From assembly GCF_000423065.1 (NCBI RefSeq), contig NZ_AUHG01000010.1, positions 1 through 64,000 on the forward strand: a stretch of DNA of 64,000 bases. The letters run 5' to 3'. Below, in pieces: positions 1 through 64,000 of this stretch. The first letter of the stretch is position 1. Each line of letters starts with the position of its first letter. The position numbers and the translations under genes are program-made. The notes beneath the pieces are model-generated. The model saw only the letters and a list, made by a program, of their open reading frames with translations. It was not told the origin of the DNA and searched no databases. This stretch comes from Christiangramia echinicola DSM 19838. GTDB taxonomy: Bacteria; Bacteroidota; Bacteroidia; Flavobacteriales; Flavobacteriaceae.

Positions 1-3000
1 GCAGGAGCCGTAAAGGTGTCGTTATTTCCTGGCGTGGTGATCGCTACTGTTGGAAGTGCATTATCAACACTGATACTAATGATCGAAGAGGTAGTGCTCG
101 CACCATCATTATCGGTGGCTACGGCTGTCAGTTCATAGACGCCTGAAGAAACACCTTCCCAAACTATTCCCCAACCATTACTTCCGTCATTATCTGTTCC
201 TATTAAAACTGTCCCATTAAAAAATTCAACCGAGATAACTGAACCATTTGGATCCGACGCTTCAGCAATAATTTGAATATCGGCAGGAGCAGAAAATACC
301 TGGTTATTAGAAGGAGTCGTAATATTTACAATAGGACTAGTAGTATTCGATTCCAATTGAATTTCCAATATGTCATCCAGCCCATAATTAATAATTAGGC
401 TTGCAGTTTCTCCTGGTAAAGAGCCCACATGCTCAATCGTAATACTGTGCGAACTATTTGGCTTAAGTAAGGAACTAATTAAATTTCCTATATTAACCTG
501 GAAATTATCTGAATCCGGTCCGGTAATACTCATGGAAGAAACAATTATTCCTACATTACCATTTAACACCTCCAAATCTATATCCCCTGTAGAACCTGCT
601 TGTATTAAAACCGCGTTTGGAGCACTAAAACTACTGGCTACACTTGGTTCACCTACCGGATTATCTTCACCATAAAATTCCATGTTTTGTTGACTTCCAC
701 CACCCTGATTAGGTGATCCAGATAGCACATAAATTCCCTCTCCTGAAACAATTCCCTGAGTTCCATGTCTTTCAAAATTCATATCTGCCAGTCTATTCCA
801 TATACCGGTTGCCGGATCATATTGTTCGGTAATTTTTAATGCGTCTGAGGTTAGATCGCCATATACTAATTCATTTTCTACTTCACCCCCAATTACTACA
901 AGTTTTCCATTGAAATTAACGGTAGCTGCTGCAGCTCTAGGTGTTGGTAAATTTTGATCTGATGATAGTGTACTCCATGTATTGGTGGTAAAATCATAAA
1001 CATCTACTTCGGGAATTACAGGTTTAAAAGTACCTCCCGTTCCTCCTGAAAGTCTACCTCCAGCCAAATATAATTTATCATCTATGACCGCTGAATGGAA
1101 ATGATCTCGCGCTCTGGGCGCATCTGCAAGACTCGTCCAGATCCCCGTCGCCGGGTCAAACTCATCAAACCAGGATACAAATCCACCATTATGTCCAATG
1201 GTATTACCCCCCGAAATGTAAAATTTATCATTATAAATTGTTAGTCCCGCAGAACCCCTTTGTCTATCAGCGGGAATTTCAATAACCTGGATCCATTCTT
1301 CAGTGGCTGGATCAAATGCCCAGATATATTCTGCAGGTAATTCATTTGGGAAACTATTGGTTTGAAAAGCTCCAATTACCCATATTAAACCTTGATATTC
1401 GGTTGCCTGATAGTGATTAAATTCTTTTGGAGCTGAATCGGATAAAGAAACCCACGTGTTTGAACTGTAATCGTAAACATCTAATGTATTGGCATTTTCA
1501 CGTCCTCCAATCAAGTAAAATTTATCTCCAGCCTGCACGAATGAACATTCGTGTCTCGGAGTATAGTTTTTATCTTCATCTTTAATACTCCAAAGAGACG
1601 GTGGATCTTCTGATACGGTCCAATTAAAAATTATAGATTCAGTGTCATTTGGATCAGCATCAAAATCGTCGACAGTCACCGTAACAGAATACGGAATGGA
1701 AACATTTGCCGAGTTGGAAATTGTACCTTCCATTATTCCTGTTAATGGATCTATACTAATTCCTGGAGGTGCTCCAACCATACTAAAATCTAATGGCCCG
1801 TCTCCACCGCTTGCACGAACGAATATGCTACCATCCATAACTTCACCAATATATCCTGCCTGATTCACAAGAGCTTCCAGTACTATAGGCTGGTCTACTG
1901 AACTGTATTTCATTATTTCGATGCCATTAATCAAGGGATTCTCCACCCCATGAATAAAGCTTATATCAATATATCCATCTGTAACATTAATAACCTGACT
2001 AATCATTGTACCCGTTTGATGACCATAGGTATCAGAAAGATCTACATTATTTAGTTCTGGGTAAATGACATCATTTATAGAAACATCAAATATCCTGGTC
2101 CCGGTAGCAGCGGTACCATCGTAACCATTACCCATATACAATCTCACTTCGTAATTTCCCTGGACCGAAATCGGGAATGAGTAAGTGAGATGTGGTGAAC
2201 TCGAGACACCGTCATAGCGTTCAGTTTGAAATATGCTAACAGGAACTGACCCCTGATCTACTTCATCTGAATAACTATTAATATTTCCTGAATAGATCGC
2301 TCCATTGCCAGCCTCCATCAAGAATTCTGAAGGTGATGAAGCACTATCCTCAGCCCAATCAATCTCTTCATCGATAGACGTAACAGCCGGTCCTCCTGTG
2401 TTCACTCTAAATAAGACCAGGGGATCGCTCAAAAACACTGTAAATGTATCTTCAACAAAATTACTATCCTCATCTGTAGCCCTTATGGTGATCGTTGACT
2501 CTGCAGGATCAGAAGGATAGATCAGACTAAGAATATTCCCTGTTATTTCCGTATTTATTGAAGTATCGGTATTACTTTCAATTGTATAAGTGAGGTTTTC
2601 TACGCCCTGATCATCAAGAAAGTATTCATCAAGATCTAAATCATCTCCAACATCTCCTACTATTCTCTCCAAATCTGGAATTTCAGTTGCCAGAACCGGT
2701 GTGTTTCCAACAATTGTCCAGGTAAAAATGGTAGACGCTATGTCATTGACATTTTCGTCATTATCATCAACATTTATTGTTACCGTATATGGATTACTAA
2801 TATCTGCACTGGCATTAATTGTTCCACCAATCTGGCCATTAGTAGGTTCTATAGTCACTCCTGGTGGAGCTCCCTCCATACTATAACTTAAATTTCCGTC
2901 ACCGCCTGATGCCAATACAACAAGACTACCATCCAATTCTTCATTTAAACTATTTACTTGATCAGGGATCGAGGAAACCTGAATTGGAGTATCAACAGGG

Positions 3001-6000
3001 CCATCATAGTTCAATATTTCAATAGCATTAATCAATGGATTCTGGATTCCATGAATAAAAGAAATATCGATCGAGCTATCGTTCACATTTACTACCTGAC
3101 TTATCATAGTTCCTGTTTGATGCCCATAAGTATCAGAAAGATCTACATCGTCCAGTTCACTATAGATAATATTTTCAATTGCCACATCAAATACCCTTGT
3201 GCCTGTCCCGGCGGTTCCATCATAGCCATTACCCATATATAATCTTACTTCATAATAACCTGTTTCTGAAACCGGGAATGAATAGTTTAGATTCGGAATG
3301 CCAGATTCACCATCATAACGTTCTGTATCGAATACACTTACCGGTGTAGTTGATTGATCTACATCACTTGTATAATTTACTATAGTTCCGGAATAAATTG
3401 AACCTGTGCCAGGCTCTGTCAAATATACTGAAGGAACCTCTGCATTATCCTGAGCCCAATCTAGATCTCCGTCTATAGAAGCAATACCTGGACCTCCAGC
3501 GTTTATTCGATAAAGTACTAAAGGAAGCTCGGTTAAAAATACCGTGAAGGTATCTTCAACAAAATTGTTATCATTATCTGTTGCCCTTATGGTAATAGTT
3601 GCCTCTGCTTCTGAAGAAGGGTAAGTCAAATTGAGAATGTTACCTGCAATAGTGGCATCAATACTAGGATCACTATTGCTTTGTACTGTATAAGTAAGAT
3701 TTTCGAGGCCCTCATCATCCAGAAAGTAATCTTCAAGATTGATGCTATCTGAGCTATCCCCTACATTTCTATCTAGATCAGGTATTTCTGATACTAAAAC
3801 CGGTGTGCTGAATGTCACATTTAGAAAATCCCATGTTCCTTCAACTTCTACCCCACTAGCATTTGAAGTTCCTATAAAGCCTACTGCAAGGTCTGACCCG
3901 GCTTGTTGAATAACATCCAGAATTGAACCACTGGCCATAATAGTTCCCAAGCTTATTCTACTACCATTATCCAGGCTATATTCGAGCTGGACTTCACCTG
4001 ATACGGGATCTATTATAAAATAGAAATTAGCAACCGAAGCAGGCCTTTCTGAAATTGGGATAGTTAATTGCGTCCCGGGCACATCCTCTATCTCCTGTTC
4101 TCCAATAAAGCCGTTCGGGGTGAGGACGAATTTAATATAATTACTTTGGGTTCCATCCCCAATAAAAAATCCTAACTCACCGGAAGGCGCACTCGTATTT
4201 CCATATAGCTGAAGGGGTGCATCAAAATTAAGTATCGCACCGGATACAGTAAAAACACCGGTATTCACATCTGTTTGTATACCATACTGAAATGCTTTCT
4301 CCTGAGAATTAGATGTGCCATAAGCAGTTCCAGAAGTCATTTGCATGGTCATCGCTCCAATTGCACCTCCGAGTATATCATTGGGATTGGGATCATTTGG
4401 ATCGTCTCTCCTGTCGATCCAATTCAACCAGTTGGGATTGGGATCACCGTTATTCATCATTCCGGTCATACCTAATCCTAAGTAACCCTTTAATTCTCCA
4501 TTACTTGAGAAAAGTTCATTAATAACAGGAATTGTAAAGGCATCTGAACCCGAATTAGAAATATCTCCCAATTGAAAAGAATCATTTTCATCCAGTATAC
4601 CATCAGAATCATCATCTGGATCATTCAAATCTGAAACAAAGGCACCTCCAACTGCCTTATCAAAATCCCGTGGCTGCGAACCACCATTACAGGGGAGTGT
4701 ACCATTATCAACCTCATCCTGATTGGAATATCCATCAAAATCGTTATCTGCTAAGGGATCATATCCTGGTTCTCCCGGTTCGATACAAGTACCGAAATCC
4801 TGAGGTTCCATAACTATTAGATCACCTTCTAAAGTAACTACCCAAATAGTACCAGGAAATATTTCTGAATCTCCATTACAACTAACTCCTAGCGCATTGC
4901 CTCCAAGACCAGATATGAATTCTGAAGTAAAGTTCTGCAAGCTTCCATCCTCATTAAGCTCTACCCTTCTAATTACCCCATAATTTACACCTGCTAAAAG
5001 ATCACCCTGCATGGCTCCATCAAAATTGGAGGCTGTATATTCATCGATTGCATTTGTATTTGTACCCCAGGTAACAATAATATCATCATTAGAACCATCG
5101 GGATTATTAATCCCTGGTCCGCGCCAATCTCCTTCGACAGGATTTGCTTCAGAAACAGGTACAGGTGGCCAGTTTGCCGGGAGACCAATATCAGGATCCT
5201 GGGTATAACCTGGCTCATTCTTAGTAGGATGATAAATTAAATTTCTCCATAACGCACCAGTTCTATCTCCACCGGATGGATTCGTATAAAGACCAGCACC
5301 AATAGGATTAGCCCTTACAGGTGTTGGATGACCTCCATAAAAACTTCCGAAGTTATAATTATTAATATTATTAGTCACCATATTAAGGTGATCTACGTTG
5401 TTCACTTGTTCACCATCTATAGAGCTTGTGCTACCCGGTTCATTTGGGTCATAATCATTAGTCGCATTTCCACCGCCCTCATTTACGGGAAAACCTCCCC
5501 AACCTCCATTGGCACCATTATCTGTAACGTAAACAGCTCCTTTTTCTGTTACTACCAGGTCAAAGGTATTTCTGTATCCCGGTGAGAATATCTGAACAGG
5601 ACCACCAGGAACGATCATCGCCTGATTTAAACCATCGTTACCTCCAAAAGGGTCATTAATATCTATGCCATCATATCCAACCTCATCGGGATCTTCAATA
5701 CCATTGATGTTTGATCTTGTTGGGTCGTCTAGAGTAGGTATATCATAAATATATTTTCGACCGTTATCGTCAAGAATCGGCATTGAACTTATTTCGTTCA
5801 GGTTGATCGATAGAACTGCAGCAGATAGTGCATACTCCGATGTATAAGCAAAATTATGAGAAGGAGCTCCTGCATTGGTATGACCTCCCTGGGCCACGAT
5901 TAAATAATCAACTCCATTAACGGTCGTAAACTCAAGTCCATTGGTTGCATGGTTTTCTTCAGATCTTGGTAGTCCTCTTACTATATCTACCACATCCCAG

Positions 6001-6482
6001 GAAGTACCATTCCACGTGAACCTTGTTATAATTCCAGAGTTTGTATCAAGATTTGTATCATTTCCTGTTCCACCTATCCTAAAGTCACTGGAACTCACAT
6101 AAAACACAGGGTTAGATGGTGTTCCTGTAACGGCTAAGCCTATGGTCTCTCTTAAATTATTAGAATATAAGGTTCCATCATCATTATGATCCTGTATATT
6201 CTGAATATCATTGATTACCTCCAGGTCTACTGCTTTATAATCTCCGGGTCCATCCCTTTCGATAGTATAAATTTTAATTCCTCCTGTATACTCAGTAACA
6301 TATAACCTACTATCCGGACCATACGCCAGGGAGGTACCATTTCCTAGAGTACCAAAACCATTAAAATCGATAGCATTCTGAGAAAAGCTCTGACTTATCG
6401 CCTTTTCACAAAAAATAACGCTAGCAACCAAAACCCAAAGAACAATGGAATACTTCCATTTCGAATTGTAAAAATTGAACAT
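1..6482 (-). CDS. giant modular exported protein, 3' end beyond window (beta-propeller, malectin x2, Kelch, Ig-like)
   Basis: One frame stays open from an ATG at 6482 to the left edge, giving more than 2,150 residues without the C-terminus. Residues 1-31 form a signal peptide ending near AISQ. Residues about 35-560 resemble a soluble sugar-dehydrogenase-type beta-propeller (SLAYGPDSRLYVTEYTGG). A Ca-binding-like acidic linker (DPDDDSDGILDENDS) follows, then a LamG-like beta-sandwich at about 740-885. Two near-identical units of 368 residues come next, each with a cadherin/Ig-like stretch, a malectin-like domain (RINAGGPG, RLYMGNGYDGTA) and a putative-Ig motif (GAPPGISIDPLTG). Kelch repeats (DPATGIW, LYLAGG) occupy about 1620-1930, and Ig-like repeats (ITTPGNNDTFTAP) reach the edge. 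Such proteins in this phylum are usually exported by the type IX system with a C-terminal sorting domain, which would lie outside the window. It probably binds or processes surface glycans; catalytic activity cannot be judged. Confidence 0.9.
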   Translation of the reverse strand, partial: MFNFYNSKWKYSIVLWVLVASVIFCEKAISQSFSQNAIDFNGFGTLGNGTSLAYGPDSRLYVTEYTGGIKIYTIERDGPGDYKAVDLEVINDIQNIQDHNDDGTLYSNNLRETIGLAVTGTPSNPVFYVSSSDFRIGGTGNDTNLDTNSGIITRFTWNGTSWDVVDIVRGLPRSEENHATNGLEFTTVNGVDYLIVAQGGHTNAGAPSHNFAYTSEYALSAAVLSINLNEISSMPILDDNGRKYIYDIPTLDDPTRSNINGIEDPDEVGYDGIDINDPFGGNDGLNQAMIVPGGPVQIFSPGYRNTFDLVVTEKGAVYVTDNGANGGWGGFPVNEGGGNATNDYDPNEPGSTSSIDGEQVNNVDHLNMVTNNINNYNFGSFYGGHPTPVRANPIGAGLYTNPSGGDRTGALWRNLIYHPTKNEPGYTQDPDIGLPANWPPVPVSEANPVEGDWRGPGINNPDGSNDDIIVTWGTNTNAIDEYTASNFDGAMQGDLLAGVNYGVIRRVELNEDGSLQNFTSEFISGLGGNALGVSCNGDSEIFPGTIWVVTLEGDLIVMEPQDFGTCIEPGEPGYDPLADNDFDGYSNQDEVDNGTLPCNGGSQPRDFDKAVGGAFVSDLNDPDDDSDGILDENDSFQLGDISNSGSDAFTIPVINELFSSNGELKGYLGLGMTGMMNNGDPNPNWLNWIDRRDDPNDPNPNDILGGAIGAMTMQMTSGTAYGTSNSQEKAFQYGIQTDVNTGVFTVSGAILNFDAPLQLYGNTSAPSGELGFFIGDGTQSNYIKFVLTPNGFIGEQEIEDVPGTQLTIPISERPASVANFYFIIDPVSGEVQLEYSLDNGSRISLGTIMASGSILDVIQQAGSDLAVGFIGTSNASGVEVEGTWDFLNVTFSTPVLVSEIPDLDRNVGDSSDSINLEDYFLDDEGLENLTYTVQSNSDPSIDATIAGNILNLTYPSSEAEATITIRATDNDNNFVEDTFTVFLTELPLVLYRINAGGPGIASIDGDLDWAQDNAEVPSVYLTEPGTGSIYSGTIVNYTSDVDQSTTPVSVFDTERYDGESGIPNLNYSFPVSETGYYEVRLYMGNGYDGTAGTGTRVFDVAIENIIYSELDDVDLSDTYGHQTGTMISQVVNVNDSSIDISFIHGIQNPLINAIEILNYDGPVDTPIQVSSIPDQVNSLNEELDGSLVVLASGGDGNLSYSMEGAPPGVTIEPTNGQIGGTINASADISNPYTVTINVDDNDENVNDIASTIFTWTIVGNTPVLATEIPDLERIVGDVGDDLDLDEYFLDDQGVENLTYTIESNTDTSINTEITGNILSLIYPSDPAESTITIRATDEDSNFVEDTFTVFLSDPLVLFRVNTGGPAVTSIDEEIDWAEDSASSPSEFLMEAGNGAIYSGNINSYSDEVDQGSVPVSIFQTERYDGVSSSPHLTYSFPISVQGNYEVRLYMGNGYDGTAATGTRIFDVSINDVIYPELNNVDLSDTYGHQTGTMISQVINVTDGYIDISFIHGVENPLINGIEIMKYSSVDQPIVLEALVNQAGYIGEVMDGSIFVRASGGDGPLDFSMVGAPPGISIDPLTGIMEGTISNSANVSIPYSVTVTVDDFDADPNDTESIIFNWTVSEDPPSLWSIKDEDKNYTPRHECSFVQAGDKFYLIGGRENANTLDVYDYSSNTWVSLSDSAPKEFNHYQATEYQGLIWVIGAFQTNSFPNELPAEYIWAFDPATEEWIQVIEIPADRQRGSAGLTIYNDKFYISGGNTIGHNGGFVSWFDEFDPATGIWTSLADAPRARDHFHSAVIDDKLYLAGGRLSGGTGGTFKPVIPEVDVYDFTTNTWSTLSSDQNLPTPRAAAATVNFNGKLVVIGGEVENELVYGDLTSDALKITEQYDPATGIWNRLADMNFERHGTQGIVSGEGIYVLSGSPNQGGGSQQNMEFYGEDNPVGEPSVASSFSAPNAVLIQAGSTGDIDLEVLNGNVGIIVSSMSITGPDSDNFQVNIGNLISSLLKPNSSHSITIEHVGSLPGETASLIINYGLDDILEIQLESNTTSPIVNITTPSNNQVFSAPADIQIIAEASDPNGSVISVEFFNGTVLIGTDNDGSNGWGIVWEGVSSGVYELTAVATDNDGASTTSSIISISVDNALPTVAITTPGNNDTFTAP
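1620..3830 (-). repeat. tandem in-frame 1,104-bp duplication inside the giant exported protein
   Basis: Matching landmarks lie exactly 1,104 bp (368 codons) apart, for example CCCTTATGGT at 2480 and 3584. Each unit carries an Ig/cadherin-like part, a malectin-like part and a putative-Ig part. The copies differ at many synonymous and some amino-acid positions, so the duplication is not very recent. Boundaries are approximate. Confidence 0.8.
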
Positions 6483-6668
6483 AGACTTAGATTTAAAAAA
6501 ATAATAAATAGCTAGCCTGCAATCAGGTATTTGAACATAGATTGCCATCATTGACTAATGCTAACTCACATCTTGCCTCCAAAGATTTAGGCCTTTAAAA
6601 AAATTCAGGTAATTACGATTTAGTGTGCGATTTGGCAGAACACACTAAATGTACTGGATGATACAAAA

Positions 6669-7292
6669 TTAACTTCCTGATTCCATTTCAGGCTTCCTGA
6701 CTTTTAATGAGTTTGAGGAAGGGGCAGAATGCCCGTTAATTTTAAAGTTTCTTTTTTTGATAAATTTTGCCGGATTACCCCCTACAACAGACCAGTTGTC
6801 TACATTTTCAAAAACAGAGGATCTGGCACCTATAACCGCACCATTTTCTATTGTCACTCCAGGACCGATAAAAGCATCTGCAGCTATCCAAACGTGATCG
6901 CCAATGGTTATAGGTTTTTCTATAAGGGGAAAATGAGATAAATTATAATTATGAGTGGAAGCACATAAATATGTTTTTTGAGAAATTATACTATGTTCCC
7001 CAATCACGATTTCTCCCTGATTATAAATATCTACCCCTGGACCAATTGTAGAATAGCTACCTATTTTAAGGTTCCAGGGAGCCCAAATTTTCACACTGGC
7101 GTATACACTCACATCTTTAGAAATAGTAGCCCCAAAAATTTTTAATACCAACGTCCTCCATCCCTGAAAAAATTTGAGATTAAATGGTCGGAATAATATC
7201 CAGTAAAAAAAATACCAAAGGACACGGCCTACCTTATTTGAAAAGCTGAAAGGACTGGATGTTTGTGACAATTCGATATTATTATGGATCAT
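6669..7292 (-). CDS. WcaF-like O-acetyltransferase (left-handed beta-helix)
   Basis: A 207-residue hexapeptide-repeat acyltransferase of the WcaF/colanic-acid acetyltransferase type. Imperfect hexapeptide turns run from about residue 55 to 175 (TISKDVSVYASV, IGSYSTIGPGVDI, ITIGDHVWIAADAFIGPGV). The likely catalytic histidine is H114 in STHNY, and the C-terminal GGNPAKFIKKR is typical of the family. It is expected to transfer acetyl from acetyl-CoA to a sugar hydroxyl of the polysaccharide or its lipid-linked repeat unit in the cytoplasm. It is the last sugar-modifying gene of the locus in transcription order, 40 bp after a GT4 gene. The acceptor sugar cannot be told from the sequence. Confidence 0.85.
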   Translation of the reverse strand: MIHNNIELSQTSSPFSFSNKVGRVLWYFFYWILFRPFNLKFFQGWRTLVLKIFGATISKDVSVYASVKIWAPWNLKIGSYSTIGPGVDIYNQGEIVIGEHSIISQKTYLCASTHNYNLSHFPLIEKPITIGDHVWIAADAFIGPGVTIENGAVIGARSSVFENVDNWSVVGGNPAKFIKKRNFKINGHSAPSSNSLKVRKPEMESGS

Positions 7293-7332
7293 TTTTTCAA
7301 AATTTTAATTTAATAACTACTGAACGGATGAA

Positions 7333-8538
7333 TCAAACTGCCTGGTTTATTAACTGATTATCATTAGAAATACACGTCATCATTCTCAACGCAGCATTCT
7401 TTACTGAAAATTTCTCTTTGTAAAGTTCATAAGCATTTAAACCCATCTGTTCCTTTTCTCTTTCTGGCAGGGAATCCCAGCGTGCAATCAAATTGTACAC
7501 CCCTTCCTGGGTATCTTGTAAAACTAAACCTGCTTTTGCGTTATTGATCTCTCGCCAAATGTTTATCTGGTTTGTAATAAGGACAGGCTTTTCACATGCC
7601 ATCGCTTCTACTACAGCAATACCAAAATTCTCCTGATGGCTGGGTAAAATGAAAACATCAGAAAAATGAAATGCAGCCCACTTCGCTCTACCGTTTAACA
7701 TTCCAGGAAAATGAATTGAAGAATCTCCAGCCAGATCAAACATCGCTTTCCCATATGGAGTTTCTAAGCCCGGGCCAGCAATCACCAGGTCAGGGATATT
7801 CTGCTTTTTCTTCTTTAATTCCACATAGGCTTTGATCAATAGATCAACTCCTTTTTTCGGATGAATTCTACTAAGAAATAACCAATAGGAATTAGCCCCT
7901 AACCTGGGACACTTCTTTAAAAATGTCCACATACTCCTTATATTTTTCTCAGGAGGCTCTGGAACCCCATACCCGGCATCAAATTGCTTCTTTGGCTTAT
8001 ATAATTTAAAAGTTTGCCTGGCTAGTTTAAGCTCTTCTTTACAAGTGAATAACAATCCATCAGCACCATTAATGACCTTATTCTCAATAAGGTTCCAAAA
8101 GATCCAGTTTCTAACTGCTTTCAACCTTCTGGATTTCGCACGTTGGAAGTAAGGATCCAACATCCCGTGTGGCATCACATAAAGTCTGGGTGCATTCCTA
8201 TTTGCCTTCTTAAACTTTCTCCACGCCATGAATGTCCCATAACTATGATACAGCCATATCCCATGAATCATTATCACATCGAACCTATTCATATTATCTA
8301 AAAGCCAACCGTTTAATTTTTTGCAATAGGAATAGGGCCCACTTGCAGGACCAATTGCATGAATTATATATTTCTCCCCAGTTTTTAAAAAATCTTCATC
8401 TGGATCATCAAAGCAAACAACTTCATTAATTACTCCTATGTTTGTTTGGACAGGGATACTATTTCTAATTCCCCGGCATGGCCCTCCGCTTTTAGGATTC
8501 ATTGATGGTATTACTCGTAAGATTTTCATATCTGACAT
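7333..8538 (-). CDS. glycosyltransferase family 4 (GT-B)
   Basis: A 401-residue GT-B glycosyltransferase. The N-terminal half carries the acceptor domain (MKILRVIPSMNPKSGGPCRGI). The C-terminal donor domain shows LFLSRIHPKKGVDLLIKAY and the E-x7-E region HQENFGIAVVEAMACEKPVL. It should transfer a sugar from a nucleotide-sugar to the growing lipid-linked repeat unit on the cytoplasmic face. The ATG at 8538 overlaps the upstream GT4 gene by 13 bp. A second ATG at 8529 would give a 4-bp ATGA overlap and the common MKILRV start, so it is an equally good start. Donor and linkage are unknown. Confidence 0.88.
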   Translation of the reverse strand: MSDMKILRVIPSMNPKSGGPCRGIRNSIPVQTNIGVINEVVCFDDPDEDFLKTGEKYIIHAIGPASGPYSYCKKLNGWLLDNMNRFDVIMIHGIWLYHSYGTFMAWRKFKKANRNAPRLYVMPHGMLDPYFQRAKSRRLKAVRNWIFWNLIENKVINGADGLLFTCKEELKLARQTFKLYKPKKQFDAGYGVPEPPEKNIRSMWTFLKKCPRLGANSYWLFLSRIHPKKGVDLLIKAYVELKKKKQNIPDLVIAGPGLETPYGKAMFDLAGDSSIHFPGMLNGRAKWAAFHFSDVFILPSHQENFGIAVVEAMACEKPVLITNQINIWREINNAKAGLVLQDTQEGVYNLIARWDSLPEREKEQMGLNAYELYKEKFSVKNAALRMMTCISNDNQLINQAV

Positions 8539-9698
8539 ATTTGGTGAACTTCCTTATAAATAGATTCTATATGTTCCAGAGACTCTTCAGCATCAAACCT
8601 TTTCACATAATCAAGGCCTTTCTGAATTTGATCATTTCTTTGTGCTAATGGCATTCTAATAATTTCCTCCAGAAGGATAGCAGCATTCTTTGCCCATGCT
8701 TTTACTTCATCGCTCTTTAAGGGCTTTTTGGGGATATAATAGCTAAAAGGTCCCCCAACTTCAGTCATAGGTGGTTCGTTTGTAGTAATTACCGGGCATC
8801 CACTTGCCATTGCTTCAGCTATAGGCCATCCAAATCCTTCTTCAAGAGAAGGAAAAAGGAACACTTCTGCACCCTGATAAAACAGTCTTAGATCTTCATC
8901 AGAAACATTGCATAGAAAATAAATCGAAGAGCAATATTTGCTTGATTTCTTTTTTGCCAAAAGTTCTTCGGTTGGTTTAGTCCCAATAAGTATAAGTGGC
9001 AACTTCGACCTTGATAATTCTCTCCATAAATCATAAATTTCAATCACTCCTCCTCTATTTTTATAGAATTGATTGCCGCCTACATGTAAAATATACCCTG
9101 CTTGAAGATCAAGTTGAAAATATCTGCTTAGATCTTGCTTTATACTTAGGTCATTACACGGATGGAAATTCTGATTCAGACCATTGTATACGACTTCTGA
9201 CAATTTTGGTTCTGTATTTAAATTCTGATGCAGATCTTTTTTAGTTTTTTCTGAAATACTAATAAAACATCTGCCTTTACGATAGCCCTTCCTAATTAGT
9301 GTTTGATATAACCTTCCAGTAGCTTTAACCTTATTCTCGGGAATTTTTCCCATTGCAGACTTTTGTGCCATAAAATCATGGCAGTGTACAACTAAAGGCC
9401 TTCGTGAAACTAGGGGAATCCAAGGTCCTAAAGCATGGTCGGCAAAAACGAATAGAGTTCGAGAAGAACAACTGAAAAGTTTAAATTTCACCCAGACCGG
9501 GAAAAGTAAAAATTGATCTAAATATCCCAACCATTTATTAAACATACTGGGAGCTGGCAATTTTGAAAAGTAGCCTTTAGCGGTCCAGATATCCACCTTG
9601 TGTCCTCTATTTTTCATCCCATCATACAACATCCTCGCGTACCTGGGCATGCTTTGAGATTTTATAAATTCTGGATGTACGAAAATCACGATTTCCAT
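8526..9698 (-). CDS. glycosyltransferase family 4 (GT-B)
   Basis: A GT4 enzyme of about 390 residues. The N-terminus MEIVIFVHPEF leads into the acceptor domain. The donor domain holds GYILHVGGNQFYKNRGGV and FPSLEEGFGWPIAEAMASG, with the paired glutamates of GT4. I chose the ATG at 9698; the frame also has a TTG at 9707, which would add three residues. The gene overlaps the next GT4 gene, suggesting translational coupling. A 336-bp gap separates it from the Wzy-like gene upstream. Role inferred: addition of one sugar of the repeat unit. Specificity is not visible. Confidence 0.88.
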   Translation of the reverse strand: MEIVIFVHPEFIKSQSMPRYARMLYDGMKNRGHKVDIWTAKGYFSKLPAPSMFNKWLGYLDQFLLFPVWVKFKLFSCSSRTLFVFADHALGPWIPLVSRRPLVVHCHDFMAQKSAMGKIPENKVKATGRLYQTLIRKGYRKGRCFISISEKTKKDLHQNLNTEPKLSEVVYNGLNQNFHPCNDLSIKQDLSRYFQLDLQAGYILHVGGNQFYKNRGGVIEIYDLWRELSRSKLPLILIGTKPTEELLAKKKSSKYCSSIYFLCNVSDEDLRLFYQGAEVFLFPSLEEGFGWPIAEAMASGCPVITTNEPPMTEVGGPFSYYIPKKPLKSDEVKAWAKNAAILLEEIIRMPLAQRNDQIQKGLDYVKRFDAEESLEHIESIYKEVHQICQI

Positions 9699-9707
9699 TA
9701 AATGCAA

Positions 9708-10043
9708 TTAATTATTATGCTATAATAAAGGGGCATTAAAGCCTGTCTTTTAGGAGTACTGGCTAAACTAAAACCTATTAAGAACAAGATTTTTTATCTG
9801 AAAAATAACCTTCGATTCAGTAGTACAAAATTTAAAATCTAAAGAGAATTTTAGGAAATACGCCAACCAAATACCTCAGAGAGCCCCCCTCTTACTGAGG
9901 CAATTGGATGACTGTTACAGTTCATAATGTCTTACGCAAATACATTGAGAAGTACTGCTGCTACAAACCATAACTATTTAAGTATGATGAATACATTACA
10001 AGTAACTGTTCTATATTTTAAACCGTGATTTTATTTTTAGATT
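9708..10043. other. non-coding gap inside the polysaccharide locus
   Basis: A 336-bp AT-rich gap between the Wzy-like gene and the downstream GT4 gene. I see no convincing ORF. A GC-rich hairpin with arms CCTCAG and CTGAGG, extended inside by AGAG/CTCT, lies near 9876-9902. It has no adjacent T-tract, so it is not a clear terminator. Confidence 0.4.
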
Positions 10044-11324
10044 TTAAGCCCGTCTAGCTGAGGAAATAATTAGTCCTCCGGTAAGCACGCTAAATCCCAA
10101 TGTGGTAGGTTGAGCCCAGGCTCCCTGTAAAATAATGAACATTCCAAAACTCATTAACATCCAGGGTAAAATATTATCTTTTCTCACCATACTCCATGAT
10201 TCAAGAATCAATTTAAAAACAACCCCTCCTCTAATCATTATCATTATTAGGCCTAGAATAAGGCCCATTTCTCCTATTATACGACCCCATTCCTCTTCTG
10301 CTATAAGAAAATCCCTTTTACCTGTCATTATCTTGGCTCCCGCATTGGTTCCAATTCCAAGACCACTTCCCCAAAATTCAAAAGATTCGTCCATAATTGC
10401 TTTGTACATTCCTCCCAAAAATCTATCAACAAAAACACCTTCAACGCCTCCTTCTGTTTCATTTGCATTTGTAAATCTTTCTTCAAAAGCAAGACTGGCA
10501 GTTTTGAAAAATTCAAAATTTTTCAAAATGAGTAATAAAACTGATGAGAGTACTCCTATTGTCAATATTTTTTTTAAAACACCTGGATTACTTTTGGAGA
10601 TAGCCAGACAGAAAGCAAGGGATACGGCAATTTGGAATAATACTGTTCTACTTACACTTAACGGAATCGCTGCAATTAACGATATAGTTGAAATAATCAG
10701 AAGGTAATATGGCACATGTTTTTTCGCACTCATCCAAAAGAATAGAATAAAGGCTGTTGACAAGCCATAAAAAAATGCCAATCCATTTGTAAATGAAAAA
10801 GTGCCGGGAACTCTATAAAATTCCGCGGTAGCTCCAAATCCAGATCCTGATATATCTCCACCAACCCCTCTATTAACCCAGGCCGATTGAGGACTAAAGA
10901 ACTGGATCCCAACTAAAATTGTCATTCCAATAATTAGCCAGAGTATAACTCTACCCAGCTTCACAGTATCTTCCCACTCCCAAATCTTACCTATTACAAA
11001 AATCAGTGGAAAATGAATGGCTGTAATTCTAAAACCATATAAAGCAACGAAAAGGTTTCCATGACCAATAATCAAAGCTAAGATTACAGACAGGATCGTA
11101 ATAAACAATATTAAATTTACCGCGCCCTCCGGTTTCCAGTAGCCATGAGTGACTGATTTATAAATTATCCATAATGCTACAGGATCTCGAATTATTAATA
11201 TTGGATCTGCCAGTTGTGGTAAGAACCATTTTCGAAGAGCTCCTTCAAAAATCAATAAAATGAAGTAGATCCAAACCCAGAGTTTTAGATTTTTCAGGAT
11301 GTTATCATTCTGAACTCTTATCAT
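10044..11324 (-). CDS. Wzy/O-antigen-ligase-like polysaccharide polymerase, multi-spanning membrane protein
   Basis: A 426-residue, very hydrophobic protein with about ten predicted membrane segments. It begins with a segment containing IFEGALRKWFLP, seen in O-antigen polymerase/ligase-like proteins of Bacteroidota. Long segments include ILLILKNF and LILGLIMIMIRGG. A large extracytoplasmic loop before the last helices (FGATAEFYRVPGTFSFTNG and following) fits the Wzy_C-type topology. In a Wzx/Wzy pathway it would join repeat units in the periplasm. Family sequence conservation is low, so the call rests on topology and neighbours. It overlaps the upstream GT4 gene by 4 bp. Confidence 0.75.
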   Translation of the reverse strand: MIRVQNDNILKNLKLWVWIYFILLIFEGALRKWFLPQLADPILIIRDPVALWIIYKSVTHGYWKPEGAVNLILFITILSVILALIIGHGNLFVALYGFRITAIHFPLIFVIGKIWEWEDTVKLGRVILWLIIGMTILVGIQFFSPQSAWVNRGVGGDISGSGFGATAEFYRVPGTFSFTNGLAFFYGLSTAFILFFWMSAKKHVPYYLLIISTISLIAAIPLSVSRTVLFQIAVSLAFCLAISKSNPGVLKKILTIGVLSSVLLLILKNFEFFKTASLAFEERFTNANETEGGVEGVFVDRFLGGMYKAIMDESFEFWGSGLGIGTNAGAKIMTGKRDFLIAEEEWGRIIGEMGLILGLIMIMIRGGVVFKLILESWSMVRKDNILPWMLMSFGMFIILQGAWAQPTTLGFSVLTGGLIISSARRA

Positions 11325-12565
11325 TTCATATATGATTTAATTGCCCTGGCTACTCTCTCTCCATATGTATTTATTGGTAATGCTTTAGCGGTTAGCATTG
11401 CTGCTCTACCTATCTTTTCCAATGATTCTGTCTCCTCCAGAATTGAATTAATTTTTTGGACTATTGAGTTGGTGCATCCCGGTTTCACAAACCATCCATT
11501 AACACCATTTTCTATAAAATTAGCTCCACAAGTTCTTTTAGTTGTAATCACTGGTGTTCCCTGCGCCATTGATTCTGTGATAACTAGGCCATATCCTTCA
11601 AAGAGTGAAGGAAATAATAGAATATCATGATCCTTCATGATTTCAATGACTTTGTTATGAGGAAGTGAAGGGAACCAGGTATGTTTTTTAATTCCATTCT
11701 CCAAAAGCCCACAATTCTGAATTGACTTCCTTCCTACCATGGTTAATTCTACCTTCTCATCCAACTGATTCATAGCCTCTAAAATATTTGCTACTCCTTT
11801 TTGTTGAGATAACAAACCAACAAACAAGATCTTTAATCTTCGATTCTTTAAATTGAAGTATGATCTTTCCCAGGAAACTTCCGGAAATCCATATGGAACT
11901 ATATGTATAGACCCTAAATTTTCTGGATATAACTCTAAAGTTCTTTTAGTAAAATCACTAGCGACAAAAATTAGATCTGCCAACGCCAGCTCCTCATCTT
12001 TACGAGTAAGTTTTTCTGAAGAATTCAGAAAGCAATTAAAACCCGGGGCCCAATCTGGCCTTTTTATTAATTCCTCACCTAGAAACTTCTTGTGAGCTCT
12101 CCAGTATCCAGTGGGTAATTCGTAGAAACACTTAATTCCATTAGCTTTTGCCTTTTTAAAGCTTTCAAGTGCACCATCTTCATATGCATAAATAGCATTC
12201 ACCCCATTTAATTTCTTTGCTACATGCTTATCCAGATCTCTGTATACTTTATCTACAGAGAATATCCCTTTCTCATGTTTTATATACATTTTGAATCCTA
12301 CCTTTTGAGAAATTAATCTCCCAAATTCCCTTAAAGGTCTAATTTTGGTAAAAGATTTCAATTTCGGGTTAAAACTTCTTCGACGAAATTCTTTTAGAAA
12401 CCAGAAACCAGATAATTTAAATAGTCTACTATCCTTAAAAATAGCAATACAGGTATAAAAGCTGGACAAAACCCCAATCTTCAGGAAACCATCTGCCACA
12501 GCGCGCACATTTGCATTTCCTGTAGGATGAGAAAGGATGATTTTTGTTTTTACTTTATTTCCCAT
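11321..12565 (-). CDS. glycosyltransferase family 4 (GT-B)
   Basis: A 414-residue GT4 enzyme. The donor domain shows KILFVGLLSQQKGVANILEAM and FPSLFEGYGLVITESMAQGT, with the conserved glutamates. The N-terminal half (KIILSHPTGNANVRAVADGF) resembles glycosyltransferases of capsule loci. The stop overlaps the Wzy-like gene start by 4 bp, and a 73-bp gap separates it from the upstream gene. It should add one sugar to the lipid-linked repeat; donor and linkage are unknown. Confidence 0.88.
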   Translation of the reverse strand: MGNKVKTKIILSHPTGNANVRAVADGFLKIGVLSSFYTCIAIFKDSRLFKLSGFWFLKEFRRRSFNPKLKSFTKIRPLREFGRLISQKVGFKMYIKHEKGIFSVDKVYRDLDKHVAKKLNGVNAIYAYEDGALESFKKAKANGIKCFYELPTGYWRAHKKFLGEELIKRPDWAPGFNCFLNSSEKLTRKDEELALADLIFVASDFTKRTLELYPENLGSIHIVPYGFPEVSWERSYFNLKNRRLKILFVGLLSQQKGVANILEAMNQLDEKVELTMVGRKSIQNCGLLENGIKKHTWFPSLPHNKVIEIMKDHDILLFPSLFEGYGLVITESMAQGTPVITTKRTCGANFIENGVNGWFVKPGCTNSIVQKINSILEETESLEKIGRAAMLTAKALPINTYGERVARAIKSYMK

Positions 12566-12638
12566 ATGTTTAAAATATCATGCTGAAGCACATAAAATTG
12601 ATTCTAATAATAAGTAAGCATGCAGGTGAAGCTAGGTA

Positions 12639-13736
12639 TCAGTTAACTTGAAGGTCTGTTAAGAATTTACTGGCAACATTTTCAATATTTATTTTTTTAT
12701 GATAAGAAATAGGGCTGCAAATTTCATCATACCTTAATTTTTGCTCTAGTCTTGGTACAGGCATCTGCATTTTCTCTATTTTCAGTCCCTTCGGAATCCA
12801 TACCGCCCCAATGCAAATAATATTCATTTTATGTTCTATCATAGCCGCAACAGAACCACTCTTTTCAACTAGATAATACGGAGTACTGGTGATCCCAAGA
12901 TCACAATTGGATAATTCAATTGACAATTCCTTTTCTTCTAACCACCCAAATAGCTTATATTCTATACAAGATTCTTCTAAAATTTCCAGCCAGCTATCTA
13001 GTTCATTTCCATTATTACCCAGAAAATGAAAACAAAAACTATCTAAATTCTGGGATCTCAGCCAGCATATAAATTCAATTAATTTAGCTTCAGGTTGAAT
13101 ACAGCCAAATACAGCTATCTTTATTCTTTTATCCGAAATAGGTTTTTTTCCATTTTCATAAAATCTAATATTCCCAAATAGTGGTAATTGGCACACCTCC
13201 CAACCTCTAACCTGTAGTTGTTTTCTGTATATGGTGGCATGAGTATGAATACTTCTTGGTTTCAGTGATTTTAAAAGATCCTGAATTATAAATTTTTGCA
13301 TAAAACCATAAATTCGCAATTTTATAGAGCTATTATTTCCCATTCCTGCCCATAATTCGTGAAACATAATATGCCAGTTATGACCTCTACCTAACTTTTC
13401 AAGTTCCTTATTTAATAATAATGGAATTCCTTTTTTATTGAAAGAATATGGTACATACTGAAGACTAATCCAATCTGGTTCAAGGTCCTCTATCCAGTCA
13501 CGCCCCATATTAATTTTTTCTTCAATACACAGATTCTTACCGAATCTCAAAACCTGATGGATCTTGTTTCCATGGTAAAATTTGTCAAACTGCCATCCTT
13601 CAATAAAATGATCGTTAAGAGCTATGGAATATGCCTTCACGCCTTCATGTAGAAGACAACCAGCAAGGCGATTTACATAATCTCCCACCCCATTTTTACC
13701 GGGTTCCAGAGAACCACATAGGAATACAATTTTCAT
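12639..13736 (-). CDS. putative glycosyltransferase, GT4-like
   Basis: A 365-residue protein opening with a Rossmann-like strand and glycine-rich loop (FLCGSLEPGKNGVGDYVNRLA), a common start of GT4 enzymes. The C-terminal half has a donor-domain-like order (FHFLGNNGNEL, YKLFGWLEEKELS, STPYYLVEKSGSVAAMIEH), but the usual E-x7-E signature is not obvious. It may be a divergent GT4 enzyme or a non-catalytic partner. Its ATG shares one base with the stop of the upstream GT2 gene (TAATG), so translation is probably coupled. Confidence 0.7.
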   Translation of the reverse strand: MKIVFLCGSLEPGKNGVGDYVNRLAGCLLHEGVKAYSIALNDHFIEGWQFDKFYHGNKIHQVLRFGKNLCIEEKINMGRDWIEDLEPDWISLQYVPYSFNKKGIPLLLNKELEKLGRGHNWHIMFHELWAGMGNNSSIKLRIYGFMQKFIIQDLLKSLKPRSIHTHATIYRKQLQVRGWEVCQLPLFGNIRFYENGKKPISDKRIKIAVFGCIQPEAKLIEFICWLRSQNLDSFCFHFLGNNGNELDSWLEILEESCIEYKLFGWLEEKELSIELSNCDLGITSTPYYLVEKSGSVAAMIEHKMNIICIGAVWIPKGLKIEKMQMPVPRLEQKLRYDEICSPISYHKKINIENVASKFLTDLQVN

Positions 13737-14647
13737 TAACTTCTATAAGGAATTACCAACATCATTATTCGCTTAAACCCTCGTAGGCTAAAGAGATTGT
13801 AATATTTAGAGGTCATCCATTTAAGGGCTAAATTCTTATCTCCTCCTCGTATGACCTCGCTAATAGCAGGGTTCATTAATTGCCTGATCTTCTTTCTCAC
13901 TTCAGGTGTTTCTCTCATAGAGGTGTCTATTTCCTGAAGCAGGACTTTAAGTGTAGCAGACATGAAATTTGTTGATCCAGAACCTGATACAGATTCTGTA
14001 CACATTCGATATTTGGCAGTGTATCTATTTACATAGAAGAATTTGTTTCCCTCCCCAAGTCTATATCCAAAATAAAAATCTACCGCATCACCGGCTCTGC
14101 CATTGGCAAAATATCCCGTTTTCAGGGCTGCTTTAGTTCTAACCAGAAATGCATCGTTAGGAAACATCTGTACTACCGAAGCCCACTTTCCTTCAACGAT
14201 CCCTTGTCGCTCAGGAGTTCTGTAATATTTCTTATTCAGTCTAAAACTATCTTTGATTTCCTTACCGTTTTCATGGATAAAAATCTGATCTCCATAACTT
14301 GCTACAACTTCCGGATTTTCTTCTAATGGTTTAATCAGGGTTTTAATACAATCTGGCATTAGAAGGTCATCGTCATGTAGTAACATACATAGATCACAAG
14401 CTGCCTTATTTAGTATAAATTCAACATTTCGACCTTGTTTTAATGAAGGTTCATGATGAAAGTATCTTATTGGAACTTCACTTTTCAAGATCAACTCTTT
14501 ATTGATGTATGTCTTTGTTAGATTATTATTTGAATCATCCCCTATTATTATCTCATCAGGTAACCTGGTTTGATTTAAAACAGAATCAATTGCTTCCTTG
14601 AGCATTTCGAGTCTATTATATGTTGGAATAATTACGGAAACTGTCAT
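13736..14647 (-). CDS. glycosyltransferase family 2 (GT-A)
   Basis: A 303-residue GT2 enzyme. The N-terminus has the family start TVSVIIPTYNRLEMLKEAID and the nucleotide-binding EIIIGDDS. A DXD-type motif sits in LLHDDDLLMPD and should bind the metal and nucleotide-sugar. The C-terminal part is short, with no membrane segment, so it is a single-domain soluble or peripheral enzyme. It lies between another GT2 gene upstream (141-bp gap) and a GT4-like gene downstream (1-bp overlap). It likely adds one sugar of the repeat unit. Confidence 0.9.
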   Translation of the reverse strand: MTVSVIIPTYNRLEMLKEAIDSVLNQTRLPDEIIIGDDSNNNLTKTYINKELILKSEVPIRYFHHEPSLKQGRNVEFILNKAACDLCMLLHDDDLLMPDCIKTLIKPLEENPEVVASYGDQIFIHENGKEIKDSFRLNKKYYRTPERQGIVEGKWASVVQMFPNDAFLVRTKAALKTGYFANGRAGDAVDFYFGYRLGEGNKFFYVNRYTAKYRMCTESVSGSGSTNFMSATLKVLLQEIDTSMRETPEVRKKIRQLMNPAISEVIRGGDKNLALKWMTSKYYNLFSLRGFKRIMMLVIPYRS

Positions 14648-14788
14648 ATAATTAAATTTTAAAGCTGAAGCCTATAAATAATTTCACAGGCATTGTTATG
14701 ATGAAACTTTGGGTTAATTCTGAAAAAAATTAGAAATAGGAGAAAGGTCTAATTGTTTGATATATTGGCGTACAGTTAAATTATAGAT

Positions 14789-15634
14789 TTAATTTTTGGG
14801 ATAAACTCTAAAGTTTCTATAGGCTCTTGAAACTTCAGAAAAACTATATCGTCCCATGAGGATATCATAACTGATTTGAGCAAGCGTCTGAATTTGATTC
14901 TTCCATGTTTTCTGATATTCGAACGAATAACAAAGCATAGAAAATAATCTTGCCTCTCTCAGCTTTCTGTAAGATATTTCAGAACCGGTTGTCTCGGTAT
15001 CGTTATGCACAAAATAAGTGTCTGCCAAAAACTTTATACGAAAACCTTTACTTTTAAGTCTCGCACCATACTCTAAAAAAGTGCTTCCGAATTTATAAAT
15101 TTCACAATTAAAAATTTTTTCTTTTATAACCTCTGCAGGATATATAGTACCTCCACAAGAAATCCCGAAATACTCATTCATATTAACCGGAACAATTGAA
15201 AACCCTCTGGGGTGGAGTTGACCAGGTATTGGAGGAGGCAAAGTCATATGCTTAGTCCTTGGATAATATTCTCCTAATGTCCATATAGTTCTGGGTTCCA
15301 TCTCAATTGCATTTATGCAGTTCTTTAAATGATCCTCTGGAAAAAAATGATCATCATCCATAGTTCTAAAATGTGTGCCTGTACACTTTTTAGCTACAAA
15401 ATTTCTATTCGCGTAGAGACCATTTTGAGGACCTGTAAAATAGTGACCTCCGAATTTCTCTGCTATTTTCTTATTTCTAAGAATTAGTTCTTCCTGATTT
15501 GAATCATCTGAAATCACAATTTCATAAGGCTGTACACTTTGCCTGGACAGACTATCTATAGTCTCAAAAAGACTATCTGGGCGATTCCTGGTCACTATAG
15601 CAACAGATAACTTAATTTCTGATTTCGAACTCAT
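14789..15634 (-). CDS. glycosyltransferase family 2 (GT-A)
   Basis: A 281-residue GT2 enzyme starting SVAIVTRNRPDSLFETIDSL, with EIVISDDSN and the metal-binding DDD in RTMDDDHFFPED. A family-typical acceptor segment with two cysteines follows (YFGISCGGTIYPAEV). It starts 20 bp after the flippase gene and very likely belongs to the same transcript. Donor and acceptor cannot be inferred. Confidence 0.9.
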   Translation of the reverse strand: MSSKSEIKLSVAIVTRNRPDSLFETIDSLSRQSVQPYEIVISDDSNQEELILRNKKIAEKFGGHYFTGPQNGLYANRNFVAKKCTGTHFRTMDDDHFFPEDHLKNCINAIEMEPRTIWTLGEYYPRTKHMTLPPPIPGQLHPRGFSIVPVNMNEYFGISCGGTIYPAEVIKEKIFNCEIYKFGSTFLEYGARLKSKGFRIKFLADTYFVHNDTETTGSEISYRKLREARLFSMLCYSFEYQKTWKNQIQTLAQISYDILMGRYSFSEVSRAYRNFRVYPKN

Positions 15635-15653
15635 TTTAATCTATTTAATATTC

Positions 15654-16955
15654 TTATGCTACCTCAAGTCTTTTAATTTTCAACAGGCCGTACAATGCAT
15701 TGATAAGTAATTGTGTTAAAGCAAGAAAAATATTAAACACAAGCACTCCTTTCAAGTCAGATAGATCTAGAAAAATTGCACCGAAGATTATAGCACCAAC
15801 ACTAAGAGATATTGATATTATGGGATTAATGATCCAATCGCGACTAAGGTTCAGTTCAAAGAATATTCCACTTAGTAAACTTAAACCTCCACCAATTAGC
15901 ACTAATAATAATTCCATATGTAATCCAAAGTAATTCTCTCCTAACACCCAAAGTATTTGTTCCGAGAAAAAATATCCTATGCTAATAAAAAGTATCACAA
16001 TCAATAAGAAGCTTGCAAAAATTTGAAAATAATATTTTAATAGTTTCTTCTTTATTTCCTCTAACCTGGCATATCTTGGGATTACAAGGGTCTGTGAAAG
16101 ACTTGTTATTAAACTTAAAACCACTGCTATTCGAGCCAATGCTCCTAATTGAGCTAATGCAGTTGTATTCCCTAAAAAAGAAATTAACCATAACATTATT
16201 TGACCTGAAAAACAGTAATAAACCACGCCTGGAAACATTCTCTTAACTGTTCTGTAAAGCTGTTGCCTTATTTTTTTACTTTGCTTTTGTCTGGATAGAT
16301 AGGGGGAAGCTATTTTTTTCAGTTTAAAATTACCATAGATTCGAGGTAATCCATTTGCTAAAAGAGCAATAAATGTAAAAGGAAATATAAAGATTAATGA
16401 AAATGTAAGTATCAGTCTTCCAATCCCAACTTCTACATCATTTCTTAAAATTGGCGGTATATCCTGCTGAATTTTTGGAACAATTATAAATATTGCGCTG
16501 GAAAGGTTTGCTAGGAATGCTGGTATCAAACTAATACCAATCATTATAGCCATTAACCAGGAAGCCCCGTGATGCCTGAGTAAGTATAATAATATTGGAA
16601 CTGAAATTAATAGACTTACTAAAGCAAATTTCTTTCTAAGTTCGAGTCCCGTGGCAATTACTTTTCCCAGCTGCTTTTTATCATTCCAGGCCTTACCACT
16701 CTGGGCGTACACCCCTGCGGTAATACCTCCATCAGCCAAAAGGGTCATTGTACCTAATATTGTATTCGCCAGAGTATAAAACGCATATTCTTCAACCGCC
16801 AGGTGCCTAATGACTATGATTCCGCTTAAGAAACCAATTCCCTGAACTAAAATTTGAACAAAACTCGTTGCGCTAATTAGCTTACCCCATTTAAAAAGCT
16901 TTGAATAACTGGGGTATTCCTGGAGTTTTAATATATATGTTTTTAGGTTGATGAT
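15654..16955 (-). CDS. Wzx-like polysaccharide flippase, start codon not canonical
   Basis: A multi-spanning protein of the polysaccharide transporter (Wzx/MOP) type, with about 12 hydrophobic segments. The frame is open from 16967 (in-frame TAA at 16968-16970), and its first part reads like a normal Wzx N-terminus (LFKWGKLISATSF, GIGFLSGIIVIRHLA, YAFYTLANTILG). The first ATG in frame is only at 16748, inside the second hydrophobic segment, and no ATG, GTG, TTG or CTG occurs upstream. I set the end at an ATC codon at 16955 as a placeholder. Either a rare ATT/ATC/ATA start is used, or a start was lost by mutation or sequencing error. It should flip the lipid-linked repeat unit across the inner membrane. 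fcl ends 32 bp from this placeholder. Confidence 0.75.
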   Translation of the reverse strand: MINLKTYILKLQEYPSYSKLFKWGKLISATSFVQILVQGIGFLSGIIVIRHLAVEEYAFYTLANTILGTMTLLADGGITAGVYAQSGKAWNDKKQLGKVIATGLELRKKFALVSLLISVPILLYLLRHHGASWLMAIMIGISLIPAFLANLSSAIFIIVPKIQQDIPPILRNDVEVGIGRLILTFSLIFIFPFTFIALLANGLPRIYGNFKLKKIASPYLSRQKQSKKIRQQLYRTVKRMFPGVVYYCFSGQIMLWLISFLGNTTALAQLGALARIAVVLSLITSLSQTLVIPRYARLEEIKKKLLKYYFQIFASFLLIVILFISIGYFFSEQILWVLGENYFGLHMELLLVLIGGGLSLLSGIFFELNLSRDWIINPIISISLSVGAIIFGAIFLDLSDLKGVLVFNIFLALTQLLINALYGLLKIKRLEVA

Positions 16956-16986
16956 TAAAAGAGTGAATTAATAAGGCTTGTTCGGG

Positions 16987-18111
16987 CTAATTGCTAATAT
17001 TGATTGACAATGCACAATTCATTTCTTCGCTCAACCTTTGAATACCTTCAGTTAACCCAACCTTTGGCGTCCAACCATATTTTTTTATTCTAGAATTATC
17101 TGTTGTTTTTTTTAGAGTCCCATCCATCTTAGAAGTGTTAAAATAGAGTTTACCGTTAAATCCAATAATATCTTTAACCATATAGGCAAGGTCTTTTATT
17201 GAAATCTCATCACAACTTCCGATATTTAAATGCGTATTGCGAATTTCCTCAGTACTATTATCGACTTTGAATTCTTTCACTAAATCCTCAAAATCTATAT
17301 TCTCCATTAGAAAAATACAGGCATCTGCCATATCTTCACTATACAAAAATTGGCGTAAAGGTTTTCCACTTCCCCAAATTTCTACATTTACTTTTCCATT
17401 TATCAGCTTTATTCCATATTGCTCGAGTGCCGTTCTCATATTATCTAATGACATATTAATATTTAAGCCTGAGATGGGAAGAAATTTAAGATGTCTCCGC
17501 AAACTCTCCAGATCCTTTTCTTCCAGTAATTTTCCCAGGTACATTTTTCTCATTAAAGCTGGTAAAACATGTGATTTTTCGAGGTCAAAATTGTCTCCTG
17601 GACCATATAAATTCGTAGGCATTACGGCAAGGAAATTAGTCCCATATTGCAGGTTATAAGCCTCGCACATTTTAATTCCGGCAATTTTAGCAATCGCATA
17701 TGGTTCGTTAGAATACTCCAAGCTTCCGGTTAAAAGATTTTCTTCTTTGATAGGTTGCGGGGAATGTTTTGGGTAGATACAGGTGCTTCCCAGAAACAAT
17801 AACTTTTTAACACCATGCTTATAACTTTGATGAATTACATTGGACTGGATCATCAAATTTTCATAAATGAATTCTGCTCTGTAAGTATTATTGGCTGAAA
17901 TTCCTCCAACCTTAGCTGCCGCCAAAAACACAATTTCTGGCTGTTCCTTTTTAAAGAATTCTCTTACGGCCTGAGCATTGGTTAAATCTAACTCATCATG
18001 AGTCTTCCCAATTAAATTATGATAACCTTTTAATTTCAAAATTTTCATTAAGGCTCTCCCAACAAGTCCATTATGTCCAGCTATGTATATTTTCGAATCT
18101 ATTTTCATCAT
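16987..18111 (-). CDS. fcl: GDP-L-fucose synthase
   Basis: A 374-residue extended SDR enzyme that epimerises and reduces GDP-4-keto-6-deoxy-D-mannose to GDP-L-fucose with NADPH. The N-terminal dinucleotide motif reads IAGHNGLVGRAL. The catalytic Ser region is FLGSTCIYP and the Tyr/Lys pair is in PYAIAKIAG. The substrate region LYGPGDNFDLEKSHVLPAL is typical of Fcl/WcaG. It is longer than the roughly 320-residue E. coli enzyme because of an insert at about residues 200-240, seen in other Bacteroidota enzymes. It follows gmd by 11 bp, so the pair makes GDP-L-fucose from GDP-mannose for this locus. Confidence 0.95.
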   Translation of the reverse strand: MMKIDSKIYIAGHNGLVGRALMKILKLKGYHNLIGKTHDELDLTNAQAVREFFKKEQPEIVFLAAAKVGGISANNTYRAEFIYENLMIQSNVIHQSYKHGVKKLLFLGSTCIYPKHSPQPIKEENLLTGSLEYSNEPYAIAKIAGIKMCEAYNLQYGTNFLAVMPTNLYGPGDNFDLEKSHVLPALMRKMYLGKLLEEKDLESLRRHLKFLPISGLNINMSLDNMRTALEQYGIKLINGKVNVEIWGSGKPLRQFLYSEDMADACIFLMENIDFEDLVKEFKVDNSTEEIRNTHLNIGSCDEISIKDLAYMVKDIIGFNGKLYFNTSKMDGTLKKTTDNSRIKKYGWTPKVGLTEGIQRLSEEMNCALSINISN

Positions 18112-18122
18112 ATAAATTTTGG

Positions 18123-19235
18123 CTATTCGTAATAATTGGGGGTTTTAAAACCCACTCCATTCAGATATTTTTCCCTGCGCATTAAATTTAGATCACTATG
18201 CATCATTTCTTTAATTAATCCACGTAGATCATAATCTGGTTTCCAGCCAAGCTTTTTATGCGCTTTGGATGAATCTCCAACTAATAGTTCAACTTCTGTA
18301 GGTCGAAAATAACGGGGATCTACTGCCAGTACTTCCTTTCCGATTTCCAACTGGTAATCTGGGTTCGAACAATAAGATACATAAGCTTTCTCATTTAATT
18401 CCCATCCTTTAAATTCTAATTCTATCCCCAGTTCTGCAAAAGCCATTTTAACAAATTCCCTAACCGTTGTAGTTTTTCCCGTGGATATTACCCAATCTTC
18501 TGGCTCCTCTGCCTGTAATATCATCCACATCACTCTAACATAGTCTTTCGCATGTCCCCAGTCCCTGCGCGCATCCATATTTCCTAAATAAATTTTATTT
18601 TGGAGACCAAGAACAATTCTGGATACTGCTCTAGTAATTTTTCTGGTAACAAAAGTTTCTCCTCTTATTGGGGACTCATGGTTAAATAAAATACCATTAC
18701 ACGCAAAAATATTATAAGCCTCGCGATAATTAACTGTAATCCAGTAGCCGTATATTTTAGCAACCGCATAGGGACTTCTAGGGTAAAAAGGAGTTTTTTC
18801 ATTCTGCGGAACTTCCAGTACTTTACCATACAACTCTGATGTAGAAGCTTGATATACCTTTGTTTTCTTTTCTAACCCAAGTAACCTTACCGCGTCAAGT
18901 ATGCGAAGCACCCCTAATCCATCAGTATTTCCTGTATATTCAGGTGTTTCAAAAGACACCTGTACATGGCTCATTGCCGCAAGATTATAAATTTCGTCTG
19001 GCTTTATTTCTTGAATTAACCTAATTACACAGGTGGTATCGGTCATATCTCCATAATGTAATATGAAGTTTCTATTTTCATCATGTGGATCCTGGTAAAG
19101 ATGATCAATCCTTTCAGTATTAAACTGTGATGTTCGCCTTTTGATACCATGTACGATATATCCTTTATCCAAAAGGAATTCACTAAGGTAAGCACCGTCC
19201 TGACCGGTTACACCAGTAATTAAAGCAACTTTCAT
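18123..19235 (-). CDS. gmd: GDP-mannose 4,6-dehydratase
   Basis: A 370-residue extended SDR enzyme converting GDP-D-mannose to GDP-4-keto-6-deoxy-D-mannose. Visible features are the NADP-binding [15 protein letters not shown], the family segment [18 protein letters not shown], the catalytic Thr/Ser region STSELYGKV, the Tyr/Lys pair in [11 protein letters not shown] and [16 protein letters not shown]. Length fits the family. It lies 190 bp after the UpxY-like gene and just before fcl, so it opens the sugar-nucleotide part of the operon. Confidence 0.96.
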
Positions 19236-19425
19236 ATATTAAAATTTTAAAAATAGAATAGCCGTCCCCTTTAATAGGAGAATATGTGTAAGCTGTAAGT
19301 TTTAGGGGATAATTTTAGGGAAGAAAATAATAGACAGGTACTCTATTTACAACCAATCTACTATTTTAAAATAAATAGTTTTTTAAGGTGATTTGTATAA
19401 TAAAATCGATTAACGGTAGGATATG

Positions 19426-19899
19426 CTAAATTAATTCTCTAACCTTTACATTGACGGTTATACCTATCCCTTTCAACACAAGTTTCATTCTTTTTGATCC
19501 AATACTCTGTACAATTCCTTTTTGATTTTGGAACGGCCCAGATTTTATTTTAACCATATTACCTAAAGAAATGCCTTCAATTCTAAGATCGTCACATGCA
19601 TCATCTTCTAACCAATCTTTGATAATTTGAATTTCTTCATCCCTGGCGATTGCTGGTTTTCCTAACCAATACAAATATCTTACAACACCTGGATAATTAA
19701 ATACTTTAGATCGTTCAGAGTTTTTTAATCTTATGAATACATAAGAAGTGAACAGTGGAACCTCCACCTTCTTCTTTCTATCACTCCATTGCCTAATTTC
19801 TTTAATAGTTGGACAAAAGACCTCAAAATTTGCGCCTTGTAGATTTTCTGCAACTTTCATTTCAGATTTTGGCTTAGTATATAAAACGTACCACCCCAT
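19426..19899 (-). CDS. UpxY-like transcription antitermination protein (NusG paralogue)
   Basis: A 157-residue NusG-family protein. The NGN domain covers about residues 1-105 (GWYVLYTKPKSEMKVAENL, FCPTIKEIRQWSDRKKK, PLFTSYVFIR). A KOW motif follows (VKIKSGPFQNQKGIVQSI). Proteins of this size at the head of polysaccharide loci in Bacteroides (UpxY) or as RfaH in enterobacteria let RNA polymerase read through the long operon. The position here, first gene before gmd, supports that role. An 855-bp gap lies upstream. No UpxZ-like partner was recognised. Confidence 0.88.
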   Translation of the reverse strand: MGWYVLYTKPKSEMKVAENLQGANFEVFCPTIKEIRQWSDRKKKVEVPLFTSYVFIRLKNSERSKVFNYPGVVRYLYWLGKPAIARDEEIQIIKDWLEDDACDDLRIEGISLGNMVKIKSGPFQNQKGIVQSIGSKRMKLVLKGIGITVNVKVRELI

Positions 19900-20583
19900 T
19901 TTAAATAGATTTTCGGATAATAATAATTAGATTTATACGGTCCAATTAATAAATAGGATGTTCTAATAGGTGATTGATTAGGGGGTAAGAAATAATTACT
20001 TTAAGTATACCTGCTATACCATCTAAATCTATGGCTTCGCCACAAGAGTCCCAAAAATGTTTCCTCTTGAAATTAGATAATAACAAAATCTTGGGGACAG
20101 ATTTAATAGTTATAGTAGGGAAATTAGTTTGTAGAATTACAACTAACATTAAATGAATTTATGAAAATGTTGCAAACTAACAAGTTCTAATATGTTAAAT
20201 TTCAAACAGTTACACTTGAAATTAAATATTGTTCCTAATAAATAAGGAGAGAAACCTAATATAATTAGCAAAAATTTCATGAAATATATTCCATTCAATA
20301 AAAGATATTTAGAAATTAGTTTAAATAACTAAGAATTCGCTAATTAATAAAATTTTAACACATTCGTTTTAAGAGTGTTAACTGAATAAATTAAAATATC
20401 GATGAAGCGCATTTTTTAACTATTAAAAACTTGTACGCTTGGATACATTTTTAAACTTATAGATATAATCAGTAAATAGATAATATAAAATGAAATTAAT
20501 ATTAGCTCTATTTATATTGTAATTAAGAAAGCAATTAACCAAGAATGGATAAAGGTAGATTGACTAAGAAAATTGTAAAAACA

Positions 20584-20621
20584 AAAAAGCCTTCTTCCAT
20601 CGAATGGAAAAAAGCTTTTCA
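20584..20621. terminator. hairpin with flanking A/T runs, probable bidirectional terminator
   Basis: Arms AAAAAGCCTTCTTCCAT and ATGGAAAAAAGCTTTT pair around a CGA loop, with A-rich and T-rich flanks. It lies downstream of tRNA-Asp and its nearer hairpin, so it may insulate the polysaccharide operon. Confidence 0.5.
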
Positions 20622-20712
20622 TTGGTTAACCAAAATCCACACAACAAGGATTATAACTGGTTAACTACACATCCCAGTCTCCTGGGACAAACAACACAAC
20701 TAATCTTTAGCG

Positions 20713-20746
20713 CCAAAAAAAGCCCCCCGTATAGAGGAGCTTTTTT
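20713..20746 (-). terminator. terminator of tRNA-Asp
   Basis: Imperfect inverted repeat AAAAAAAGCCCCCC / GGAGCTTTTTT just downstream of tRNA-Asp on the minus strand, ending in a run of T on that strand. Confidence 0.6.
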
Positions 20747-20755
20747 GCAATTTTG

Positions 20756-20829
20756 CGGTCTGGACGAGACTCGAACTCGCGACCCCCTGCGTGACAGGCA
20801 GGTATTCTAACCAACTGAACTACCAGACC
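20756..20829 (-). tRNA. tRNA-Asp (anticodon GTC)
   Basis: Reading the minus strand, the acceptor arms GGTCTGG and CCAGACC pair over 7 bp, followed by discriminator G. The D arm (AGTTCAGTTGGTTAGAAT), anticodon loop CTGTCAC with GTC, and T loop GTTCGAGTC are all canonical. CCA is not encoded (CAA follows). A consensus promoter lies just upstream. It borders the polysaccharide locus, a usual place for island edges, but no direct repeat of its 3' end was found. Confidence 0.95.
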
Positions 20830-20847
20830 GTTGCGTTATTGCGAGGG

Positions 20848-20879
20848 CAAATATACGCCCCTTTTTAGATTCACCAAAC
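20848..20879 (-). promoter_or_regulatory. Bacteroidota-type promoter of tRNA-Asp
   Basis: On the minus strand a -33 element TTTGG (20879-20875) and a -7 element TATATTTG (20855-20848) are 19 bp apart, matching the TTTG-N19-TAnnTTTG consensus. The -7 box ends 18 bp before the mature tRNA. Confidence 0.7.
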
Positions 20880-20915
20880 CTTTTTTTAAAATATTTCAAA
20901 CTAATTTTTGAACCC

Positions 20916-21854
20916 TTATCCAAACTTTTGTTTTTCAAGCAAGTAAGCGGTCATAATATTATCGAAATTTTTATTGATGTCTGCCTCTACATATTTAATA
21001 CGGTATTTAGCACACTGCATTTTTAGGTCGGCCAGGTACTTTTTTACCGCTTTCCTATAATTTTCTCTAATATTATCTGAATAAAGATCGACCTCAGCTC
21101 CTGTTTCTACATCAGTAAATCTTCGCGGCGTATTCACAAAGTTGAAATCCAGCTCCCTCTTTTCATCGATCACATGAAAAAGGATCACTTCATGCCGGTT
21201 ATATTTTAAATGCCTTAAAGCTTCAAACAAGCGTTCCTCATCAGCATCTGCCTGGAACATATCAGTAAACAGGAAGATCAAGGACCTGCGCTTAAGTTTT
21301 TCAGCAATTTGATGCAAATAAGTATAGGTATCTGTATTCTTTCTTTTGGCAGAATCGCTTAAGATTTCGTTCAGTTTACTCAAAAGCATATGATGATGTC
21401 GCTCACTTGACTTCTCCGGTGCGTAAAATTCAAATTCATCACTATATATACTTACACCTACCGCGTCTCTCTGACGCTTTAATATCTCCATTAAACAAGC
21501 CGAAGCTAGAACAGAGAACCCAATTTTATTCAATGCACCTAAATTCTGAGCTTTCATGCCGGGATAATGCATGGAAGCGGAGTTATCTAGGATCAAATGA
21601 CACCTTAAATTCGTCTCTTCCTCATAACGACGGGTATACAGCTTATCGGTCTTAGCATACAGTTTCCAGTCTATATGCCGGGTGCTTTCACCACTATTAT
21701 ATATTTTATGTTCGGCAAATTCCGCAGAAAAACCATGAAACGGACTCTTATGTATCCCAGAAATATAACCTTCTACCACCTGTTTTGCCAGGAGGTCCAG
21801 ATGTAAAAATCCGCCGGTTTCGTGAAGTTCTTTTTCAATGTTCATAGGATGCAT
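20916..21854 (-). CDS. DUF58 domain protein
   Basis: A 312-residue DUF58 protein. The conserved core begins with HKIYNSGESTRHIDWK and LYTRRYEEETNL, then a vWA-like fold with DNSASM in place of the DxSxS metal site. In many bacteria DUF58 genes sit beside a MoxR-type AAA ATPase and vWA membrane proteins; here no such neighbour is present, which is unusual. An ATG at 21845 (MNIEKEL) is an alternative start three codons in. The molecular role of the family is not settled. Confidence 0.85.
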   Translation of the reverse strand: MHPMNIEKELHETGGFLHLDLLAKQVVEGYISGIHKSPFHGFSAEFAEHKIYNSGESTRHIDWKLYAKTDKLYTRRYEEETNLRCHLILDNSASMHYPGMKAQNLGALNKIGFSVLASACLMEILKRQRDAVGVSIYSDEFEFYAPEKSSERHHHMLLSKLNEILSDSAKRKNTDTYTYLHQIAEKLKRRSLIFLFTDMFQADADEERLFEALRHLKYNRHEVILFHVIDEKRELDFNFVNTPRRFTDVETGAEVDLYSDNIRENYRKAVKKYLADLKMQCAKYRIKYVEADINKNFDNIMTAYLLEKQKFG

Positions 21855-21878
21855 TAATGTAACTCAACTTTATGAATA

Positions 21879-21906
21879 AAAAAAGCCCCGCTAATTGCGG
21901 GGCTTA
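21879..21906 (-). terminator. rho-independent terminator of the thioredoxin gene
   Basis: Minus strand reads AAGCCCCGC-AATTA-GCGGGGCTT followed by a T run, about 20 bp after the thioredoxin stop. Confidence 0.8.
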
Positions 21907-21927
21907 GATATTATATGTGAACAGTTA

Positions 21928-22245
21928 TTACAATAACTGGTCTATCGCATCTGCGTAAGTTTGTTTTGGAGCAACTCCAACCTGACGTCCTACAACTTCT
22001 CCGTTTTGAAAAACAAGAACTGTAGGGATGTTTCTAACACCATATTTAGCAGCAAATTCCTGGTTAGCATCAACATCCAGTTTCCCAACAACGGCTTTCC
22101 CGTCATATTCAGTACTAATTTCGTCAATGATTGGTCCAACCATTCTACAAGGTCCGCACCATGCAGCCCAAAAGTCTACCATTACAGGCTTTTCACTTTT
22201 AAGTACCTGCTCTTCAAAATTTGCATCAGTTATTTCAATAGCCAT
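21928..22245 (-). CDS. trxA: thioredoxin
   Basis: A 105-residue thioredoxin with the active site WCGPC in FWAAWCGPCRMV, the cis-proline segment RNIPTVLVF, and standard length. It reduces protein disulfides in the cytoplasm using thioredoxin reductase, which is not in the window. It is single, with its own terminator, and 275 bp downstream of dnaE on the same strand, so it probably has its own promoter. Confidence 0.96.
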   Translation of the reverse strand: MAIEITDANFEEQVLKSEKPVMVDFWAAWCGPCRMVGPIIDEISTEYDGKAVVGKLDVDANQEFAAKYGVRNIPTVLVFQNGEVVGRQVGVAPKQTYADAIDQLL

Positions 22246-22349
22246 AATATATTATGTTTTTTATGTTTCTAATTCGATTCGTAAAAGTAGTCAATAAAAT
22301 AAATATTCCTTACACCACCAATATTGCATTTGACTATGAGCATATTGGT

Positions 22350-22504
22350 TAGCCCTATTTTGGGTCCTCACGCCTATGGCGTGACCGGGCTTTCGGCGCT
22401 ACACGGTAGCTCGCCTCAATCCCTGGCCCAGACTTCAGAATGTTTCAGTCATTCTAAGCGCAGTCGAAGCACTATTCTCTGAGATCCTGAATCAAGTTCA
22501 GGAT
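22350..22504. repeat. GC-rich structured element plus REP-like palindrome
   Basis: Two elements lie between trxA and dnaE. The first, about 22355-22435, is much richer in GC than its surroundings and holds a strong hairpin with arms CACGCC and GGCGTG. The second has the palindromic core ATCCTGAATCAAGTTCAGGAT at 22484-22504, the same family as repeats elsewhere in the window. Neither looks coding. Confidence 0.65.
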
Positions 22505-22520
22505 GACGTTAAAATAAAGA

Positions 22521-25500
22521 TTAATTCAACTTATACATAAACTGCTCTTTCTCCAAGGCCTCGATCAACTCTTGTGAAATCTTGATCTTATGTTTTCTAC
22601 TAGGCATACGCAGTTTTACCTGCTCTTCCATTTCATAAACCACAAAATTCAAATGACAATCCCCCTTATGAGACATAAAAGTATCTTTTAACCACTCTAT
22701 CTTTTCATTCTTAAGATCATTAATATTAAGCTGGATGGTTAGCTTCTTAGCATTTTTATCCATCACATCATGTAGAAGATTCATTTCCCTGAATTGTATT
22801 CTAGGCTCTCCCTTCTTTCCCGTATCCTTATTTGTCCAACCTTCTTTCACAAAGATCTTCATATGTATAAAGTTGTTAGGAACAAAGAAGTGCTTCATCC
22901 TCAAATACTCTTCTCCAAATATTTTAAACTCATAAGATTCATCATAGTCCTCAACGGTAAATATCGCCCAGCCTTTCCCGTTCTTGGAAACCCGGTGCTG
23001 CACATCTACCACTACACAACCCATTGTAAGATCACGATTCACAATAGCCTCGAGATCTCTGCAATCTGATAATTTTCCGTTACAGAAATAATTCATTTCG
23101 ATCTTGAAATCGTCAAGAGGGTGACCCGAAATATAGATCCCCACAACTTCCTTCTCACGTCGTAATTTCTCCATGGTTCCCCATTCTTCACATCCTGGAA
23201 CTTCAGGTTCCGGGATCTGAACATCACTGGCTTCACCAAAAAGGCTCACCTGTGAAGAATTCTGACTCTCCTGAAACTTCTGAGCGTACTTCACTACTTT
23301 TTCAAGGAAACTCATTCCGTTCCCGTCATCGTGGAAATACTGTGCTCTATGCGTGGTTCCAAAACCATCAAATCCTCCTGCCAGGGCAAGATTTTCAAAT
23401 GCCTTTTTATTCGCAGCTCTTAAGTCTATTCTCTTTGCCATATCGAAAATTGATCGATATGGTCCTTCTTTTGATTTTCTGTTTTCAACTATGGTCTTCA
23501 CCGCTCCGGAACCAACTCCCTTAATTGCTCCCATTCCGAATCGAACAGCATTGTCTTTATTTACAGAGAACTTATAATAAGATTCATTTACATCTGGTCC
23601 AAGAACATTCAGCTTCATTCGTTTACATTCTTCCATAAAGAACGTAACCTGCTTAATGTCGTTCATATTATTCGAAAGTACCGCTGCCATATATTCCGCA
23701 GGATAATGTGCTTTCAAATAGGCCGTTTGATAGGCGATCCAAGCATAACAGGTGGAGTGAGATTTATTAAAAGCATAAGAAGCGAAGGCTTCCCAGTCTT
23801 TCCATATCTTCTCCAGAACTTCTGTTGGATGCCCTTTCTCCTCTCCTCCACCAATGAACTTCGGCTTTAATTCTGCAAGTAAAGCGGCGATCTTTTTACC
23901 CATCGCTTTACGAAGCATATCGGCTTCACCTTTGGAAAAACCGGCGAGTTTCTGTGAAAGAAGCATCACCTGCTCCTGGTAGACCGTAATTCCATAGGTT
24001 TCTTCCAGGTACTCTTCCATTTCTGGAAGGTCATACGCGATCTCCTCATCCCCATGTTTACGGGCAATGAAACTTGGAATGTATTCCATCGGCCCCGGAC
24101 GATATAAGGCGTTCATTGCAATAAGGTCATCAAAAACCGTTGGTTTCAACGACTGCATGTGTTTCTGCATCCCGGGAGATTCATACTGGAATACCCCAAC
24201 TGTCTCTCCTCTCTGGAACAACTTATAAGTTTCCTCATCGTCCAGCGGGAAATTATCCGGGTCCAGGTCTACATCATGTCTCCCCTTTACAATTTTCACA
24301 GTATCCTTAATTAAGGTCAGGGTTTTAAGACCCAGGAAATCCATTTTTAGCAGCCCGGCACTTTCAACAACCGAGTTATCAAACTGAGTCACATAAAGAT
24401 CTGAGTCTTTAGCTACCGATACCGGTACATAGTTGGTAATATCCCCGGGAGTAATGATCACCCCACAGGCGTGAATACCTGTATTTCGTACTGAACCTTC
24501 AAGAATTCGAGCCTGATTCACAGTTTGCGCCTCCAGGTCATCTCCTTCAGATATATTAAAGAGTTCGTTTATTTTTTCAATTTCTTCACTACGGAATTTA
24601 GACTTGATCGTCTTTTCATCCATTGCGAATAGCTTTCCTAGCTTGGTATTCGGAATAAGCTTCGCGATCCTGTCTGAATCCATCAACGGCAGATCCAGAA
24701 CTCGGGCGGTATCACGAATTGAAGATTTTGCAGCCATGGTACCATAGGTAATGATCTGTGCCACCTGGTTTGCTCCATATTTCTCGATCACATAATCCAT
24801 TACCCGGCTTCGACCCTCATCATCAAAGTCAATATCAATATCGGGCATACTCACACGATCCGGATTAAGAAATCTCTCAAAAAGTAAATCGTATTTGATC
24901 GGATCGATATTGGTGATCCAAAGGCAATATGCCACTACAGATCCCGCTGCAGATCCACGTCCCGGCCCTACCGAAACACCCATCTCTCTGGCCGCACGAA
25001 TAAAATCCTCTACAATAAGGAAGTACCCGGGATATCCGGTATTTTCAATAACCGATAACTCAAAATTTAAACGATCCTCTATTTCCGGGGTGATCTCCGG
25101 ATATCGCTTTTTAGCTCCTTCAAAAGTGATATGCTTTAAAAATGCGTTTTCACCTCTTTTACCACCATCAGCTTTATCTTCTTCACTTATAAATTCTTCC
25201 GGGATCTCAAAAGCCGGAAGCAATACATCCCTGGCCAGTTCAAATGGCTCAATTTTATCTACTATTTCCTGAATATTACTAATCGCGTCTGGCAGGTCTT
25301 TGAAGAGTTTCTTCATTTCGCTTCCAGACTTGAAGTAATATTCCGTATTAGGTAATCCGTAACGATAGCCACGTCCACGTCCTATTGGAGTTGCCTGCTT
25401 CTCCCCGTCTTTTACACAAAGTAAAATATCATGGGCATTGGCATCTTCCTGTCTCCAGTAATAAGTATTATTAGTTGCGATCAATTTCACCTCATGCTTC

Positions 25501-26906
25501 CTGGAAAATTCTATCAAAACAGGATTTACCCTGTTCTCATCCTCCTGGTCATGACGCATAAGTTCGATATACAGATCTTCACCAAATTCTTCTTTCCACC
25601 AGAGCAAAGCTTCTTCAGCCTGCTTTTCTCCAACATTTAAAATCTTACTTGGCACTTCACCATAGAGGTTACCAGTGAGGACGATTATGTCCTCTTTATA
25701 TTGCTTAATGACTTCTTTATCTATACGAGGCAAATAGTAGAACCCATCTGTATAGGCCTTGGAAGACATTTTAGCCAGATTGTGATAACCATTCTTATTC
25801 TTGGCCAGCATCACTATCTGGTATCCGTTATCCTTTCGGCTCTTATCTAAATGATTTTCACAAACAAAAAATTCACAGCCAACAACTGCCTTTAATGGTT
25901 TCTTCAGATCCTCACCATTTTCCTCGGCAGTTGCATTATGTTCTTTTACACTCTTATTATAAGTCCCTACTTCTTTTACAAAGTGAAAAGCACCCATCAT
26001 ATTTGCATGATCGGTTAGTGCAACCGCGCTCATACCTTCTTCTGCAGCCGCAGCAACCAGATCTGGAATACTTATAGTGGACTGTAATACTGAAAATTGG
26101 GAATGATTATGTAAATGAGCAAAAGGAACCTCATCAAGTTTTTCCAGGTTCTCCTGGATCTCTTCATTAGAAATATCATCTGAAGGCTGTTGCTTTTCCA
26201 GCCTTTTCCTGATCTTATCTGAAGCTTTCTTAAGATTGATATGCTTCAGCCCTATAAGCTCTATGCGCTGCGGATTTTCTTCTGAAAAGTTTTCAAAATA
26301 ATTGGCAGGAACATCCAGTTCTTCTACTGTATAAATCCTTTGACGAATTAATTCAAGAAAACAACGTGTAGTTGCTTCAACATCGGCAGTTGCGTTATGC
26401 GCTTCCGCAAAAGCCTGGTCAAATAAAAATTCATGAAGCTCGGTAAGGGTTGGTAATTTAAATTTACCACCACGACCACCGGGAATTTTACAAAGTTCGG
26501 CCGTCTTTTCTGTACAGGTATCCAGAACTGGCATTTCCTGTAGCGAATTATCAAAATCTCTCCTGATGAATTCCGCTCCCATTATATTAAGGTCAAAACC
26601 TACATTCTGACCCACTACAAATTTTGATCTTTTCAGGGCCGTATTGAATTTTTCCAACACCTCATCCAACGGAATCCCCTGTTCCTTTGCCAGATCTGTT
26701 GAGATACCATGAATTCGCTCAGAATCATAAGGAATATCGAAACCTTCAGGCTGCACCAGGTAATCCTGATTTTCTATAAGATTCCCCATCTCATCGTGCA
26801 ACTGCCAGGCGATCTGTATACATCGCGGCCAATTATCAGAATCGGTTAGAGGGGCATCCCAGCGCTTGGGAAGACCAGTGGTTTCAGTATCAAAAATGAG
26901 GTACAT
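22521..26906 (-). CDS. dnaE: DNA polymerase III alpha subunit with fused N-terminal 3'-5' exonuclease
   Basis: A 1,461-residue replicative polymerase. Residues 1 to about 190 are a DEDDh exonuclease (FDTETTG near residue 5, HNATADVEA near 170). A PHP domain starts near residue 263 (HLHNHSQFSVL). The polymerase palm carries PDIDIDFDD near residue 688, with GPGRGSAAGS before it; the C-terminus has an OB-fold region (VVDVQHRVSKNGKGWAIF). Ordinary DnaE is about 1,160 residues and lacks the exonuclease, which is normally the separate DnaQ protein. This fused form is known in Bacteroidota and should give proofreading in cis. The gene appears monocistronic, with a possible -7 box TAATTTTG at 26958-26951. 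Confidence 0.96.
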   Translation of the reverse strand: MYLIFDTETTGLPKRWDAPLTDSDNWPRCIQIAWQLHDEMGNLIENQDYLVQPEGFDIPYDSERIHGISTDLAKEQGIPLDEVLEKFNTALKRSKFVVGQNVGFDLNIMGAEFIRRDFDNSLQEMPVLDTCTEKTAELCKIPGGRGGKFKLPTLTELHEFLFDQAFAEAHNATADVEATTRCFLELIRQRIYTVEELDVPANYFENFSEENPQRIELIGLKHINLKKASDKIRKRLEKQQPSDDISNEEIQENLEKLDEVPFAHLHNHSQFSVLQSTISIPDLVAAAAEEGMSAVALTDHANMMGAFHFVKEVGTYNKSVKEHNATAEENGEDLKKPLKAVVGCEFFVCENHLDKSRKDNGYQIVMLAKNKNGYHNLAKMSSKAYTDGFYYLPRIDKEVIKQYKEDIIVLTGNLYGEVPSKILNVGEKQAEEALLWWKEEFGEDLYIELMRHDQEDENRVNPVLIEFSRKHEVKLIATNNTYYWRQEDANAHDILLCVKDGEKQATPIGRGRGYRYGLPNTEYYFKSGSEMKKLFKDLPDAISNIQEIVDKIEPFELARDVLLPAFEIPEEFISEEDKADGGKRGENAFLKHITFEGAKKRYPEITPEIEDRLNFELSVIENTGYPGYFLIVEDFIRAAREMGVSVGPGRGSAAGSVVAYCLWITNIDPIKYDLLFERFLNPDRVSMPDIDIDFDDEGRSRVMDYVIEKYGANQVAQIITYGTMAAKSSIRDTARVLDLPLMDSDRIAKLIPNTKLGKLFAMDEKTIKSKFRSEEIEKINELFNISEGDDLEAQTVNQARILEGSVRNTGIHACGVIITPGDITNYVPVSVAKDSDLYVTQFDNSVVESAGLLKMDFLGLKTLTLIKDTVKIVKGRHDVDLDPDNFPLDDEETYKLFQRGETVGVFQYESPGMQKHMQSLKPTVFDDLIAMNALYRPGPMEYIPSFIARKHGDEEIAYDLPEMEEYLEETYGITVYQEQVMLLSQKLAGFSKGEADMLRKAMGKKIAALLAELKPKFIGGGEEKGHPTEVLEKIWKDWEAFASYAFNKSHSTCYAWIAYQTAYLKAHYPAEYMAAVLSNNMNDIKQVTFFMEECKRMKLNVLGPDVNESYYKFSVNKDNAVRFGMGAIKGVGSGAVKTIVENRKSKEGPYRSIFDMAKRIDLRAANKKAFENLALAGGFDGFGTTHRAQYFHDDGNGMSFLEKVVKYAQKFQESQNSSQVSLFGEASDVQIPEPEVPGCEEWGTMEKLRREKEVVGIYISGHPLDDFKIEMNYFCNGKLSDCRDLEAIVNRDLTMGCVVVDVQHRVSKNGKGWAIFTVEDYDESYEFKIFGEEYLRMKHFFVPNNFIHMKIFVKEGWTNKDTGKKGEPRIQFREMNLLHDVMDKNAKKLTIQLNINDLKNEKIEWLKDTFMSHKGDCHLNFVVYEMEEQVKLRMPSRKHKIKISQELIEALEKEQFMYKLN

Positions 26907-27028
26907 TCCTTAGTATTTTTAAGCCTTTATGAAGATAAATTAGTGGTTTGCAAAATTAAACCATCCGGGCTAAAATAAGGACTTTTATCCCTGAAATAAA
27001 ACTTTGTTTTCAGGAATTATTAACTGTA

Positions 27029-27074
27029 AAAAAAGCCTCACAAAATACTGAATAAACAGCTAATTTGTGAGGCC
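27029..27074 (-). terminator. terminator of the PA2169-like gene
   Basis: Arms GCCTCACAAA and TTTGTGAGGC are separated by a loop of about 19 nt, with a T run following on the minus strand. Confidence 0.65.
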
Positions 27075-27195
27075 TGATACGAACACTAAAAACTACTACT
27101 ACTTCAATCAAACATTGCTCGCATCTTTGGGTATACTATCTTTCAGTATCGTGTCATTGGGGTGATTTTCCCGAAAGACTATTAATAGTAGTATA

Positions 27196-27642
27196 CTAAG
27201 CTTGTTTTTCTAATGTCTTTACTTCATTTAAAGAAGCGACAATAGCGTTTTTCTGTTTTAATAAAATGTTTCCGGTAGATGCTGGAATTTCTGAGTCTTT
27301 CAATATATCCTCATACTCTTCTATTGCAGCCTTTTCTCCGCGAATCGCTTCTTCTAAAACCGACTCATCTTTATCATTGGTTAAGGTTGCCTTTAAATTC
27401 ATCCATGATCTATGCACATCTCCAGCAAGACTTGTTCCCTTATCTGGATTCTCACCAAAATTCCTGATTTCATTTTTCAATTCATGTCCAAAATCATATC
27501 TTTCCTGAGCACGCTCAGTAAAAAATGCTTTTAAACGCTCATTCTTAACTTTTTCCGCTGCCAGTTTGTATCCTTTCTCAGCATCATAATTTTTTTCCAG
27601 TAACTCATTTAGTTTCTTAGAAATCTCATTTGAATAACTCAT
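27196..27642 (-). CDS. PA2169-family four-helix-bundle protein (DUF2383)
   Basis: A protein of 148 residues from the ATG at 27642 (MSYSNEISKKLNELLEKN). The frame is open upstream to 27699, but that extension is basic and unlike the family. The sequence is almost all helical and charged, with the ferritin-like pattern of the family (YDAEKGYKLAAEKV, RGEKAAIEEYEDIL). Such proteins are often stress-induced in Bacteroidota and other Gram-negatives, and the function is unknown. It is a single gene with its own terminator. Confidence 0.8.
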   Translation of the reverse strand: MSYSNEISKKLNELLEKNYDAEKGYKLAAEKVKNERLKAFFTERAQERYDFGHELKNEIRNFGENPDKGTSLAGDVHRSWMNLKATLTNDKDESVLEEAIRGEKAAIEEYEDILKDSEIPASTGNILLKQKNAIVASLNEVKTLEKQA

Positions 27643-27836
27643 AGCTCTTTTTCTGTTTTTCTTTTGAGTAAAGATAAGGTCAGTAATCTGCCCCAACAAC
27701 CTCTTTAACAGGGTTTAGCACTTATTAACCTCTTTTAACAGCAAGCCCGAATTTTAACCAAATTTCTTCCTAAATATTATGTTTAGCATATCTAATAATT
27801 CAGCCACACATTCCAACAATTTAATTTCAGAAAACC

Positions 27837-27865
27837 TTGGAAATAAGAAAAATGTAGTATCTTTG
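27837..27865 (+). promoter_or_regulatory. Bacteroidota-type promoter of rpsP-rimM
   Basis: A TTG element at 27837-27839 and a -7 element TATCTTTG at 27858-27865 with an 18-bp spacer, 46 bp before the rpsP start. Strong consensus match, as expected for a ribosomal protein gene. Confidence 0.75.
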
Positions 27866-27911
27866 CGCACTTATTAATAACCGGGGTCGAGAACCCCAAA
27901 ATTTAATTTTT

Positions 27912-28508
27912 ATGCCAGTAAAAATAAGATTACAAAGACACGGTAAAAAAGGAAAACCTTTTTTCTGGATCGTAGCTGCGGATACCCGCGCTAAAAGAGA
28001 CGGTAAATTTTTGGACAAATTGGGAATCTACAATCCTAACACGAATCCTGCTACTATCGAATTAGATGTAGATGGAGCTGTTAAGTGGTTGCAAAATGGT
28101 GCTCAACCAACAGATACCGCTCGTGCTATCCTTTCTTACAAAGGAGCTCTTCTTAAGAAACACCTTGCAGTAGGTGTGAATAAAGGAGCTTTAACTGAAG
28201 AGCAAGCTGAGGAGAAATTCACAGCATGGTTAGAAGAAAAAGAAGGAAAGATCGGAGCTAAAAAAGATTCTTTGAGCAAAGCTCAGGAAGCTGAAAAAGC
28301 TAAAGCTCTAGAGGCTGAGAAAGAAGCTAACGCTAAGCGTGAAGCTGAATTCAAGGATGCTGAAGAAGCTGAAGCGAAAGCTACTGCTGAGGCTGAAGCT
28401 GCTGCAACTGCAGAAGCTACAGATGAGGCTACAGTAGAAGCTGCTGAAGAAGAGGTGGAAGCTGCAACTGCAGAAGAAGCTAAAACTGAAGACAAAAAAG
28501 ACGCTTAA
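27912..28508 (+). CDS. rpsP: 30S ribosomal protein S16 with long Ala/Glu-rich tail
   Basis: A 198-residue S16. The N-terminal 80 residues are the normal S16 core (MPVKIRLQRHGKKGKPFFWI, LGIYNPNTNP). The next part continues to about residue 115, then a low-complexity helix-forming tail rich in Ala, Glu and Lys (KAKALEAEKEANAKREA, EEAEAKATAEAEAAAT) runs to the end. E. coli S16 is 82 residues. Extended S16 proteins are common in Bacteroidota, but the role of the tail is not known. rimM follows after 13 bp, as in many bacteria. Confidence 0.96.
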   Translation: MPVKIRLQRHGKKGKPFFWIVAADTRAKRDGKFLDKLGIYNPNTNPATIELDVDGAVKWLQNGAQPTDTARAILSYKGALLKKHLAVGVNKGALTEEQAEEKFTAWLEEKEGKIGAKKDSLSKAQEAEKAKALEAEKEANAKREAEFKDAEEAEAKATAEAEAAATAEATDEATVEAAEEEVEAATAEEAKTEDKKDA

Positions 28509-28521
28509 ATAGCAGCCAGCG

Positions 28522-29049
28522 ATGACTAAGGAAGAATGCTTCTACCTCGGGAAAATCGTGGCAAAATTTAGCTTTAAGGGAGAGGTGCTCATTAAACTGG
28601 ACACCGATGAACCCGAAACTTACACAGAAATGGAATCAGTTTTCGTTGAATACAACGATAATCTGGTTCCATTTTTTATTGAAAGATCCTACCTCCACAA
28701 AAGCACCCTCCTACGTGCTAAATTTGAAGATATAGATACAGAAGATGATGCCGAAGATATGATAGGCACCGATCTCTATCTTCCATTAACCATGCTGCCG
28801 GAACTTCCTGAGGATAAATTTTACTTTCATGAGATCATAGGTTTTGATGTGATCGATGCTGAACATGGTAATATTGGGAAAATAGTCTCTATAAACGACT
28901 CTACTGCCCAGGCTTTATTCGAAATAGACAAAAATGGTAAGCAGATCCTTATTCCTATGAATGACCAATTCATTGATAAGATTGACAAAAAGAACTCTAA
29001 GCTCCATGTAATCACCCCTGAAGGTCTGGTTGACCTATACTTAGGCTGA
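28522..29049 (+). CDS. rimM: ribosome maturation factor RimM
   Basis: A 175-residue RimM. The N-terminal RimM domain starts YLGKIVAKFSFKGEVLIKLD, and the C-terminal PRC-barrel shows KFYFHEIIGFDVID and LIPMNDQFIDKID. It binds S19 and aids 16S rRNA processing and 30S maturation. The pairing with rpsP is classical. No trmD follows; a REP-like repeat comes next, with leuS on the other strand. Confidence 0.93.
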   Translation: MTKEECFYLGKIVAKFSFKGEVLIKLDTDEPETYTEMESVFVEYNDNLVPFFIERSYLHKSTLLRAKFEDIDTEDDAEDMIGTDLYLPLTMLPELPEDKFYFHEIIGFDVIDAEHGNIGKIVSINDSTAQALFEIDKNGKQILIPMNDQFIDKIDKKNSKLHVITPEGLVDLYLG

Positions 29050-29076
29050 TCCTCCTTTATTTCTCCGGTTATCAAG

Positions 29077-29105
29077 AGATGCTGAAACAAGTTCAGCATG
29101 ACGCT
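29077..29105. repeat. REP-like palindrome
   Basis: The core GATGCTGAAACAAGTTCAGC followed by ATGACGC, between the convergent rimM and leuS genes. Same family as the repeat inside leuS and others in the window. Confidence 0.8.
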
Positions 29106-29111
29106 AATGCA

Positions 29112-29142
29112 TAAAAAAAACCGCCCTCTTTCGAAAGCGGTC
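29112..29142 (-). terminator. terminator of leuS
   Basis: Minus strand reads ACCGCTTTC-GAAAGAGGGCGGT followed by a run of T, 26 bp after the leuS stop. Confidence 0.65.
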
Positions 29143-29167
29143 ATTATCAGTTTATATAGTAAATGGC

Positions 29168-32041
29168 CTAGCCTACAATATTTACAATTTTACCCGGCAC
29201 TACGATCACTTTTTTAGGAGTTCGACCATCCAGTTGCTTATGTGTTCGATCATCTGCCATCACCGTTTTTTCAATTTCATCTTTACCCATATCTAACGGA
29301 AGTTCCATCGTAAATCTCATTTTTCCATTAAAGGAAACCGGATAGTTCTTCATGCTTTCTACCAGATACTTCTCCTCGAAAACAGGATAGCTCGCCGTAG
29401 TAACAGATTCTGAATTCCCTAACTTCTCCCAGAGCTCCTCTGCTATATGAGGAGCATATGGAGCGATTAATACTACAAGCGGCTCAAGTACTTCCCTGCT
29501 ATTACATTTTTGAGCAGTCAATTCATTTACACAGATCATAAAAGTAGAAACCGAAGTATTAAAGCTGAAATCCTCAATATCCTCTGTTACTTTCTTTATC
29601 GTCTTATGCAGACTCTTCAATGAATCTGCAGAAGCCTTATCATCAGAAACAGAAAAATCTTCTCCATTGTGATACAGCTTCCAGAGCTTTTTCAGGAAGT
29701 TATGTACTCCGGTAATTCCTGCGGTATTCCATGGTTTTGCCTGTTCTAATGGCCCAAGAAACATTTCATACATTCTTAAAGTATCTGCTCCATAATCATG
29801 GCAAATCTCATCAGGGTTCACTACATTGTATTTGGATTTGGACATTTTCTCCACTTCCCTGCCTACAACATATTTTCCGTCTTCAGTCAGGAATTTAGCA
29901 TCTGCAAATTCTGGTCGCCATTTTTTAAAGCCTTCAATATCCAGTTCATCTGATGAATTCACCAGAGAAACATCGGCATGTATAGGCTGCACGCTATTTC
30001 CTTTGATCTGATTTTTGGAAACAAAAACATTTTCCCCTTCAAGTCTGTATACGAAAGCGCTGGTTCCCAGGATCATTCCCTGGTTGATCAGTTTTTTAAA
30101 TGGCTCTTCAACGGTTAAAAATCCGCGATCATGTAAGAACTTCGTCCAGAATCTGGAATATAATAGGTGTCCTGTAGCATGTTCGCTACCACCTATATAT
30201 AGATCTACATTTTCCCAGTATTGCTGAGCTTCTTCAGAAACAAAACGATCTGGATTTCCAGAATCCATATATCTGAAAAGATACCAGCTACTACCAGCCC
30301 AACCCGGCATGGTATTCAGCTCTAAAGGATAGATTCCGTTGTCTTGAGACCCATCGACTTCGCTCAGGGTGACATCAGAATTAGATTCGTCATGCTGAAC
30401 TTGTTTCAGCATCTTATTGGGAACTACTTCATTTTTCTCTGTATCCCAGGCCCAATCGGTTGCATTTCCTAATGGTGGCTCGCCGGTTTCGGTAGGCAGG
30501 TATTTCTCAACTTCAGGCAACCTTAAAGGAAGGTGCTCAAGGTCTATCATTTTAGGTAAACCATTCACATAATAAACCGGGAATGGCTCTCCCCAATATC
30601 TCTGGCGGCTAAATACCGCGTCTCTCAACCTGTAATTCGTTTTTCCGTAACCCTGACCAGTTTTCTCCAGCTCAAGAATTACTTTATTAAGTGCCTCTTT
30701 ATATTCCAGTCCGCTTAGGAAATCTGAATTCGCGATCACCGTACCTTCTTTTCCCGCATATGCTTCCTGGGAAACATCTATATTTTCAAAAATATTCGGA
30801 ATTGGCAGATCAAAATGTCTTGCAAAATCATGATCACGTTGATCTCCACATGGAACCGCCATTACCGCCCCGGTTCCGTATCCGGCAAGCACATAATCCC
30901 CGATCCAGATCGGTATAGATTCATTTGTAAACGGATGTTCCGCATAAGCACCGGTAAACACACCGCTAATGGTCTTCACATCGGCCATACGCTCACGTTC
31001 ACTCCTTTTGGCACTGGCCTGAATATAAGCGTCTACATCTTCTTTTTGCGCTGAAGTAGTTATCTCTTTTACCAGGTCATGTTCTGGTGCAAGGGTCATA
31101 AAGCTAACTCCGAAAATAGTATCGGGACGGGTAGTAAAAACACCAACTTTATGATCTGTATCTTTAATATTGAAGTCTACATGAGCTCCAACAGATTTCC
31201 CGATCCAGTTACGCTGACTTTCCTTTAAACTTTCAGTCCAGTCTATTTTATTAAGATCTTGAAGCAGTCTTTCTGCGAAAGCAGAAATTCTCATGCTCCA
31301 TTGGGTCATTTTCTTTCTAACTACGGGATATCCTCCACGTTCAGAAACACCATTTACGATCTCATCATTCGCCAGAACGGTCCCTAATTGTGGACACCAG
31401 TTCACTTCAGCTTCCGCTAAATAAGTCAGGCGATATTTCAGCAATATTTGCTCTTTTTCATCCTGAGAATATTTATTCCATTCTTCAGCAGAAAATTCCT
31501 CAAAATCATCATCGCAAGCTGCATTTATTCTCGAGTTACCTTCCGAAGAAAAAATGTCTTCCAATTCAGAGATCGGACGGGATTTCTCAGCTTCCTGGTC
31601 ATACCAGCTTTCGAAAAGCTGAATAAAGATCCATTGGGTCCATTTATAATAGTCTGGTTCACTGGTTCTCACTTCGCGGCTCCAGTCAAAAGAAAACCCT
31701 ATCTTATCTAATTGCTCACGATAGCGAGCTATATTATTCTCTGTAGTTACCGCAGGATGTTGCCCGGTTTGAATAGCGTATTGCTCTGCCGGAAGCCCAA
31801 AACTATCATATCCCTGGGGATGCAACACATTGAAGCCTTTGTGACGCTTAAAACGCGCGTAGATATCACTGGCGATATAACCCAGCGGATGCCCAACATG
31901 CAAGCCTGCTCCCGAAGGATAAGGGAACATATCCAGCACATAATATTTTGATTTATCAGAATCGTTTGAAGCTTTGAATGTCTGGTTCTCTGCCCAGTAT
32001 TTCTGCCATTTTTCCTCGATCTTATTAAAGTGGTAACTCAT
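29168..32041 (-). CDS. leuS: leucyl-tRNA synthetase carrying an in-frame repeat-derived insert
   Basis: A 957-residue class I synthetase that charges tRNA-Leu. The HIGH signature is HVGH in GAGLHVGHPLGY (about residue 50), an editing domain lies in the middle (TTRPDTIFGVSFM), and KMSKS sits in VEKMSKSKYNVV near residue 731. Residues about 543-566 (MLKQVQHDESN, DVTLSEVDGSQ) are not synthetase sequence. They are the translation of two REP-like repeats at 30344-30415, inserted without a frameshift just before the conserved LNTMPGWAGSSWYLF motif. Since leuS is essential in nearly all bacteria, the insert is presumably tolerated in a surface loop. A second pair of repeats lies just upstream of the start. 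Confidence 0.97.
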   Translation of the reverse strand: MSYHFNKIEEKWQKYWAENQTFKASNDSDKSKYYVLDMFPYPSGAGLHVGHPLGYIASDIYARFKRHKGFNVLHPQGYDSFGLPAEQYAIQTGQHPAVTTENNIARYREQLDKIGFSFDWSREVRTSEPDYYKWTQWIFIQLFESWYDQEAEKSRPISELEDIFSSEGNSRINAACDDDFEEFSAEEWNKYSQDEKEQILLKYRLTYLAEAEVNWCPQLGTVLANDEIVNGVSERGGYPVVRKKMTQWSMRISAFAERLLQDLNKIDWTESLKESQRNWIGKSVGAHVDFNIKDTDHKVGVFTTRPDTIFGVSFMTLAPEHDLVKEITTSAQKEDVDAYIQASAKRSERERMADVKTISGVFTGAYAEHPFTNESIPIWIGDYVLAGYGTGAVMAVPCGDQRDHDFARHFDLPIPNIFENIDVSQEAYAGKEGTVIANSDFLSGLEYKEALNKVILELEKTGQGYGKTNYRLRDAVFSRQRYWGEPFPVYYVNGLPKMIDLEHLPLRLPEVEKYLPTETGEPPLGNATDWAWDTEKNEVVPNKMLKQVQHDESNSDVTLSEVDGSQDNGIYPLELNTMPGWAGSSWYLFRYMDSGNPDRFVSEEAQQYWENVDLYIGGSEHATGHLLYSRFWTKFLHDRGFLTVEEPFKKLINQGMILGTSAFVYRLEGENVFVSKNQIKGNSVQPIHADVSLVNSSDELDIEGFKKWRPEFADAKFLTEDGKYVVGREVEKMSKSKYNVVNPDEICHDYGADTLRMYEMFLGPLEQAKPWNTAGITGVHNFLKKLWKLYHNGEDFSVSDDKASADSLKSLHKTIKKVTEDIEDFSFNTSVSTFMICVNELTAQKCNSREVLEPLVVLIAPYAPHIAEELWEKLGNSESVTTASYPVFEEKYLVESMKNYPVSFNGKMRFTMELPLDMGKDEIEKTVMADDRTHKQLDGRTPKKVIVVPGKIVNIVG
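30344..30415 (-). repeat. REP-like repeats inserted inside leuS
   Basis: Two palindromic elements in the coding sequence: CATGCTGAACTTGTTTCAGC at about 30390-30409, and the companion GACTTCGCTCAGGGTGACA at about 30356-30374. Both match repeats found between genes in this window. The reading frame stays open through both. Confidence 0.85.
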
Positions 32042-32065
32042 CTTCTATCGCTTTCTTTTAGATTT

Positions 32066-32127
32066 CGTCATGCTGAACTTGATCCAGCATCTAAAAATAA
32101 GACCCTGAATCAAGTTCAGGGTGACGT
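32066..32127. repeat. pair of REP-like palindromes upstream of leuS
   Basis: Two hairpin units in tandem: GCTGAACTTGATCCAGC, then CCCTGAATCAAGTTCAGGG, bracketed by CGTCA and TGACG. They lie in the leuS leader or promoter region. Confidence 0.8.
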
Positions 32128-32189
32128 ATTTTAACCTGCCTGCAAAAATACAATTTTAAAGGACTTATGCGGAATGATTAGATGTTCTA

Positions 32190-33119
32190 TTATTTCGAAT
32201 TTCGAGCGGCAGTTTCCATAGGTTTCAGGCACTCATAGATATACCTGTTCACCGGAGTTTCAATCCCCAACTTTTCTCCTTCTTTTACAATAAAGCCATT
32301 GAAATTTTCTAATTCTGAAGGTTTACCGTTCATGAGGTCTCTCTGAGTTGAAGCGGTAGTTCCTTCCGGCTGAGAATTAATGATCTCGAAGACCATTTCC
32401 ACATGTTTTTCACTGAGCGGAATGCCTTTTGCTTTTCCAACTTCGATGATCTCTTTAGCCGAATCTCTCATCATATCATATAGAAACTTACTGTCCCGAA
32501 TCTTATCTATAGGAACCCGAGTGAGCCCCCCAATACCACTGATAGTGCAGATAAAAAGGAATTTTTTCCATATTTCAAGCTGAATACTTTCCGGAATATT
32601 ATTTTCGATTCCTGCCTCATCAAGAATGTCGTGAATTTTCATCACACGATCTGATCTCGAATTATCATTTTCCCCAAAAACGATCTTTGGCTCGTAAGCC
32701 GCATGTTTGATCTTTCCAGGTTTTTCAATAAAACTAACGACGAAGCACAGACCTGCCAGAACATTTTCTTCTGGAAGCACTTCTATTAATTTCTCATAAT
32801 TATTTGCACCGTTCTGCAAAGGAAGAACGATCGTATTTTCTCCTATTATCGGCTTTAATTCTTCAGCGACAGACGGAATTTGCCAGGATTTGATTCCCAG
32901 AATAATGAGATCTGGTTTTGGAACTTCAGCAACTTCTGAAGTCGCAACCGTCGGCTTCACCTTAAAATTTCCTTTGATACTTTCAACCTCAAGTCCGTTT
33001 TTTTGAATAGCTTTTAAATGATCTCCCCTGGCGATCATACTAACATTATGCCCGGCTTCTGCCAGCCTTCCACCAAAATAACCTCCAACACCACCTACAC
33101 CGTAAACCAGTATTTCCAT
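32190..33119 (-). CDS. 2-dehydropantoate 2-reductase family (PanE/ApbA)
   Basis: A 309-residue protein with an N-terminal NADP-binding GVGGVGGYFGGRLAEAG and a helical C-terminal domain holding the conserved lysine in EIWKKFLF. PanE reduces ketopantoate to pantoate for coenzyme A synthesis. The family includes related 2-oxoacid reductases, and no pantothenate gene is next to it, so the exact substrate is not certain. It is single, flanked by repeat-bearing spacers on both sides. Confidence 0.85.
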   Translation of the reverse strand: MEILVYGVGGVGGYFGGRLAEAGHNVSMIARGDHLKAIQKNGLEVESIKGNFKVKPTVATSEVAEVPKPDLIILGIKSWQIPSVAEELKPIIGENTIVLPLQNGANNYEKLIEVLPEENVLAGLCFVVSFIEKPGKIKHAAYEPKIVFGENDNSRSDRVMKIHDILDEAGIENNIPESIQLEIWKKFLFICTISGIGGLTRVPIDKIRDSKFLYDMMRDSAKEIIEVGKAKGIPLSEKHVEMVFEIINSQPEGTTASTQRDLMNGKPSELENFNGFIVKEGEKLGIETPVNRYIYECLKPMETAARNSK

Positions 33120-33156
33120 AAATCGAATTTTATCAAATTTAGGAAACTTAGAGCGA

Positions 33157-33285
33157 ACGTCACTCTGAACTTCAGGGTCTGTAGATGAGATGCTGAAGCA
33201 AGTTCATCATGACATCCCTGTGTTGCACTGAGCTTGTCGAAGTGCATTTCTTCAAACGCATGCTTCGACAGGCTCAGCATGACAT
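33157..33285. repeat. cluster of REP-like palindromes between divergent genes
   Basis: Several elements follow each other: CTGAACTTCAGGG, GATGCTGAAGCAAGTTCATC, TTGCACTGAGCTTGTCGAAG, and ATGCTTCGACAGGCTCAGC as an inverted partner. The cluster lies between the PanE-like gene and the FtsX-like gene. A 61-codon ORF across it is only a translation of the repeats. Confidence 0.75.
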
Positions 33286-33390
33286 TCTTAGATAAAAAAG
33301 AAGGATTCCCAATATTTTCAAAAGTTTAAACGTTTTAAAGATTAGGAAAGCTGAACTTTCTTATTTTTACAAAAAATCTGAAGTCAATCT

Positions 33391-34269
33391 ATGACCACAT
33401 CTTTTGAAAGGTATCAGAAACGCCGACTCATATCTTCCTATTTTTCAGTAGTTATCAGTATTTCTTTAGTACTATTCTTATTAGGAATGCTGGGCCTTTT
33501 GGTATTGAACACTAAAAAGGTTGCCGATCATTTTAAAGAGCAGATCGCACTTACTGTTTACCTGAAAGATAACGCTAAGGAAGTCGAAATTGAGCAATTA
33601 AAGAAAAGCCTGGCCATGGCCGACTATACCAAGTCTACCACTTATGTTTCTAAAGAAGATGCTGCCGAGGCGCATAGTGAGGAAATTGGCGAAGATTTCA
33701 TGGAATTCCTGGGCTATAATCCTCTTCAGAATTCTATAGATGTATATATGAATGCAGATTTTGTGTCTTCTGAACAGGTAGACCAGATCGCAGAAGATCT
33801 CACTTCAAAGAATTTTGTAGACGAGGTGGTTTATGACAAACCGCTTATCGCTTTATTAAACGATAACGTAAAAAAAATTAGTTTCTGGGTTTTAATAGCC
33901 AGCAGCGTTTTCACGTTCATTGCTGTGCTATTGATTAACAGTAGCATTAGATTAGCTGTGTATTCAAAAAGATTTATTATTAAGACCATGCAAATGGTTG
34001 GAGCCACCAAAGGTTTTATTAGAAGACCATTTATATGGCAAAGCGTAAAACTTGGACTTATAGGAGCAATTCTGGCATTAATAGGAATGGCTGCAGTATT
34101 ATATTACCTGAACAACAGTTTTACTGAACTTAATCTTTTGGGAGACGTAAAAATGCTGGTGATCTTATTCTCAGGGATTTTCCTGATGGGAATTGTAATT
34201 ACATGGATAAGTACGTATTTTGCCACCTCGCGTTTTCTAAACTTGAAAACCGACGAACTATATTATTAG
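33391..34269 (+). CDS. ftsX: FtsX-like permease
   Basis: A 292-residue membrane protein of the FtsX family: one N-terminal membrane segment (about residues 20-42), an extracytoplasmic domain of about 125 residues (VADHFKEQIALTVYLKDNAK), then three membrane segments with QMVGATKGFIRRPF between the second and third. This is the standard FtsX layout. With the ATPase FtsE it would regulate cell-wall hydrolases at division. ftsE is not in the window, as is common in Bacteroidota. It heads a run of same-strand genes with DUF3098, uppP and truB, with gaps of 3-5 bp or overlaps. Confidence 0.9.
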   Translation: MTTSFERYQKRRLISSYFSVVISISLVLFLLGMLGLLVLNTKKVADHFKEQIALTVYLKDNAKEVEIEQLKKSLAMADYTKSTTYVSKEDAAEAHSEEIGEDFMEFLGYNPLQNSIDVYMNADFVSSEQVDQIAEDLTSKNFVDEVVYDKPLIALLNDNVKKISFWVLIASSVFTFIAVLLINSSIRLAVYSKRFIIKTMQMVGATKGFIRRPFIWQSVKLGLIGAILALIGMAAVLYYLNNSFTELNLLGDVKMLVILFSGIFLMGIVITWISTYFATSRFLNLKTDELYY

Positions 34270-34272
34270 AAG

Positions 34273-34536
34273 ATGAAAAAGGATAAGGAGATTCACAACG
34301 GCGGTAGTTTTAATACCGGATTTGTATTCGGGAAGAAGAACTACACCTTTATGTTCATAGGGTTGGCGGTGATCGCATTAGGCTTTATATTAATGTCTGG
34401 CGGTGGTAGCGAAGATCCTAACGAATTTAATGATGCCATCTATAATTTTCAAAGAATTCGACTTGCACCGGCTATGGTGCTAATTGGTTTTGCCATTGAG
34501 GTATATGCCATTTTGTTGAATCCTAATAAAAAATAA
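34273..34536 (+). CDS. DUF3098 small membrane protein
   Basis: An 87-residue protein with two membrane segments (YTFMFIGLAVIALGFILM and APAMVLIGFAIEVYAILL) and a conserved FVFGKKNY start. It is a recognisable DUF3098 protein, a family typical of Bacteroidota and usually found between ftsX-like and uppP genes as here. Function unknown. Spacing of 3 bp after ftsX suggests one operon. Confidence 0.85.
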   Translation: MKKDKEIHNGGSFNTGFVFGKKNYTFMFIGLAVIALGFILMSGGGSEDPNEFNDAIYNFQRIRLAPAMVLIGFAIEVYAILLNPNKK

Positions 34537-34541
34537 AAAGT

Positions 34542-35336
34542 TTGGACGTATTAGATGCCGTGATCCTTGGGATCATCCAGGGACTTACCGAATTTTTACC
34601 TGTATCCTCCAGTGGACATTTAGAATTAGGAAAAGCTATTTTAGGGGACACCAGTGTGCCCGAAGAGTCACTACTATTTACAGTTGTACTTCACTTTGCC
34701 ACTGCATTGAGTACGATCGTGGTCTTTAGAAAAGACATTATAGAAATCATAGGCGGCTTGCTAAGTTTTAAATGGAATGAGGAAACTCAATTCTCATTAA
34801 AGATCATCGTTTCCATGATCCCGGCAGTTCTTGTTGGGCTCTTATTCGAAGAACAATTAGAAGCTTTATTTGGGGGAAATATCCTTTTCGTAGGCTTTAT
34901 GTTATTGATCACTGCATTACTGCTTTGGCTGGCTGATAAAGCCAAGAATACAGGTAAAAAAGTAAGTTACAGTAATGCATTCGTAATTGGGGTATCTCAG
35001 GCAATCGCCATGTTACCAGGAATTTCAAGAAGTGGAGCTACCATTTCAACTTCAGTATTACTGGGGAACGATAAAACAAAAGCAGCAAGATTCTCATTTT
35101 TAATGGTAGTACCATTAATCTTCGGGAAGATCGCTAAAGATCTTTTAAGCGGTGAGCTGAAGGAAAGCAATGCCGATTTCACCATTCTGGCAGTTGGCTT
35201 TGTGGCAGCATTCCTGGCCGGACTTGTTGCCTGCACCTGGATGATAGCTCTGGTTAAGAAAAGCAAACTTTCATGGTTTGCCGTGTATTGTTTTGTAGTG
35301 GGACTGGCGGCTATTATTTTTGCATATGCGCAATAA
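34542..35336 (+). CDS. uppP: undecaprenyl-diphosphatase
   Basis: A 264-residue membrane enzyme (BacA type) that dephosphorylates undecaprenyl pyrophosphate to recycle the lipid carrier for peptidoglycan and surface polysaccharides. Signatures are the E-rich GIIQGLTEFLPVSSSGHLEL near the start and PGISRSGATIS in the second half. The start used is TTG at 34542, 5 bp after the DUF3098 stop; no ATG occurs in a suitable place. The 3' end overlaps truB. The product supports the polysaccharide locus of this window as well as cell-wall synthesis. Confidence 0.93.
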   Translation: MDVLDAVILGIIQGLTEFLPVSSSGHLELGKAILGDTSVPEESLLFTVVLHFATALSTIVVFRKDIIEIIGGLLSFKWNEETQFSLKIIVSMIPAVLVGLLFEEQLEALFGGNILFVGFMLLITALLLWLADKAKNTGKKVSYSNAFVIGVSQAIAMLPGISRSGATISTSVLLGNDKTKAARFSFLMVVPLIFGKIAKDLLSGELKESNADFTILAVGFVAAFLAGLVACTWMIALVKKSKLSWFAVYCFVVGLAAIIFAYAQ

Positions 35337-36042
35337 GGAAATTACTCCGGAAGAATTTAAAACAGGACAGGTATTACTTTTTGATAAACCACTTAACTGG
35401 ACTTCTTTTCAGTTAGTAAATAAAGTGCGATGGCTTATCAGAAAAAGTTGTAATATAAAAAAGATCAAGGTAGGCCACGCCGGAACATTAGATCCGTTAG
35501 CCACCGGATTACTGATCATTTGCACCGGAAAATTCACCAAAACGATTCCCGAACTTCAGGGGCAAATCAAGGAATATACAGGAACATTTACTATTGGAGC
35601 TACTACCCCATCCTTCGATCTTGAAACAGAAATTGACGAAAAATTCCCCACAGATCATATTACTGCAGAGCTTCTTCAGGAAACCACAAAAAAATTCATA
35701 GGCGAAATTGACCAAACTCCGCCTGTTTTCTCCGCTTTAAAGAAAGACGGAAAAAGGCTTTACGAATATGCCAGGGAAGGCAAGGAAGTTGAAGTTAAAT
35801 CCAGGAAGGTTGAAATTTCGGAATTTGAGATCGATTCAAAAGAATTTCCCAAGGTTCATTTCAGGGTGGTTTGCAGCAAAGGAACTTATATTAGAAGTCT
35901 TGCTCATGAATTTGGCCAGGCATTGCATAGCGGAGCACATCTTTCAGAATTAAGGAGAACTGCGATTGGTGATCATTCTGTAGAAAAAGCGATGGATATC
36001 GAATATTTCGAAAAATTGCTACCTTCACGAGAGAATAATTAA
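35326..36042 (+). CDS. truB: tRNA pseudouridine(55) synthase
   Basis: A TruB of about 238 residues that makes pseudouridine 55 in the T loop of tRNAs. The catalytic aspartate is in GHAGTLDPLATGLLI, and KGTYIRSLAHEFG is the second signature. I chose the ATG at 35326; a TTG at 35320 is also in frame. The gene overlaps uppP by 11 bp. Length is near that of the shorter TruB forms, without the C-terminal PUA domain of E. coli TruB. Confidence 0.94.
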   Translation: MRNKEITPEEFKTGQVLLFDKPLNWTSFQLVNKVRWLIRKSCNIKKIKVGHAGTLDPLATGLLIICTGKFTKTIPELQGQIKEYTGTFTIGATTPSFDLETEIDEKFPTDHITAELLQETTKKFIGEIDQTPPVFSALKKDGKRLYEYAREGKEVEVKSRKVEISEFEIDSKEFPKVHFRVVCSKGTYIRSLAHEFGQALHSGAHLSELRRTAIGDHSVEKAMDIEYFEKLLPSRENN

Positions 36043-36064
36043 GTCTACCGACTGTTAACTGTAT

Positions 36065-36793
36065 ATGAAACGTTTTGAGGATTTTTTTGATAAGCATAAA
36101 GCGCTTATCCTAACTACACTTTCGTTTGCTGTCCTGATGCTGGCTCTGTATAATTTTAAACTCGCCAACAACAATCAAGCTACGGCTGAAATGATGGTGG
36201 ATCTCGATCAATTCAAAGTTAAAGAAAAAGAAGAGGTAGAACCTGAACAGCCCGAAGAGGCACAACGGAGAAATCCAAGAGATGTTCAAACTCACCAGGC
36301 TTATAATCAGGATAAAGAAACCCGGGAAGCAGATTTTAAAAATCAACTGGATAAGATCTTCGAAAAGAATTCGGCTCAACAGGAACAATCTGAAAATGAA
36401 GACTCCGAAGGTTCCGAAGGAAATTATGCCTTGAGCAAAAAGAATGCTGAAGACAGGAAAAAGCGATCAGACGGAGATGATTCGGCTGAAGAAGCTTCTC
36501 AAAAATCTGCAGCTTACGATTATAGTTCCATTTCATATTCGTTAAAAGGTAGACGAGCCGTGAAAATTCCTAATCCGGTATACACATGTGATCAGGCCGG
36601 AAAAGTGGTGATCAATATCACGGTAGATGCGAACGGCTATGTTCTGGACAGCTCAGTGAACAAGGGAAGTTCAACAACTTCTAATGAATGTCTTACAGAT
36701 CGTGCTCTGGAATATTCTTCAGGAGCTAAATTCAGTAAACTGGCTGGGAGAGATTCTCAGATAGGGACAATTACTTATCATTTTAGATCTTAG
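36065..36793 (+). CDS. TonB-like protein with one membrane anchor
   Basis: A 242-residue protein with a cytoplasmic N-terminus, one membrane segment at about residues 13-31 (ALILTTLSFAVLMLALY), a charged Glu/Gln-rich linker of about 110 residues (KEKEEVEPEQPEEAQRR), and a C-terminal TonB-like domain (AGKVVINITVDANGYVLDSS, NECLTDRALEY). The arrangement resembles TonB energy transducers, but no ExbB/ExbD genes are adjacent and the linker is acidic rather than proline-rich. It may instead be a TonB-related periplasmic protein. It starts 22 bp after truB and ends 5 bp before tag. Confidence 0.7.
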   Translation: MKRFEDFFDKHKALILTTLSFAVLMLALYNFKLANNNQATAEMMVDLDQFKVKEKEEVEPEQPEEAQRRNPRDVQTHQAYNQDKETREADFKNQLDKIFEKNSAQQEQSENEDSEGSEGNYALSKKNAEDRKKRSDGDDSAEEASQKSAAYDYSSISYSLKGRRAVKIPNPVYTCDQAGKVVINITVDANGYVLDSSVNKGSSTTSNECLTDRALEYSSGAKFSKLAGRDSQIGTITYHFRS

Positions 36794-36798
36794 AAATT

Positions 36799-37392
36799 AT
36801 GGAAGATATAAAACGTTGTGGCTGGTGTGTAGGTGATCCATTATATGAAGCTTATCACGATCATGAATGGGGAGTTCCTGTACTGGATGACGACACTTTA
36901 TTTGAATTTCTAACCCTGGAAACCTTTCAGGCGGGACTAAGCTGGATCACCGTACTTCGAAAAAGAAATAATTTCAGAGAAGCTTTTGATAATTTCGACT
37001 ATCGAAAAATAGCGCAATACAAAGATGCCAAGATCACCGAATTAATGCAGAATGCCGGTATTATCAGGAATCAAATGAAAATCAGGGCCACTGTGACCAA
37101 TGCAAGGGAATTTATAAAAATTCAGGATGAATTTGGCAGTTTCAGTAAATACATCTGGCAATTTGTAGATGGCAAGCCTATACAAAATGAAGTTGAAGAT
37201 TATAAAAAGGCACCTGCCACTACAGACCTCAGTGATAAACTAAGCAAAGATCTTAAAAAGAGAGGCTTCAAATTTGTAGGTTCCACCGTGATCTACGCCC
37301 ACATGCAGGCTACCGGCATGGTGAACGATCATCAGACAGATTGCTTCCGGTATAAGGAAGTAAAGAAGCTAGGAGAGAAAATTTCTATTTAA
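36799..37392 (+). CDS. tag: DNA-3-methyladenine glycosylase I
   Basis: A 197-residue Tag glycosylase removing 3-methyladenine from alkylated DNA. The family start RCGWCVGDPLYEAYHDHEWG, FQAGLSWITVLRKRNNF and the C-terminal HMQATGMVNDHQTDCFRY fit well, including the Cys and His residues that bind the structural zinc. Standard length. Its end overlaps the convergent aat gene by 8 bp. Confidence 0.95.
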   Translation: MEDIKRCGWCVGDPLYEAYHDHEWGVPVLDDDTLFEFLTLETFQAGLSWITVLRKRNNFREAFDNFDYRKIAQYKDAKITELMQNAGIIRNQMKIRATVTNAREFIKIQDEFGSFSKYIWQFVDGKPIQNEVEDYKKAPATTDLSDKLSKDLKKRGFKFVGSTVIYAHMQATGMVNDHQTDCFRYKEVKKLGEKISI

Positions 37393-38023
37393 GATATTCC
37401 AGGAATTCCGATCTGGGGATCTCATCTGCTCCCAGACTTTCCAGATGGCTGGTATATATCTGGCAGTCTATTAATTTCACCCCATCCCTTTCCAGTTTTT
37501 GAACCAGCTTTATAAATCCAAATTTAGAAGCATTACTGGCCTTGGCGAACATACTTTCCCCACAGAATACCTGCTTGTCCTTTAGATAAATTCCATAAAG
37601 TCCACCTACTAAATCCTCATTATCCCATACTTCTACAGAATGCGCTAAACCTTCTTTATGTAGTTGAAGATAATTCTCCTTAATTTCGGGAGTTATCCAG
37701 GTTCCATCCTGGCCTTTTCTATCTACCTGCCCGCAATTCTCAATAACTCTTTCAAACTCCTGATTGAAAGTAACCTGGAACTTATCCTGGTTTAAAAAGG
37801 GTCGCATGCTTCTGGCTATTCTAAGATCTTCAGGGAAAAGAACCATTCTTGGATCTGGTGACCACCAAAGGACCGGTTGCCCTTCACTATACCATGGAAA
37901 AACACCTTTATAATAAGCCTCTTTCAACCTTTCAGGACTTAGATCTCTACCCACAGCAAGTAATCCCTCGCTGTCTGCGAAACTCACCGGTGGCAATTCC
38001 TGGTCTGGATAGATAAAATACAA
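37385..38023 (-). CDS. aat: leucyl/phenylalanyl-tRNA-protein transferase
   Basis: A 212-residue Aat enzyme, which transfers Leu or Phe from tRNA to the N-terminal Arg or Lys of proteins, marking them for ClpS/ClpAP (N-degron pathway). Signatures: AVGRDLSPERLKEAYYKGVFPW, WWSPDPRMVLFP, GLYGIYLKDKQVFCGESMF and CQIYTSHLESLGA. Length fits the family. Neighbours are unrelated, and it overlaps tag tail to tail. Confidence 0.95.
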   Translation of the reverse strand: MYFIYPDQELPPVSFADSEGLLAVGRDLSPERLKEAYYKGVFPWYSEGQPVLWWSPDPRMVLFPEDLRIARSMRPFLNQDKFQVTFNQEFERVIENCGQVDRKGQDGTWITPEIKENYLQLHKEGLAHSVEVWDNEDLVGGLYGIYLKDKQVFCGESMFAKASNASKFGFIKLVQKLERDGVKLIDCQIYTSHLESLGADEIPRSEFLEYLK

Positions 38024-38048
38024 ATGATATTATTTTAATAATTGAAAA

Positions 38049-38084
38049 TAAAAAAGTCCGGCGAATTTTCTAACCGGACTTTGA
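38049..38084 (-). terminator. terminator of the DUF3127 gene
   Basis: Arms AAGTCCGG and CCGGACTT flank a 12-nt loop, with a T run after the hairpin on the minus strand. It lies about 120 bp after the DUF3127 stop; repeat fragments fill the spacing. Confidence 0.6.
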
Positions 38085-38094
38085 TTTTATTATA

Positions 38095-38195
38095 TCGAAC
38101 TTCGACAAGCTCAGTTCTACAAATAATTTTAAAATGAGACATCTCTAACAAAAGTGAAAGATCTCTATAGATTTCTCTCATTGATCGAAATGACT
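38095..38195. repeat. fragments of REP-like repeats
   Basis: Partial elements matching the families elsewhere: CTTCGACAAGCTCAGT near 38099, and AGATTTCTCTCATTGATCGA near 38169-38188. They look like decayed copies between aat and the DUF3127 gene. Confidence 0.55.
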
Positions 38196-38204
38196 CAAAT
38201 TGCC

Positions 38205-38579
38205 TTAGAAAGGAAGATCATCATAATCTTCTTCATTAAGATCGCTAGCCGGCTCGAACTGGTCCGGTGGTGGCACGTTAGAGCCACCTGACGGCTGCTG
38301 TGCTGCAAGATTTTCAATTCTCCAACCCTGGATAGAATTGAAATACTTAGTCTCACCCTGTGGGCTTACCCATTCACGTCCTCTAAGGTTTACTCCAATC
38401 TTAACCGGTTGCCCAACCTGAAATGCATCTAAAAGACTGCATTTATCCTGAACGAACTCGATCATTATATGTTGAGGATACTGCTCCTCTGTGGTTACAA
38501 CCATTTCTCTTTTCTGAAATCCGTTGCTTCCAAATGTTTTTGTGTCGCCAATAAGCTTAATTTTTCCCTGTACTTCCAT
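38205..38579 (-). CDS. DUF3127 protein with SSB-like C-terminal tail
   Basis: A 124-residue DUF3127 protein, almost confined to Bacteroidota. The N-terminal 90 residues look like an OB fold with family motifs VQGKIKLIGDTKTFGSNGF and YFNSIQGWRIE. A glycine/proline-rich linker follows, then the acidic end NEEDYDDLPF. This end resembles the C-terminal tip of single-stranded DNA-binding protein (DDDIPF), which docks partner proteins. A role with single-stranded DNA is an inference; no function is established. It starts 7 bp after the flavin-reductase gene and may share its transcript. Confidence 0.85.
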   Translation of the reverse strand: MEVQGKIKLIGDTKTFGSNGFQKREMVVTTEEQYPQHIMIEFVQDKCSLLDAFQVGQPVKIGVNLRGREWVSPQGETKYFNSIQGWRIENLAAQQPSGGSNVPPPDQFEPASDLNEEDYDDLPF

Positions 38580-38586
38580 TGTCTGT

Positions 38587-39459
38587 TTATTTTGCTAATA
38601 ATATTTTCCAGGCGTCTTCAGGTCTGTCTTCTTCAAGATAAGCCTGCGCCCGTATATGAATTTTCTTTTTATCACCGCTTTTTACAAGTTCGGCTTCTTC
38701 TTTATTTGAATTAAGGAAAGCTTCAATTTCCCCGTTTTCAGGCAGAGCTTCTACATTCCCTAATTTACCAAGGTCGTTCCCGGTAAGGATCTCACTGGTT
38801 CTAACACCTTCTGGCATCGCATCTACTCCAATTCCCAATGTTGAAAGTGGCTTTGGAACTTCGAACATTCCCATTTTAGCACGGGTATACCAGTTACCAC
38901 CCATACGGGCTACCTGATCTATTTTATGCTGATCTATAAATCCGTCTGCATCCAGAATATCCTCCTTGATATGCATTTTCACAACATGGCAGATCACCAG
39001 GTTTCCTGCGCCACCTTCAGTTCCAGTTTCGATCACTTCTTTGATCTTACATTCAAACTGAACCGGAGATTCTGCTACTCTGAAAGGTTTTACGAGATCA
39101 GATTTCTGCATGGTTAATCCAGACTTCTCAAACTCGTTTACATCTTCACCATATTCAGTACTTGAAAGTGACATTTGCTGAACTATATCATAATTCACGA
39201 TATTGATCACCACCTCATCTACTTTTTTAGCATTTTCAAAAGTATGCTTCGTAGTATTATCTCTTCCTCTCCTTGCCGGAGAAAAGATCAATACCGGCGG
39301 ATTCGCTCCAAAAACATTGAAAAAACTGAAAGGAGAAAGATTAGGATTACCATCTTCATCAATTGTACTGGCAAATGCAATAGGCCTTGGACCTATAGCA
39401 CCCAGAAGATATTTATGTAATTTCCCGACACTTACGTCCTTGGGTTCTATACTGAACAT
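38587..39459 (-). CDS. flavin reductase-like FMN-binding protein
   Basis: A 290-residue protein with the flavin-reductase-like domain in its first 200 residues (AIGPRPIAFASTIDEDGNPN, SFFNVFGANPPVLIFSPAR). The final 90 residues are an extra charged region. Such proteins bind FMN and reduce flavins with NAD(P)H or act as oxidoreductase partners. The substrate is unknown. A possible -7 box TATCTTTG sits at 39481-39474, just upstream. Confidence 0.85.
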   Translation of the reverse strand: MFSIEPKDVSVGKLHKYLLGAIGPRPIAFASTIDEDGNPNLSPFSFFNVFGANPPVLIFSPARRGRDNTTKHTFENAKKVDEVVINIVNYDIVQQMSLSSTEYGEDVNEFEKSGLTMQKSDLVKPFRVAESPVQFECKIKEVIETGTEGGAGNLVICHVVKMHIKEDILDADGFIDQHKIDQVARMGGNWYTRAKMGMFEVPKPLSTLGIGVDAMPEGVRTSEILTGNDLGKLGNVEALPENGEIEAFLNSNKEEAELVKSGDKKKIHIRAQAYLEEDRPEDAWKILLAK

Positions 39460-39573
39460 AGATTAATTTTTGCCAAAGATAAAGAATCGAGCAAGGAATG
39501 AAAAGCAATGCATTACAATAAAAATAGTTTTAAAACGCTTATATTTATTTTTGATTAAAAGCCGGAAACATAC

Positions 39574-40722
39574 ATGAATCTACCCGACGAGCGCAGCTTT
39601 AATCGCTGGTTTATCATTATTTCCTGCCTTGTGCTCATCGTACTGGTGCTCTGGAATACAAGTATATTTTTTCAGCGACTAAAAGAAGATGAACGGGCGA
39701 AAATGAATATCTGGGCGCAGGCACAGGAGGAACTAAGCAATGCTCCGGAAGATGCCGACCTGAGCCTGATTCTTCAAATTTTAAATAATAACACTACCAT
39801 CCCCATCATACATACCGATGAGAACGGAGAAATAGCATATACCACTAATCTAGACCCTTCCATTCTTGAAGATCCTGAACGAACCGCAGAATACCTGGAA
39901 GACCTGAAGGAAGAAAATGAACCAATTGAGGTAGATCTAGGTGATAACCAGATACAGTATTTATATTACGGGAATTCACCGGCTCTAAATAAACTGAAGT
40001 ATTACCCTATTGGCTTAACTTTGATCGGGTTCTTATTCATTGGAGTTGTTTACTTCTTTTATACAACTACAAAATCAAGCGAACAGAATAAGCTATGGGC
40101 CGGGATGGCCAAGGAAACTGCTCATCAAATAGGAACGCCGCTAAGCTCTCTTATTGGATGGACCGAAATTTTAAAGACAGAAAATGTAAATCCATCTTAC
40201 GTGGAGGAGATGGAAAAGGATATTGACAGGTTACGAACCATTACCGAAAGATTTTCCAAAATAGGTTCTGCACCAAATTTACAGCAAACAGATATAGTGG
40301 CCGCGACCAGGGAAAGTTTTGATTATTTAAAACTAAGAAGCTCTAATCTTATCGATTTCAGCATAAGAACACCAAGACAGCCTATTTATGTTCAGCTAAA
40401 TGAACAGCTTTATAGCTGGACCATAGAAAACCTCGTGAAAAATGCTATTGATGCCATGCGTGGAAAAGGTGAGCTAATGATCGAGATCAAGCAGGATATA
40501 AAAGAGGCGCATATCTACATTACCGATACCGGGAAAGGGATCGATAAAAATAGATTCAAGTCTATTTTTGATCCTGGACAGACGACAAAAAAACGAGGTT
40601 GGGGATTAGGCCTATCGCTGGCTAAAAGAATTATCGAGGTATATCACAAAGGAAAGATCAAAGTTGCCCGGAGTGAGATCAATAAAGGAACAACTTTTCA
40701 GATAAGTCTGAAAAAGATCTAG
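39574..40722 (+). CDS. sensor histidine kinase
   Basis: A 382-residue inner-membrane kinase. Two membrane segments (about residues 12-33 and 148-170) enclose a periplasmic sensing region of about 115 residues. The H box is ETAHQIGTPLSSLIGW with His near 183, the N box NLVKNAIDAM near 286, and G boxes ITDTGKGID and WGLGLSLAKRI. The Q after the phosphorylated His is typical of this Bacteroidota subgroup. No response-regulator gene is adjacent, so it is an orphan. It starts 114 bp from the divergent flavin-reductase gene; a -7-like TATTTTTG lies at 39546. Confidence 0.92.
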   Translation: MNLPDERSFNRWFIIISCLVLIVLVLWNTSIFFQRLKEDERAKMNIWAQAQEELSNAPEDADLSLILQILNNNTTIPIIHTDENGEIAYTTNLDPSILEDPERTAEYLEDLKEENEPIEVDLGDNQIQYLYYGNSPALNKLKYYPIGLTLIGFLFIGVVYFFYTTTKSSEQNKLWAGMAKETAHQIGTPLSSLIGWTEILKTENVNPSYVEEMEKDIDRLRTITERFSKIGSAPNLQQTDIVAATRESFDYLKLRSSNLIDFSIRTPRQPIYVQLNEQLYSWTIENLVKNAIDAMRGKGELMIEIKQDIKEAHIYITDTGKGIDKNRFKSIFDPGQTTKKRGWGLGLSLAKRIIEVYHKGKIKVARSEINKGTTFQISLKKI

Positions 40723-41132
40723 AATTCAGAGATCTTTTTTCTCAACCAATCTGGCACGGGAAAAGTTTCATTTTTATCAAAATCGAAGCAAACCACAACA
40801 TCTGTACCTTCAGCACATATCTCCCCTTTTTCATCCAGAATTAAATGCTTCAATCCAAAACTTTTGTTACCTATAAAATCGAGTTTGGTTTTAACCACCG
40901 CCTTTCCGGGATAAATTAATGATCTTTTAAAATCACATTTCGTAGAAACCAGCATCGTACCCTGGTTAGAATTGCGATAGAATTCATGAATACCCGAGGC
41001 TTCCCAGAAATTCACTCTTCCGCTTTGCAAATAACGCATATAAGAAACATTATTCACATGCTCATACATATCCAGATCTCCCCAATCTATGCGTAATTCC
41101 AGACTGAGTTTATAATCAGAAATTTTTATCAC
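40719..41132 (-). CDS. acyl-CoA thioesterase (hotdog fold, 4HBT)
   Basis: A 137-residue hotdog-fold thioesterase. The 4HBT signature is IDWGDLDMYEHVNNVSYMRY, with the catalytic Asp in DLDMYEH. It would hydrolyse an acyl-CoA thioester; the substrate is unknown. Its start overlaps the HIT gene stop by 4 bp, indicating coupling, and its end overlaps the histidine-kinase stop by 4 bp, tail to tail. Confidence 0.88.
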   Translation of the reverse strand: MIKISDYKLSLELRIDWGDLDMYEHVNNVSYMRYLQSGRVNFWEASGIHEFYRNSNQGTMLVSTKCDFKRSLIYPGKAVVKTKLDFIGNKSFGLKHLILDEKGEICAEGTDVVVCFDFDKNETFPVPDWLRKKISEF

Positions 41133-41524
41133 AGTTCAACATTTTCGCTTATTGCAGCGGCCAGTTCCTTAAATTCTTCATCAGACATTTCTACATTATT
41201 AGAAAAGTCCATATCCTTCATACTATTAAGCGGAATTAGATGAACATGGGTATGTGGTACTTCCAGTCCTACTACGGCCATCCCTACTCTTTTGCAAGAA
41301 ACTGTTTGCTCTAACGCAATAGATACTCTTCTCGTAAAACGCATTAGTTCATGATACATTTCCTCTTCCAGGTCCCAGATCTTGTTGATCTCCTTCTTCG
41401 GGATACACAAAACGTGTCCCTTTGCATTTGGCCTGATATCTAAGAAGGCTAAAAACTGGCTGTTTTCAGCGACTTTATACGCAGGCACTTCTCCTTTTAC
41501 GATCTTTGTGAATAGTGTTGACAT
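41129..41524 (-). CDS. HIT family nucleotide-binding hydrolase
   Basis: A 131-residue HIT (histidine triad) protein. The triad HTHVHLIPL is near the C-terminus, with FTKIVKGEVPAYKVAE and FLDIRPNAKGHVLCIPK upstream. HIT proteins of this kind hydrolyse nucleotide phosphoramidates or dinucleotides such as adenylated substrates. It lies about 100 bp after greA, with a terminator between, and is coupled to the thioesterase gene. Confidence 0.93.
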   Translation of the reverse strand: MSTLFTKIVKGEVPAYKVAENSQFLAFLDIRPNAKGHVLCIPKKEINKIWDLEEEMYHELMRFTRRVSIALEQTVSCKRVGMAVVGLEVPHTHVHLIPLNSMKDMDFSNNVEMSDEEFKELAAAISENVEL

Positions 41525-41549
41525 GATTAGGTTGGTTTTTAATAAAAAT

Positions 41550-41597
41550 AAAAAATCCTTTTCTCAAATCCGAAAATACAGATGAAAGAAAAGGATG
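41550..41597 (-). terminator. terminator of greA
   Basis: Arms ATCCTTTTCT and AGAAAAGGAT around a 28-nt loop, with a T run following on the minus strand. Confidence 0.6.
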
Positions 41598-41621
41598 AAA
41601 TTTTAACTGATACGAACAGGC

Positions 41622-42098
41622 TTATTCTCTCCAGATCTCTATAACCTCAAAGGTCACAGTTCCGTTAGGAACCTCAATTTCTGCAGTGTCGCCAACTTCT
41701 TTACCAAGAAGCCCTTTCCCAATAGGAGAATCTACAGAGATCTTACCGGCTTTAAGATCGGCTTCACTTTGGGCAACAAGTTTATATTTCATCTCTGCGC
41801 CGTTGGTCTTGTTCTTTATTTTCACATGCGAATGCACTAAAACCTTGGAGGTATCTAATTGCGATTCATCTATAACTCTGGCATTAGCAACCACCTCTTC
41901 TAATTTAGAGATCTTCATTTCTAATAGGCCCTGCGCTTCTTTTGCTGCATCATATTCAGCATTCTCACTTAAATCACCTTTATCACGAGCTTCACCAATC
42001 GCTTCTGAAGCTTTAGGCCTCTCTACATCTTTAAGGTGATTAAGCTCATCCTTAAGCTTTTTTAACCCTTCTGGGGTATAATAAGATACTTTGCTCAT
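41622..42098 (-). CDS. greA: transcription elongation factor GreA
   Basis: A 158-residue GreA. The coiled-coil N-terminus contains YYTPEGLKKLKDELNHLK and GDLSENAEYDAAKE with the acidic tip, and the C-terminal FKBP-like domain has SPIGKGLLGKEVGDTAEIEV. It restores backtracked RNA polymerase by stimulating transcript cleavage. It has its own terminator and appears to be the first gene of this stretch. Confidence 0.95.
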   Translation of the reverse strand: MSKVSYYTPEGLKKLKDELNHLKDVERPKASEAIGEARDKGDLSENAEYDAAKEAQGLLEMKISKLEEVVANARVIDESQLDTSKVLVHSHVKIKNKTNGAEMKYKLVAQSEADLKAGKISVDSPIGKGLLGKEVGDTAEIEVPNGTVTFEVIEIWRE

Positions 42099-42351
42099 AA
42101 CTTTATCGTTTTATTAATCGCGGTCCAGGAGAAACTCCTGAAACCGGAAAACATACCTTATAATGATTTTAGTACTAAAATAAATCCCTGGATGCGGGAT
42201 TGCCCGGTTCTATAAGTTTTTAACTCTCCGGGTTCAAACTATTGTATCATTAACTGAAAAAATCCCATTTATAGCGGGATTTCTATAAACAAATGTAAGA
42301 AATTTAATCTTTCGGTACAATTATATTATTTTCGCTGTAACTCAATTTTTT
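42099..42351. other. divergent intergenic region between greA and the Rieske-like gene
   Basis: About 250 bp upstream of both genes, with a hairpin AAATCCC/GGGATTT near 42263-42286. No clear promoter pair was identified. Confidence 0.4.
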
Positions 42352-42780
42352 ATGAAAAAAACGCTCTTCATTTTATCCATTATTTCGCTGCTTATGGCCT
42401 GTTCGGGTTCTGATGATTCTTACCGCAATAACCCAAATTTGCCGAACGTGAATTTCCGCTTTCAGCTGAACTTAAATTTACCGGAATATAACGATCTGCA
42501 GTTTCCGGGAAACTCTTATGCAACCTACAATCATGGAGTAAGAGGAGTAGTTATATACAATATAAATAATCAGCAATATGCTGCGTTTGAACTTAGCGAT
42601 CCCAATCACCCGCCGAGTAGTTGCTCGGGAATGACAGTTAATGGGGTCATTGCCAGCTGTGGATGCGATGATAATGAGTATAATGTTATCACTGGTGAGC
42701 TCGTAGATGGTGATGGTGAATACACCATGCAACCATACCGGGTTCAACGATCTGGGGATTTATTAGAAGTATTTAATTAA
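42352..42780 (+). CDS. small lipoprotein, degenerate Rieske-like fold
   Basis: A 142-residue lipoprotein: a signal peptide with lipobox SLLMAC (Cys17) and then a mature part. The C-terminal region shows CSGMTVNGVIASCGCDDNEY, then GELVDGDGEYTMQPYRV and GDLLEV. This order resembles a Rieske iron-sulfur domain (CPCHGSxF, GPA-PLxxYxV, GDxLxV), but the ligand histidines are absent. It is therefore probably a Rieske-like fold without a normal [2Fe-2S] cluster. This is inferred from motif order only. It is likely anchored in the membrane on the periplasmic side. Single gene. Confidence 0.75.
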   Translation: MKKTLFILSIISLLMACSGSDDSYRNNPNLPNVNFRFQLNLNLPEYNDLQFPGNSYATYNHGVRGVVIYNINNQQYAAFELSDPNHPPSSCSGMTVNGVIASCGCDDNEYNVITGELVDGDGEYTMQPYRVQRSGDLLEVFN

Positions 42781-42822
42781 AAAAGCCCCCTTTCCAGATA
42801 CTCCGCGAAATGGAAAGGAAGC
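42780..42822 (-). terminator. terminator of the TonB-dependent receptor gene
   Basis: Arms GCCCCCTTTCCA and TGGAAAGGAAGC around a loop; the minus strand ends in GGGGGCTTTTTT. It lies at the stop codons of the two convergent genes and may serve both. Confidence 0.6.
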
Positions 42823-42840
42823 CGATTAAACTATTGAACT

Positions 42841-45222
42841 TTAAAACTTCATTGTTAGTCCTAGTAAAAAGTTGGTAGTGGCCTGGGGATAATATCCGGC
42901 CCCATCTAAAGTTTGCACACCAGAAGGAGTATCTTCACTAGGAATATTGAAAGTGTAGTAGTAGCCATTTGAAATATATTTCTCATTGAAGATATTATTT
43001 ACCAATCCTGTAAGTACGATTTCTCTAAAGAACCATGGCTTATCCCAGGTGTACTGAATATTAAAATCGTTCACAAAATAACTATCGAGTTTAGAGTTAA
43101 TAGCTTCTACATTACTCATAAACTGCTCGCCCACATATTTTGAAAGTAATTTCAGCTCCAGACCTCCTACCGGCTCGTAACCAATAATATTACCAGCTAC
43201 GATCTCAGGAGAATAAGAAATATCTGTATCTCCATAGGCAACCAATTCTCCATCAAAAGGTGAAACAAAATCTATATTCTTATTCCGGCTCAGGGCAATA
43301 TTTGGTCTTACAGATAATTTATCTGAAAATCTAACTGTTGCATCTACCTCGAGCCCGAAACGGTAGCTGTTTCCGCTATTCTGGCGAATAAAAGCTCCAA
43401 CATCATCTATACCGCCGGTTAGAACTAACTGATTTTCATAACCCATATAATACAGGTTTGTATTCAGAATAAAATTTTGACTTTTATGTCTCCATCCAAG
43501 CTCGAAATCGTTTAATTCTTCAGGTTCCGGATCCCCATTTTCGTAATCATTTCTACTTGGCTCTCTATGCGCACGAGCATAGGAAAGATAAAATTGATCT
43601 GCATCATTCAATGCATAAGTTAATCCCGCCTTTGGATTGAAAAAGTTGAAATTATCGTCATTTTGAAATCTTGACTGATCGTCTAGTACTCCATCGGTTT
43701 CGTAATTCACGGTTCTCAACTGAAGGTCGCCATAACCGGAAAGTTTTTCAGTGATCTTGAAATTTGCTTTTCCGTAGATATTAAAATCGGTCTTATCTGC
43801 CTGGTTAAAATAATAAAGCTCATAGGGATCGTTATTCCTGGCAAATCTTGTATAAACAACTTCCCCAAAATGATCTCCTTCGTATTTATTCCATCCACCG
43901 CCAAGAGTCACATCCCAATTTGAGTTTTGATAATTTAAACTGAAAACCGTTCCGTAGAAATGATTATCAAGCCATTTAGTTCCCACAAGGTCTGAGGTAT
44001 TCACTTCCTCTCCTTCTGAATTAAAAGCTTGTAAACCAAAATCTGCCAGATCAGCATCCTCTTCATATTCCTCATAGTATCCTCTACCATACGTATAATG
44101 CAAAGCTATATTAGAAGACCAGTTAGAGTTATAGTCCTGGTTCCATAAGAACTGGTAATGATCCTGACTATAATTATCGGTTTGATTATCATAGAATTTT
44201 GTATTTCCACTCTCATCGGTATAGATCCCGGCTGGATTAAAAGTCCTGTCATTTTCCAGCGTTTCCTGATCTATTCCATACCAGGCCTGGTAAGTTCTTT
44301 CTGTACCACCAAAAGTCACCGCTTTAACCAACGTATTTTCATCTACATAAGAACCCTGTAAAAAATAGGATTTAAGATCACTGGAAGCCCGGTCTATATA
44401 ACCATCGCTCCGAATTTTAGAAGCTCTTCCTCCAATTGAAAAATGATCGTTTATTAATCCTGTGCTGAATTTCACGGTATGTTTAAAAGTGTTGTACGAA
44501 CCAACGCTATTTGAAACCTCAGCCTGTGCTTCTTCTTTATAAGAATCTGTAAGAATATTTAAGCTAGCGCCAAAAGCACCGGCGCCATTAGTTGAAGTTC
44601 CAACCCCTCTTTGTAGTTGTAGGTTTTCTACAGATGAGGCAAAATCCCCCAGGTTTACCCAGAATGTTCCCTGGCTTTCAGCATCGTTATAAGGAATTCC
44701 GTTTATGGTTACATTCACCCTGGTAGCGTCACTACCCCTTACCCGAATTCCTGTATATCCCACTCCGTTTCCAGCATCGGTAGTAGTTACCACATTGGGC
44801 ATATAATTCATTAAAACTGGAATATCCTGACCAAGGTTTCGGTCTTCGATCTCCTCATTACTAAGGTTACTGTAGGTGATGGGAGATTGCTCTGTTACTC
44901 TTACTGCGGAAAGGAATACTTCATCTAAAGTTTCTTTGGCTCCGGCAAGATCAACATTCAATTGCATGTCTGAATCCAGTACCAGTTTCTTACTTTTCTG
45001 ATTTCCGAAGGCAAAAACAAGGGTATAGGTTCCTTTTTTAAGAGTAAGTTCGTAATTGCCATTTTCATCTGCAACCGTACCAACGCCGGTACTTTTCACA
45101 TAGATGGTGGCCTCCTCCAGGGGGTCTCCATTCTCAGTCACTGTTCCTGTTACTTTAAATTCTTGTGCGAGGCCCTGCAATGAGAGAAGTAAAAGGCCTG
45201 CCAGAAATAACACATTTTTCAT
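42841..45222 (-). CDS. TonB-dependent outer-membrane receptor, predicted thiamin-type substrate
   Basis: A 793-residue receptor: signal peptide to about residue 19 (ending GLAQ), a carboxypeptidase-regulatory-like beta domain to about 100 (GTVTENGDPLEEATIYVKST), a plug domain (NYMPNVVTTTDAGNGVGY, GIPYNDAESQGTFWVNL) and a 22-strand-type barrel to the C-terminal aromatic residue (LLGLTMKF). TonB-dependent receptors import large or scarce solutes through the outer membrane. A TPP riboswitch controls this gene, and comparative work on Bacteroidota has linked such receptors to thiamin uptake. Thiamin or a derivative is therefore the best inferred substrate. Confidence 0.93.
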   Translation of the reverse strand: MKNVLFLAGLLLLSLQGLAQEFKVTGTVTENGDPLEEATIYVKSTGVGTVADENGNYELTLKKGTYTLVFAFGNQKSKKLVLDSDMQLNVDLAGAKETLDEVFLSAVRVTEQSPITYSNLSNEEIEDRNLGQDIPVLMNYMPNVVTTTDAGNGVGYTGIRVRGSDATRVNVTINGIPYNDAESQGTFWVNLGDFASSVENLQLQRGVGTSTNGAGAFGASLNILTDSYKEEAQAEVSNSVGSYNTFKHTVKFSTGLINDHFSIGGRASKIRSDGYIDRASSDLKSYFLQGSYVDENTLVKAVTFGGTERTYQAWYGIDQETLENDRTFNPAGIYTDESGNTKFYDNQTDNYSQDHYQFLWNQDYNSNWSSNIALHYTYGRGYYEEYEEDADLADFGLQAFNSEGEEVNTSDLVGTKWLDNHFYGTVFSLNYQNSNWDVTLGGGWNKYEGDHFGEVVYTRFARNNDPYELYYFNQADKTDFNIYGKANFKITEKLSGYGDLQLRTVNYETDGVLDDQSRFQNDDNFNFFNPKAGLTYALNDADQFYLSYARAHREPSRNDYENGDPEPEELNDFELGWRHKSQNFILNTNLYYMGYENQLVLTGGIDDVGAFIRQNSGNSYRFGLEVDATVRFSDKLSVRPNIALSRNKNIDFVSPFDGELVAYGDTDISYSPEIVAGNIIGYEPVGGLELKLLSKYVGEQFMSNVEAINSKLDSYFVNDFNIQYTWDKPWFFREIVLTGLVNNIFNEKYISNGYYYTFNIPSEDTPSGVQTLDGAGYYPQATTNFLLGLTMKF

Positions 45223-45280
45223 TCGTAATAATTTTACGAATAAAAGGGGCGATTATTCTTGTTGATTTGGTTTAAAAATA

Positions 45281-45318
45281 AAAAATCCTGAACCTGCCAT
45301 CTGGCAAAATCAGGAGTA
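45281..45318 (-). terminator. rho-independent terminator of the TPP riboswitch expression platform
   Basis: On the minus strand TCCTGA...TCAGGA, with inner TGCCA/TGGCA arms, forms a hairpin followed by ATTTTTTA. It sits between the aptamer and the receptor start, so TPP binding would be expected to end transcription here. Confidence 0.75.
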
Positions 45319-45335
45319 CATACACTGTGCTTTCG

Positions 45336-45416
45336 CACAATTCCCTTGGCAGCATTACCCGCCCAGGTTCATTGGGTATGATCTCAGCCCTTCCGGGCAC
45401 CCCTTATGAGATTGTG
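45336..45416 (-). promoter_or_regulatory. TPP (thiamin pyrophosphate) riboswitch aptamer
   Basis: The minus strand contains the THI-box landmarks in order: GGGGTGCCC, GGGCTGAGATCATACCC, GAACCTG and GGGTAATGCTGCCAAGGGAA. The P1 stem is closed by CACAAT (45416-45411) and ATTGTG (45341-45336). A second hairpin GTGC-GAAA-GCAC directly after shares bases with the 3' P1 strand, so it may be the alternative fold. With the terminator downstream this is a transcriptional off-switch: high TPP, low receptor expression. Confidence 0.93.
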
Positions 45417-45419
45417 GCG

Positions 45420-45449
45420 CAAAAGTAATACGCTTTTTGAGAAATACAA
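45420..45449 (-). promoter_or_regulatory. Bacteroidota-type promoter of the riboswitch-receptor transcript
   Basis: On the minus strand TTG (45449-45447) and TACTTTTG (45427-45420) are separated by 19 bp. Transcription would begin near 45413, at the 5' end of the aptamer. Confidence 0.7.
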
Positions 45450-45502
45450 TACATTTGGAGAGATTTAAGAGAATTGGCTTAATTTTAGATAAAACATAAG
45501 TA

Positions 45503-47944
45503 ATGTTTAGTGCAAAACGCTCCATCACCGTAAAGATCGTTACAGGATATGTAATCGTTGCAATACTTGCCGGTCTTGCGGTTTGGTATGTATACAATCA
45601 GGTAATCGCATATTCTGAAATTGCCCAATCTAACACCGAAAACAACCAGCAACTTATCCTGGTAAGTGAAATAAGCACCAACCTTAATGAATCTGAAAAT
45701 ACAAGTCGAAGATTAATACAATCTGGTGAGGAGAAAGAACTGAAACTATACAATTCCCAGATTGAAGGCATAAAATCCAAACTTCAAACGCTGGAGCAGT
45801 CTTATGAGAATATTTACCTTGAAAATGAAACTGATAGTATAAATAAACTTCTAGACAAAAAGACTGAAAACTTAAAGGAACTAGTTGCCTTAAGAGACTC
45901 AGACCGGAACACCAATTATTATTCTAAAGCGCTTAGGGAGCTACGAAATATAGATGCCTCCTTTAAAGATTATAGTTACGAAAACCGGTTCAGGAATTTA
46001 AAACCCTACCAGAAAGACGTTCTGGTAAAATGGCTGGAATATTCCAAAGAAGACAATGCAGAACGGATTACTACCGAGAGATTGGATTCTGTAGTAAAAT
46101 CTGTGAAGCGTGTACTTACAGATCTGGAATTTGCCAACAGGCAATTTCAGAATGAAGTGATTCAGAAGGAAAACGAATTACTTAATAATGACCTTATACT
46201 TAATCAACAGTTGCAAAGCCTATTATCTAGTTTAGAACTGAAGGAACGAGAAAATACTGTTGAAAGGGCCGAAGTTTTCCAGAATATGCTGGATAAAACT
46301 TCCAATATTATAATTTTAGGTGGATGTATCATTTTGCTTATTATCCTTTATTTCATTATTAATATCATTGGAGACGTAACCAGAAGTCAGCGCTACAGGG
46401 TACAGCTTGAAGAAGCAAAGGATTTTGCTGAATCTCTTCTAGCCAGCAGGGAACAATTCATGGCCGCTATTACTCATGACCTAAGAAGTCCGCTTACCAC
46501 AGTAATGGGTTATACAGACCTTATCCAGAAAACAGAACTCAACGAAAAGCAGAAACACTATTTAAACCAGATCAAAAAATCTTCAGAATTCATTCTAAGG
46601 CTGGTGAACGATCTCCTGGATCTTTCAAAACTGGAGGCGGGGAAAATGCTTATTGAAAATCTGTCTTTCAATCCAAAAAAACTTATTCACGATACTGTAA
46701 ACAATATCATACCGGCTGAAAAAAATAAGGATGTAGATATTGTTATTGAAATATCTGAAGATACAAATGTCCAGATACAGAGTGATCCATTCAGAATAAA
46801 ACAGATACTGGCGAATCTAATTTCGAATGCGTGGAAATTTACCGAAAAGGGAGAAATAGTGATCTCGGCTGCACTTAAGAATCAATCTGGTGAAAATCAT
46901 ATTCTGGAAATCAGGGTGAAAGATTCCGGAATAGGGATTTCAAAAGAAATGCAGGAGAATATATTTGAAGAGTTCTCCCAGGAAAACAGCAGTATTGAAA
47001 AACGTTTTGGTGGCTCCGGGCTTGGACTGGCAATTACCAAAAGACTTTCGCAGCTCTTAGATGGTGAAATTAAACTGGAAAGTGTTCAGGGAGAGGGAAG
47101 CGAATTTACCATTCTTATCCCTGTAGTTAAACTTTCTGAAACCCGCGAAGATTCTGAAAGAGAACAGGAAGATGAGATCACACTAGAAACCATAGACCAT
47201 GATGCTACAGGGTTGAAAGCTCTTATCATAGATGATGAGCCTGGACAGCTATCCCTAACTGTAGAAGTAGCAAAATCTATGGGATTTGAAATAGAAACAG
47301 CCGAGAATGGCAAAAGCGGACTTGAAAAGCTCACTACAGATAATTATGATATTGTGCTTACAGATATACAAATGCCTATTTTTGACGGGTTTAAACTTAT
47401 TGAATCTATACGTCGTAGTGAAGGTCTAAAAGATATACCAGTGATCGCATTGTCTGGCAGAACAGATATTGAAAAAGCAGTCTATACTAAAGCAGGTTTC
47501 AACAATAAGCTATTAAAACCGTACAAGCCAGAGGAATTAAAGCAGAACATCGCCGAGCTGCTTCATCTGGAATATGAAAAGAAAGAGGAATCAGTAGAAA
47601 TTGATAACGAGAGATTAAAATCTGATAATTACGATCTTACTGATATTTACGAGTTTTCTGGTAGAGATGAAGATGCCATGCAAACCATTATTCAGGCATT
47701 TATTGAGGGTGCAAATCAAAGTCTGAATGAACTAAAAGCAGCTTACGAGGTTCAAGATGAAGATAAACTAGGGAAATTAGCGCATCGAATGTTACCTATG
47801 CTTAGACAAATGAAAGCCAACGAAGTTGTTGTTATCTTAATGAAACTGGAATCCCGGGAAAAAGTAAGTCAACCTGAATTTGACCATTTTGTGGTCAAGA
47901 TCAACCGATTAATGGCCAGTCTCGATCCTAATATTACAGTTTAA
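45503..47944 (+). CDS. hybrid sensor histidine kinase with receiver and Hpt domains
   Basis: An 813-residue membrane kinase. Membrane segments lie at about residues 10-32 and 270-290, with a periplasmic helical sensing domain between (CHASE3-like, rich in heptads). The H box AAITHDLRSPLTTVMGY has His near 325, and the ATPase has N, G1 and G2 boxes (FSQENSSIEKRFGGSGLGL). A receiver domain follows with the phospho-Asp near 621 (VLTDIQMPIFDG). A C-terminal Hpt-like helix contains His near 761 (LGKLAHRMLPML). It can run an internal phosphorelay, probably to the convergent NtrC-type regulator whose 3' end overlaps by 11 bp. Confidence 0.93.
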   Translation: MFSAKRSITVKIVTGYVIVAILAGLAVWYVYNQVIAYSEIAQSNTENNQQLILVSEISTNLNESENTSRRLIQSGEEKELKLYNSQIEGIKSKLQTLEQSYENIYLENETDSINKLLDKKTENLKELVALRDSDRNTNYYSKALRELRNIDASFKDYSYENRFRNLKPYQKDVLVKWLEYSKEDNAERITTERLDSVVKSVKRVLTDLEFANRQFQNEVIQKENELLNNDLILNQQLQSLLSSLELKERENTVERAEVFQNMLDKTSNIIILGGCIILLIILYFIINIIGDVTRSQRYRVQLEEAKDFAESLLASREQFMAAITHDLRSPLTTVMGYTDLIQKTELNEKQKHYLNQIKKSSEFILRLVNDLLDLSKLEAGKMLIENLSFNPKKLIHDTVNNIIPAEKNKDVDIVIEISEDTNVQIQSDPFRIKQILANLISNAWKFTEKGEIVISAALKNQSGENHILEIRVKDSGIGISKEMQENIFEEFSQENSSIEKRFGGSGLGLAITKRLSQLLDGEIKLESVQGEGSEFTILIPVVKLSETREDSEREQEDEITLETIDHDATGLKALIIDDEPGQLSLTVEVAKSMGFEIETAENGKSGLEKLTTDNYDIVLTDIQMPIFDGFKLIESIRRSEGLKDIPVIALSGRTDIEKAVYTKAGFNNKLLKPYKPEELKQNIAELLHLEYEKKEESVEIDNERLKSDNYDLTDIYEFSGRDEDAMQTIIQAFIEGANQSLNELKAAYEVQDEDKLGKLAHRMLPMLRQMKANEVVVILMKLESREKVSQPEFDHFVVKINRLMASLDPNITV

Positions 47945-49286
47945 TCCCGTATTGTTTCAATTTGTTATAAAGAGTCTTCCGGTCTATCGAAAGCATTCTT
48001 GCTGCTTTACTTTTATTACCTCCAGTTTTTTCTAAAGCATCAAGGATCAATTGTTCCTCATTCTTATTTTTGAACAAACCGTAATCACTATCATTTGTTC
48101 GCGTAGAAGTAGCGATCTCATGTGGTAATACTTTAAGCGGAATAAGATCGTCTTTAGTTAGAAGCACTGCCCTTTTAACCATATTCTTAAGCTCTCTTAA
48201 ATTCCCCGGCCAGTTATAGTTCTTAAAGGCATGTATTGCTTCATCAGAAAAACCTACAATATTCTTTTCAAGATCGGCATTCGCTTCATCCAGGAACTGG
48301 TTAGCAAAAAGCATTAGATCTTCTTTTCTTTCTCTTAATGCCGGCACTTTAATTGAAAATTCATTCAATCTATGATAGAGATCCTCCCTGAATTCACCTT
48401 CTTTAACAGCTTCAGAAAGATCCTCGTTAGTAGCCGTGACCACGCGAATATCAACTTCTATTTCATTATTACTCCCTACCGGTTTTATACGCCTTTCCTG
48501 AAGTGCTCTTAATAATTGCACCTGTAGTTCATAAGTAAGATTTCCTATCTCATCCAGAAAAAGTGTACCACCGTTGGCAGCAGCAAAATGTCCTGTCTTA
48601 TCGTTAATAGCACCTGTAAAAGATCCTTTAAGGTGACCAAAGAATTCGCTGGAAGCGATCTCTTTAGGAATGGCACCACAATCTACAGCTATAAAAGGAG
48701 CCGCATGTCTTTTACTCTGCAGGTGTATACTTTTTGCAATTTGCTCTTTACCGGTTCCACTCTCGCCTGTTATAAGCACAGACATATTGGTTGGCGCCAC
48801 CAGCTCTACATAATCACTCAACCTTCGTGAAGGCTCACTTACTCCTTTCACAAGATCTTTATTTTCACTTAACGGTCCATTGCTTTTCCTGGCTGGCTTA
48901 GGTTTTTCTACAACCGGAGCAACCTCATTAGTATGCAGGGCATTTTCTATTGTTTGAAGAATGGACTCAGGCCTGAAAGGTTTGGCCACATAATCAAAAG
49001 CGCCTTCTTTCATTGCGTTTACGGCCATGCTTATTTCAGCATAGCTCGTCATTACAATTACCTGGGTAGAAGGATTTTCAGTCTTAACACTCTTAAGAAT
49101 TTCCAACCCATCATTATCTGGAAGTCTCACATCTGTAAGTACCAGATCAAATTTATCTGAAGATATTTTCTTGAAGGCTTCAGAAGCTGAATAAACCAGT
49201 GCTACCTTGTAATCCCTTTTTTCCAGAAAGGTTTTTAACATGGTTCCAAATGCAACATCGTCCTCAACGACCAAAACTTTAGACAT
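47934..49286 (-). CDS. sigma-54-dependent response regulator (NtrC family)
   Basis: A 450-residue regulator: receiver domain (DD at 9-10, phospho-Asp D52 in VLTDVRLP), AAA+ sigma-54 activator domain with Walker A GESGTGKE, the loop GSFTGA instead of the usual GAFTGA, and Walker B GTLFLDEIG, then a Fis-type helix-turn-helix (NKSKAARMLSIDRKTLYNKL). It would activate sigma-54 promoters when phosphorylated, most likely by the hybrid kinase encoded convergently. A -7-like TACCTTTG lies at 49316-49309 upstream. Target genes cannot be deduced. Confidence 0.94.
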   Translation of the reverse strand: MSKVLVVEDDVAFGTMLKTFLEKRDYKVALVYSASEAFKKISSDKFDLVLTDVRLPDNDGLEILKSVKTENPSTQVIVMTSYAEISMAVNAMKEGAFDYVAKPFRPESILQTIENALHTNEVAPVVEKPKPARKSNGPLSENKDLVKGVSEPSRRLSDYVELVAPTNMSVLITGESGTGKEQIAKSIHLQSKRHAAPFIAVDCGAIPKEIASSEFFGHLKGSFTGAINDKTGHFAAANGGTLFLDEIGNLTYELQVQLLRALQERRIKPVGSNNEIEVDIRVVTATNEDLSEAVKEGEFREDLYHRLNEFSIKVPALRERKEDLMLFANQFLDEANADLEKNIVGFSDEAIHAFKNYNWPGNLRELKNMVKRAVLLTKDDLIPLKVLPHEIATSTRTNDSDYGLFKNKNEEQLILDALEKTGGNKSKAARMLSIDRKTLYNKLKQYGIKL

Positions 49287-49352
49287 AGATCAAATTTAAA
49301 AAGCTTAACAAAGGTAATAATCTTTAAACCATTAGGTTTTAAAAGAAAGCAT

Positions 49353-49386
49353 AAAAAAAGAGAGGTTGTAGTACAACCCCTCTTTT
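49353..49386. terminator. bidirectional-type hairpin terminator
   Basis: Arms AAAAGAGAGGTTGT and ACAACCCCTCTTTT around AGT, with one mismatch and flanking A/T runs. It lies upstream of the sigma-54 regulator and downstream of the 113-residue exported protein. Confidence 0.65.
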
Positions 49387-49464
49387 CTGGCAATTTTTGA
49401 TTAAAAAAAACTGCCTTAACTAATTCCCATTTAACAGATCTTCCTCTTCAAACCTTATAAACAA

Positions 49465-49543
49465 GCAAAAAAGTGACTTTTATAGTGTTAGTTTTCTGGT
49501 CGTTAGTAATCAGAATAAATTCTGAAAACAGTCACTTTTTTGC
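49465..49543 (-). terminator. long-armed hairpin, terminator or structured RNA element
   Basis: Perfect 14-bp arms GCAAAAAAGTGACT (49465-49478) and AGTCACTTTTTTGC (49530-49543) enclose a 51-nt loop containing the small palindrome TCAGAATAAATTCTGA. It lies after the 113-residue gene and could be its terminator or part of a small RNA. Confidence 0.5.
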
Positions 49544-49626
49544 AAGTTTGCCGGGGTAGATTTATATTCTACTTGGCATTGTCATCAATCTGTTGCCCTG
49601 AAGTTGGTTTCTCCAGTATTGGGCAT

Positions 49627-49968
49627 TTACTTTTCAGTCTGGCCTTTATCTTCTTTTTCAAGCCATTTACCATCCTGGTCTATATAAACCTTTTTTGTTT
49701 CGCCTTTCACGTCTAGTTTAAGTTTATATACCTTTTTGTCATCTTTCGATTTCATCCAGGCTTCTGAAGCTACTGCTCCATTATAATCTGTGGCTAAAGC
49801 ATCTTTTACCGCCTGAGGAAGTTCAGCTACATCTACACTAGCAAATTCTTCCTGTGCAACTTCCATTTCAGTTTCTACTTCAATTTCTTCTTCAACTTGT
49901 GCCTGTATATTTTGTGTTCCAAAAAACATGGCACCAATTGTCATAATACTTAATGCAAACTTTTTCAT
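49627..49968 (-). CDS. small exported protein, PepSY/BLIP-like putative
   Basis: A 113-residue protein with a clear signal peptide ending at IQAQ (residue 24). An acidic stretch of Glu and Val follows, then a domain of about 75 residues (LPQAVKDALATDYNGA, KVYKLKLDVKGETKKVYIDQDGKW). The latter resembles PepSY-like/BLIP-fold repeats found in small periplasmic proteins of Bacteroidota. It is probably periplasmic; role unknown. Single gene. Confidence 0.75.
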   Translation of the reverse strand: MKKFALSIMTIGAMFFGTQNIQAQVEEEIEVETEMEVAQEEFASVDVAELPQAVKDALATDYNGAVASEAWMKSKDDKKVYKLKLDVKGETKKVYIDQDGKWLEKEDKGQTEK

Positions 49969-50467
49969 AATATGTGGTTTTATTGATCCTGGTTATTTGA
50001 TCATTCTGTTATGTTAATAGATATAGAATAATTGTGCCATTTTAATACATTTTCTCTAAATGCCAGATAAACAGAAGGATATTTAAATTTTAGTTGAATT
50101 TTTTACAAAATTTTATGTAGAAAAGTAGAGATTCCTCAACCACAACTGTGGAAATTAAGCATCAGTTTTATATAGTTTTCTTAGTACGAATTGTTATAAA
50201 ATAGAAAAGGCTCCGAGTGGAGCCTTTTCAATCCGAAAATCTAAATTATAAAACAGAATAAATTAGTTAGTTTTTAATTTATTCTATTCCCAATACTAAC
50301 CTACTTACTACATTGTAAAAACTATACCAATAAGTGAAAAAACCTATTCGACCCCGTTAAATACAGGAGAACAGCTATTTATATTTTCAGGGCTTAATTT
50401 TTAAAAGTACAATTCCCCAAAAAATTTGTAGAAAACGTTTCACAATTGAGTAAGAATTCCCCAATTT
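49969..50467. other. intergenic region with the arfB-operon terminator
   Basis: About 500 bp without a gene. The terminator at 50205-50228 is the only clear element; the rest is AT-rich. The promoter of the 113-residue gene should lie here, but I could not identify it. Confidence 0.45.
50205..50228. terminator. perfect hairpin terminator downstream of arfB
   Basis: AAAAGGCTCC-GAGT-GGAGCCTTTT is a perfect 10-bp inverted repeat with A and T runs on both sides, so it can act in both directions. It is the likely end of the thiamine-binding/PnuC/arfB operon. Confidence 0.75.
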
Positions 50468-50869
50468 TTACTTCAGTGGATCTTTTCTATTTGCCTTGAT
50501 CTCAGACTTTTTCTTTTTAGCTTTTAAACGTTTAATTTTCGAAGCTTTAGTTGGCCTGGTCTTTTTTCTAGGTTTTGGTTTTTTCAAGGACTCTTTTAGC
50601 TCGAAAAGGAAATTCTGAGTTACGATCTCTTTATTTGTATGCTGACTTCTCGAGTCTTCGCTACTCATCTTTAGAAAGCCCTCCTTATTAATTCTCCCGG
50701 CCAGTTTCTTTTGAACTCGCAGCTTCTCTTTCTCAGACAAAGCCTCAGAATTTTCAACATCAAAGCTAAGTTCTACCTTGGTAGCAGTTTTATTTGCATG
50801 CTGACCGCCCGGTCCTGAGCTTCTTACAGCTTTATAATCCAGTTCTGTAAGAATGAGTTCATCATTCAT
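50468..50869 (-). CDS. arfB: peptidyl-tRNA hydrolase ArfB (alternative ribosome rescue)
   Basis: A 133-residue class I release-factor-like protein. The catalytic GGQ is in SSGPGGQHANKTATKVEL. A long basic C-terminal tail (KKPKPRKKTRPTKASKIKR) fits the part that enters the empty mRNA channel of stalled ribosomes. It frees peptides when no stop codon is present. It is the last gene of a tightly overlapping operon with transport and kinase genes, 1 bp after DUF4301. Confidence 0.93.
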   Translation of the reverse strand: MNDELILTELDYKAVRSSGPGGQHANKTATKVELSFDVENSEALSEKEKLRVQKKLAGRINKEGFLKMSSEDSRSQHTNKEIVTQNFLFELKESLKKPKPRKKTRPTKASKIKRLKAKKKKSEIKANRKDPLK

Positions 50870-50870
50870 A

Positions 50871-52409
50871 TTAACGCGGCTGGTGAGATTCTTTAAGCAA
50901 ATCTGAAACTGTCTTCACAGGATTAAAGGTTTCTACTGGCACTTCTACAAAGATTGTATTCCACTTCGCCATTCCTCCATTCCATAACCCCGGACGTTCC
51001 AATGCTTTTAAAGGTTTCCCATCTTTGGTTTTATCAGCAATAAAACTCATCTCTTCATCAACATATTCATGAAGATCGAAAGCTTCGCCTTTATGGTCTT
51101 TTAAACTACACACAATATCCACAGGATTAAAGTGAGTAGCTTCCCGGGCTGTTTTTGCCTGTTCAGGATTATCATTATCTATCTGCGCTCCTTCGATGAT
51201 TTGAAGAGATATCTCTCCATTCTTATCTTTTACCAGGAATGGACCACCTCCGGGCTCACCTTCATTCTTAACCATGCCGCATACTCTTAGAGGGCGATGT
51301 AGTTTTTCCTTCAGATATTCTACAAAAAGATCCTCATTAGAGGAGCCTTTAATAAAAAGTTCATCATTCAAGAATGCCTGAATTTCATTTAATTTTTCTG
51401 AAGACACATTCCCTTTTTCCAGGATCTCCAGATAATTGAAAACTTTCTTCTGAACCTGGAACAGTTTACCTCCCAGCATTTTTTTATGATCCACAACATT
51501 CTGAAGCGCATCTTCAGTCACTACATTATCGATGTTCTTTACAAAAACAATTTCTTCGTCAAGCTGGTTCATGTTTTCGATAAGTGCCCCATGACCACCA
51601 GGCCTGAAGAAAAGATCATCTTCTTCAGTTCTAAATGGTTCATAATCGTTGTTTACAGCAATAGTATCTGTCTTAGGATCCTGATAGGAGTATTCTATCT
51701 CGAATTTTACTCCGGTCTTCTCTTCTACCCGCTCCTGAATTTCTTTCCATTCACCCTGGAATTTTTCTTTATCTCCTTCAGCGACCGTAAAGTGAAGTTT
51801 CGCAACTCCATTTACCTCCAGATATTTTGCGGCTTCAAGTAAATGTTCTTCGAAAGCCGTCGCGATATGAGTTCCGTATTTATGAAAAGGCACCAATCCC
51901 TTAGGCAAATTGCTTAAAAACAATCCATCTGATTTCAGAATAGTTTTTACCAGTAATTTATACTGGGCATCATGAGAAAAGTCATCATAACCAGAATGAT
52001 TTTTCCTGGTCTTTTTAAGAGCGTGCTCATAAAACGGCAGTTTTTCAATATGATTAAAAAAATGCCTTAGATCTTTGTCGCCGGTCCCATCTATATATTC
52101 CCGTAATTCATGCCTTTCTGGATCAAATTCATCAGCGAAATTGTGCAGTGATTTAAACATTCTTGATGCAGCTCCAGACGCCGGAACAAATTTTAAAATC
52201 TCATGTTTGTCCTTTTCGGTATCGTAAAATTCGATTAGCTCATGTTTTTCAGCAGACTCAATCTTGCTAATTCCGTTCCCTGTTGTTGCTGCCTCGGTGA
52301 TGTCGACTTTTATATTTCCGCGTTTGAAAATTTCTATCTGCTCTTCAACTTCCTTAGAGGTTATACCTTTTTCTTCTATTTGTAAAATATCTTTTTCACT
52401 AAAATTCAC
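50871..52409 (-). CDS. DUF4301 protein, candidate nucleotidyltransferase
   Basis: A 512-residue DUF4301 protein, a family found mainly in Bacteroidota. Its N-terminal part has PASGAASRMFKSL, which could correspond to the glycine-rich nucleotide loop of NTP transferases. The middle has RPGGHGALIENMNQ followed by VFVKNIDNVV, close in order and content to the PPGHGD and NIDN motifs of UDP-sugar pyrophosphorylases. A late segment is GEPGGGPFLV. These matches suggest, without proof, a nucleotidyltransferase fold. It overlaps the NadR-like gene by 11 bp. Confidence 0.8.
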   Translation of the reverse strand: MNFSEKDILQIEEKGITSKEVEEQIEIFKRGNIKVDITEAATTGNGISKIESAEKHELIEFYDTEKDKHEILKFVPASGAASRMFKSLHNFADEFDPERHELREYIDGTGDKDLRHFFNHIEKLPFYEHALKKTRKNHSGYDDFSHDAQYKLLVKTILKSDGLFLSNLPKGLVPFHKYGTHIATAFEEHLLEAAKYLEVNGVAKLHFTVAEGDKEKFQGEWKEIQERVEEKTGVKFEIEYSYQDPKTDTIAVNNDYEPFRTEEDDLFFRPGGHGALIENMNQLDEEIVFVKNIDNVVTEDALQNVVDHKKMLGGKLFQVQKKVFNYLEILEKGNVSSEKLNEIQAFLNDELFIKGSSNEDLFVEYLKEKLHRPLRVCGMVKNEGEPGGGPFLVKDKNGEISLQIIEGAQIDNDNPEQAKTAREATHFNPVDIVCSLKDHKGEAFDLHEYVDEEMSFIADKTKDGKPLKALERPGLWNGGMAKWNTIFVEVPVETFNPVKTVSDLLKESHQPR

Positions 52410-52977
52410 GGTTCTTCTCTTTTATTAATTGGTCAATTTTTTTCACTGCGTTATTAAAACGCACTTCCCTGTCTCCTTTTAAAATAAAATAAGGTTTTTG
52501 ATGTAGCTCCAGTGCTTTTTGAAATCTCTGGAACATCTCTTCACGGTCGCGAGGTTTGTCCCTTAAATCGTCTGGAGTCCAGGGAACATCAATATACGTT
52601 AAAAAGTAGAGATGATAGTGGTTGTTTAACGCATGTTTAAGAAGTTGCGGGTCGCAATAGCCATCATAATAAGCTTCAGAATAAACCTTTAATTCGAGCA
52701 GATTAGTGTCACAGATCAAAAGTTCTTCTGCCTCTTCTGAAAGTCGGTTTTCTGCTTCCATTTGTCCTTCGGCGATAGGTATGATATCCTTAGGTTCACA
52801 AATACGTTTTTCAGAATTCCATACCTCCTGAAGGTATTCCCGCATATATTCCTTAACCATTGGTTCCTGATAGTGCCTGGCAAGATCTTCAGAAAGTGTG
52901 GTCTTTCCGGTAGATTCAGGTCCAAAAAGGACGATTTTTATGCAGGACGCAGGTCGTTGCGCAAGTTTTTCTTCCAT
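52399..52977 (-). CDS. NadR-like P-loop kinase (nicotinamide riboside or thiamin kinase candidate)
   Basis: A 192-residue P-loop kinase of the AAA_28/NadR C-terminal type. The Walker A is FGPESTGKTTLSEDLA; VKEYMREYL, CDTNLLELKVYSE and DVPWTPDDLRDKPRDRE follow. In NadR this domain phosphorylates nicotinamide riboside. Here it lies behind a PnuC-type transporter and a thiamine-binding protein, so it may trap either nicotinamide riboside or thiamin. It overlaps pnuC by 40 bp. Substrate is not decided by the sequence. Confidence 0.85.
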   Translation of the reverse strand: MEEKLAQRPASCIKIVLFGPESTGKTTLSEDLARHYQEPMVKEYMREYLQEVWNSEKRICEPKDIIPIAEGQMEAENRLSEEAEELLICDTNLLELKVYSEAYYDGYCDPQLLKHALNNHYHLYFLTYIDVPWTPDDLRDKPRDREEMFQRFQKALELHQKPYFILKGDREVRFNNAVKKIDQLIKEKNREF

Positions 52978-53570
52978 GCTTTATATCCGTAAATAGCAAT
53001 GATGGTAAACACCAGATATTGCAGACTGGTAAAGGTAAGTCCTTTGTAAAAATATAGCGGAACTGAGATAATATCACCAATGATCCAGTAGATCCAGTTT
53101 TCGATCTTTCTTTTCGCCATTAACCACATCCCCACAAAGAAGATCGCGGTAGTAATTGTATCTACATATGCCGTCCAGTTATTCCATTTATCGAACCACT
53201 CATAAACTGCAAAGACAAATAATAAAGTTCCTATAAATATAAAAACAGACTGTATTTGTTCCCTCTTCGTAGTTGAAGTAATGGGTGTATAATGTTCCGA
53301 ATCAACTTTTCTGGTCCAGATATACCAGCCATAGATGCTCATCGAGAAATAATAGGCATTTATCATCATGTCCCCTAACAGTTGCCATTGCCAAAGCAGA
53401 TAGACAAAGATCATCGTACTCACGATCCCTGTTGGGTAAACCAGGATATTATTTTGTTTGGAATACCATACCGATAAGAATCCGAAGATCACCGCAATGA
53501 TCTCGAGAATTATAAAAAGCGTTGGGTAATCTGAATACTGCTGAAAGAAAAAATCAAAAATCGGCTGCAT
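52938..53570 (-). CDS. pnuC: PnuC-family vitamin transporter
   Basis: A 210-residue membrane protein with seven or eight membrane segments. Typical PnuC features are the WYSKQNNILVYPTGIVSTMIF region, YGWYIWTRK and NWIYWIIGDIISVPLYFYKG. PnuC proteins carry nicotinamide riboside; relatives (PnuT) carry thiamin and RibM riboflavin, by facilitated diffusion driven by a kinase. The downstream NadR-like kinase would provide that trapping. The upstream thiamine-binding-protein gene overlaps by 17 bp, which leans toward thiamin. No TPP riboswitch precedes this operon. Confidence 0.9.
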   Translation of the reverse strand: MQPIFDFFFQQYSDYPTLFIILEIIAVIFGFLSVWYSKQNNILVYPTGIVSTMIFVYLLWQWQLLGDMMINAYYFSMSIYGWYIWTRKVDSEHYTPITSTTKREQIQSVFIFIGTLLFVFAVYEWFDKWNNWTAYVDTITTAIFFVGMWLMAKRKIENWIYWIIGDIISVPLYFYKGLTFTSLQYLVFTIIAIYGYKAWKKNLRNDLRPA

Positions 53571-53814
53571 ACTCGCTACGGTCAGATTTTACGATCTTCA
53601 CATACATGAGGCCGCGGTCTATGGCTTCAAATGCATTTTTGATCTCTCTATTTAATAATCCCATCACCTCATCATAATCTCCATAAACCTGGGTGCTCAA
53701 CGGATTTTCTTTAACCGTAAGACCAGATTCACGCATCTTTTTAATGAAGTTAATAATAGCTGGTTCGTAATTATCCTGAATAGGGGTTAGTGTAAGTTCA
53801 ACTGAAATATTCAT
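53554..53814 (-). CDS. thiamine-binding protein family (MTH1187/YkoF-like)
   Basis: An 86-residue small protein of the Thiamine_BP family (MNISVELTLTPIQDNYEPAI, STQVYGDYDEVMGLLN). Family members bind thiamin or a related ligand in the cytoplasm and are thought to act in sensing or uptake. First gene of the overlapping operon. A -7-like box TAACTTTG lies at 53840-53833, 19 bp before the start codon, with no clear -33 element. Confidence 0.85.
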   Translation of the reverse strand: MNISVELTLTPIQDNYEPAIINFIKKMRESGLTVKENPLSTQVYGDYDEVMGLLNREIKNAFEAIDRGLMYVKIVKSDRSEYAADF

Positions 53815-53926
53815 AGTATTCTGTTTTCATCCCAAAGTTAGCCAAAACTGAATGGAAATCTGGTAATTGATAATGGACAATTAAAAACTGACTATAAAGG
53901 TGAAGAAACTTCCTATTAATTAAAAA

Positions 53927-54200
53927 GTCATTTCGAAGAAGCGAAGCACCTGAGAAATCTATTTTATATCGTTTCGAACAAAATGAATTGGTCTCAACTA
54001 CCCGAGATTTCTCTCTTTGGTCGAATTAACAAAAAAAGAAAATCCCGTTATGAAGTATCCCTAGAATACGCTCATGAAGACAAGTTCTTAACCGGCATGC
54101 TGAAATTGGTTTAGAATCTCAATAGACCCTGAATCGAGTTCAGGGTGACGAAGAATTATAATAAGATTGTTCAACTTGTTACACTGAGCCTGTCGAAATA
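53927..54200. repeat. composite REP-like module, copy 1
   Basis: Order: a CATTTCGAAGAAGCGAAGC / AGAAATCT element, its inverted partner AGATTTCTC...TTTGGTCGAA, then a CCCTGAATCGAGTTCAGGG palindrome, a short spacer (ATAATAAGATTGTT), and TTACACTGAGCCTGTCGAA. The same order recurs in copies 2 and 3 on the far side of the VOC gene. Confidence 0.8.
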
Positions 54201-54205
54201 CCTTT

Positions 54206-54592
54206 CTATTGCATGGAATGAATCCCGATCATGTTACCTTCGGTATCCTTAACCAGACTTATAAAACCGAATTCCCCAATAGACATTTTCTCTCTTACTA
54301 AATCCCCGCCGGCATCTTTAACCCGGGATTCCTCGACACTGCAATCTTCACTTCCAAAATAAACAATGGTACTATTACCTCCAGCTTCCACACCCTCGAC
54401 ATGCACCAGGGCGCCAGATGTTTTTCCTTTTGAATCCATATCCCCTGGAAAAGAAAGCATTTGCAAGGTATCTTCTGTTGGATTACCCAAAGGAGTTAAT
54501 TTAGTTTTAAAGACTTGCTCGTAAAAAGATTTGGCCCGGTCCAGATCATTCACATAGATCTCAAACCAAACTACCGGATTTTCAGTTTTCAT
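54206..54592 (-). CDS. VOC-family (glyoxalase/bleomycin-resistance fold) protein
   Basis: A 128-residue VOC protein. One beta-alpha-beta-beta-beta module starts NPVVWFEIYVNDLDRAKSFYEQVF, and the second ends FGFISLVKDTEGNMIGIHSM with the metal-site Glu position replaced by Gly-Asn-Met-Ile-Gly. The fold hosts many metal-dependent lyases and dioxygenases; the specific reaction is unknown. The gene stands alone, bracketed by copies of the composite repeat module. Confidence 0.85.
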   Translation of the reverse strand: MKTENPVVWFEIYVNDLDRAKSFYEQVFKTKLTPLGNPTEDTLQMLSFPGDMDSKGKTSGALVHVEGVEAGGNSTIVYFGSEDCSVEESRVKDAGGDLVREKMSIGEFGFISLVKDTEGNMIGIHSMQ

Positions 54593-54756
54593 AATTATTT
54601 GATTAAAAGTTAAACAGACTTAAATTTAACCTTTTTTCAATCAGAATTTAAAGGGGAGATTTTGCTGATTTTATGTCATATCATGTTCACATTGAAATGC
54701 TCGTACGGACTTAGTTTTAGCATAATTCAATTTCGCTAAGGAGGACAGTTCCAGGT

Positions 54757-54988
54757 CATTTCGAAGAAGCAAGGCGACTGAGAAATCTAAATTTTAAGAT
54801 TTCTCCCTTTGGTCGAAATGACAAAAAAATCCAGTTGTGAAGTTTCCTCGACTACGCACTGGATGAAAAATCCTAAACCGTCATGCTGAAATTAATTCAG
54901 CATCGCTGGAGACCCTGAATCGAGTTCAGGGTGACGAAAAATTATATTAAGATTGTTTATCTTGTTACACTGAGATTGTCGATGTGCT
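54757..54988. repeat. composite REP-like module, copy 2
   Basis: Same order as copy 1: CATTTCGAAGAAGC and AGATTTCTCCCTTTGGTCGA elements, the hairpin GCTGAAATTAATTCAGC, the palindrome CCCTGAATCGAGTTCAGGG near 54913, the spacer TTATATTAAGATTGTTT, and TTACACTGAGATTGTCGA. Confidence 0.8.
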
Positions 54989-54999
54989 CCTGTGTCAAT

Positions 55000-55180
55000 A
55001 CAAACAAAATGAGCTGTCTCAACTACGTAAAGATTTCTTCGCTTTGCTCGGAATGACCTTTGGAAACGGATGTCATACTGAAATTGAATCAGCATCTCAG
55101 GAGACCCTGAATCGAGTTCAGGGTGACAAAGAGGTATATTAAGATTGTTTAACTTGTTACACTGAGCCTGTCCAAGTGCT
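55000..55180. repeat. composite REP-like module, copy 3
   Basis: Third copy directly after copy 2: an AGATTTCTTCGCTTTGC element, ACTGAAATTGAATCAGC, CCCTGAATCGAGTTCAGGG near 55105, spacer TATATTAAGATTGTTT, and TTACACTGAGCCTGTCC. Confidence 0.8.
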
Positions 55181-55181
55181 C

Positions 55182-55898
55182 TTATTGCTGAAAAGATCCA
55201 TTTTCGAAAGCAGTTCCAATCACCACTAAATCTGCCCCAGCATCATAAGCTTGCTGGAGTTGTTGTGTGCTACGGATTCCACCACCTACAATAACTGGAA
55301 TATTCAATTCATTCTTTACAGAACTAATAATTTCCGAAGAAACGGGATTATTCGCTCCACTACCCGCTTCCAGGTAGATCAGCTTTTTACCGGAATATTG
55401 CCCCGCCAGCGCGGTATTCACAATTTGCTCAACATTCATCTGAGCTAATGGAACTGTATTACTCACTTTCTGAACCGAAGTTTCTCTGCCGCCATCGATC
55501 AGAATATAACCTGTTGGAATTATTTCAAGACTCGTATTTCTGATCTTTTTTACAGAACGAACTTGTTGCTCGATCAAAAATTCAGGATTTCTCCCGGAAA
55601 TAAGGCTTAAAAAAAGTAAAGCATCGGCATGTGAAGAGATCTGACTATGATCTCCGGGAAAAAGTATTATTGGTAATCCACGCAGGTTTTTAAAAGCCTT
55701 CACCACTGCACAGGTTCTTCCTTCTTCAACGGTACTTCCTCCAACAAAAATATGAGTGGTTTCCTTCGGTAAATTTTGAATGAATTCAGAAATACTGTTT
55801 TCATCAAATTTATCAGGATCTACAAGTACCGCCAGGAGCTTCCTGTTTTCATAAGCTGCCTGCTGAATTTCTTCCAGATAACTTTGAACTTCGATCAT
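55182..55898 (-). CDS. geranylgeranylglyceryl phosphate synthase family (PcrB/GGGPS-like)
   Basis: A 238-residue TIM-barrel prenyltransferase. The start LLAVLVDPDKF, GGSTVEEGRT, FPGDHSQIS, GYILIDGGRETSV, YLEAGSGA and VGGGIRS segments all match the family. The archaeal enzyme joins geranylgeranyl diphosphate to sn-glycerol-1-phosphate; bacterial members in Bacteroidota also make prenylglyceryl phosphates, while Bacillus PcrB uses a longer prenyl chain. Product and role in this organism are unknown. Its ATG shares a base with the stop of the upstream PPTase gene. Confidence 0.9.
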   Translation of the reverse strand: MIEVQSYLEEIQQAAYENRKLLAVLVDPDKFDENSISEFIQNLPKETTHIFVGGSTVEEGRTCAVVKAFKNLRGLPIILFPGDHSQISSHADALLFLSLISGRNPEFLIEQQVRSVKKIRNTSLEIIPTGYILIDGGRETSVQKVSNTVPLAQMNVEQIVNTALAGQYSGKKLIYLEAGSGANNPVSSEIISSVKNELNIPVIVGGGIRSTQQLQQAYDAGADLVVIGTAFENGSFQQ

Positions 55899-56545
55899 CA
55901 GGCTTTCGGCTTGGAATTAGAAGGTAAAGCATACACACACGTAAAATTTTCAAATTCCAGGAAATTGACGTCAAACCAGTCATCAATTCCATTGAATCTA
56001 ACATGGGTGGTAGTTTCAGCATCATCGAAATCAAAGTCGGTCACATTGATATGCTGTAAAAACCCAACCCCGGGTTGAGCCAGCATCTTATATACAGATT
56101 CCTTGGCACCCCAAACGATTGTAAGTTTTCGAATTAAAGCATCTTCATTAGCCAGGGTATGATATTCATCCAGCGGAGTGAATTTATTAGCAATGGTAAG
56201 GATCTTATTTCGCTGCTTTTCAATATCTATCCCCACATCTCTATCGCTAATGATGATCGCAGTGAAGTTGAAAGAATGCGTGATAGAAATATATTTATCA
56301 TCTTTAAGATGGGGTTTCCCATGATCATCATAATAAAGATCGTGATCTGTATAACCAGCTTCAGCCATCAAATGCCTGATACTCATAAAACCACGACGAT
56401 GTATTTCAGACTTCATTCCATCAACTCTCTTCTGGCAATGATCTGTTAATTCAACACCTTGAGACAGCCATTCAAAAGATTCTTCAACCTTCCAAATGAA
56501 GACTTTAGTACGTTCATCAACTGTTATTGTTTTAAAAAGAGGCAT
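55898..56545 (-). CDS. 4'-phosphopantetheinyl transferase
   Basis: A 215-residue Sfp-type transferase from the ATG at 56545 ([14 protein letters not shown]); the frame is open up to 56599, but the extension is not family-like. Metal-binding and catalytic motifs are GIDIEK and [10 protein letters not shown], with ISITHSFNF before them. It attaches the phosphopantetheine arm of CoA to acyl carrier proteins or other carrier domains. It shares a TGATG junction with the GGGPS-like gene, indicating co-translation. Confidence 0.9.
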
Positions 56546-56565
56546 AAAATTTATAAGCTTTTCCT

Positions 56566-56573
56566 TATTTTTG
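56566..56573 (+). promoter_or_regulatory. -7 box candidate for ahcY
   Basis: TATTTTTG at 56566-56573, 36 bp before the ahcY start. No TTG at the usual spacing, so only the -7 part is supported. Confidence 0.4.
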
Positions 56574-56609
56574 CAAGCACAAAAATTGCTAATATTCAAA
56601 TATAATAAT

Positions 56610-57926
56610 ATGTCAACTAAAACAGTACCGTATACCGCCTATAAAGTAAAAGATATTGAGCTTGCCGAATATGGACGCCGCGAAATAGAACTTGCTGAAG
56701 CAGAAATGCCAGGTCTTATGGCCCTTCGTAAAGAGTACGGAGAGTCTAAGCCTTTAAAAGGAGCGAGAATTGCGGGATGTTTACATATGACGATCCAGAC
56801 AGCAGTATTAATCGAGACGCTTGTTGAGCTTGGTGCTGATGTTACCTGGAGTTCCTGTAATATTTTCTCTACTCAGGATCACGCTGCTGCTGCTATTGCT
56901 GCTGCCGGAATTCCGGTTTATGCCTGGAAAGGAATGACTGAGGAAGAATTTAACTGGTGTATTGAGCAAACACTTTTCTTTGGAGAAGAGCGTGAACCCC
57001 TGAATATGATCCTTGATGATGGAGGAGATCTTACCAATATGGTTCTTGATGAATATCCTGAACTTGGTAAAGGTATCAAAGGTCTTTCTGAAGAAACTAC
57101 TACGGGAGTTCACAGATTATACGAGCGTATGAAAAAGGGGACACTTCCTATGCCTGCTATCAACGTGAACGATTCGGTTACAAAATCAAAATTCGACAAT
57201 AAATACGGTTGTCGCGAGAGTGCTGTAGATGCGATTCGTCGTGCTACAGATGTGATGCTTGCCGGTAAACGTGTAGTTGTTTGTGGATATGGTGATGTTG
57301 GTAAAGGAACGGCTCAATCTTTTAAAGGTGCAGGTTCTATTGTTACTGTTACTGAAATTGATCCTATTTGTGCTTTACAGGCTGCTATGGATGGTTTCGA
57401 GGTTAAGAAACTTGAAACTGTACTTCCAAAGGCAGATATCGTGATCACTACTACAGGAAACAAAGACATCGTACGTGGAGAGCATTTTGAAGCAATGAAA
57501 GACAAGACCATTGTTGCCAATATTGGTCACTTTGATAACGAGATCGCCGTTGCCTGGTTAAACGAAAAGCATGGTGATTCTAAAATAGAGATCAAGCCAC
57601 AGGTTGATAAGTATACCATTAACGGGAAAGATATCATCTTGCTTGCTGAAGGTCGCTTAGTAAACCTTGGTTGTGCTACAGGTCACCCAAGTTTTGTAAT
57701 GAGTAATTCATTCACAAACCAGACTTTAGCTCAAATAGAACTTTGGAAAAATACTGATGAGTATAAGAATGAAGTTTATATGCTGCCTAAGCATTTAGAT
57801 GAAAAAGTAGCAAAACTTCACCTGGAAAGAATTGGTGTAGAGCTTACAGAGCTTAAGCCAGACCAGGCAGAATATATCGGGGTAACGGTTGAAGGACCTT
57901 ACAAACCTGAATACTACAGATACTAA
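56610..57926 (+). CDS. ahcY: adenosylhomocysteinase
   Basis: A 438-residue enzyme from the ATG at 56610 ([15 protein letters not shown]). It hydrolyses S-adenosylhomocysteine to adenosine and homocysteine, with bound NAD. Signatures: [35 protein letters not shown] (NAD fold, then [11 protein letters not shown]), and the C-terminal [10 protein letters not shown] with the conserved Lys/Tyr. The frame is open upstream to 56496, but that part is not family sequence and overlaps the divergent PPTase gene. Confidence 0.97.
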
Positions 57927-57948
57927 ATAGATCTAAAATATTAGATAT

Positions 57949-57977
57949 AAAAAACCCCGCGGAATGCGGGGTTTTTT
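57949..57977 (+). terminator. terminator of ahcY
   Basis: ACCCCGC-GGAAT-GCGGGGT with A runs before and a long T run after. Being symmetric, it can also serve the convergent gene ending at 57999. Confidence 0.85.
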
Positions 57978-57998
57978 TATGCTTTAAAATTTTGAATT

Positions 57999-58871
57999 CT
58001 ACTGTTTTACAATAGTGACCGCGGCCTTTTCGCCTTCTTTTAGATTGGTAAGTGTAGAAACGAAATTCCTTGAATCCTTAAATTGAATTTTTACGGTGTT
58101 GGGAGCAGATGTTCCCACATTCAGGGCAATCACTTCAATTTTAGTTTGTTTTTCCTTTAATTTAAGAGTGATCACTTTCTTCTCTTTTGTTACGGTAAAG
58201 TCTTTAAAGTAATGTTCTCCGTTAATGATTAGATCTATCATATCACCGTCCTCTTTCCCTGCATCGAAAATGGTGAATTCCACTACCTGGTCTTTAGTAA
58301 GTATGTTGAGATTTTCATCATTGGCGATGATGTTCATACTCAATGTATCCAGAGATTTTACCAGGTTAATTTTCTTCTTGACCTCAGCCTCTACTTTATT
58401 TGTGCGTTGGATCTTTTTGTCCATTTTTTCAGCTTTCTTGATAAGCTTTTGAATACTGGCCATTCTAATTTCTCCATCTATACATTTCTCACCATCAGTA
58501 TAACGTCCCTCAAAACTACCTTCGATTTCCTCAATATCATGAACATCTCTAACCTTTCCACTAAAATGTACAAAGCAAAAATCATCCTGTACAATTGGTG
58601 ATTTGGTGTAAATAATATGCTCTTCGTGAAATTTGAATTCTTTGGTATCTTTATTATAGGTGCCTTTTACAATAGATTTTGTTTCATGGCTACCACCAAG
58701 ATCTGTTAAGGAATATCCCGAAATCCTATCATTTTCGAGTTCAAAAGCAATTTTATAAGATATATAAGAAGTATCATTTAATTTTATAGTTCCCATATAC
58801 TCAGCATTTTGCTGAGAATAGCTTTCAAATCCAAACAAAATAATGAACAGAACTAATAATTTATTTAGCAT
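57999..58871 (-). CDS. exported protein of unknown function
   Basis: A 290-residue protein with a signal peptide ending near SYSQ (residue 20). The first half is a beta-rich domain (YMGTIKLNDTSYISYKIAF, GSFEGRYTDGEKCIDGEIRM). A Lys-rich helix at about 145-175 (KKAEKMDKKIQRTNKVEAEV) links to a second beta domain (NILTKDQVVEFTIFDAG). I do not recognise a named family. It is probably periplasmic. A -7-like TATGTTTG lies at 58905-58898. Confidence 0.75.
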   Translation of the reverse strand: MLNKLLVLFIILFGFESYSQQNAEYMGTIKLNDTSYISYKIAFELENDRISGYSLTDLGGSHETKSIVKGTYNKDTKEFKFHEEHIIYTKSPIVQDDFCFVHFSGKVRDVHDIEEIEGSFEGRYTDGEKCIDGEIRMASIQKLIKKAEKMDKKIQRTNKVEAEVKKKINLVKSLDTLSMNIIANDENLNILTKDQVVEFTIFDAGKEDGDMIDLIINGEHYFKDFTVTKEKKVITLKLKEKQTKIEVIALNVGTSAPNTVKIQFKDSRNFVSTLTNLKEGEKAAVTIVKQ

Positions 58872-58923
58872 TTAATTAACTTTTTTATTTAATTTGGCAA
58901 ACATAACCGTTAATCTTTTAAGA

Positions 58924-59292
58924 ATGAAATTAAAATTATTTCTGACGATTTTTGTTTTCGCGTTAGCTTTTAATTCAAGCTACGCATCTTTTCCTGTTCA
59001 ACGTACCGTAGCAGCAACTGAAACTATTTCAGTTGAAACTGAAGAAGGTGGAGACCTTTTTTCCCCGGCAGCTTTAGCTGGAGAAAAAAGCCAGGGAGTA
59101 GCAATGATGCTTCTTCTTTTCGCTGGAATCGTAGCAGCTCACAGATGGTACCTTGGTAGCCCATGGTATTGGAATGTACTTTACATCATCACTTTGGGTG
59201 GATTAGGGATCTGGGCTATTGTAGATTTCATCGGTATCGTTACCGGAAGCTACGAGCCTAGAAATGGAAGATATAAGAAAGACTTCTTCTAG
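58924..59292 (+). CDS. TM2-domain membrane protein
   Basis: A 122-residue protein from the ATG at 58924 (MKLKLFLTIF). A signal-like first segment ends near SSYA. A TM2 domain then gives two membrane segments (VAMMLLLFAGIVAAHRWYLG and ITLGGLGIWAIVDFIGIV) with the HRWYLGSPW turn. TM2 proteins are widespread and poorly understood. The frame opens at 58894, but the ten residues before 58924 are unlikely to be translated. Single gene with its own terminator. Confidence 0.8.
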   Translation: MKLKLFLTIFVFALAFNSSYASFPVQRTVAATETISVETEEGGDLFSPAALAGEKSQGVAMMLLLFAGIVAAHRWYLGSPWYWNVLYIITLGGLGIWAIVDFIGIVTGSYEPRNGRYKKDFF

Positions 59293-59321
59293 AAAACAAT
59301 CAAAATCTGACCCTACATATA

Positions 59322-59346
59322 AAACCCGCCCAAAGGCGGGTTTTTA
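59322..59346 (+). terminator. terminator of the TM2-domain gene
   Basis: AAAACCCGCC-CAAA-GGCGGGTTTTT hairpin with a T run, about 30 bp after the stop. Confidence 0.8.
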
Positions 59347-59444
59347 TTTTTATAGAAGCCCGATGATTTTTTCATAGCGAACAGTTATAAAATTTAACTA
59401 AGGCCTTTTTCCTATCTTTAAGTATTAATCGCAAAAAATTAAAG

Positions 59445-61241
59445 ATGCTTAAAAACAATATTTTATTATTCTTCCTTGCCTTAAGCCTTATCGGCTGTAA
59501 GAACGAGCCTGAGAAGAATCCAGTCCAGGATGAAAAAGCTCAGGTAAGTGCAAAGTTCGACACTATCCTGAACAATTATTATGAAGATGGATTGAAGCTG
59601 AATCCAATTTCGGCAACTACATCTGGAGATATGCGTTATAATGACCAGTTTCCAGATTTTCTATCAGAAGATTATGAAGACAGCTTAAGAAATTATTACA
59701 CCCAATCCAGGGATGAAGTTAATGCTATAAATACCGAGCATCTTAGTGATACCGAAAAAATGAGCAAGGACATTCTGCTTTGGGAATGTAATATGAATCT
59801 TGCTACCATGGAATTTAAAAAGCAAAAGTATATGCCAATAGATCAAATGTGGTCTGTAAACCTGTTTATGGGTCAATTGGCTAGTGGTGCAGGCGCCCAA
59901 CCTTTCAAAACTGTTGAAGATTACGAAAACTGGATAAAACGTGTTGAAGGTTATCTTACCTGGATGGATTCTGCTGAAAAGAATATGCGTGAAGGCATGG
60001 AGCAGGGATATGTGTTACCTGCCTCATTGATTCAGAAAGTGATCCCGCAGATGGAATCTATGACCGGCAGCAATGTTGAAAATCATTTATTCTACGGACC
60101 CATAAATAATTTTCCGGATAGTTTTTCAGATGAAGAGAAGAAATGTCTGACTGAAGAATATAAAACGATGATCACGGAAAAGGTGATTCCGCAGTATAAA
60201 AAAATGCATAGCTTCTTAAAGCAGGATTATTTACCAAAAGGCCGGGAGTCTAGCGGAATTGCAGATATTCCGGAAGGTGAGGCATATTACAAACATCAAA
60301 TAAAGCTTTATACCACTACAGATATGACCGCTGAAGAAATTCATCAGCTTGGACTTGATGAAGTGGCCAGGATCTCCAGGGAAATGGAAAAAGTAAAAGA
60401 AGAAGTTGGATATGAAGGTGACCTGAAATCCTTTTTCAACCATGTGCGTGAAAGTAAAGAGTTGATGCCATTTACTAAACCTGAAGAGGTGATCACAAAT
60501 TTTGAGGAGATCCATAAAACTATGAAACCAAATATCGACAAACTTTTCAGTGTAACTCCAGAAACAGAATTTGAAGTTAGAAGAACTGAAGAATTCCGTG
60601 AAAATTCAGCTAGTGCCGAATATAACCCGGGATCTCTCGACGGGACCAGACCCGGCATTTTCTATGTTCCTATTCCAGACGCTTCTTCCTACAACACTTA
60701 CAGCGATGAATCATTATTCCTGCACGAAGCCATTCCCGGGCATCATTACCAGATCTCTCTCACGCAGGAAAATGAGAATCTGCCAGATTTTAGAAAAACA
60801 TTATGGTATAGCGGTTATGGCGAAGGCTGGGCATTATATTCAGAATCCCTGGGAAAGGAACTCGGGTTGTATACAGATCCTTATCAATATTTCGGGACTC
60901 TGGGTGCAGAAATGCATAGAGCGGTGAGATTAGTAGTTGATACCGGCTTACACAGCAAAGGCTGGACTCGTGAAGAAGCGATCCAGTATTCTCTGGATAA
61001 TGAAGCTGAACCAGAAGCCAGTGTGATCTCCGAAATTGAGAGATATATGGCCAATCCGGGACAGGCATTGTCTTATAAGATTGGACAGCTAAAGATCCAG
61101 GAACTAAGAGAAAGAGCTAAATCTGAACTTGGGGACAATTTCGATATCAGGGAATATCATAAAGAAGTTCTGGAAACCGGCTGTGTTCCGCTTCAATTAC
61201 TGGAAAATAAGATAGACAACTGGATCGCCGAAGCGAAATAA
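59445..61241 (+). CDS. DUF885 lipoprotein, putative metallopeptidase
   Basis: A 598-residue protein starting with a lipoprotein signal peptide (lipobox LIGC, Cys18). The DUF885 body shows TTSGDMRYNDQFPDFL, GILAD-like glycine segments and the metal-site-like HEAIPGHHYQISL near residue 430, then SGYGEGWALYSE. The HEAxPGHH motif is typical of the family and suggests a zinc-dependent hydrolase; no activity is established for this branch. It is probably attached to a membrane facing the periplasm. Single gene. Confidence 0.88.
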   Translation: MLKNNILLFFLALSLIGCKNEPEKNPVQDEKAQVSAKFDTILNNYYEDGLKLNPISATTSGDMRYNDQFPDFLSEDYEDSLRNYYTQSRDEVNAINTEHLSDTEKMSKDILLWECNMNLATMEFKKQKYMPIDQMWSVNLFMGQLASGAGAQPFKTVEDYENWIKRVEGYLTWMDSAEKNMREGMEQGYVLPASLIQKVIPQMESMTGSNVENHLFYGPINNFPDSFSDEEKKCLTEEYKTMITEKVIPQYKKMHSFLKQDYLPKGRESSGIADIPEGEAYYKHQIKLYTTTDMTAEEIHQLGLDEVARISREMEKVKEEVGYEGDLKSFFNHVRESKELMPFTKPEEVITNFEEIHKTMKPNIDKLFSVTPETEFEVRRTEEFRENSASAEYNPGSLDGTRPGIFYVPIPDASSYNTYSDESLFLHEAIPGHHYQISLTQENENLPDFRKTLWYSGYGEGWALYSESLGKELGLYTDPYQYFGTLGAEMHRAVRLVVDTGLHSKGWTREEAIQYSLDNEAEPEASVISEIERYMANPGQALSYKIGQLKIQELRERAKSELGDNFDIREYHKEVLETGCVPLQLLENKIDNWIAEAK

Positions 61242-61260
61242 AATTTTTATAAATAGCAGA

Positions 61261-61367
61261 AAGGCCCGTCTGAAATTTTAATTATCGTCATCCTGAACTT
61301 GATTCAGGATCTCTAGAGAAGCTGAATCAAGTCCAGCTTGACGGCTAAAATTTCCAGACGGGCTTTT
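61261..61367. terminator. terminator-like hairpin with a REP-like repeat in its loop
   Basis: The arms AAGGCCCGTCTGAAATTTTA (61261-61280) and TAAAATTTCCAGACGGGC (61346-61363, continuing as TTTT) pair with one bulge and lie between two convergent genes. The loop is filled by a repeat at 61286-61344 made of two hairpins, CCTGAACTTGATTCAGG and GCTGAATCAAGTCCAGC, bracketed by CGTCA and TGACG. Confidence 0.75.
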
Positions 61368-61991
61368 CTATTGATAACCTGGTATTCCCTTACCGAGAAT
61401 GAAATCACGTTCAATCAATTTCATTTCACCATTTTTCTGAAGTTTAACCACACCGTTACCCCCACGTGGAGGATCTTCCATATGGTCATTGGTAAGCAAA
61501 GGGTCTTTTTCAAAGTGATAGGCAGATAAATAATAATATTTCCCGTCGGGCTCCAGAATGAAGGGGTGAATATGTGCGGGATTCGCGCTATCTGGATAAC
61601 TTCCGGGAACCTGTGTATAAAAAGTATAACGCCCATCCTTGCCGGTCTTTATCCAGCCGCGAATATATCCGTGCCGGTCTGCCCAGTTCTTTTCATCTCC
61701 TTTAGTTGGGTAAATACCTTTGGCATTGGTATGGTGAATGTACAGCACAATATTCTCAGCCGGTGTACTTCCATCAGCCTCATAAATAATTCCAGTTACT
61801 TTCAGTTTATTTTCTGCGGAAGAAAATTCTGGAAGTGTATCTATAGCATTCAAATCCTTGTCTTCATACTCCAGTACTGCCTCACAACCTTCGCAAGGTC
61901 CACCTACAAGTCTCGGTTCACCTTGCTGTTGAGATCTGGCACATGAAAAAAGTAGAAGGGAAATTCCAAAAATGACAATTCTTAAGTCCAT
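61368..61991 (-). CDS. intradiol-dioxygenase-like lipoprotein
   Basis: A 207-residue protein from the ATG at 61991 (MDLRIVIFGIS), with lipobox LLFSC (Cys18). The intradiol ring-cleavage fold is seen in KVTGIIYEADGSTPAENIV, ADRHGYIRGWIKTGKDGRYTF, GSYP and PAHIHPFI. The Tyr and His residues that bind ferric iron appear in place (GIYP, SYP, HIH). Cytoplasmic relatives cleave catechols; exported lipoprotein members in Bacteroidota have unknown substrates. The frame is open upstream to 62039, but the added residues would precede the signal peptide. Confidence 0.85.
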   Translation of the reverse strand: MDLRIVIFGISLLLFSCARSQQQGEPRLVGGPCEGCEAVLEYEDKDLNAIDTLPEFSSAENKLKVTGIIYEADGSTPAENIVLYIHHTNAKGIYPTKGDEKNWADRHGYIRGWIKTGKDGRYTFYTQVPGSYPDSANPAHIHPFILEPDGKYYYLSAYHFEKDPLLTNDHMEDPPRGGNGVVKLQKNGEMKLIERDFILGKGIPGYQ

Positions 61992-62144
61992 AATTATATT
62001 ATTGCATCTTAATTTACTTAAAAATTGATTATCAAACAATTAACCACTGACCCCGGAAAAATTTCATTTGATCCAAAAAAAGCCGGAGAATTAATTCAAG
62101 TGCGCGTTTTTATTTAAATTGAAGTCTAACCAATACCGATAATT

Positions 62145-62642
62145 ATGAAATTACTCAAGTTACTCCCCGTTTTCGCCCTGCTTTTATTCGTTAGTTGTGG
62201 CGACCATGAAAAAGAAACCGACGACATGGATGATATGGCTCAGCAGGCTGAAGTCCGTGATCCTGCAGATGCCAATAAACAATGGATAGATGCCTGGAAC
62301 CGTAATAACCCACAGGAACTGGATACGCTAACTTCTGCAGATGCAGTACTTTATATGGAAGGAGAAACCATGAATACAGATAGTATTCGTTCCTGGTATA
62401 ATAATGTGGCTCCAATGATGAAAGACCTTAAAACTTCTCCTGAAGTAGAGTATGCCAATCAGGAAGTGGCATACGAGGCTGGAACCTATAGTCATGGTAT
62501 TAAAAATGACAGTTTAGAGGGCACTTATGAAGGTACTTACACTTTTATCTGGAAAAAGATGGATAACGACTGGAAGATCCAGGTAATGAATATTGCCGGA
62601 AAAGATGAGGACACAACTTCTACAGATATTGAAGAAGAATAA
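62145..62642 (+). CDS. NTF2-like lipoprotein
   Basis: A 165-residue lipoprotein with lipobox LFVSC (Cys18). An acidic linker (KETDDMDDMAQQAEV) leads to an NTF2/SnoaL-like domain (ANKQWIDAWNRNNPQELD, DAVLYMEGETMNTDSI, YTFIWKKMDNDWKIQVM). Such domains bind small ligands or act as enzymes; no active site is obvious. Terminator directly downstream. Confidence 0.8.
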   Translation: MKLLKLLPVFALLLFVSCGDHEKETDDMDDMAQQAEVRDPADANKQWIDAWNRNNPQELDTLTSADAVLYMEGETMNTDSIRSWYNNVAPMMKDLKTSPEVEYANQEVAYEAGTYSHGIKNDSLEGTYEGTYTFIWKKMDNDWKIQVMNIAGKDEDTTSTDIEEE

Positions 62643-62663
62643 ATTCTTTCTGTTCGAAAAAAC

Positions 62664-62693
62664 AAAAAGCTCTTTCGTTTGAAAGAGCTTTCT
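62664..62693. terminator. terminator between convergent genes
   Basis: AAAAAGCTCTTTC-GTTT-GAAAGAGCTTTCTTTTT hairpin with A and T runs on both sides. It can serve the NTF2-like gene and the small gene ending at 62696. Confidence 0.8.
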
Positions 62694-62695
62694 TT

Positions 62696-62929
62696 TTAGT
62701 TGAGTGAAGACTGAAAGTTCTTCATCATTTTATAAATAACTTTAAAAACGAATTTCCGTTTTTTCCTTTCCGGACTTTTCTCAAAGCGGAATTTTATGAA
62801 TTTCCCTCCCGGGTCATCGCCAGAGAACTGATAATTTGTACCATCTAAAACAAAACGTGTCTTTTCTGAAAAAACAAAATCTGACACATATTTCTTTACC
62901 AACCTGCTTTTACCTGAAGAGTCTTTCAT
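62696..62929 (-). CDS. small hypothetical protein
   Basis: A 77-residue, basic protein (MKDSSGKSRLVKKYVSDFVF, SPERKKRKFVFKVIYKMM). No signal peptide or membrane segment. The stop codon touches the convergent terminator, as for a real gene. No family recognised; whether it is expressed is uncertain. Confidence 0.5.
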   Translation of the reverse strand: MKDSSGKSRLVKKYVSDFVFSEKTRFVLDGTNYQFSGDDPGGKFIKFRFEKSPERKKRKFVFKVIYKMMKNFQSSLN

Positions 62930-63048
62930 AGTTTTTGGTTTTTGGTTAGAACAATTAAGGTACGAAAAAAATCTATTGGTGATATTTCATTCATTTCTAC
63001 ATTTCATTTTTTAACGTTCGCTCCACATCCTAAACCGGAATAATTTTA

Positions 63049-63086
63049 TAATTTTGGAATATTTCCAATTAAAAGGAATTATTCCT
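63049..63086 (+). promoter_or_regulatory. -7 box and two dyad symmetries upstream of dinB
   Basis: TAATTTTG at 63049-63056 matches the -7 consensus. It overlaps the dyad TTGGAA-TAT-TTCCAA (63054-63068), and a second dyad AGGAAT-T-ATTCCT lies at 63074-63086, just before the ATG at 63091. Their position at the start of transcription suits a repressor-binding site. Confidence 0.5.
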
Positions 63087-63090
63087 ATTT

Positions 63091-64000
63091 ATGAAGAATA
63101 CAAAATCTATAATTCACCTGGATCTGGATACGTTTTTTGTTTCGGCAGAAAGGCGCCTGGATTCCAAGTTAAATGATAAACCGCTTATTGTAGGTGGGCT
63201 GGGAGACCGTGGTGTGGTTGCTGCCTGCAGTTATGAGACCCGGAAATTCGGGGTGCACTCGGGTATGTCTATGAAAGTGGCGAGACAACTTTGTCCGCAG
63301 TCTGTGGTCATTAAAGGGAATGCTTCCACGTATACCAAATTTTCTCATGAAGTGACCGAGATCATTCGCAGTAAAGTACCTTCTTTTGAAAAAGCCAGTG
63401 TAGATGAATTCTATGCCGATCTAACAGGAATGGATCGCTTTTTCGGGATCACTCAGTTCGCGAAAGAACTTCAGGAAACCATTAAAAAAGAAACACATTT
63501 ACCCATCTCTTTCGGACTCTCACAAAACAAGGTGGTTTCCAAGATCGCTACCGGCGAGGGGAAACCTTATGCGCAAAAGATCATCGAAGCAGGCACCGAA
63601 AAAAGTTTTCTGGCTCCGCTGGCAGTGAACAAGATCCCGATGATAGGAAACAAAACTTTTCAGAAGCTGTTAAATCTTGGTGTACGCAGAATCGAAACCA
63701 TACAAAAGATGCCGGTGGAAGTACTGGAAAGTGTTTTAGGCAAGAACGGCCGTACTATATGGAAAAGAGCCCACGGAATCGATAACCCGCCGATCATTCC
63801 CTTCCACGAGCGAAAATCGATCTCTACCGAACGTACTTTTAACCGGGACACGATAGATATGATCCGCCTGCATGGGACGATGGTAGCAATGGCTGAAAGT
63901 CTTGCCTACCAGTTAAGACGAGGCAACAAACTGACATCTAATGTGAGTGTGAAGATCAGGTATTCAGATTTCCAAACACACAGCAAACAGGCGAAGATAC
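63091..64000 (+). CDS. dinB: DNA polymerase IV (Y-family), 3' end beyond window
   Basis: The first 303 residues of a Y-family polymerase. The palm motif IHLDLDTFFVSAERRLD carries the first catalytic Asp, and the second active-site pair is in KASVDEFYADLTGM. The thumb-region segment PISFGLSQNKVVSKIAT is also present. DinB copies damaged DNA without proofreading. The stretch past residue 300 (little finger) is cut by the window edge. Two dyads at the promoter suggest repression, perhaps damage-inducible; this is not shown. Confidence 0.94.
   Translation, partial: MKNTKSIIHLDLDTFFVSAERRLDSKLNDKPLIVGGLGDRGVVAACSYETRKFGVHSGMSMKVARQLCPQSVVIKGNASTYTKFSHEVTEIIRSKVPSFEKASVDEFYADLTGMDRFFGITQFAKELQETIKKETHLPISFGLSQNKVVSKIATGEGKPYAQKIIEAGTEKSFLAPLAVNKIPMIGNKTFQKLLNLGVRRIETIQKMPVEVLESVLGKNGRTIWKRAHGIDNPPIIPFHERKSISTERTFNRDTIDMIRLHGTMVAMAESLAYQLRRGNKLTSNVSVKIRYSDFQTHSKQAKI

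Follow-up and report, generated by a model that had tools for sequence, protein, structure and literature searches.

The window, a 64,000-nt stretch of the genome of the marine bacterium Christiangramia echinicola DSM 19838, contains the leucyl-tRNA synthetase (LeuRS) gene leuS, and two short repeats lie in frame within this gene. The gene and the elements inside it are as follows.

29168..32041, minus strand: leuS, leucyl-tRNA synthetase, 957 aa in a single uninterrupted frame
30388..30415, plus strand: REP-A, in frame in leuS, with a CGTC tag, an 8-bp stem and a 5-nt loop; coding-strand reading MLKQVQHD
30375..30387, minus strand: spacer of 13 nt between the facing tags of REP-A and REP-B
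30348..30374, minus strand: REP-B, in frame in leuS, a decayed TGTC-tagged repeat TGTCACCCTGAGCGAAGTCGATGGGTC; reading VTLSEVDGS

The encoded LeuRS is of the bacterial type (TIGR00396 leuS_bact, 1.7e-282), and its closest named relatives are those of Christiangramia sabulilitoris and C. gaetbulicola. The LeuRS search of the own genome gave five matches, and besides leuS the sole other among the matches listed was weak (6.1e-9). On the coding strand the insert reads AAG[ATGCTGAAACAAGTTCAGCATGACG]AATCTAATTCTGA[TGTCACCCTGAGCGAAGTCGATGGGTCT], with the translation KMLKQVQHDESNSDVTLSEVDGS. Upstream of LNTMPGWAGSSWY, the window LeuRS has VVPN-KMLKQVQHDESNSDVTLSEVDGSQDNGIYP, whereas the nearest congener (937 aa) has VVSN-DKIDDKTVFP. 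The preliminary description, made from the DNA letters, had put the insertion at about 24 residues; the insertion is there, but the net gain is 20 residues (957 versus 937 in the closest insert-free LeuRS), and a few host residues beside it also differ (DKIDDKTVFP in the congener, ...DNGIYP in the window). When the LeuRS of relatives was aligned and inspected for the same residues as ordinary sequence, the insert-free ones showed the short reading given above, and the idea of an insertion stands.

REP-A, whose plus-strand sequence is CGTCATGCTGAACTTGTTTCAGCATCTT, forms its hairpin with a fold z of -4.4 at the DNA level. The segment consists of two CGTC-type REP palindromes kept in frame, REP-A and REP-B, whose tags point toward each other. 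REP-B is decayed; it lacks the stem of 8-9 bp with a loop of 4-5 nt, and its folding was no better than chance (z +0.4). No splicing (Hint) domain of an intein was found by Pfam (E ≤ 0.001) in the window LeuRS or in L146, a LeuRS bearing a DUF559 domain. An AlphaFold model built from a 27-row alignment had a mean pLDDT of 55.8, too weak for placing the loop, and in the comparison with solved structures residues 514-573 were unaligned to the Thermus enzyme.

Similar repeats are found throughout the window, including both sides of leuS.

22482..22508, minus strand: CGTC REP
29077..29103, minus strand: REP-A copy, intergenic, downstream of leuS; core identical to the LeuRS copy
32066..32126: pair of intergenic REPs immediately upstream of leuS (32066-32092 plus, 32100-32126 minus), folding into one large hairpin
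33188..33214, minus strand: CGTC REP with a TGTC tag
54124..55128: REP cluster (54124-54150, 54879-54906, 54910-54936, 55102-55128)
61286..61343: intergenic REP pair (61286-61312 plus, 61319-61343 minus)

The pair upstream of leuS had a fold z of -6.8 (32062-32130). With up to 3 mismatches allowed, REP-A matched the window 8 times where chance would give 0.01, and these represent 7 sites since 54883-54903 was counted on both strands. The earlier statement that both palindromes also lie between genes here therefore holds for REP-A and fails for REP-B, for which the window gave no second match. A structural scan of the window found 12 tagged hairpins, 11 of which were judged to be true REPs, compared with 0-3 in five Markov controls. 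Genome-wide, the REP-A class pattern (up to 2 mismatches) had 113 matches and the reversed control pattern none, and the stems covaried on both sides among the genome copies listed (GCTGAA/TTCAGC, CCTGAA/TTCAGG and others). When 50 REPs from the window and 20 own-genome stretches were sampled, 42 lay outside ORFs of at least 100 aa. The remaining eight comprised the LeuRS copy, two in the N-terminal extension of a GIY-YIG ORF, four in an ORF formed by a repeat array and one at a C-terminal end, so that the LeuRS copy was the sole mid-gene REP in a long gene in this sample. Elsewhere in the own genome (locus L203, C4:205516-205928), five CGTC REPs are arrayed with a spacing of about 96 bp. Rfam gave no REP family match in the window and three loci; its matches at 27873-27907 and 20756-20829 of the window were an S16-Flavobacteria ribosomal protein leader and a tRNA.

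REPs with a CGTC tag are the subject of a 2013 paper whose first author is reportedly Di Nocera. That paper defined the class (PMC3733652), and in the passages of it considered here the hosts include Bacteroidetes, with G. forsetii by name, the repeats are unassociated with transposase genes, and some lie in frame within genes, including tRNA synthetases of other bacteria. The repeats described here agree with those passages in the CGTC (or TGTC) tag standing outside the stem on one side, the 8-bp stem, the 5-nt loop, the occurrence in pairs and the high copy number; they may differ in the short unpaired tail, which is CTT, CTC or similar here and mostly fits CCA there. The LeuRS pair is thus a well-supported new example of an already described phenomenon, in-frame CGTC REPs.

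We compared LeuRS across the genus, using 24 genomes, of which 23 were readable and one had a LeuRS fragment only. A related insert was present in 8 of the 23, the own genome included, and absent in 15; the seven congeners carry it at the same site as the window's LeuRS. The congener L032 has a shortened remnant. The claim that REP-like repeats lie in frame inside leuS was therefore borne out, with one open frame and an insert missing from most relatives. The claim that a mobile repeat had landed in a coding sequence was supported as to the in-frame repeat; a recent landing in this genome was not supported, nor was the proposal that the insert by itself demonstrates movement. REP-B had one other match in the own genome, a degenerate one, and its core is present in congeners. 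Since REP-B is nearly missing elsewhere in the genome, the pair was probably not assembled from two local landings; together with the related inserts in seven congeners and a common 3′ flank described below, this indicates an allele that was probably inherited or imported ready-made.

The position of the insert, hereafter site 2, is one of two at which LeuRS repeatedly carries REPs; site 1 is in the editing domain, at about residue 292 of LeuRS L002. In a set of 122 LeuRS coding sequences, some duplicate or partial, differing REP-derived peptides (MLKQVQHD, TLKQVQGD, HSELVSES, CHSERSEESH, VTLSAVEGS and IPTERSGEESH) occupy these sites in many genera. When 120 of the coding sequences were scanned for tagged hairpins, 15 and 14 matches fell in the bins of the two sites and 23 were scattered over the rest; the Markov controls gave 22-25 in total. 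Site states were scored by eye, counting decayed forms as REPs and other, non-REP length differences as lacking one, on a FastTree tree built without the insert columns. REPs were found at site 1 in 22 of 118 rows, requiring at least 19 changes, and at site 2 in 19 of 117 rows, requiring at least 15. The tree left out L001 (identical to the window), the fragments L041 and L042, L043 (a duplicate of L004) and L111 (no full frame), and row L117 was unscored at site 2. As far as the literature searches reached, this recurrence is unreported. Around residues 647-667 of L002, a third site has extra segments of about 50-90 aa that do not look like REPs (L028, L033-L035 and L037-L039, from several genera).

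The 3′ flank [DNEGH]G[IV][YF]PLEL is found in every one of the 19 site-2 REP rows and in none of the 98 rows scored as lacking a REP there. We take this flank to mark an old micro-allele that species have exchanged with one another, with convergence as the alternative. The reading frame was biased as well. The scan for A-type repeats at the LeuRS sites gave 16 matches, all in one phase, and one of them (L097) is probably spurious; the other 15 read MLKQVQHD/TLKQVQGD-like or xHSELVSES-like, and none uses the hydrophobic VMLNLFQH frame. Over the 16 matches mean hydropathy was -0.95, where a random open frame would give -0.20. The simulated p is merely indicative because the rows are related, and the other REP kinds at these sites read in two phases (VT.SAVEG and CHSERSEES), which counts against a single-frame bias.

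The same two LeuRS positions also receive unrelated elements. For one protein of each kind, Pfam confirmed a DUF559 (PF04480) domain that lies in frame within LeuRS, MetH or RecG or terminates HisD, and conserved peptides recognized by eye indicate more copies in these proteins and also in IleRS and an HsdR-like protein. These cassettes are about 140 aa long with translated GC-rich palindromic ends and occur in several Bacteroidia genomes. The rows, with labels partly by eye, are as follows.

LeuRS: L031, L032, L038, L039
MetH: L123-L126, L130, L147
RecG: L135, L189
HisD: L128
IleRS: L178, L179

Within LeuRS, DUF559 cassettes occur both at site 1 and at site 2 (L162, L174, L175, L182). Because unrelated cassettes and several kinds of CGTC REP share these positions in many genera, the sites appear to be shared for their tolerance of inserts, and the preliminary description was supported in calling the segment tolerant. 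A DUF559 domain was found in 192 of 396 genomes of the class, many among the matches listed being in frames longer than 300 aa. The cassettes are like known DUF559 proteins in matching the family and unlike them in their palindromic ends and their in-frame position in housekeeping genes; literature on DUF559 showed no such in-frame cassettes by title or abstract start. Standalone DUF559 genes carry GC-rich palindromes of their own, and in L131-L134, L136, L148, L149 and L152 such genes are flanked on both sides by two-hairpin GC-rich repeats, apparently inverted as judged by eye.

Three candidate movers of the CGTC REPs were considered. RAYT (PF01797) was rejected, with no match in the own genome and one in 8 of 24 genomes of the genus. 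DUF559 was rejected likewise, as no CGTC REP lay within 500 bp of 13 standalone DUF559 loci. The third is a GIY-YIG nuclease, and the congeneric protein used as query matches PF01541 with 57 bits, the cut-off being 22.6. Five own-genome copies (two in L193, three in L202), all related to one GIY-YIG clade, are flanked on either side by REPs no more than about 230 bp away. One of the five has an internal stop, and they lie in stretches that were chosen around REPs and are therefore a biased sample. A sixth related copy (C5:58407-58682) counts against the link, its nearest REP among the matches listed being about 2.1 kb away.

A less biased test uses loci found by the GIY-YIG protein query and not by REPs. 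In Flavobacteriaceae, a REP lay within 350 bp of the nuclease at 21 of the 30 best-scoring loci, and 9 had no convincing REP. A plasmid search returned 33 records, and among the 15 loci used in the test, convincing REPs lay within 350 bp at 10 (Shinella, two; Sinorhizobium meliloti; Sphingobium, two at the same genomic place; Rhizobium CIAT894; Neorhizobium; Azospirillum; Aeromonas; Photobacterium) and were lacking at 5. No REP was found within 350 bp of the nuclease in Planktothrix, Spirosoma, Rhizobium K1/93 and Novosphingobium, and a single match near the locus of Sinorhizobium K101 (L276) was judged spurious. REPs also adjoin the nuclease gene at a 16th plasmid locus outside the test, that of Shinella HZN7 (L291). 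The stems near the nuclease vary with the group (CCTCGGGCTTGACCCGAGG, CCCCGGGCTTGACCCGGGG and TTCCCGCGCAGGCGGGAA).

REP density fell steeply with distance from the gene. At the 28 best-scoring Flavobacteriaceae loci, the 5.6 kb lying up to 100 bp from the gene contained 36 REPs and the 28 kb more than 1 kb away contained 5 (6.4 and 0.18 per kb); at the 15 plasmid loci, the corresponding 3 kb and 60 kb contained 19 and 12 (6.3 and 0.20 per kb); L244, L259, L228 and L232 were excluded for their short flanks. A plus-strand REP on the left and a minus-strand REP on the right, both within 120 bp, bracket the nuclease at 10 of the 28 and 8 of the 15 loci, respectively. The bracketed clade spans Bacteroidota, Alphaproteobacteria and Gammaproteobacteria. 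REP type tracks nuclease clade in a poorly resolved tree of 55 rows, from which 20 of 75 loci were omitted as their protein was too short or not extractable. The idea that all GIY-YIG genes are alike in this respect was rejected, since at mixed congeneric loci a REP lay within 120 bp in 3 of 28, and two of these three belong to the query clade. Beside some GIY-YIG genes that are less closely related, REPs do lie 69-280 bp away (138-279 bp in L222 and L236), indicating that the link extends beyond a single clade.

Gene and repeat also co-occur among 120 Flavobacteriaceae genomes. The nuclease (E < 1e-17) was present in 28 of 31 genomes with at least three REPs versus 24 of 89 others (Fisher, 4.5e-10), and in 33 of 47 with at least one REP versus 19 of 73 others (p 2e-6). 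Six threshold combinations gave Fisher p from 4.5e-10 to 1.2e-5, all ignoring phylogeny, and the REP pattern represented one REP type, which bears on the 24 of 89 low-REP genomes with a nuclease that were counted against the association.

Nuclease-REP units and possible derivatives of them were seen at individual loci. Azospirillum lipoferum 4B has the nuclease together with four REPs between sufB and sufC, where the gap in the four relatives examined is 55-129 bp with neither nuclease nor REP. In Sinorhizobium meliloti Ak57, a complete nuclease gene adjoins a REP, a 3′ remnant of a nuclease gene and another REP (by eye; L274 2662-2822), and such a remnant between REPs could be the route by which a nuclease-less REP pair arises. 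Sinorhizobium K101 has no nuclease at the same place but retains REP relics, and thus cannot serve as a clean empty site. As far as the literature searches reached, a GIY-YIG partner of CGTC REPs is unreported; papers on GIY-YIG with extragenic palindromic sequences, palindromic repeats, transposition or RAYT showed no REP link by title, in a search that covered only a minority of subscription papers and no bioRxiv preprints, so that prior art is possible.

From these arrangements we propose that the GIY-YIG nuclease mobilizes CGTC REPs, and we consider it fairly probable that the LeuRS insert is old and exchanged, and belongs to a class spread by the REP-bracketed nuclease. In this scheme, the nuclease would cut after recognizing the tagged hairpin, and during repair REP-nuclease-REP units, or derivatives of them without the nuclease (single REPs and pairs), would be copied into new places. 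The REPs in LeuRS may have been moved in this way. The LeuRS site tolerates about 20 extra residues, only open and mostly hydrophilic readings surviving, and recombination would have carried the insert-bearing leuS micro-allele from one species to another, its REP content turning over in the meantime.

The opposite relation, in which the GIY-YIG gene is a parasite homing into or between REPs that something else moves, is unlikely in our view. It would suit a genome with 113 REPs and a handful of GIY-YIG copies, and REPs can serve as IS insertion targets according to passages of PMC3733652, but the REPs beside the nuclease are intact rather than split, their type tracks the nuclease clade as far as that tree resolves, and in A. 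lipoferum the nuclease and all four REPs are present together and missing together from the relatives. Somewhat less doubtful, although still improbable, is that the LeuRS insert is an inert relic under neutral decay, spread by ordinary homologous recombination of leuS with the nuclease now uninvolved. The loss of folding in REP-B, the shortened remnant in L032 and the flank common to all site-2 REP rows agree with this; yet REP kinds, orientations and sites vary between genera, indicating that REP content is rewritten and not merely decaying, and the genome-wide nuclease link is left unexplained. Recurrence at the same two sites might also reflect selection of the loop for a useful LeuRS or mRNA property, such as control by an mRNA hairpin. 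We regard this as very improbable, given that the insert is missing in 15 of the 23 readable genus genomes, that the peptides are unrelated between genera and that the unrelated DUF559 cassettes argue for mere tolerance.

REPINs belong with GTAG REPs and RAYT transposases, and GIY-YIG homing endonucleases are a known GIY-YIG class. The arrangement described here resembles GTAG REPs with RAYT, as far as descriptions of that system go, in having short palindromes around a small nuclease-like gene and many copies without the gene; it differs in the CGTC tag and in having GIY-YIG in place of a Y1 transposase, the own genome having no Y1_Tnp match. It shares the PF01541 catalytic domain with the homing endonucleases and is unlike them in that REP palindromes adjoin the gene, with no intron or intein seen at the loci checked. 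Rickettsia palindromic elements (RPE), compared by description, are likewise palindromes kept in frame in protein genes, although Rickettsia is of another phylum, and the passages of PMC3733652 considered match the CGTC repeats inside R. conorii genes to RPE-4 and RPE-6. Both the two-site recurrence in LeuRS and the GIY-YIG link are absent from those passages, and a count of "giy-yig" in the paper gave 0.

On balance, we incline slightly to the broader view that CGTC REPs, and perhaps Rickettsia-type palindromes as well, are the non-autonomous part of a cross-phylum GIY-YIG system that is the counterpart of REP/RAYT, with a second, unrelated system of nuclease-like DUF559 cassettes with GC-rich palindromic ends, translated unspliced in essential enzymes and using the same LeuRS sites. 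In the passages of PMC3733652 considered, the mover of CGTC REPs was left open in 2013; a nuclease that is physically linked to them in three bacterial groups, each with REP sequences of its own, makes the question testable at the bench. The GIY-YIG partner and the recurrent LeuRS sites would, if true, amount to a new variation on the REP/RAYT theme. The LeuRS sites are a natural record of the extra peptides that an essential enzyme tolerates, and MLKQVQHD or HSELVSES in annotated proteins can signal translated mobile DNA.
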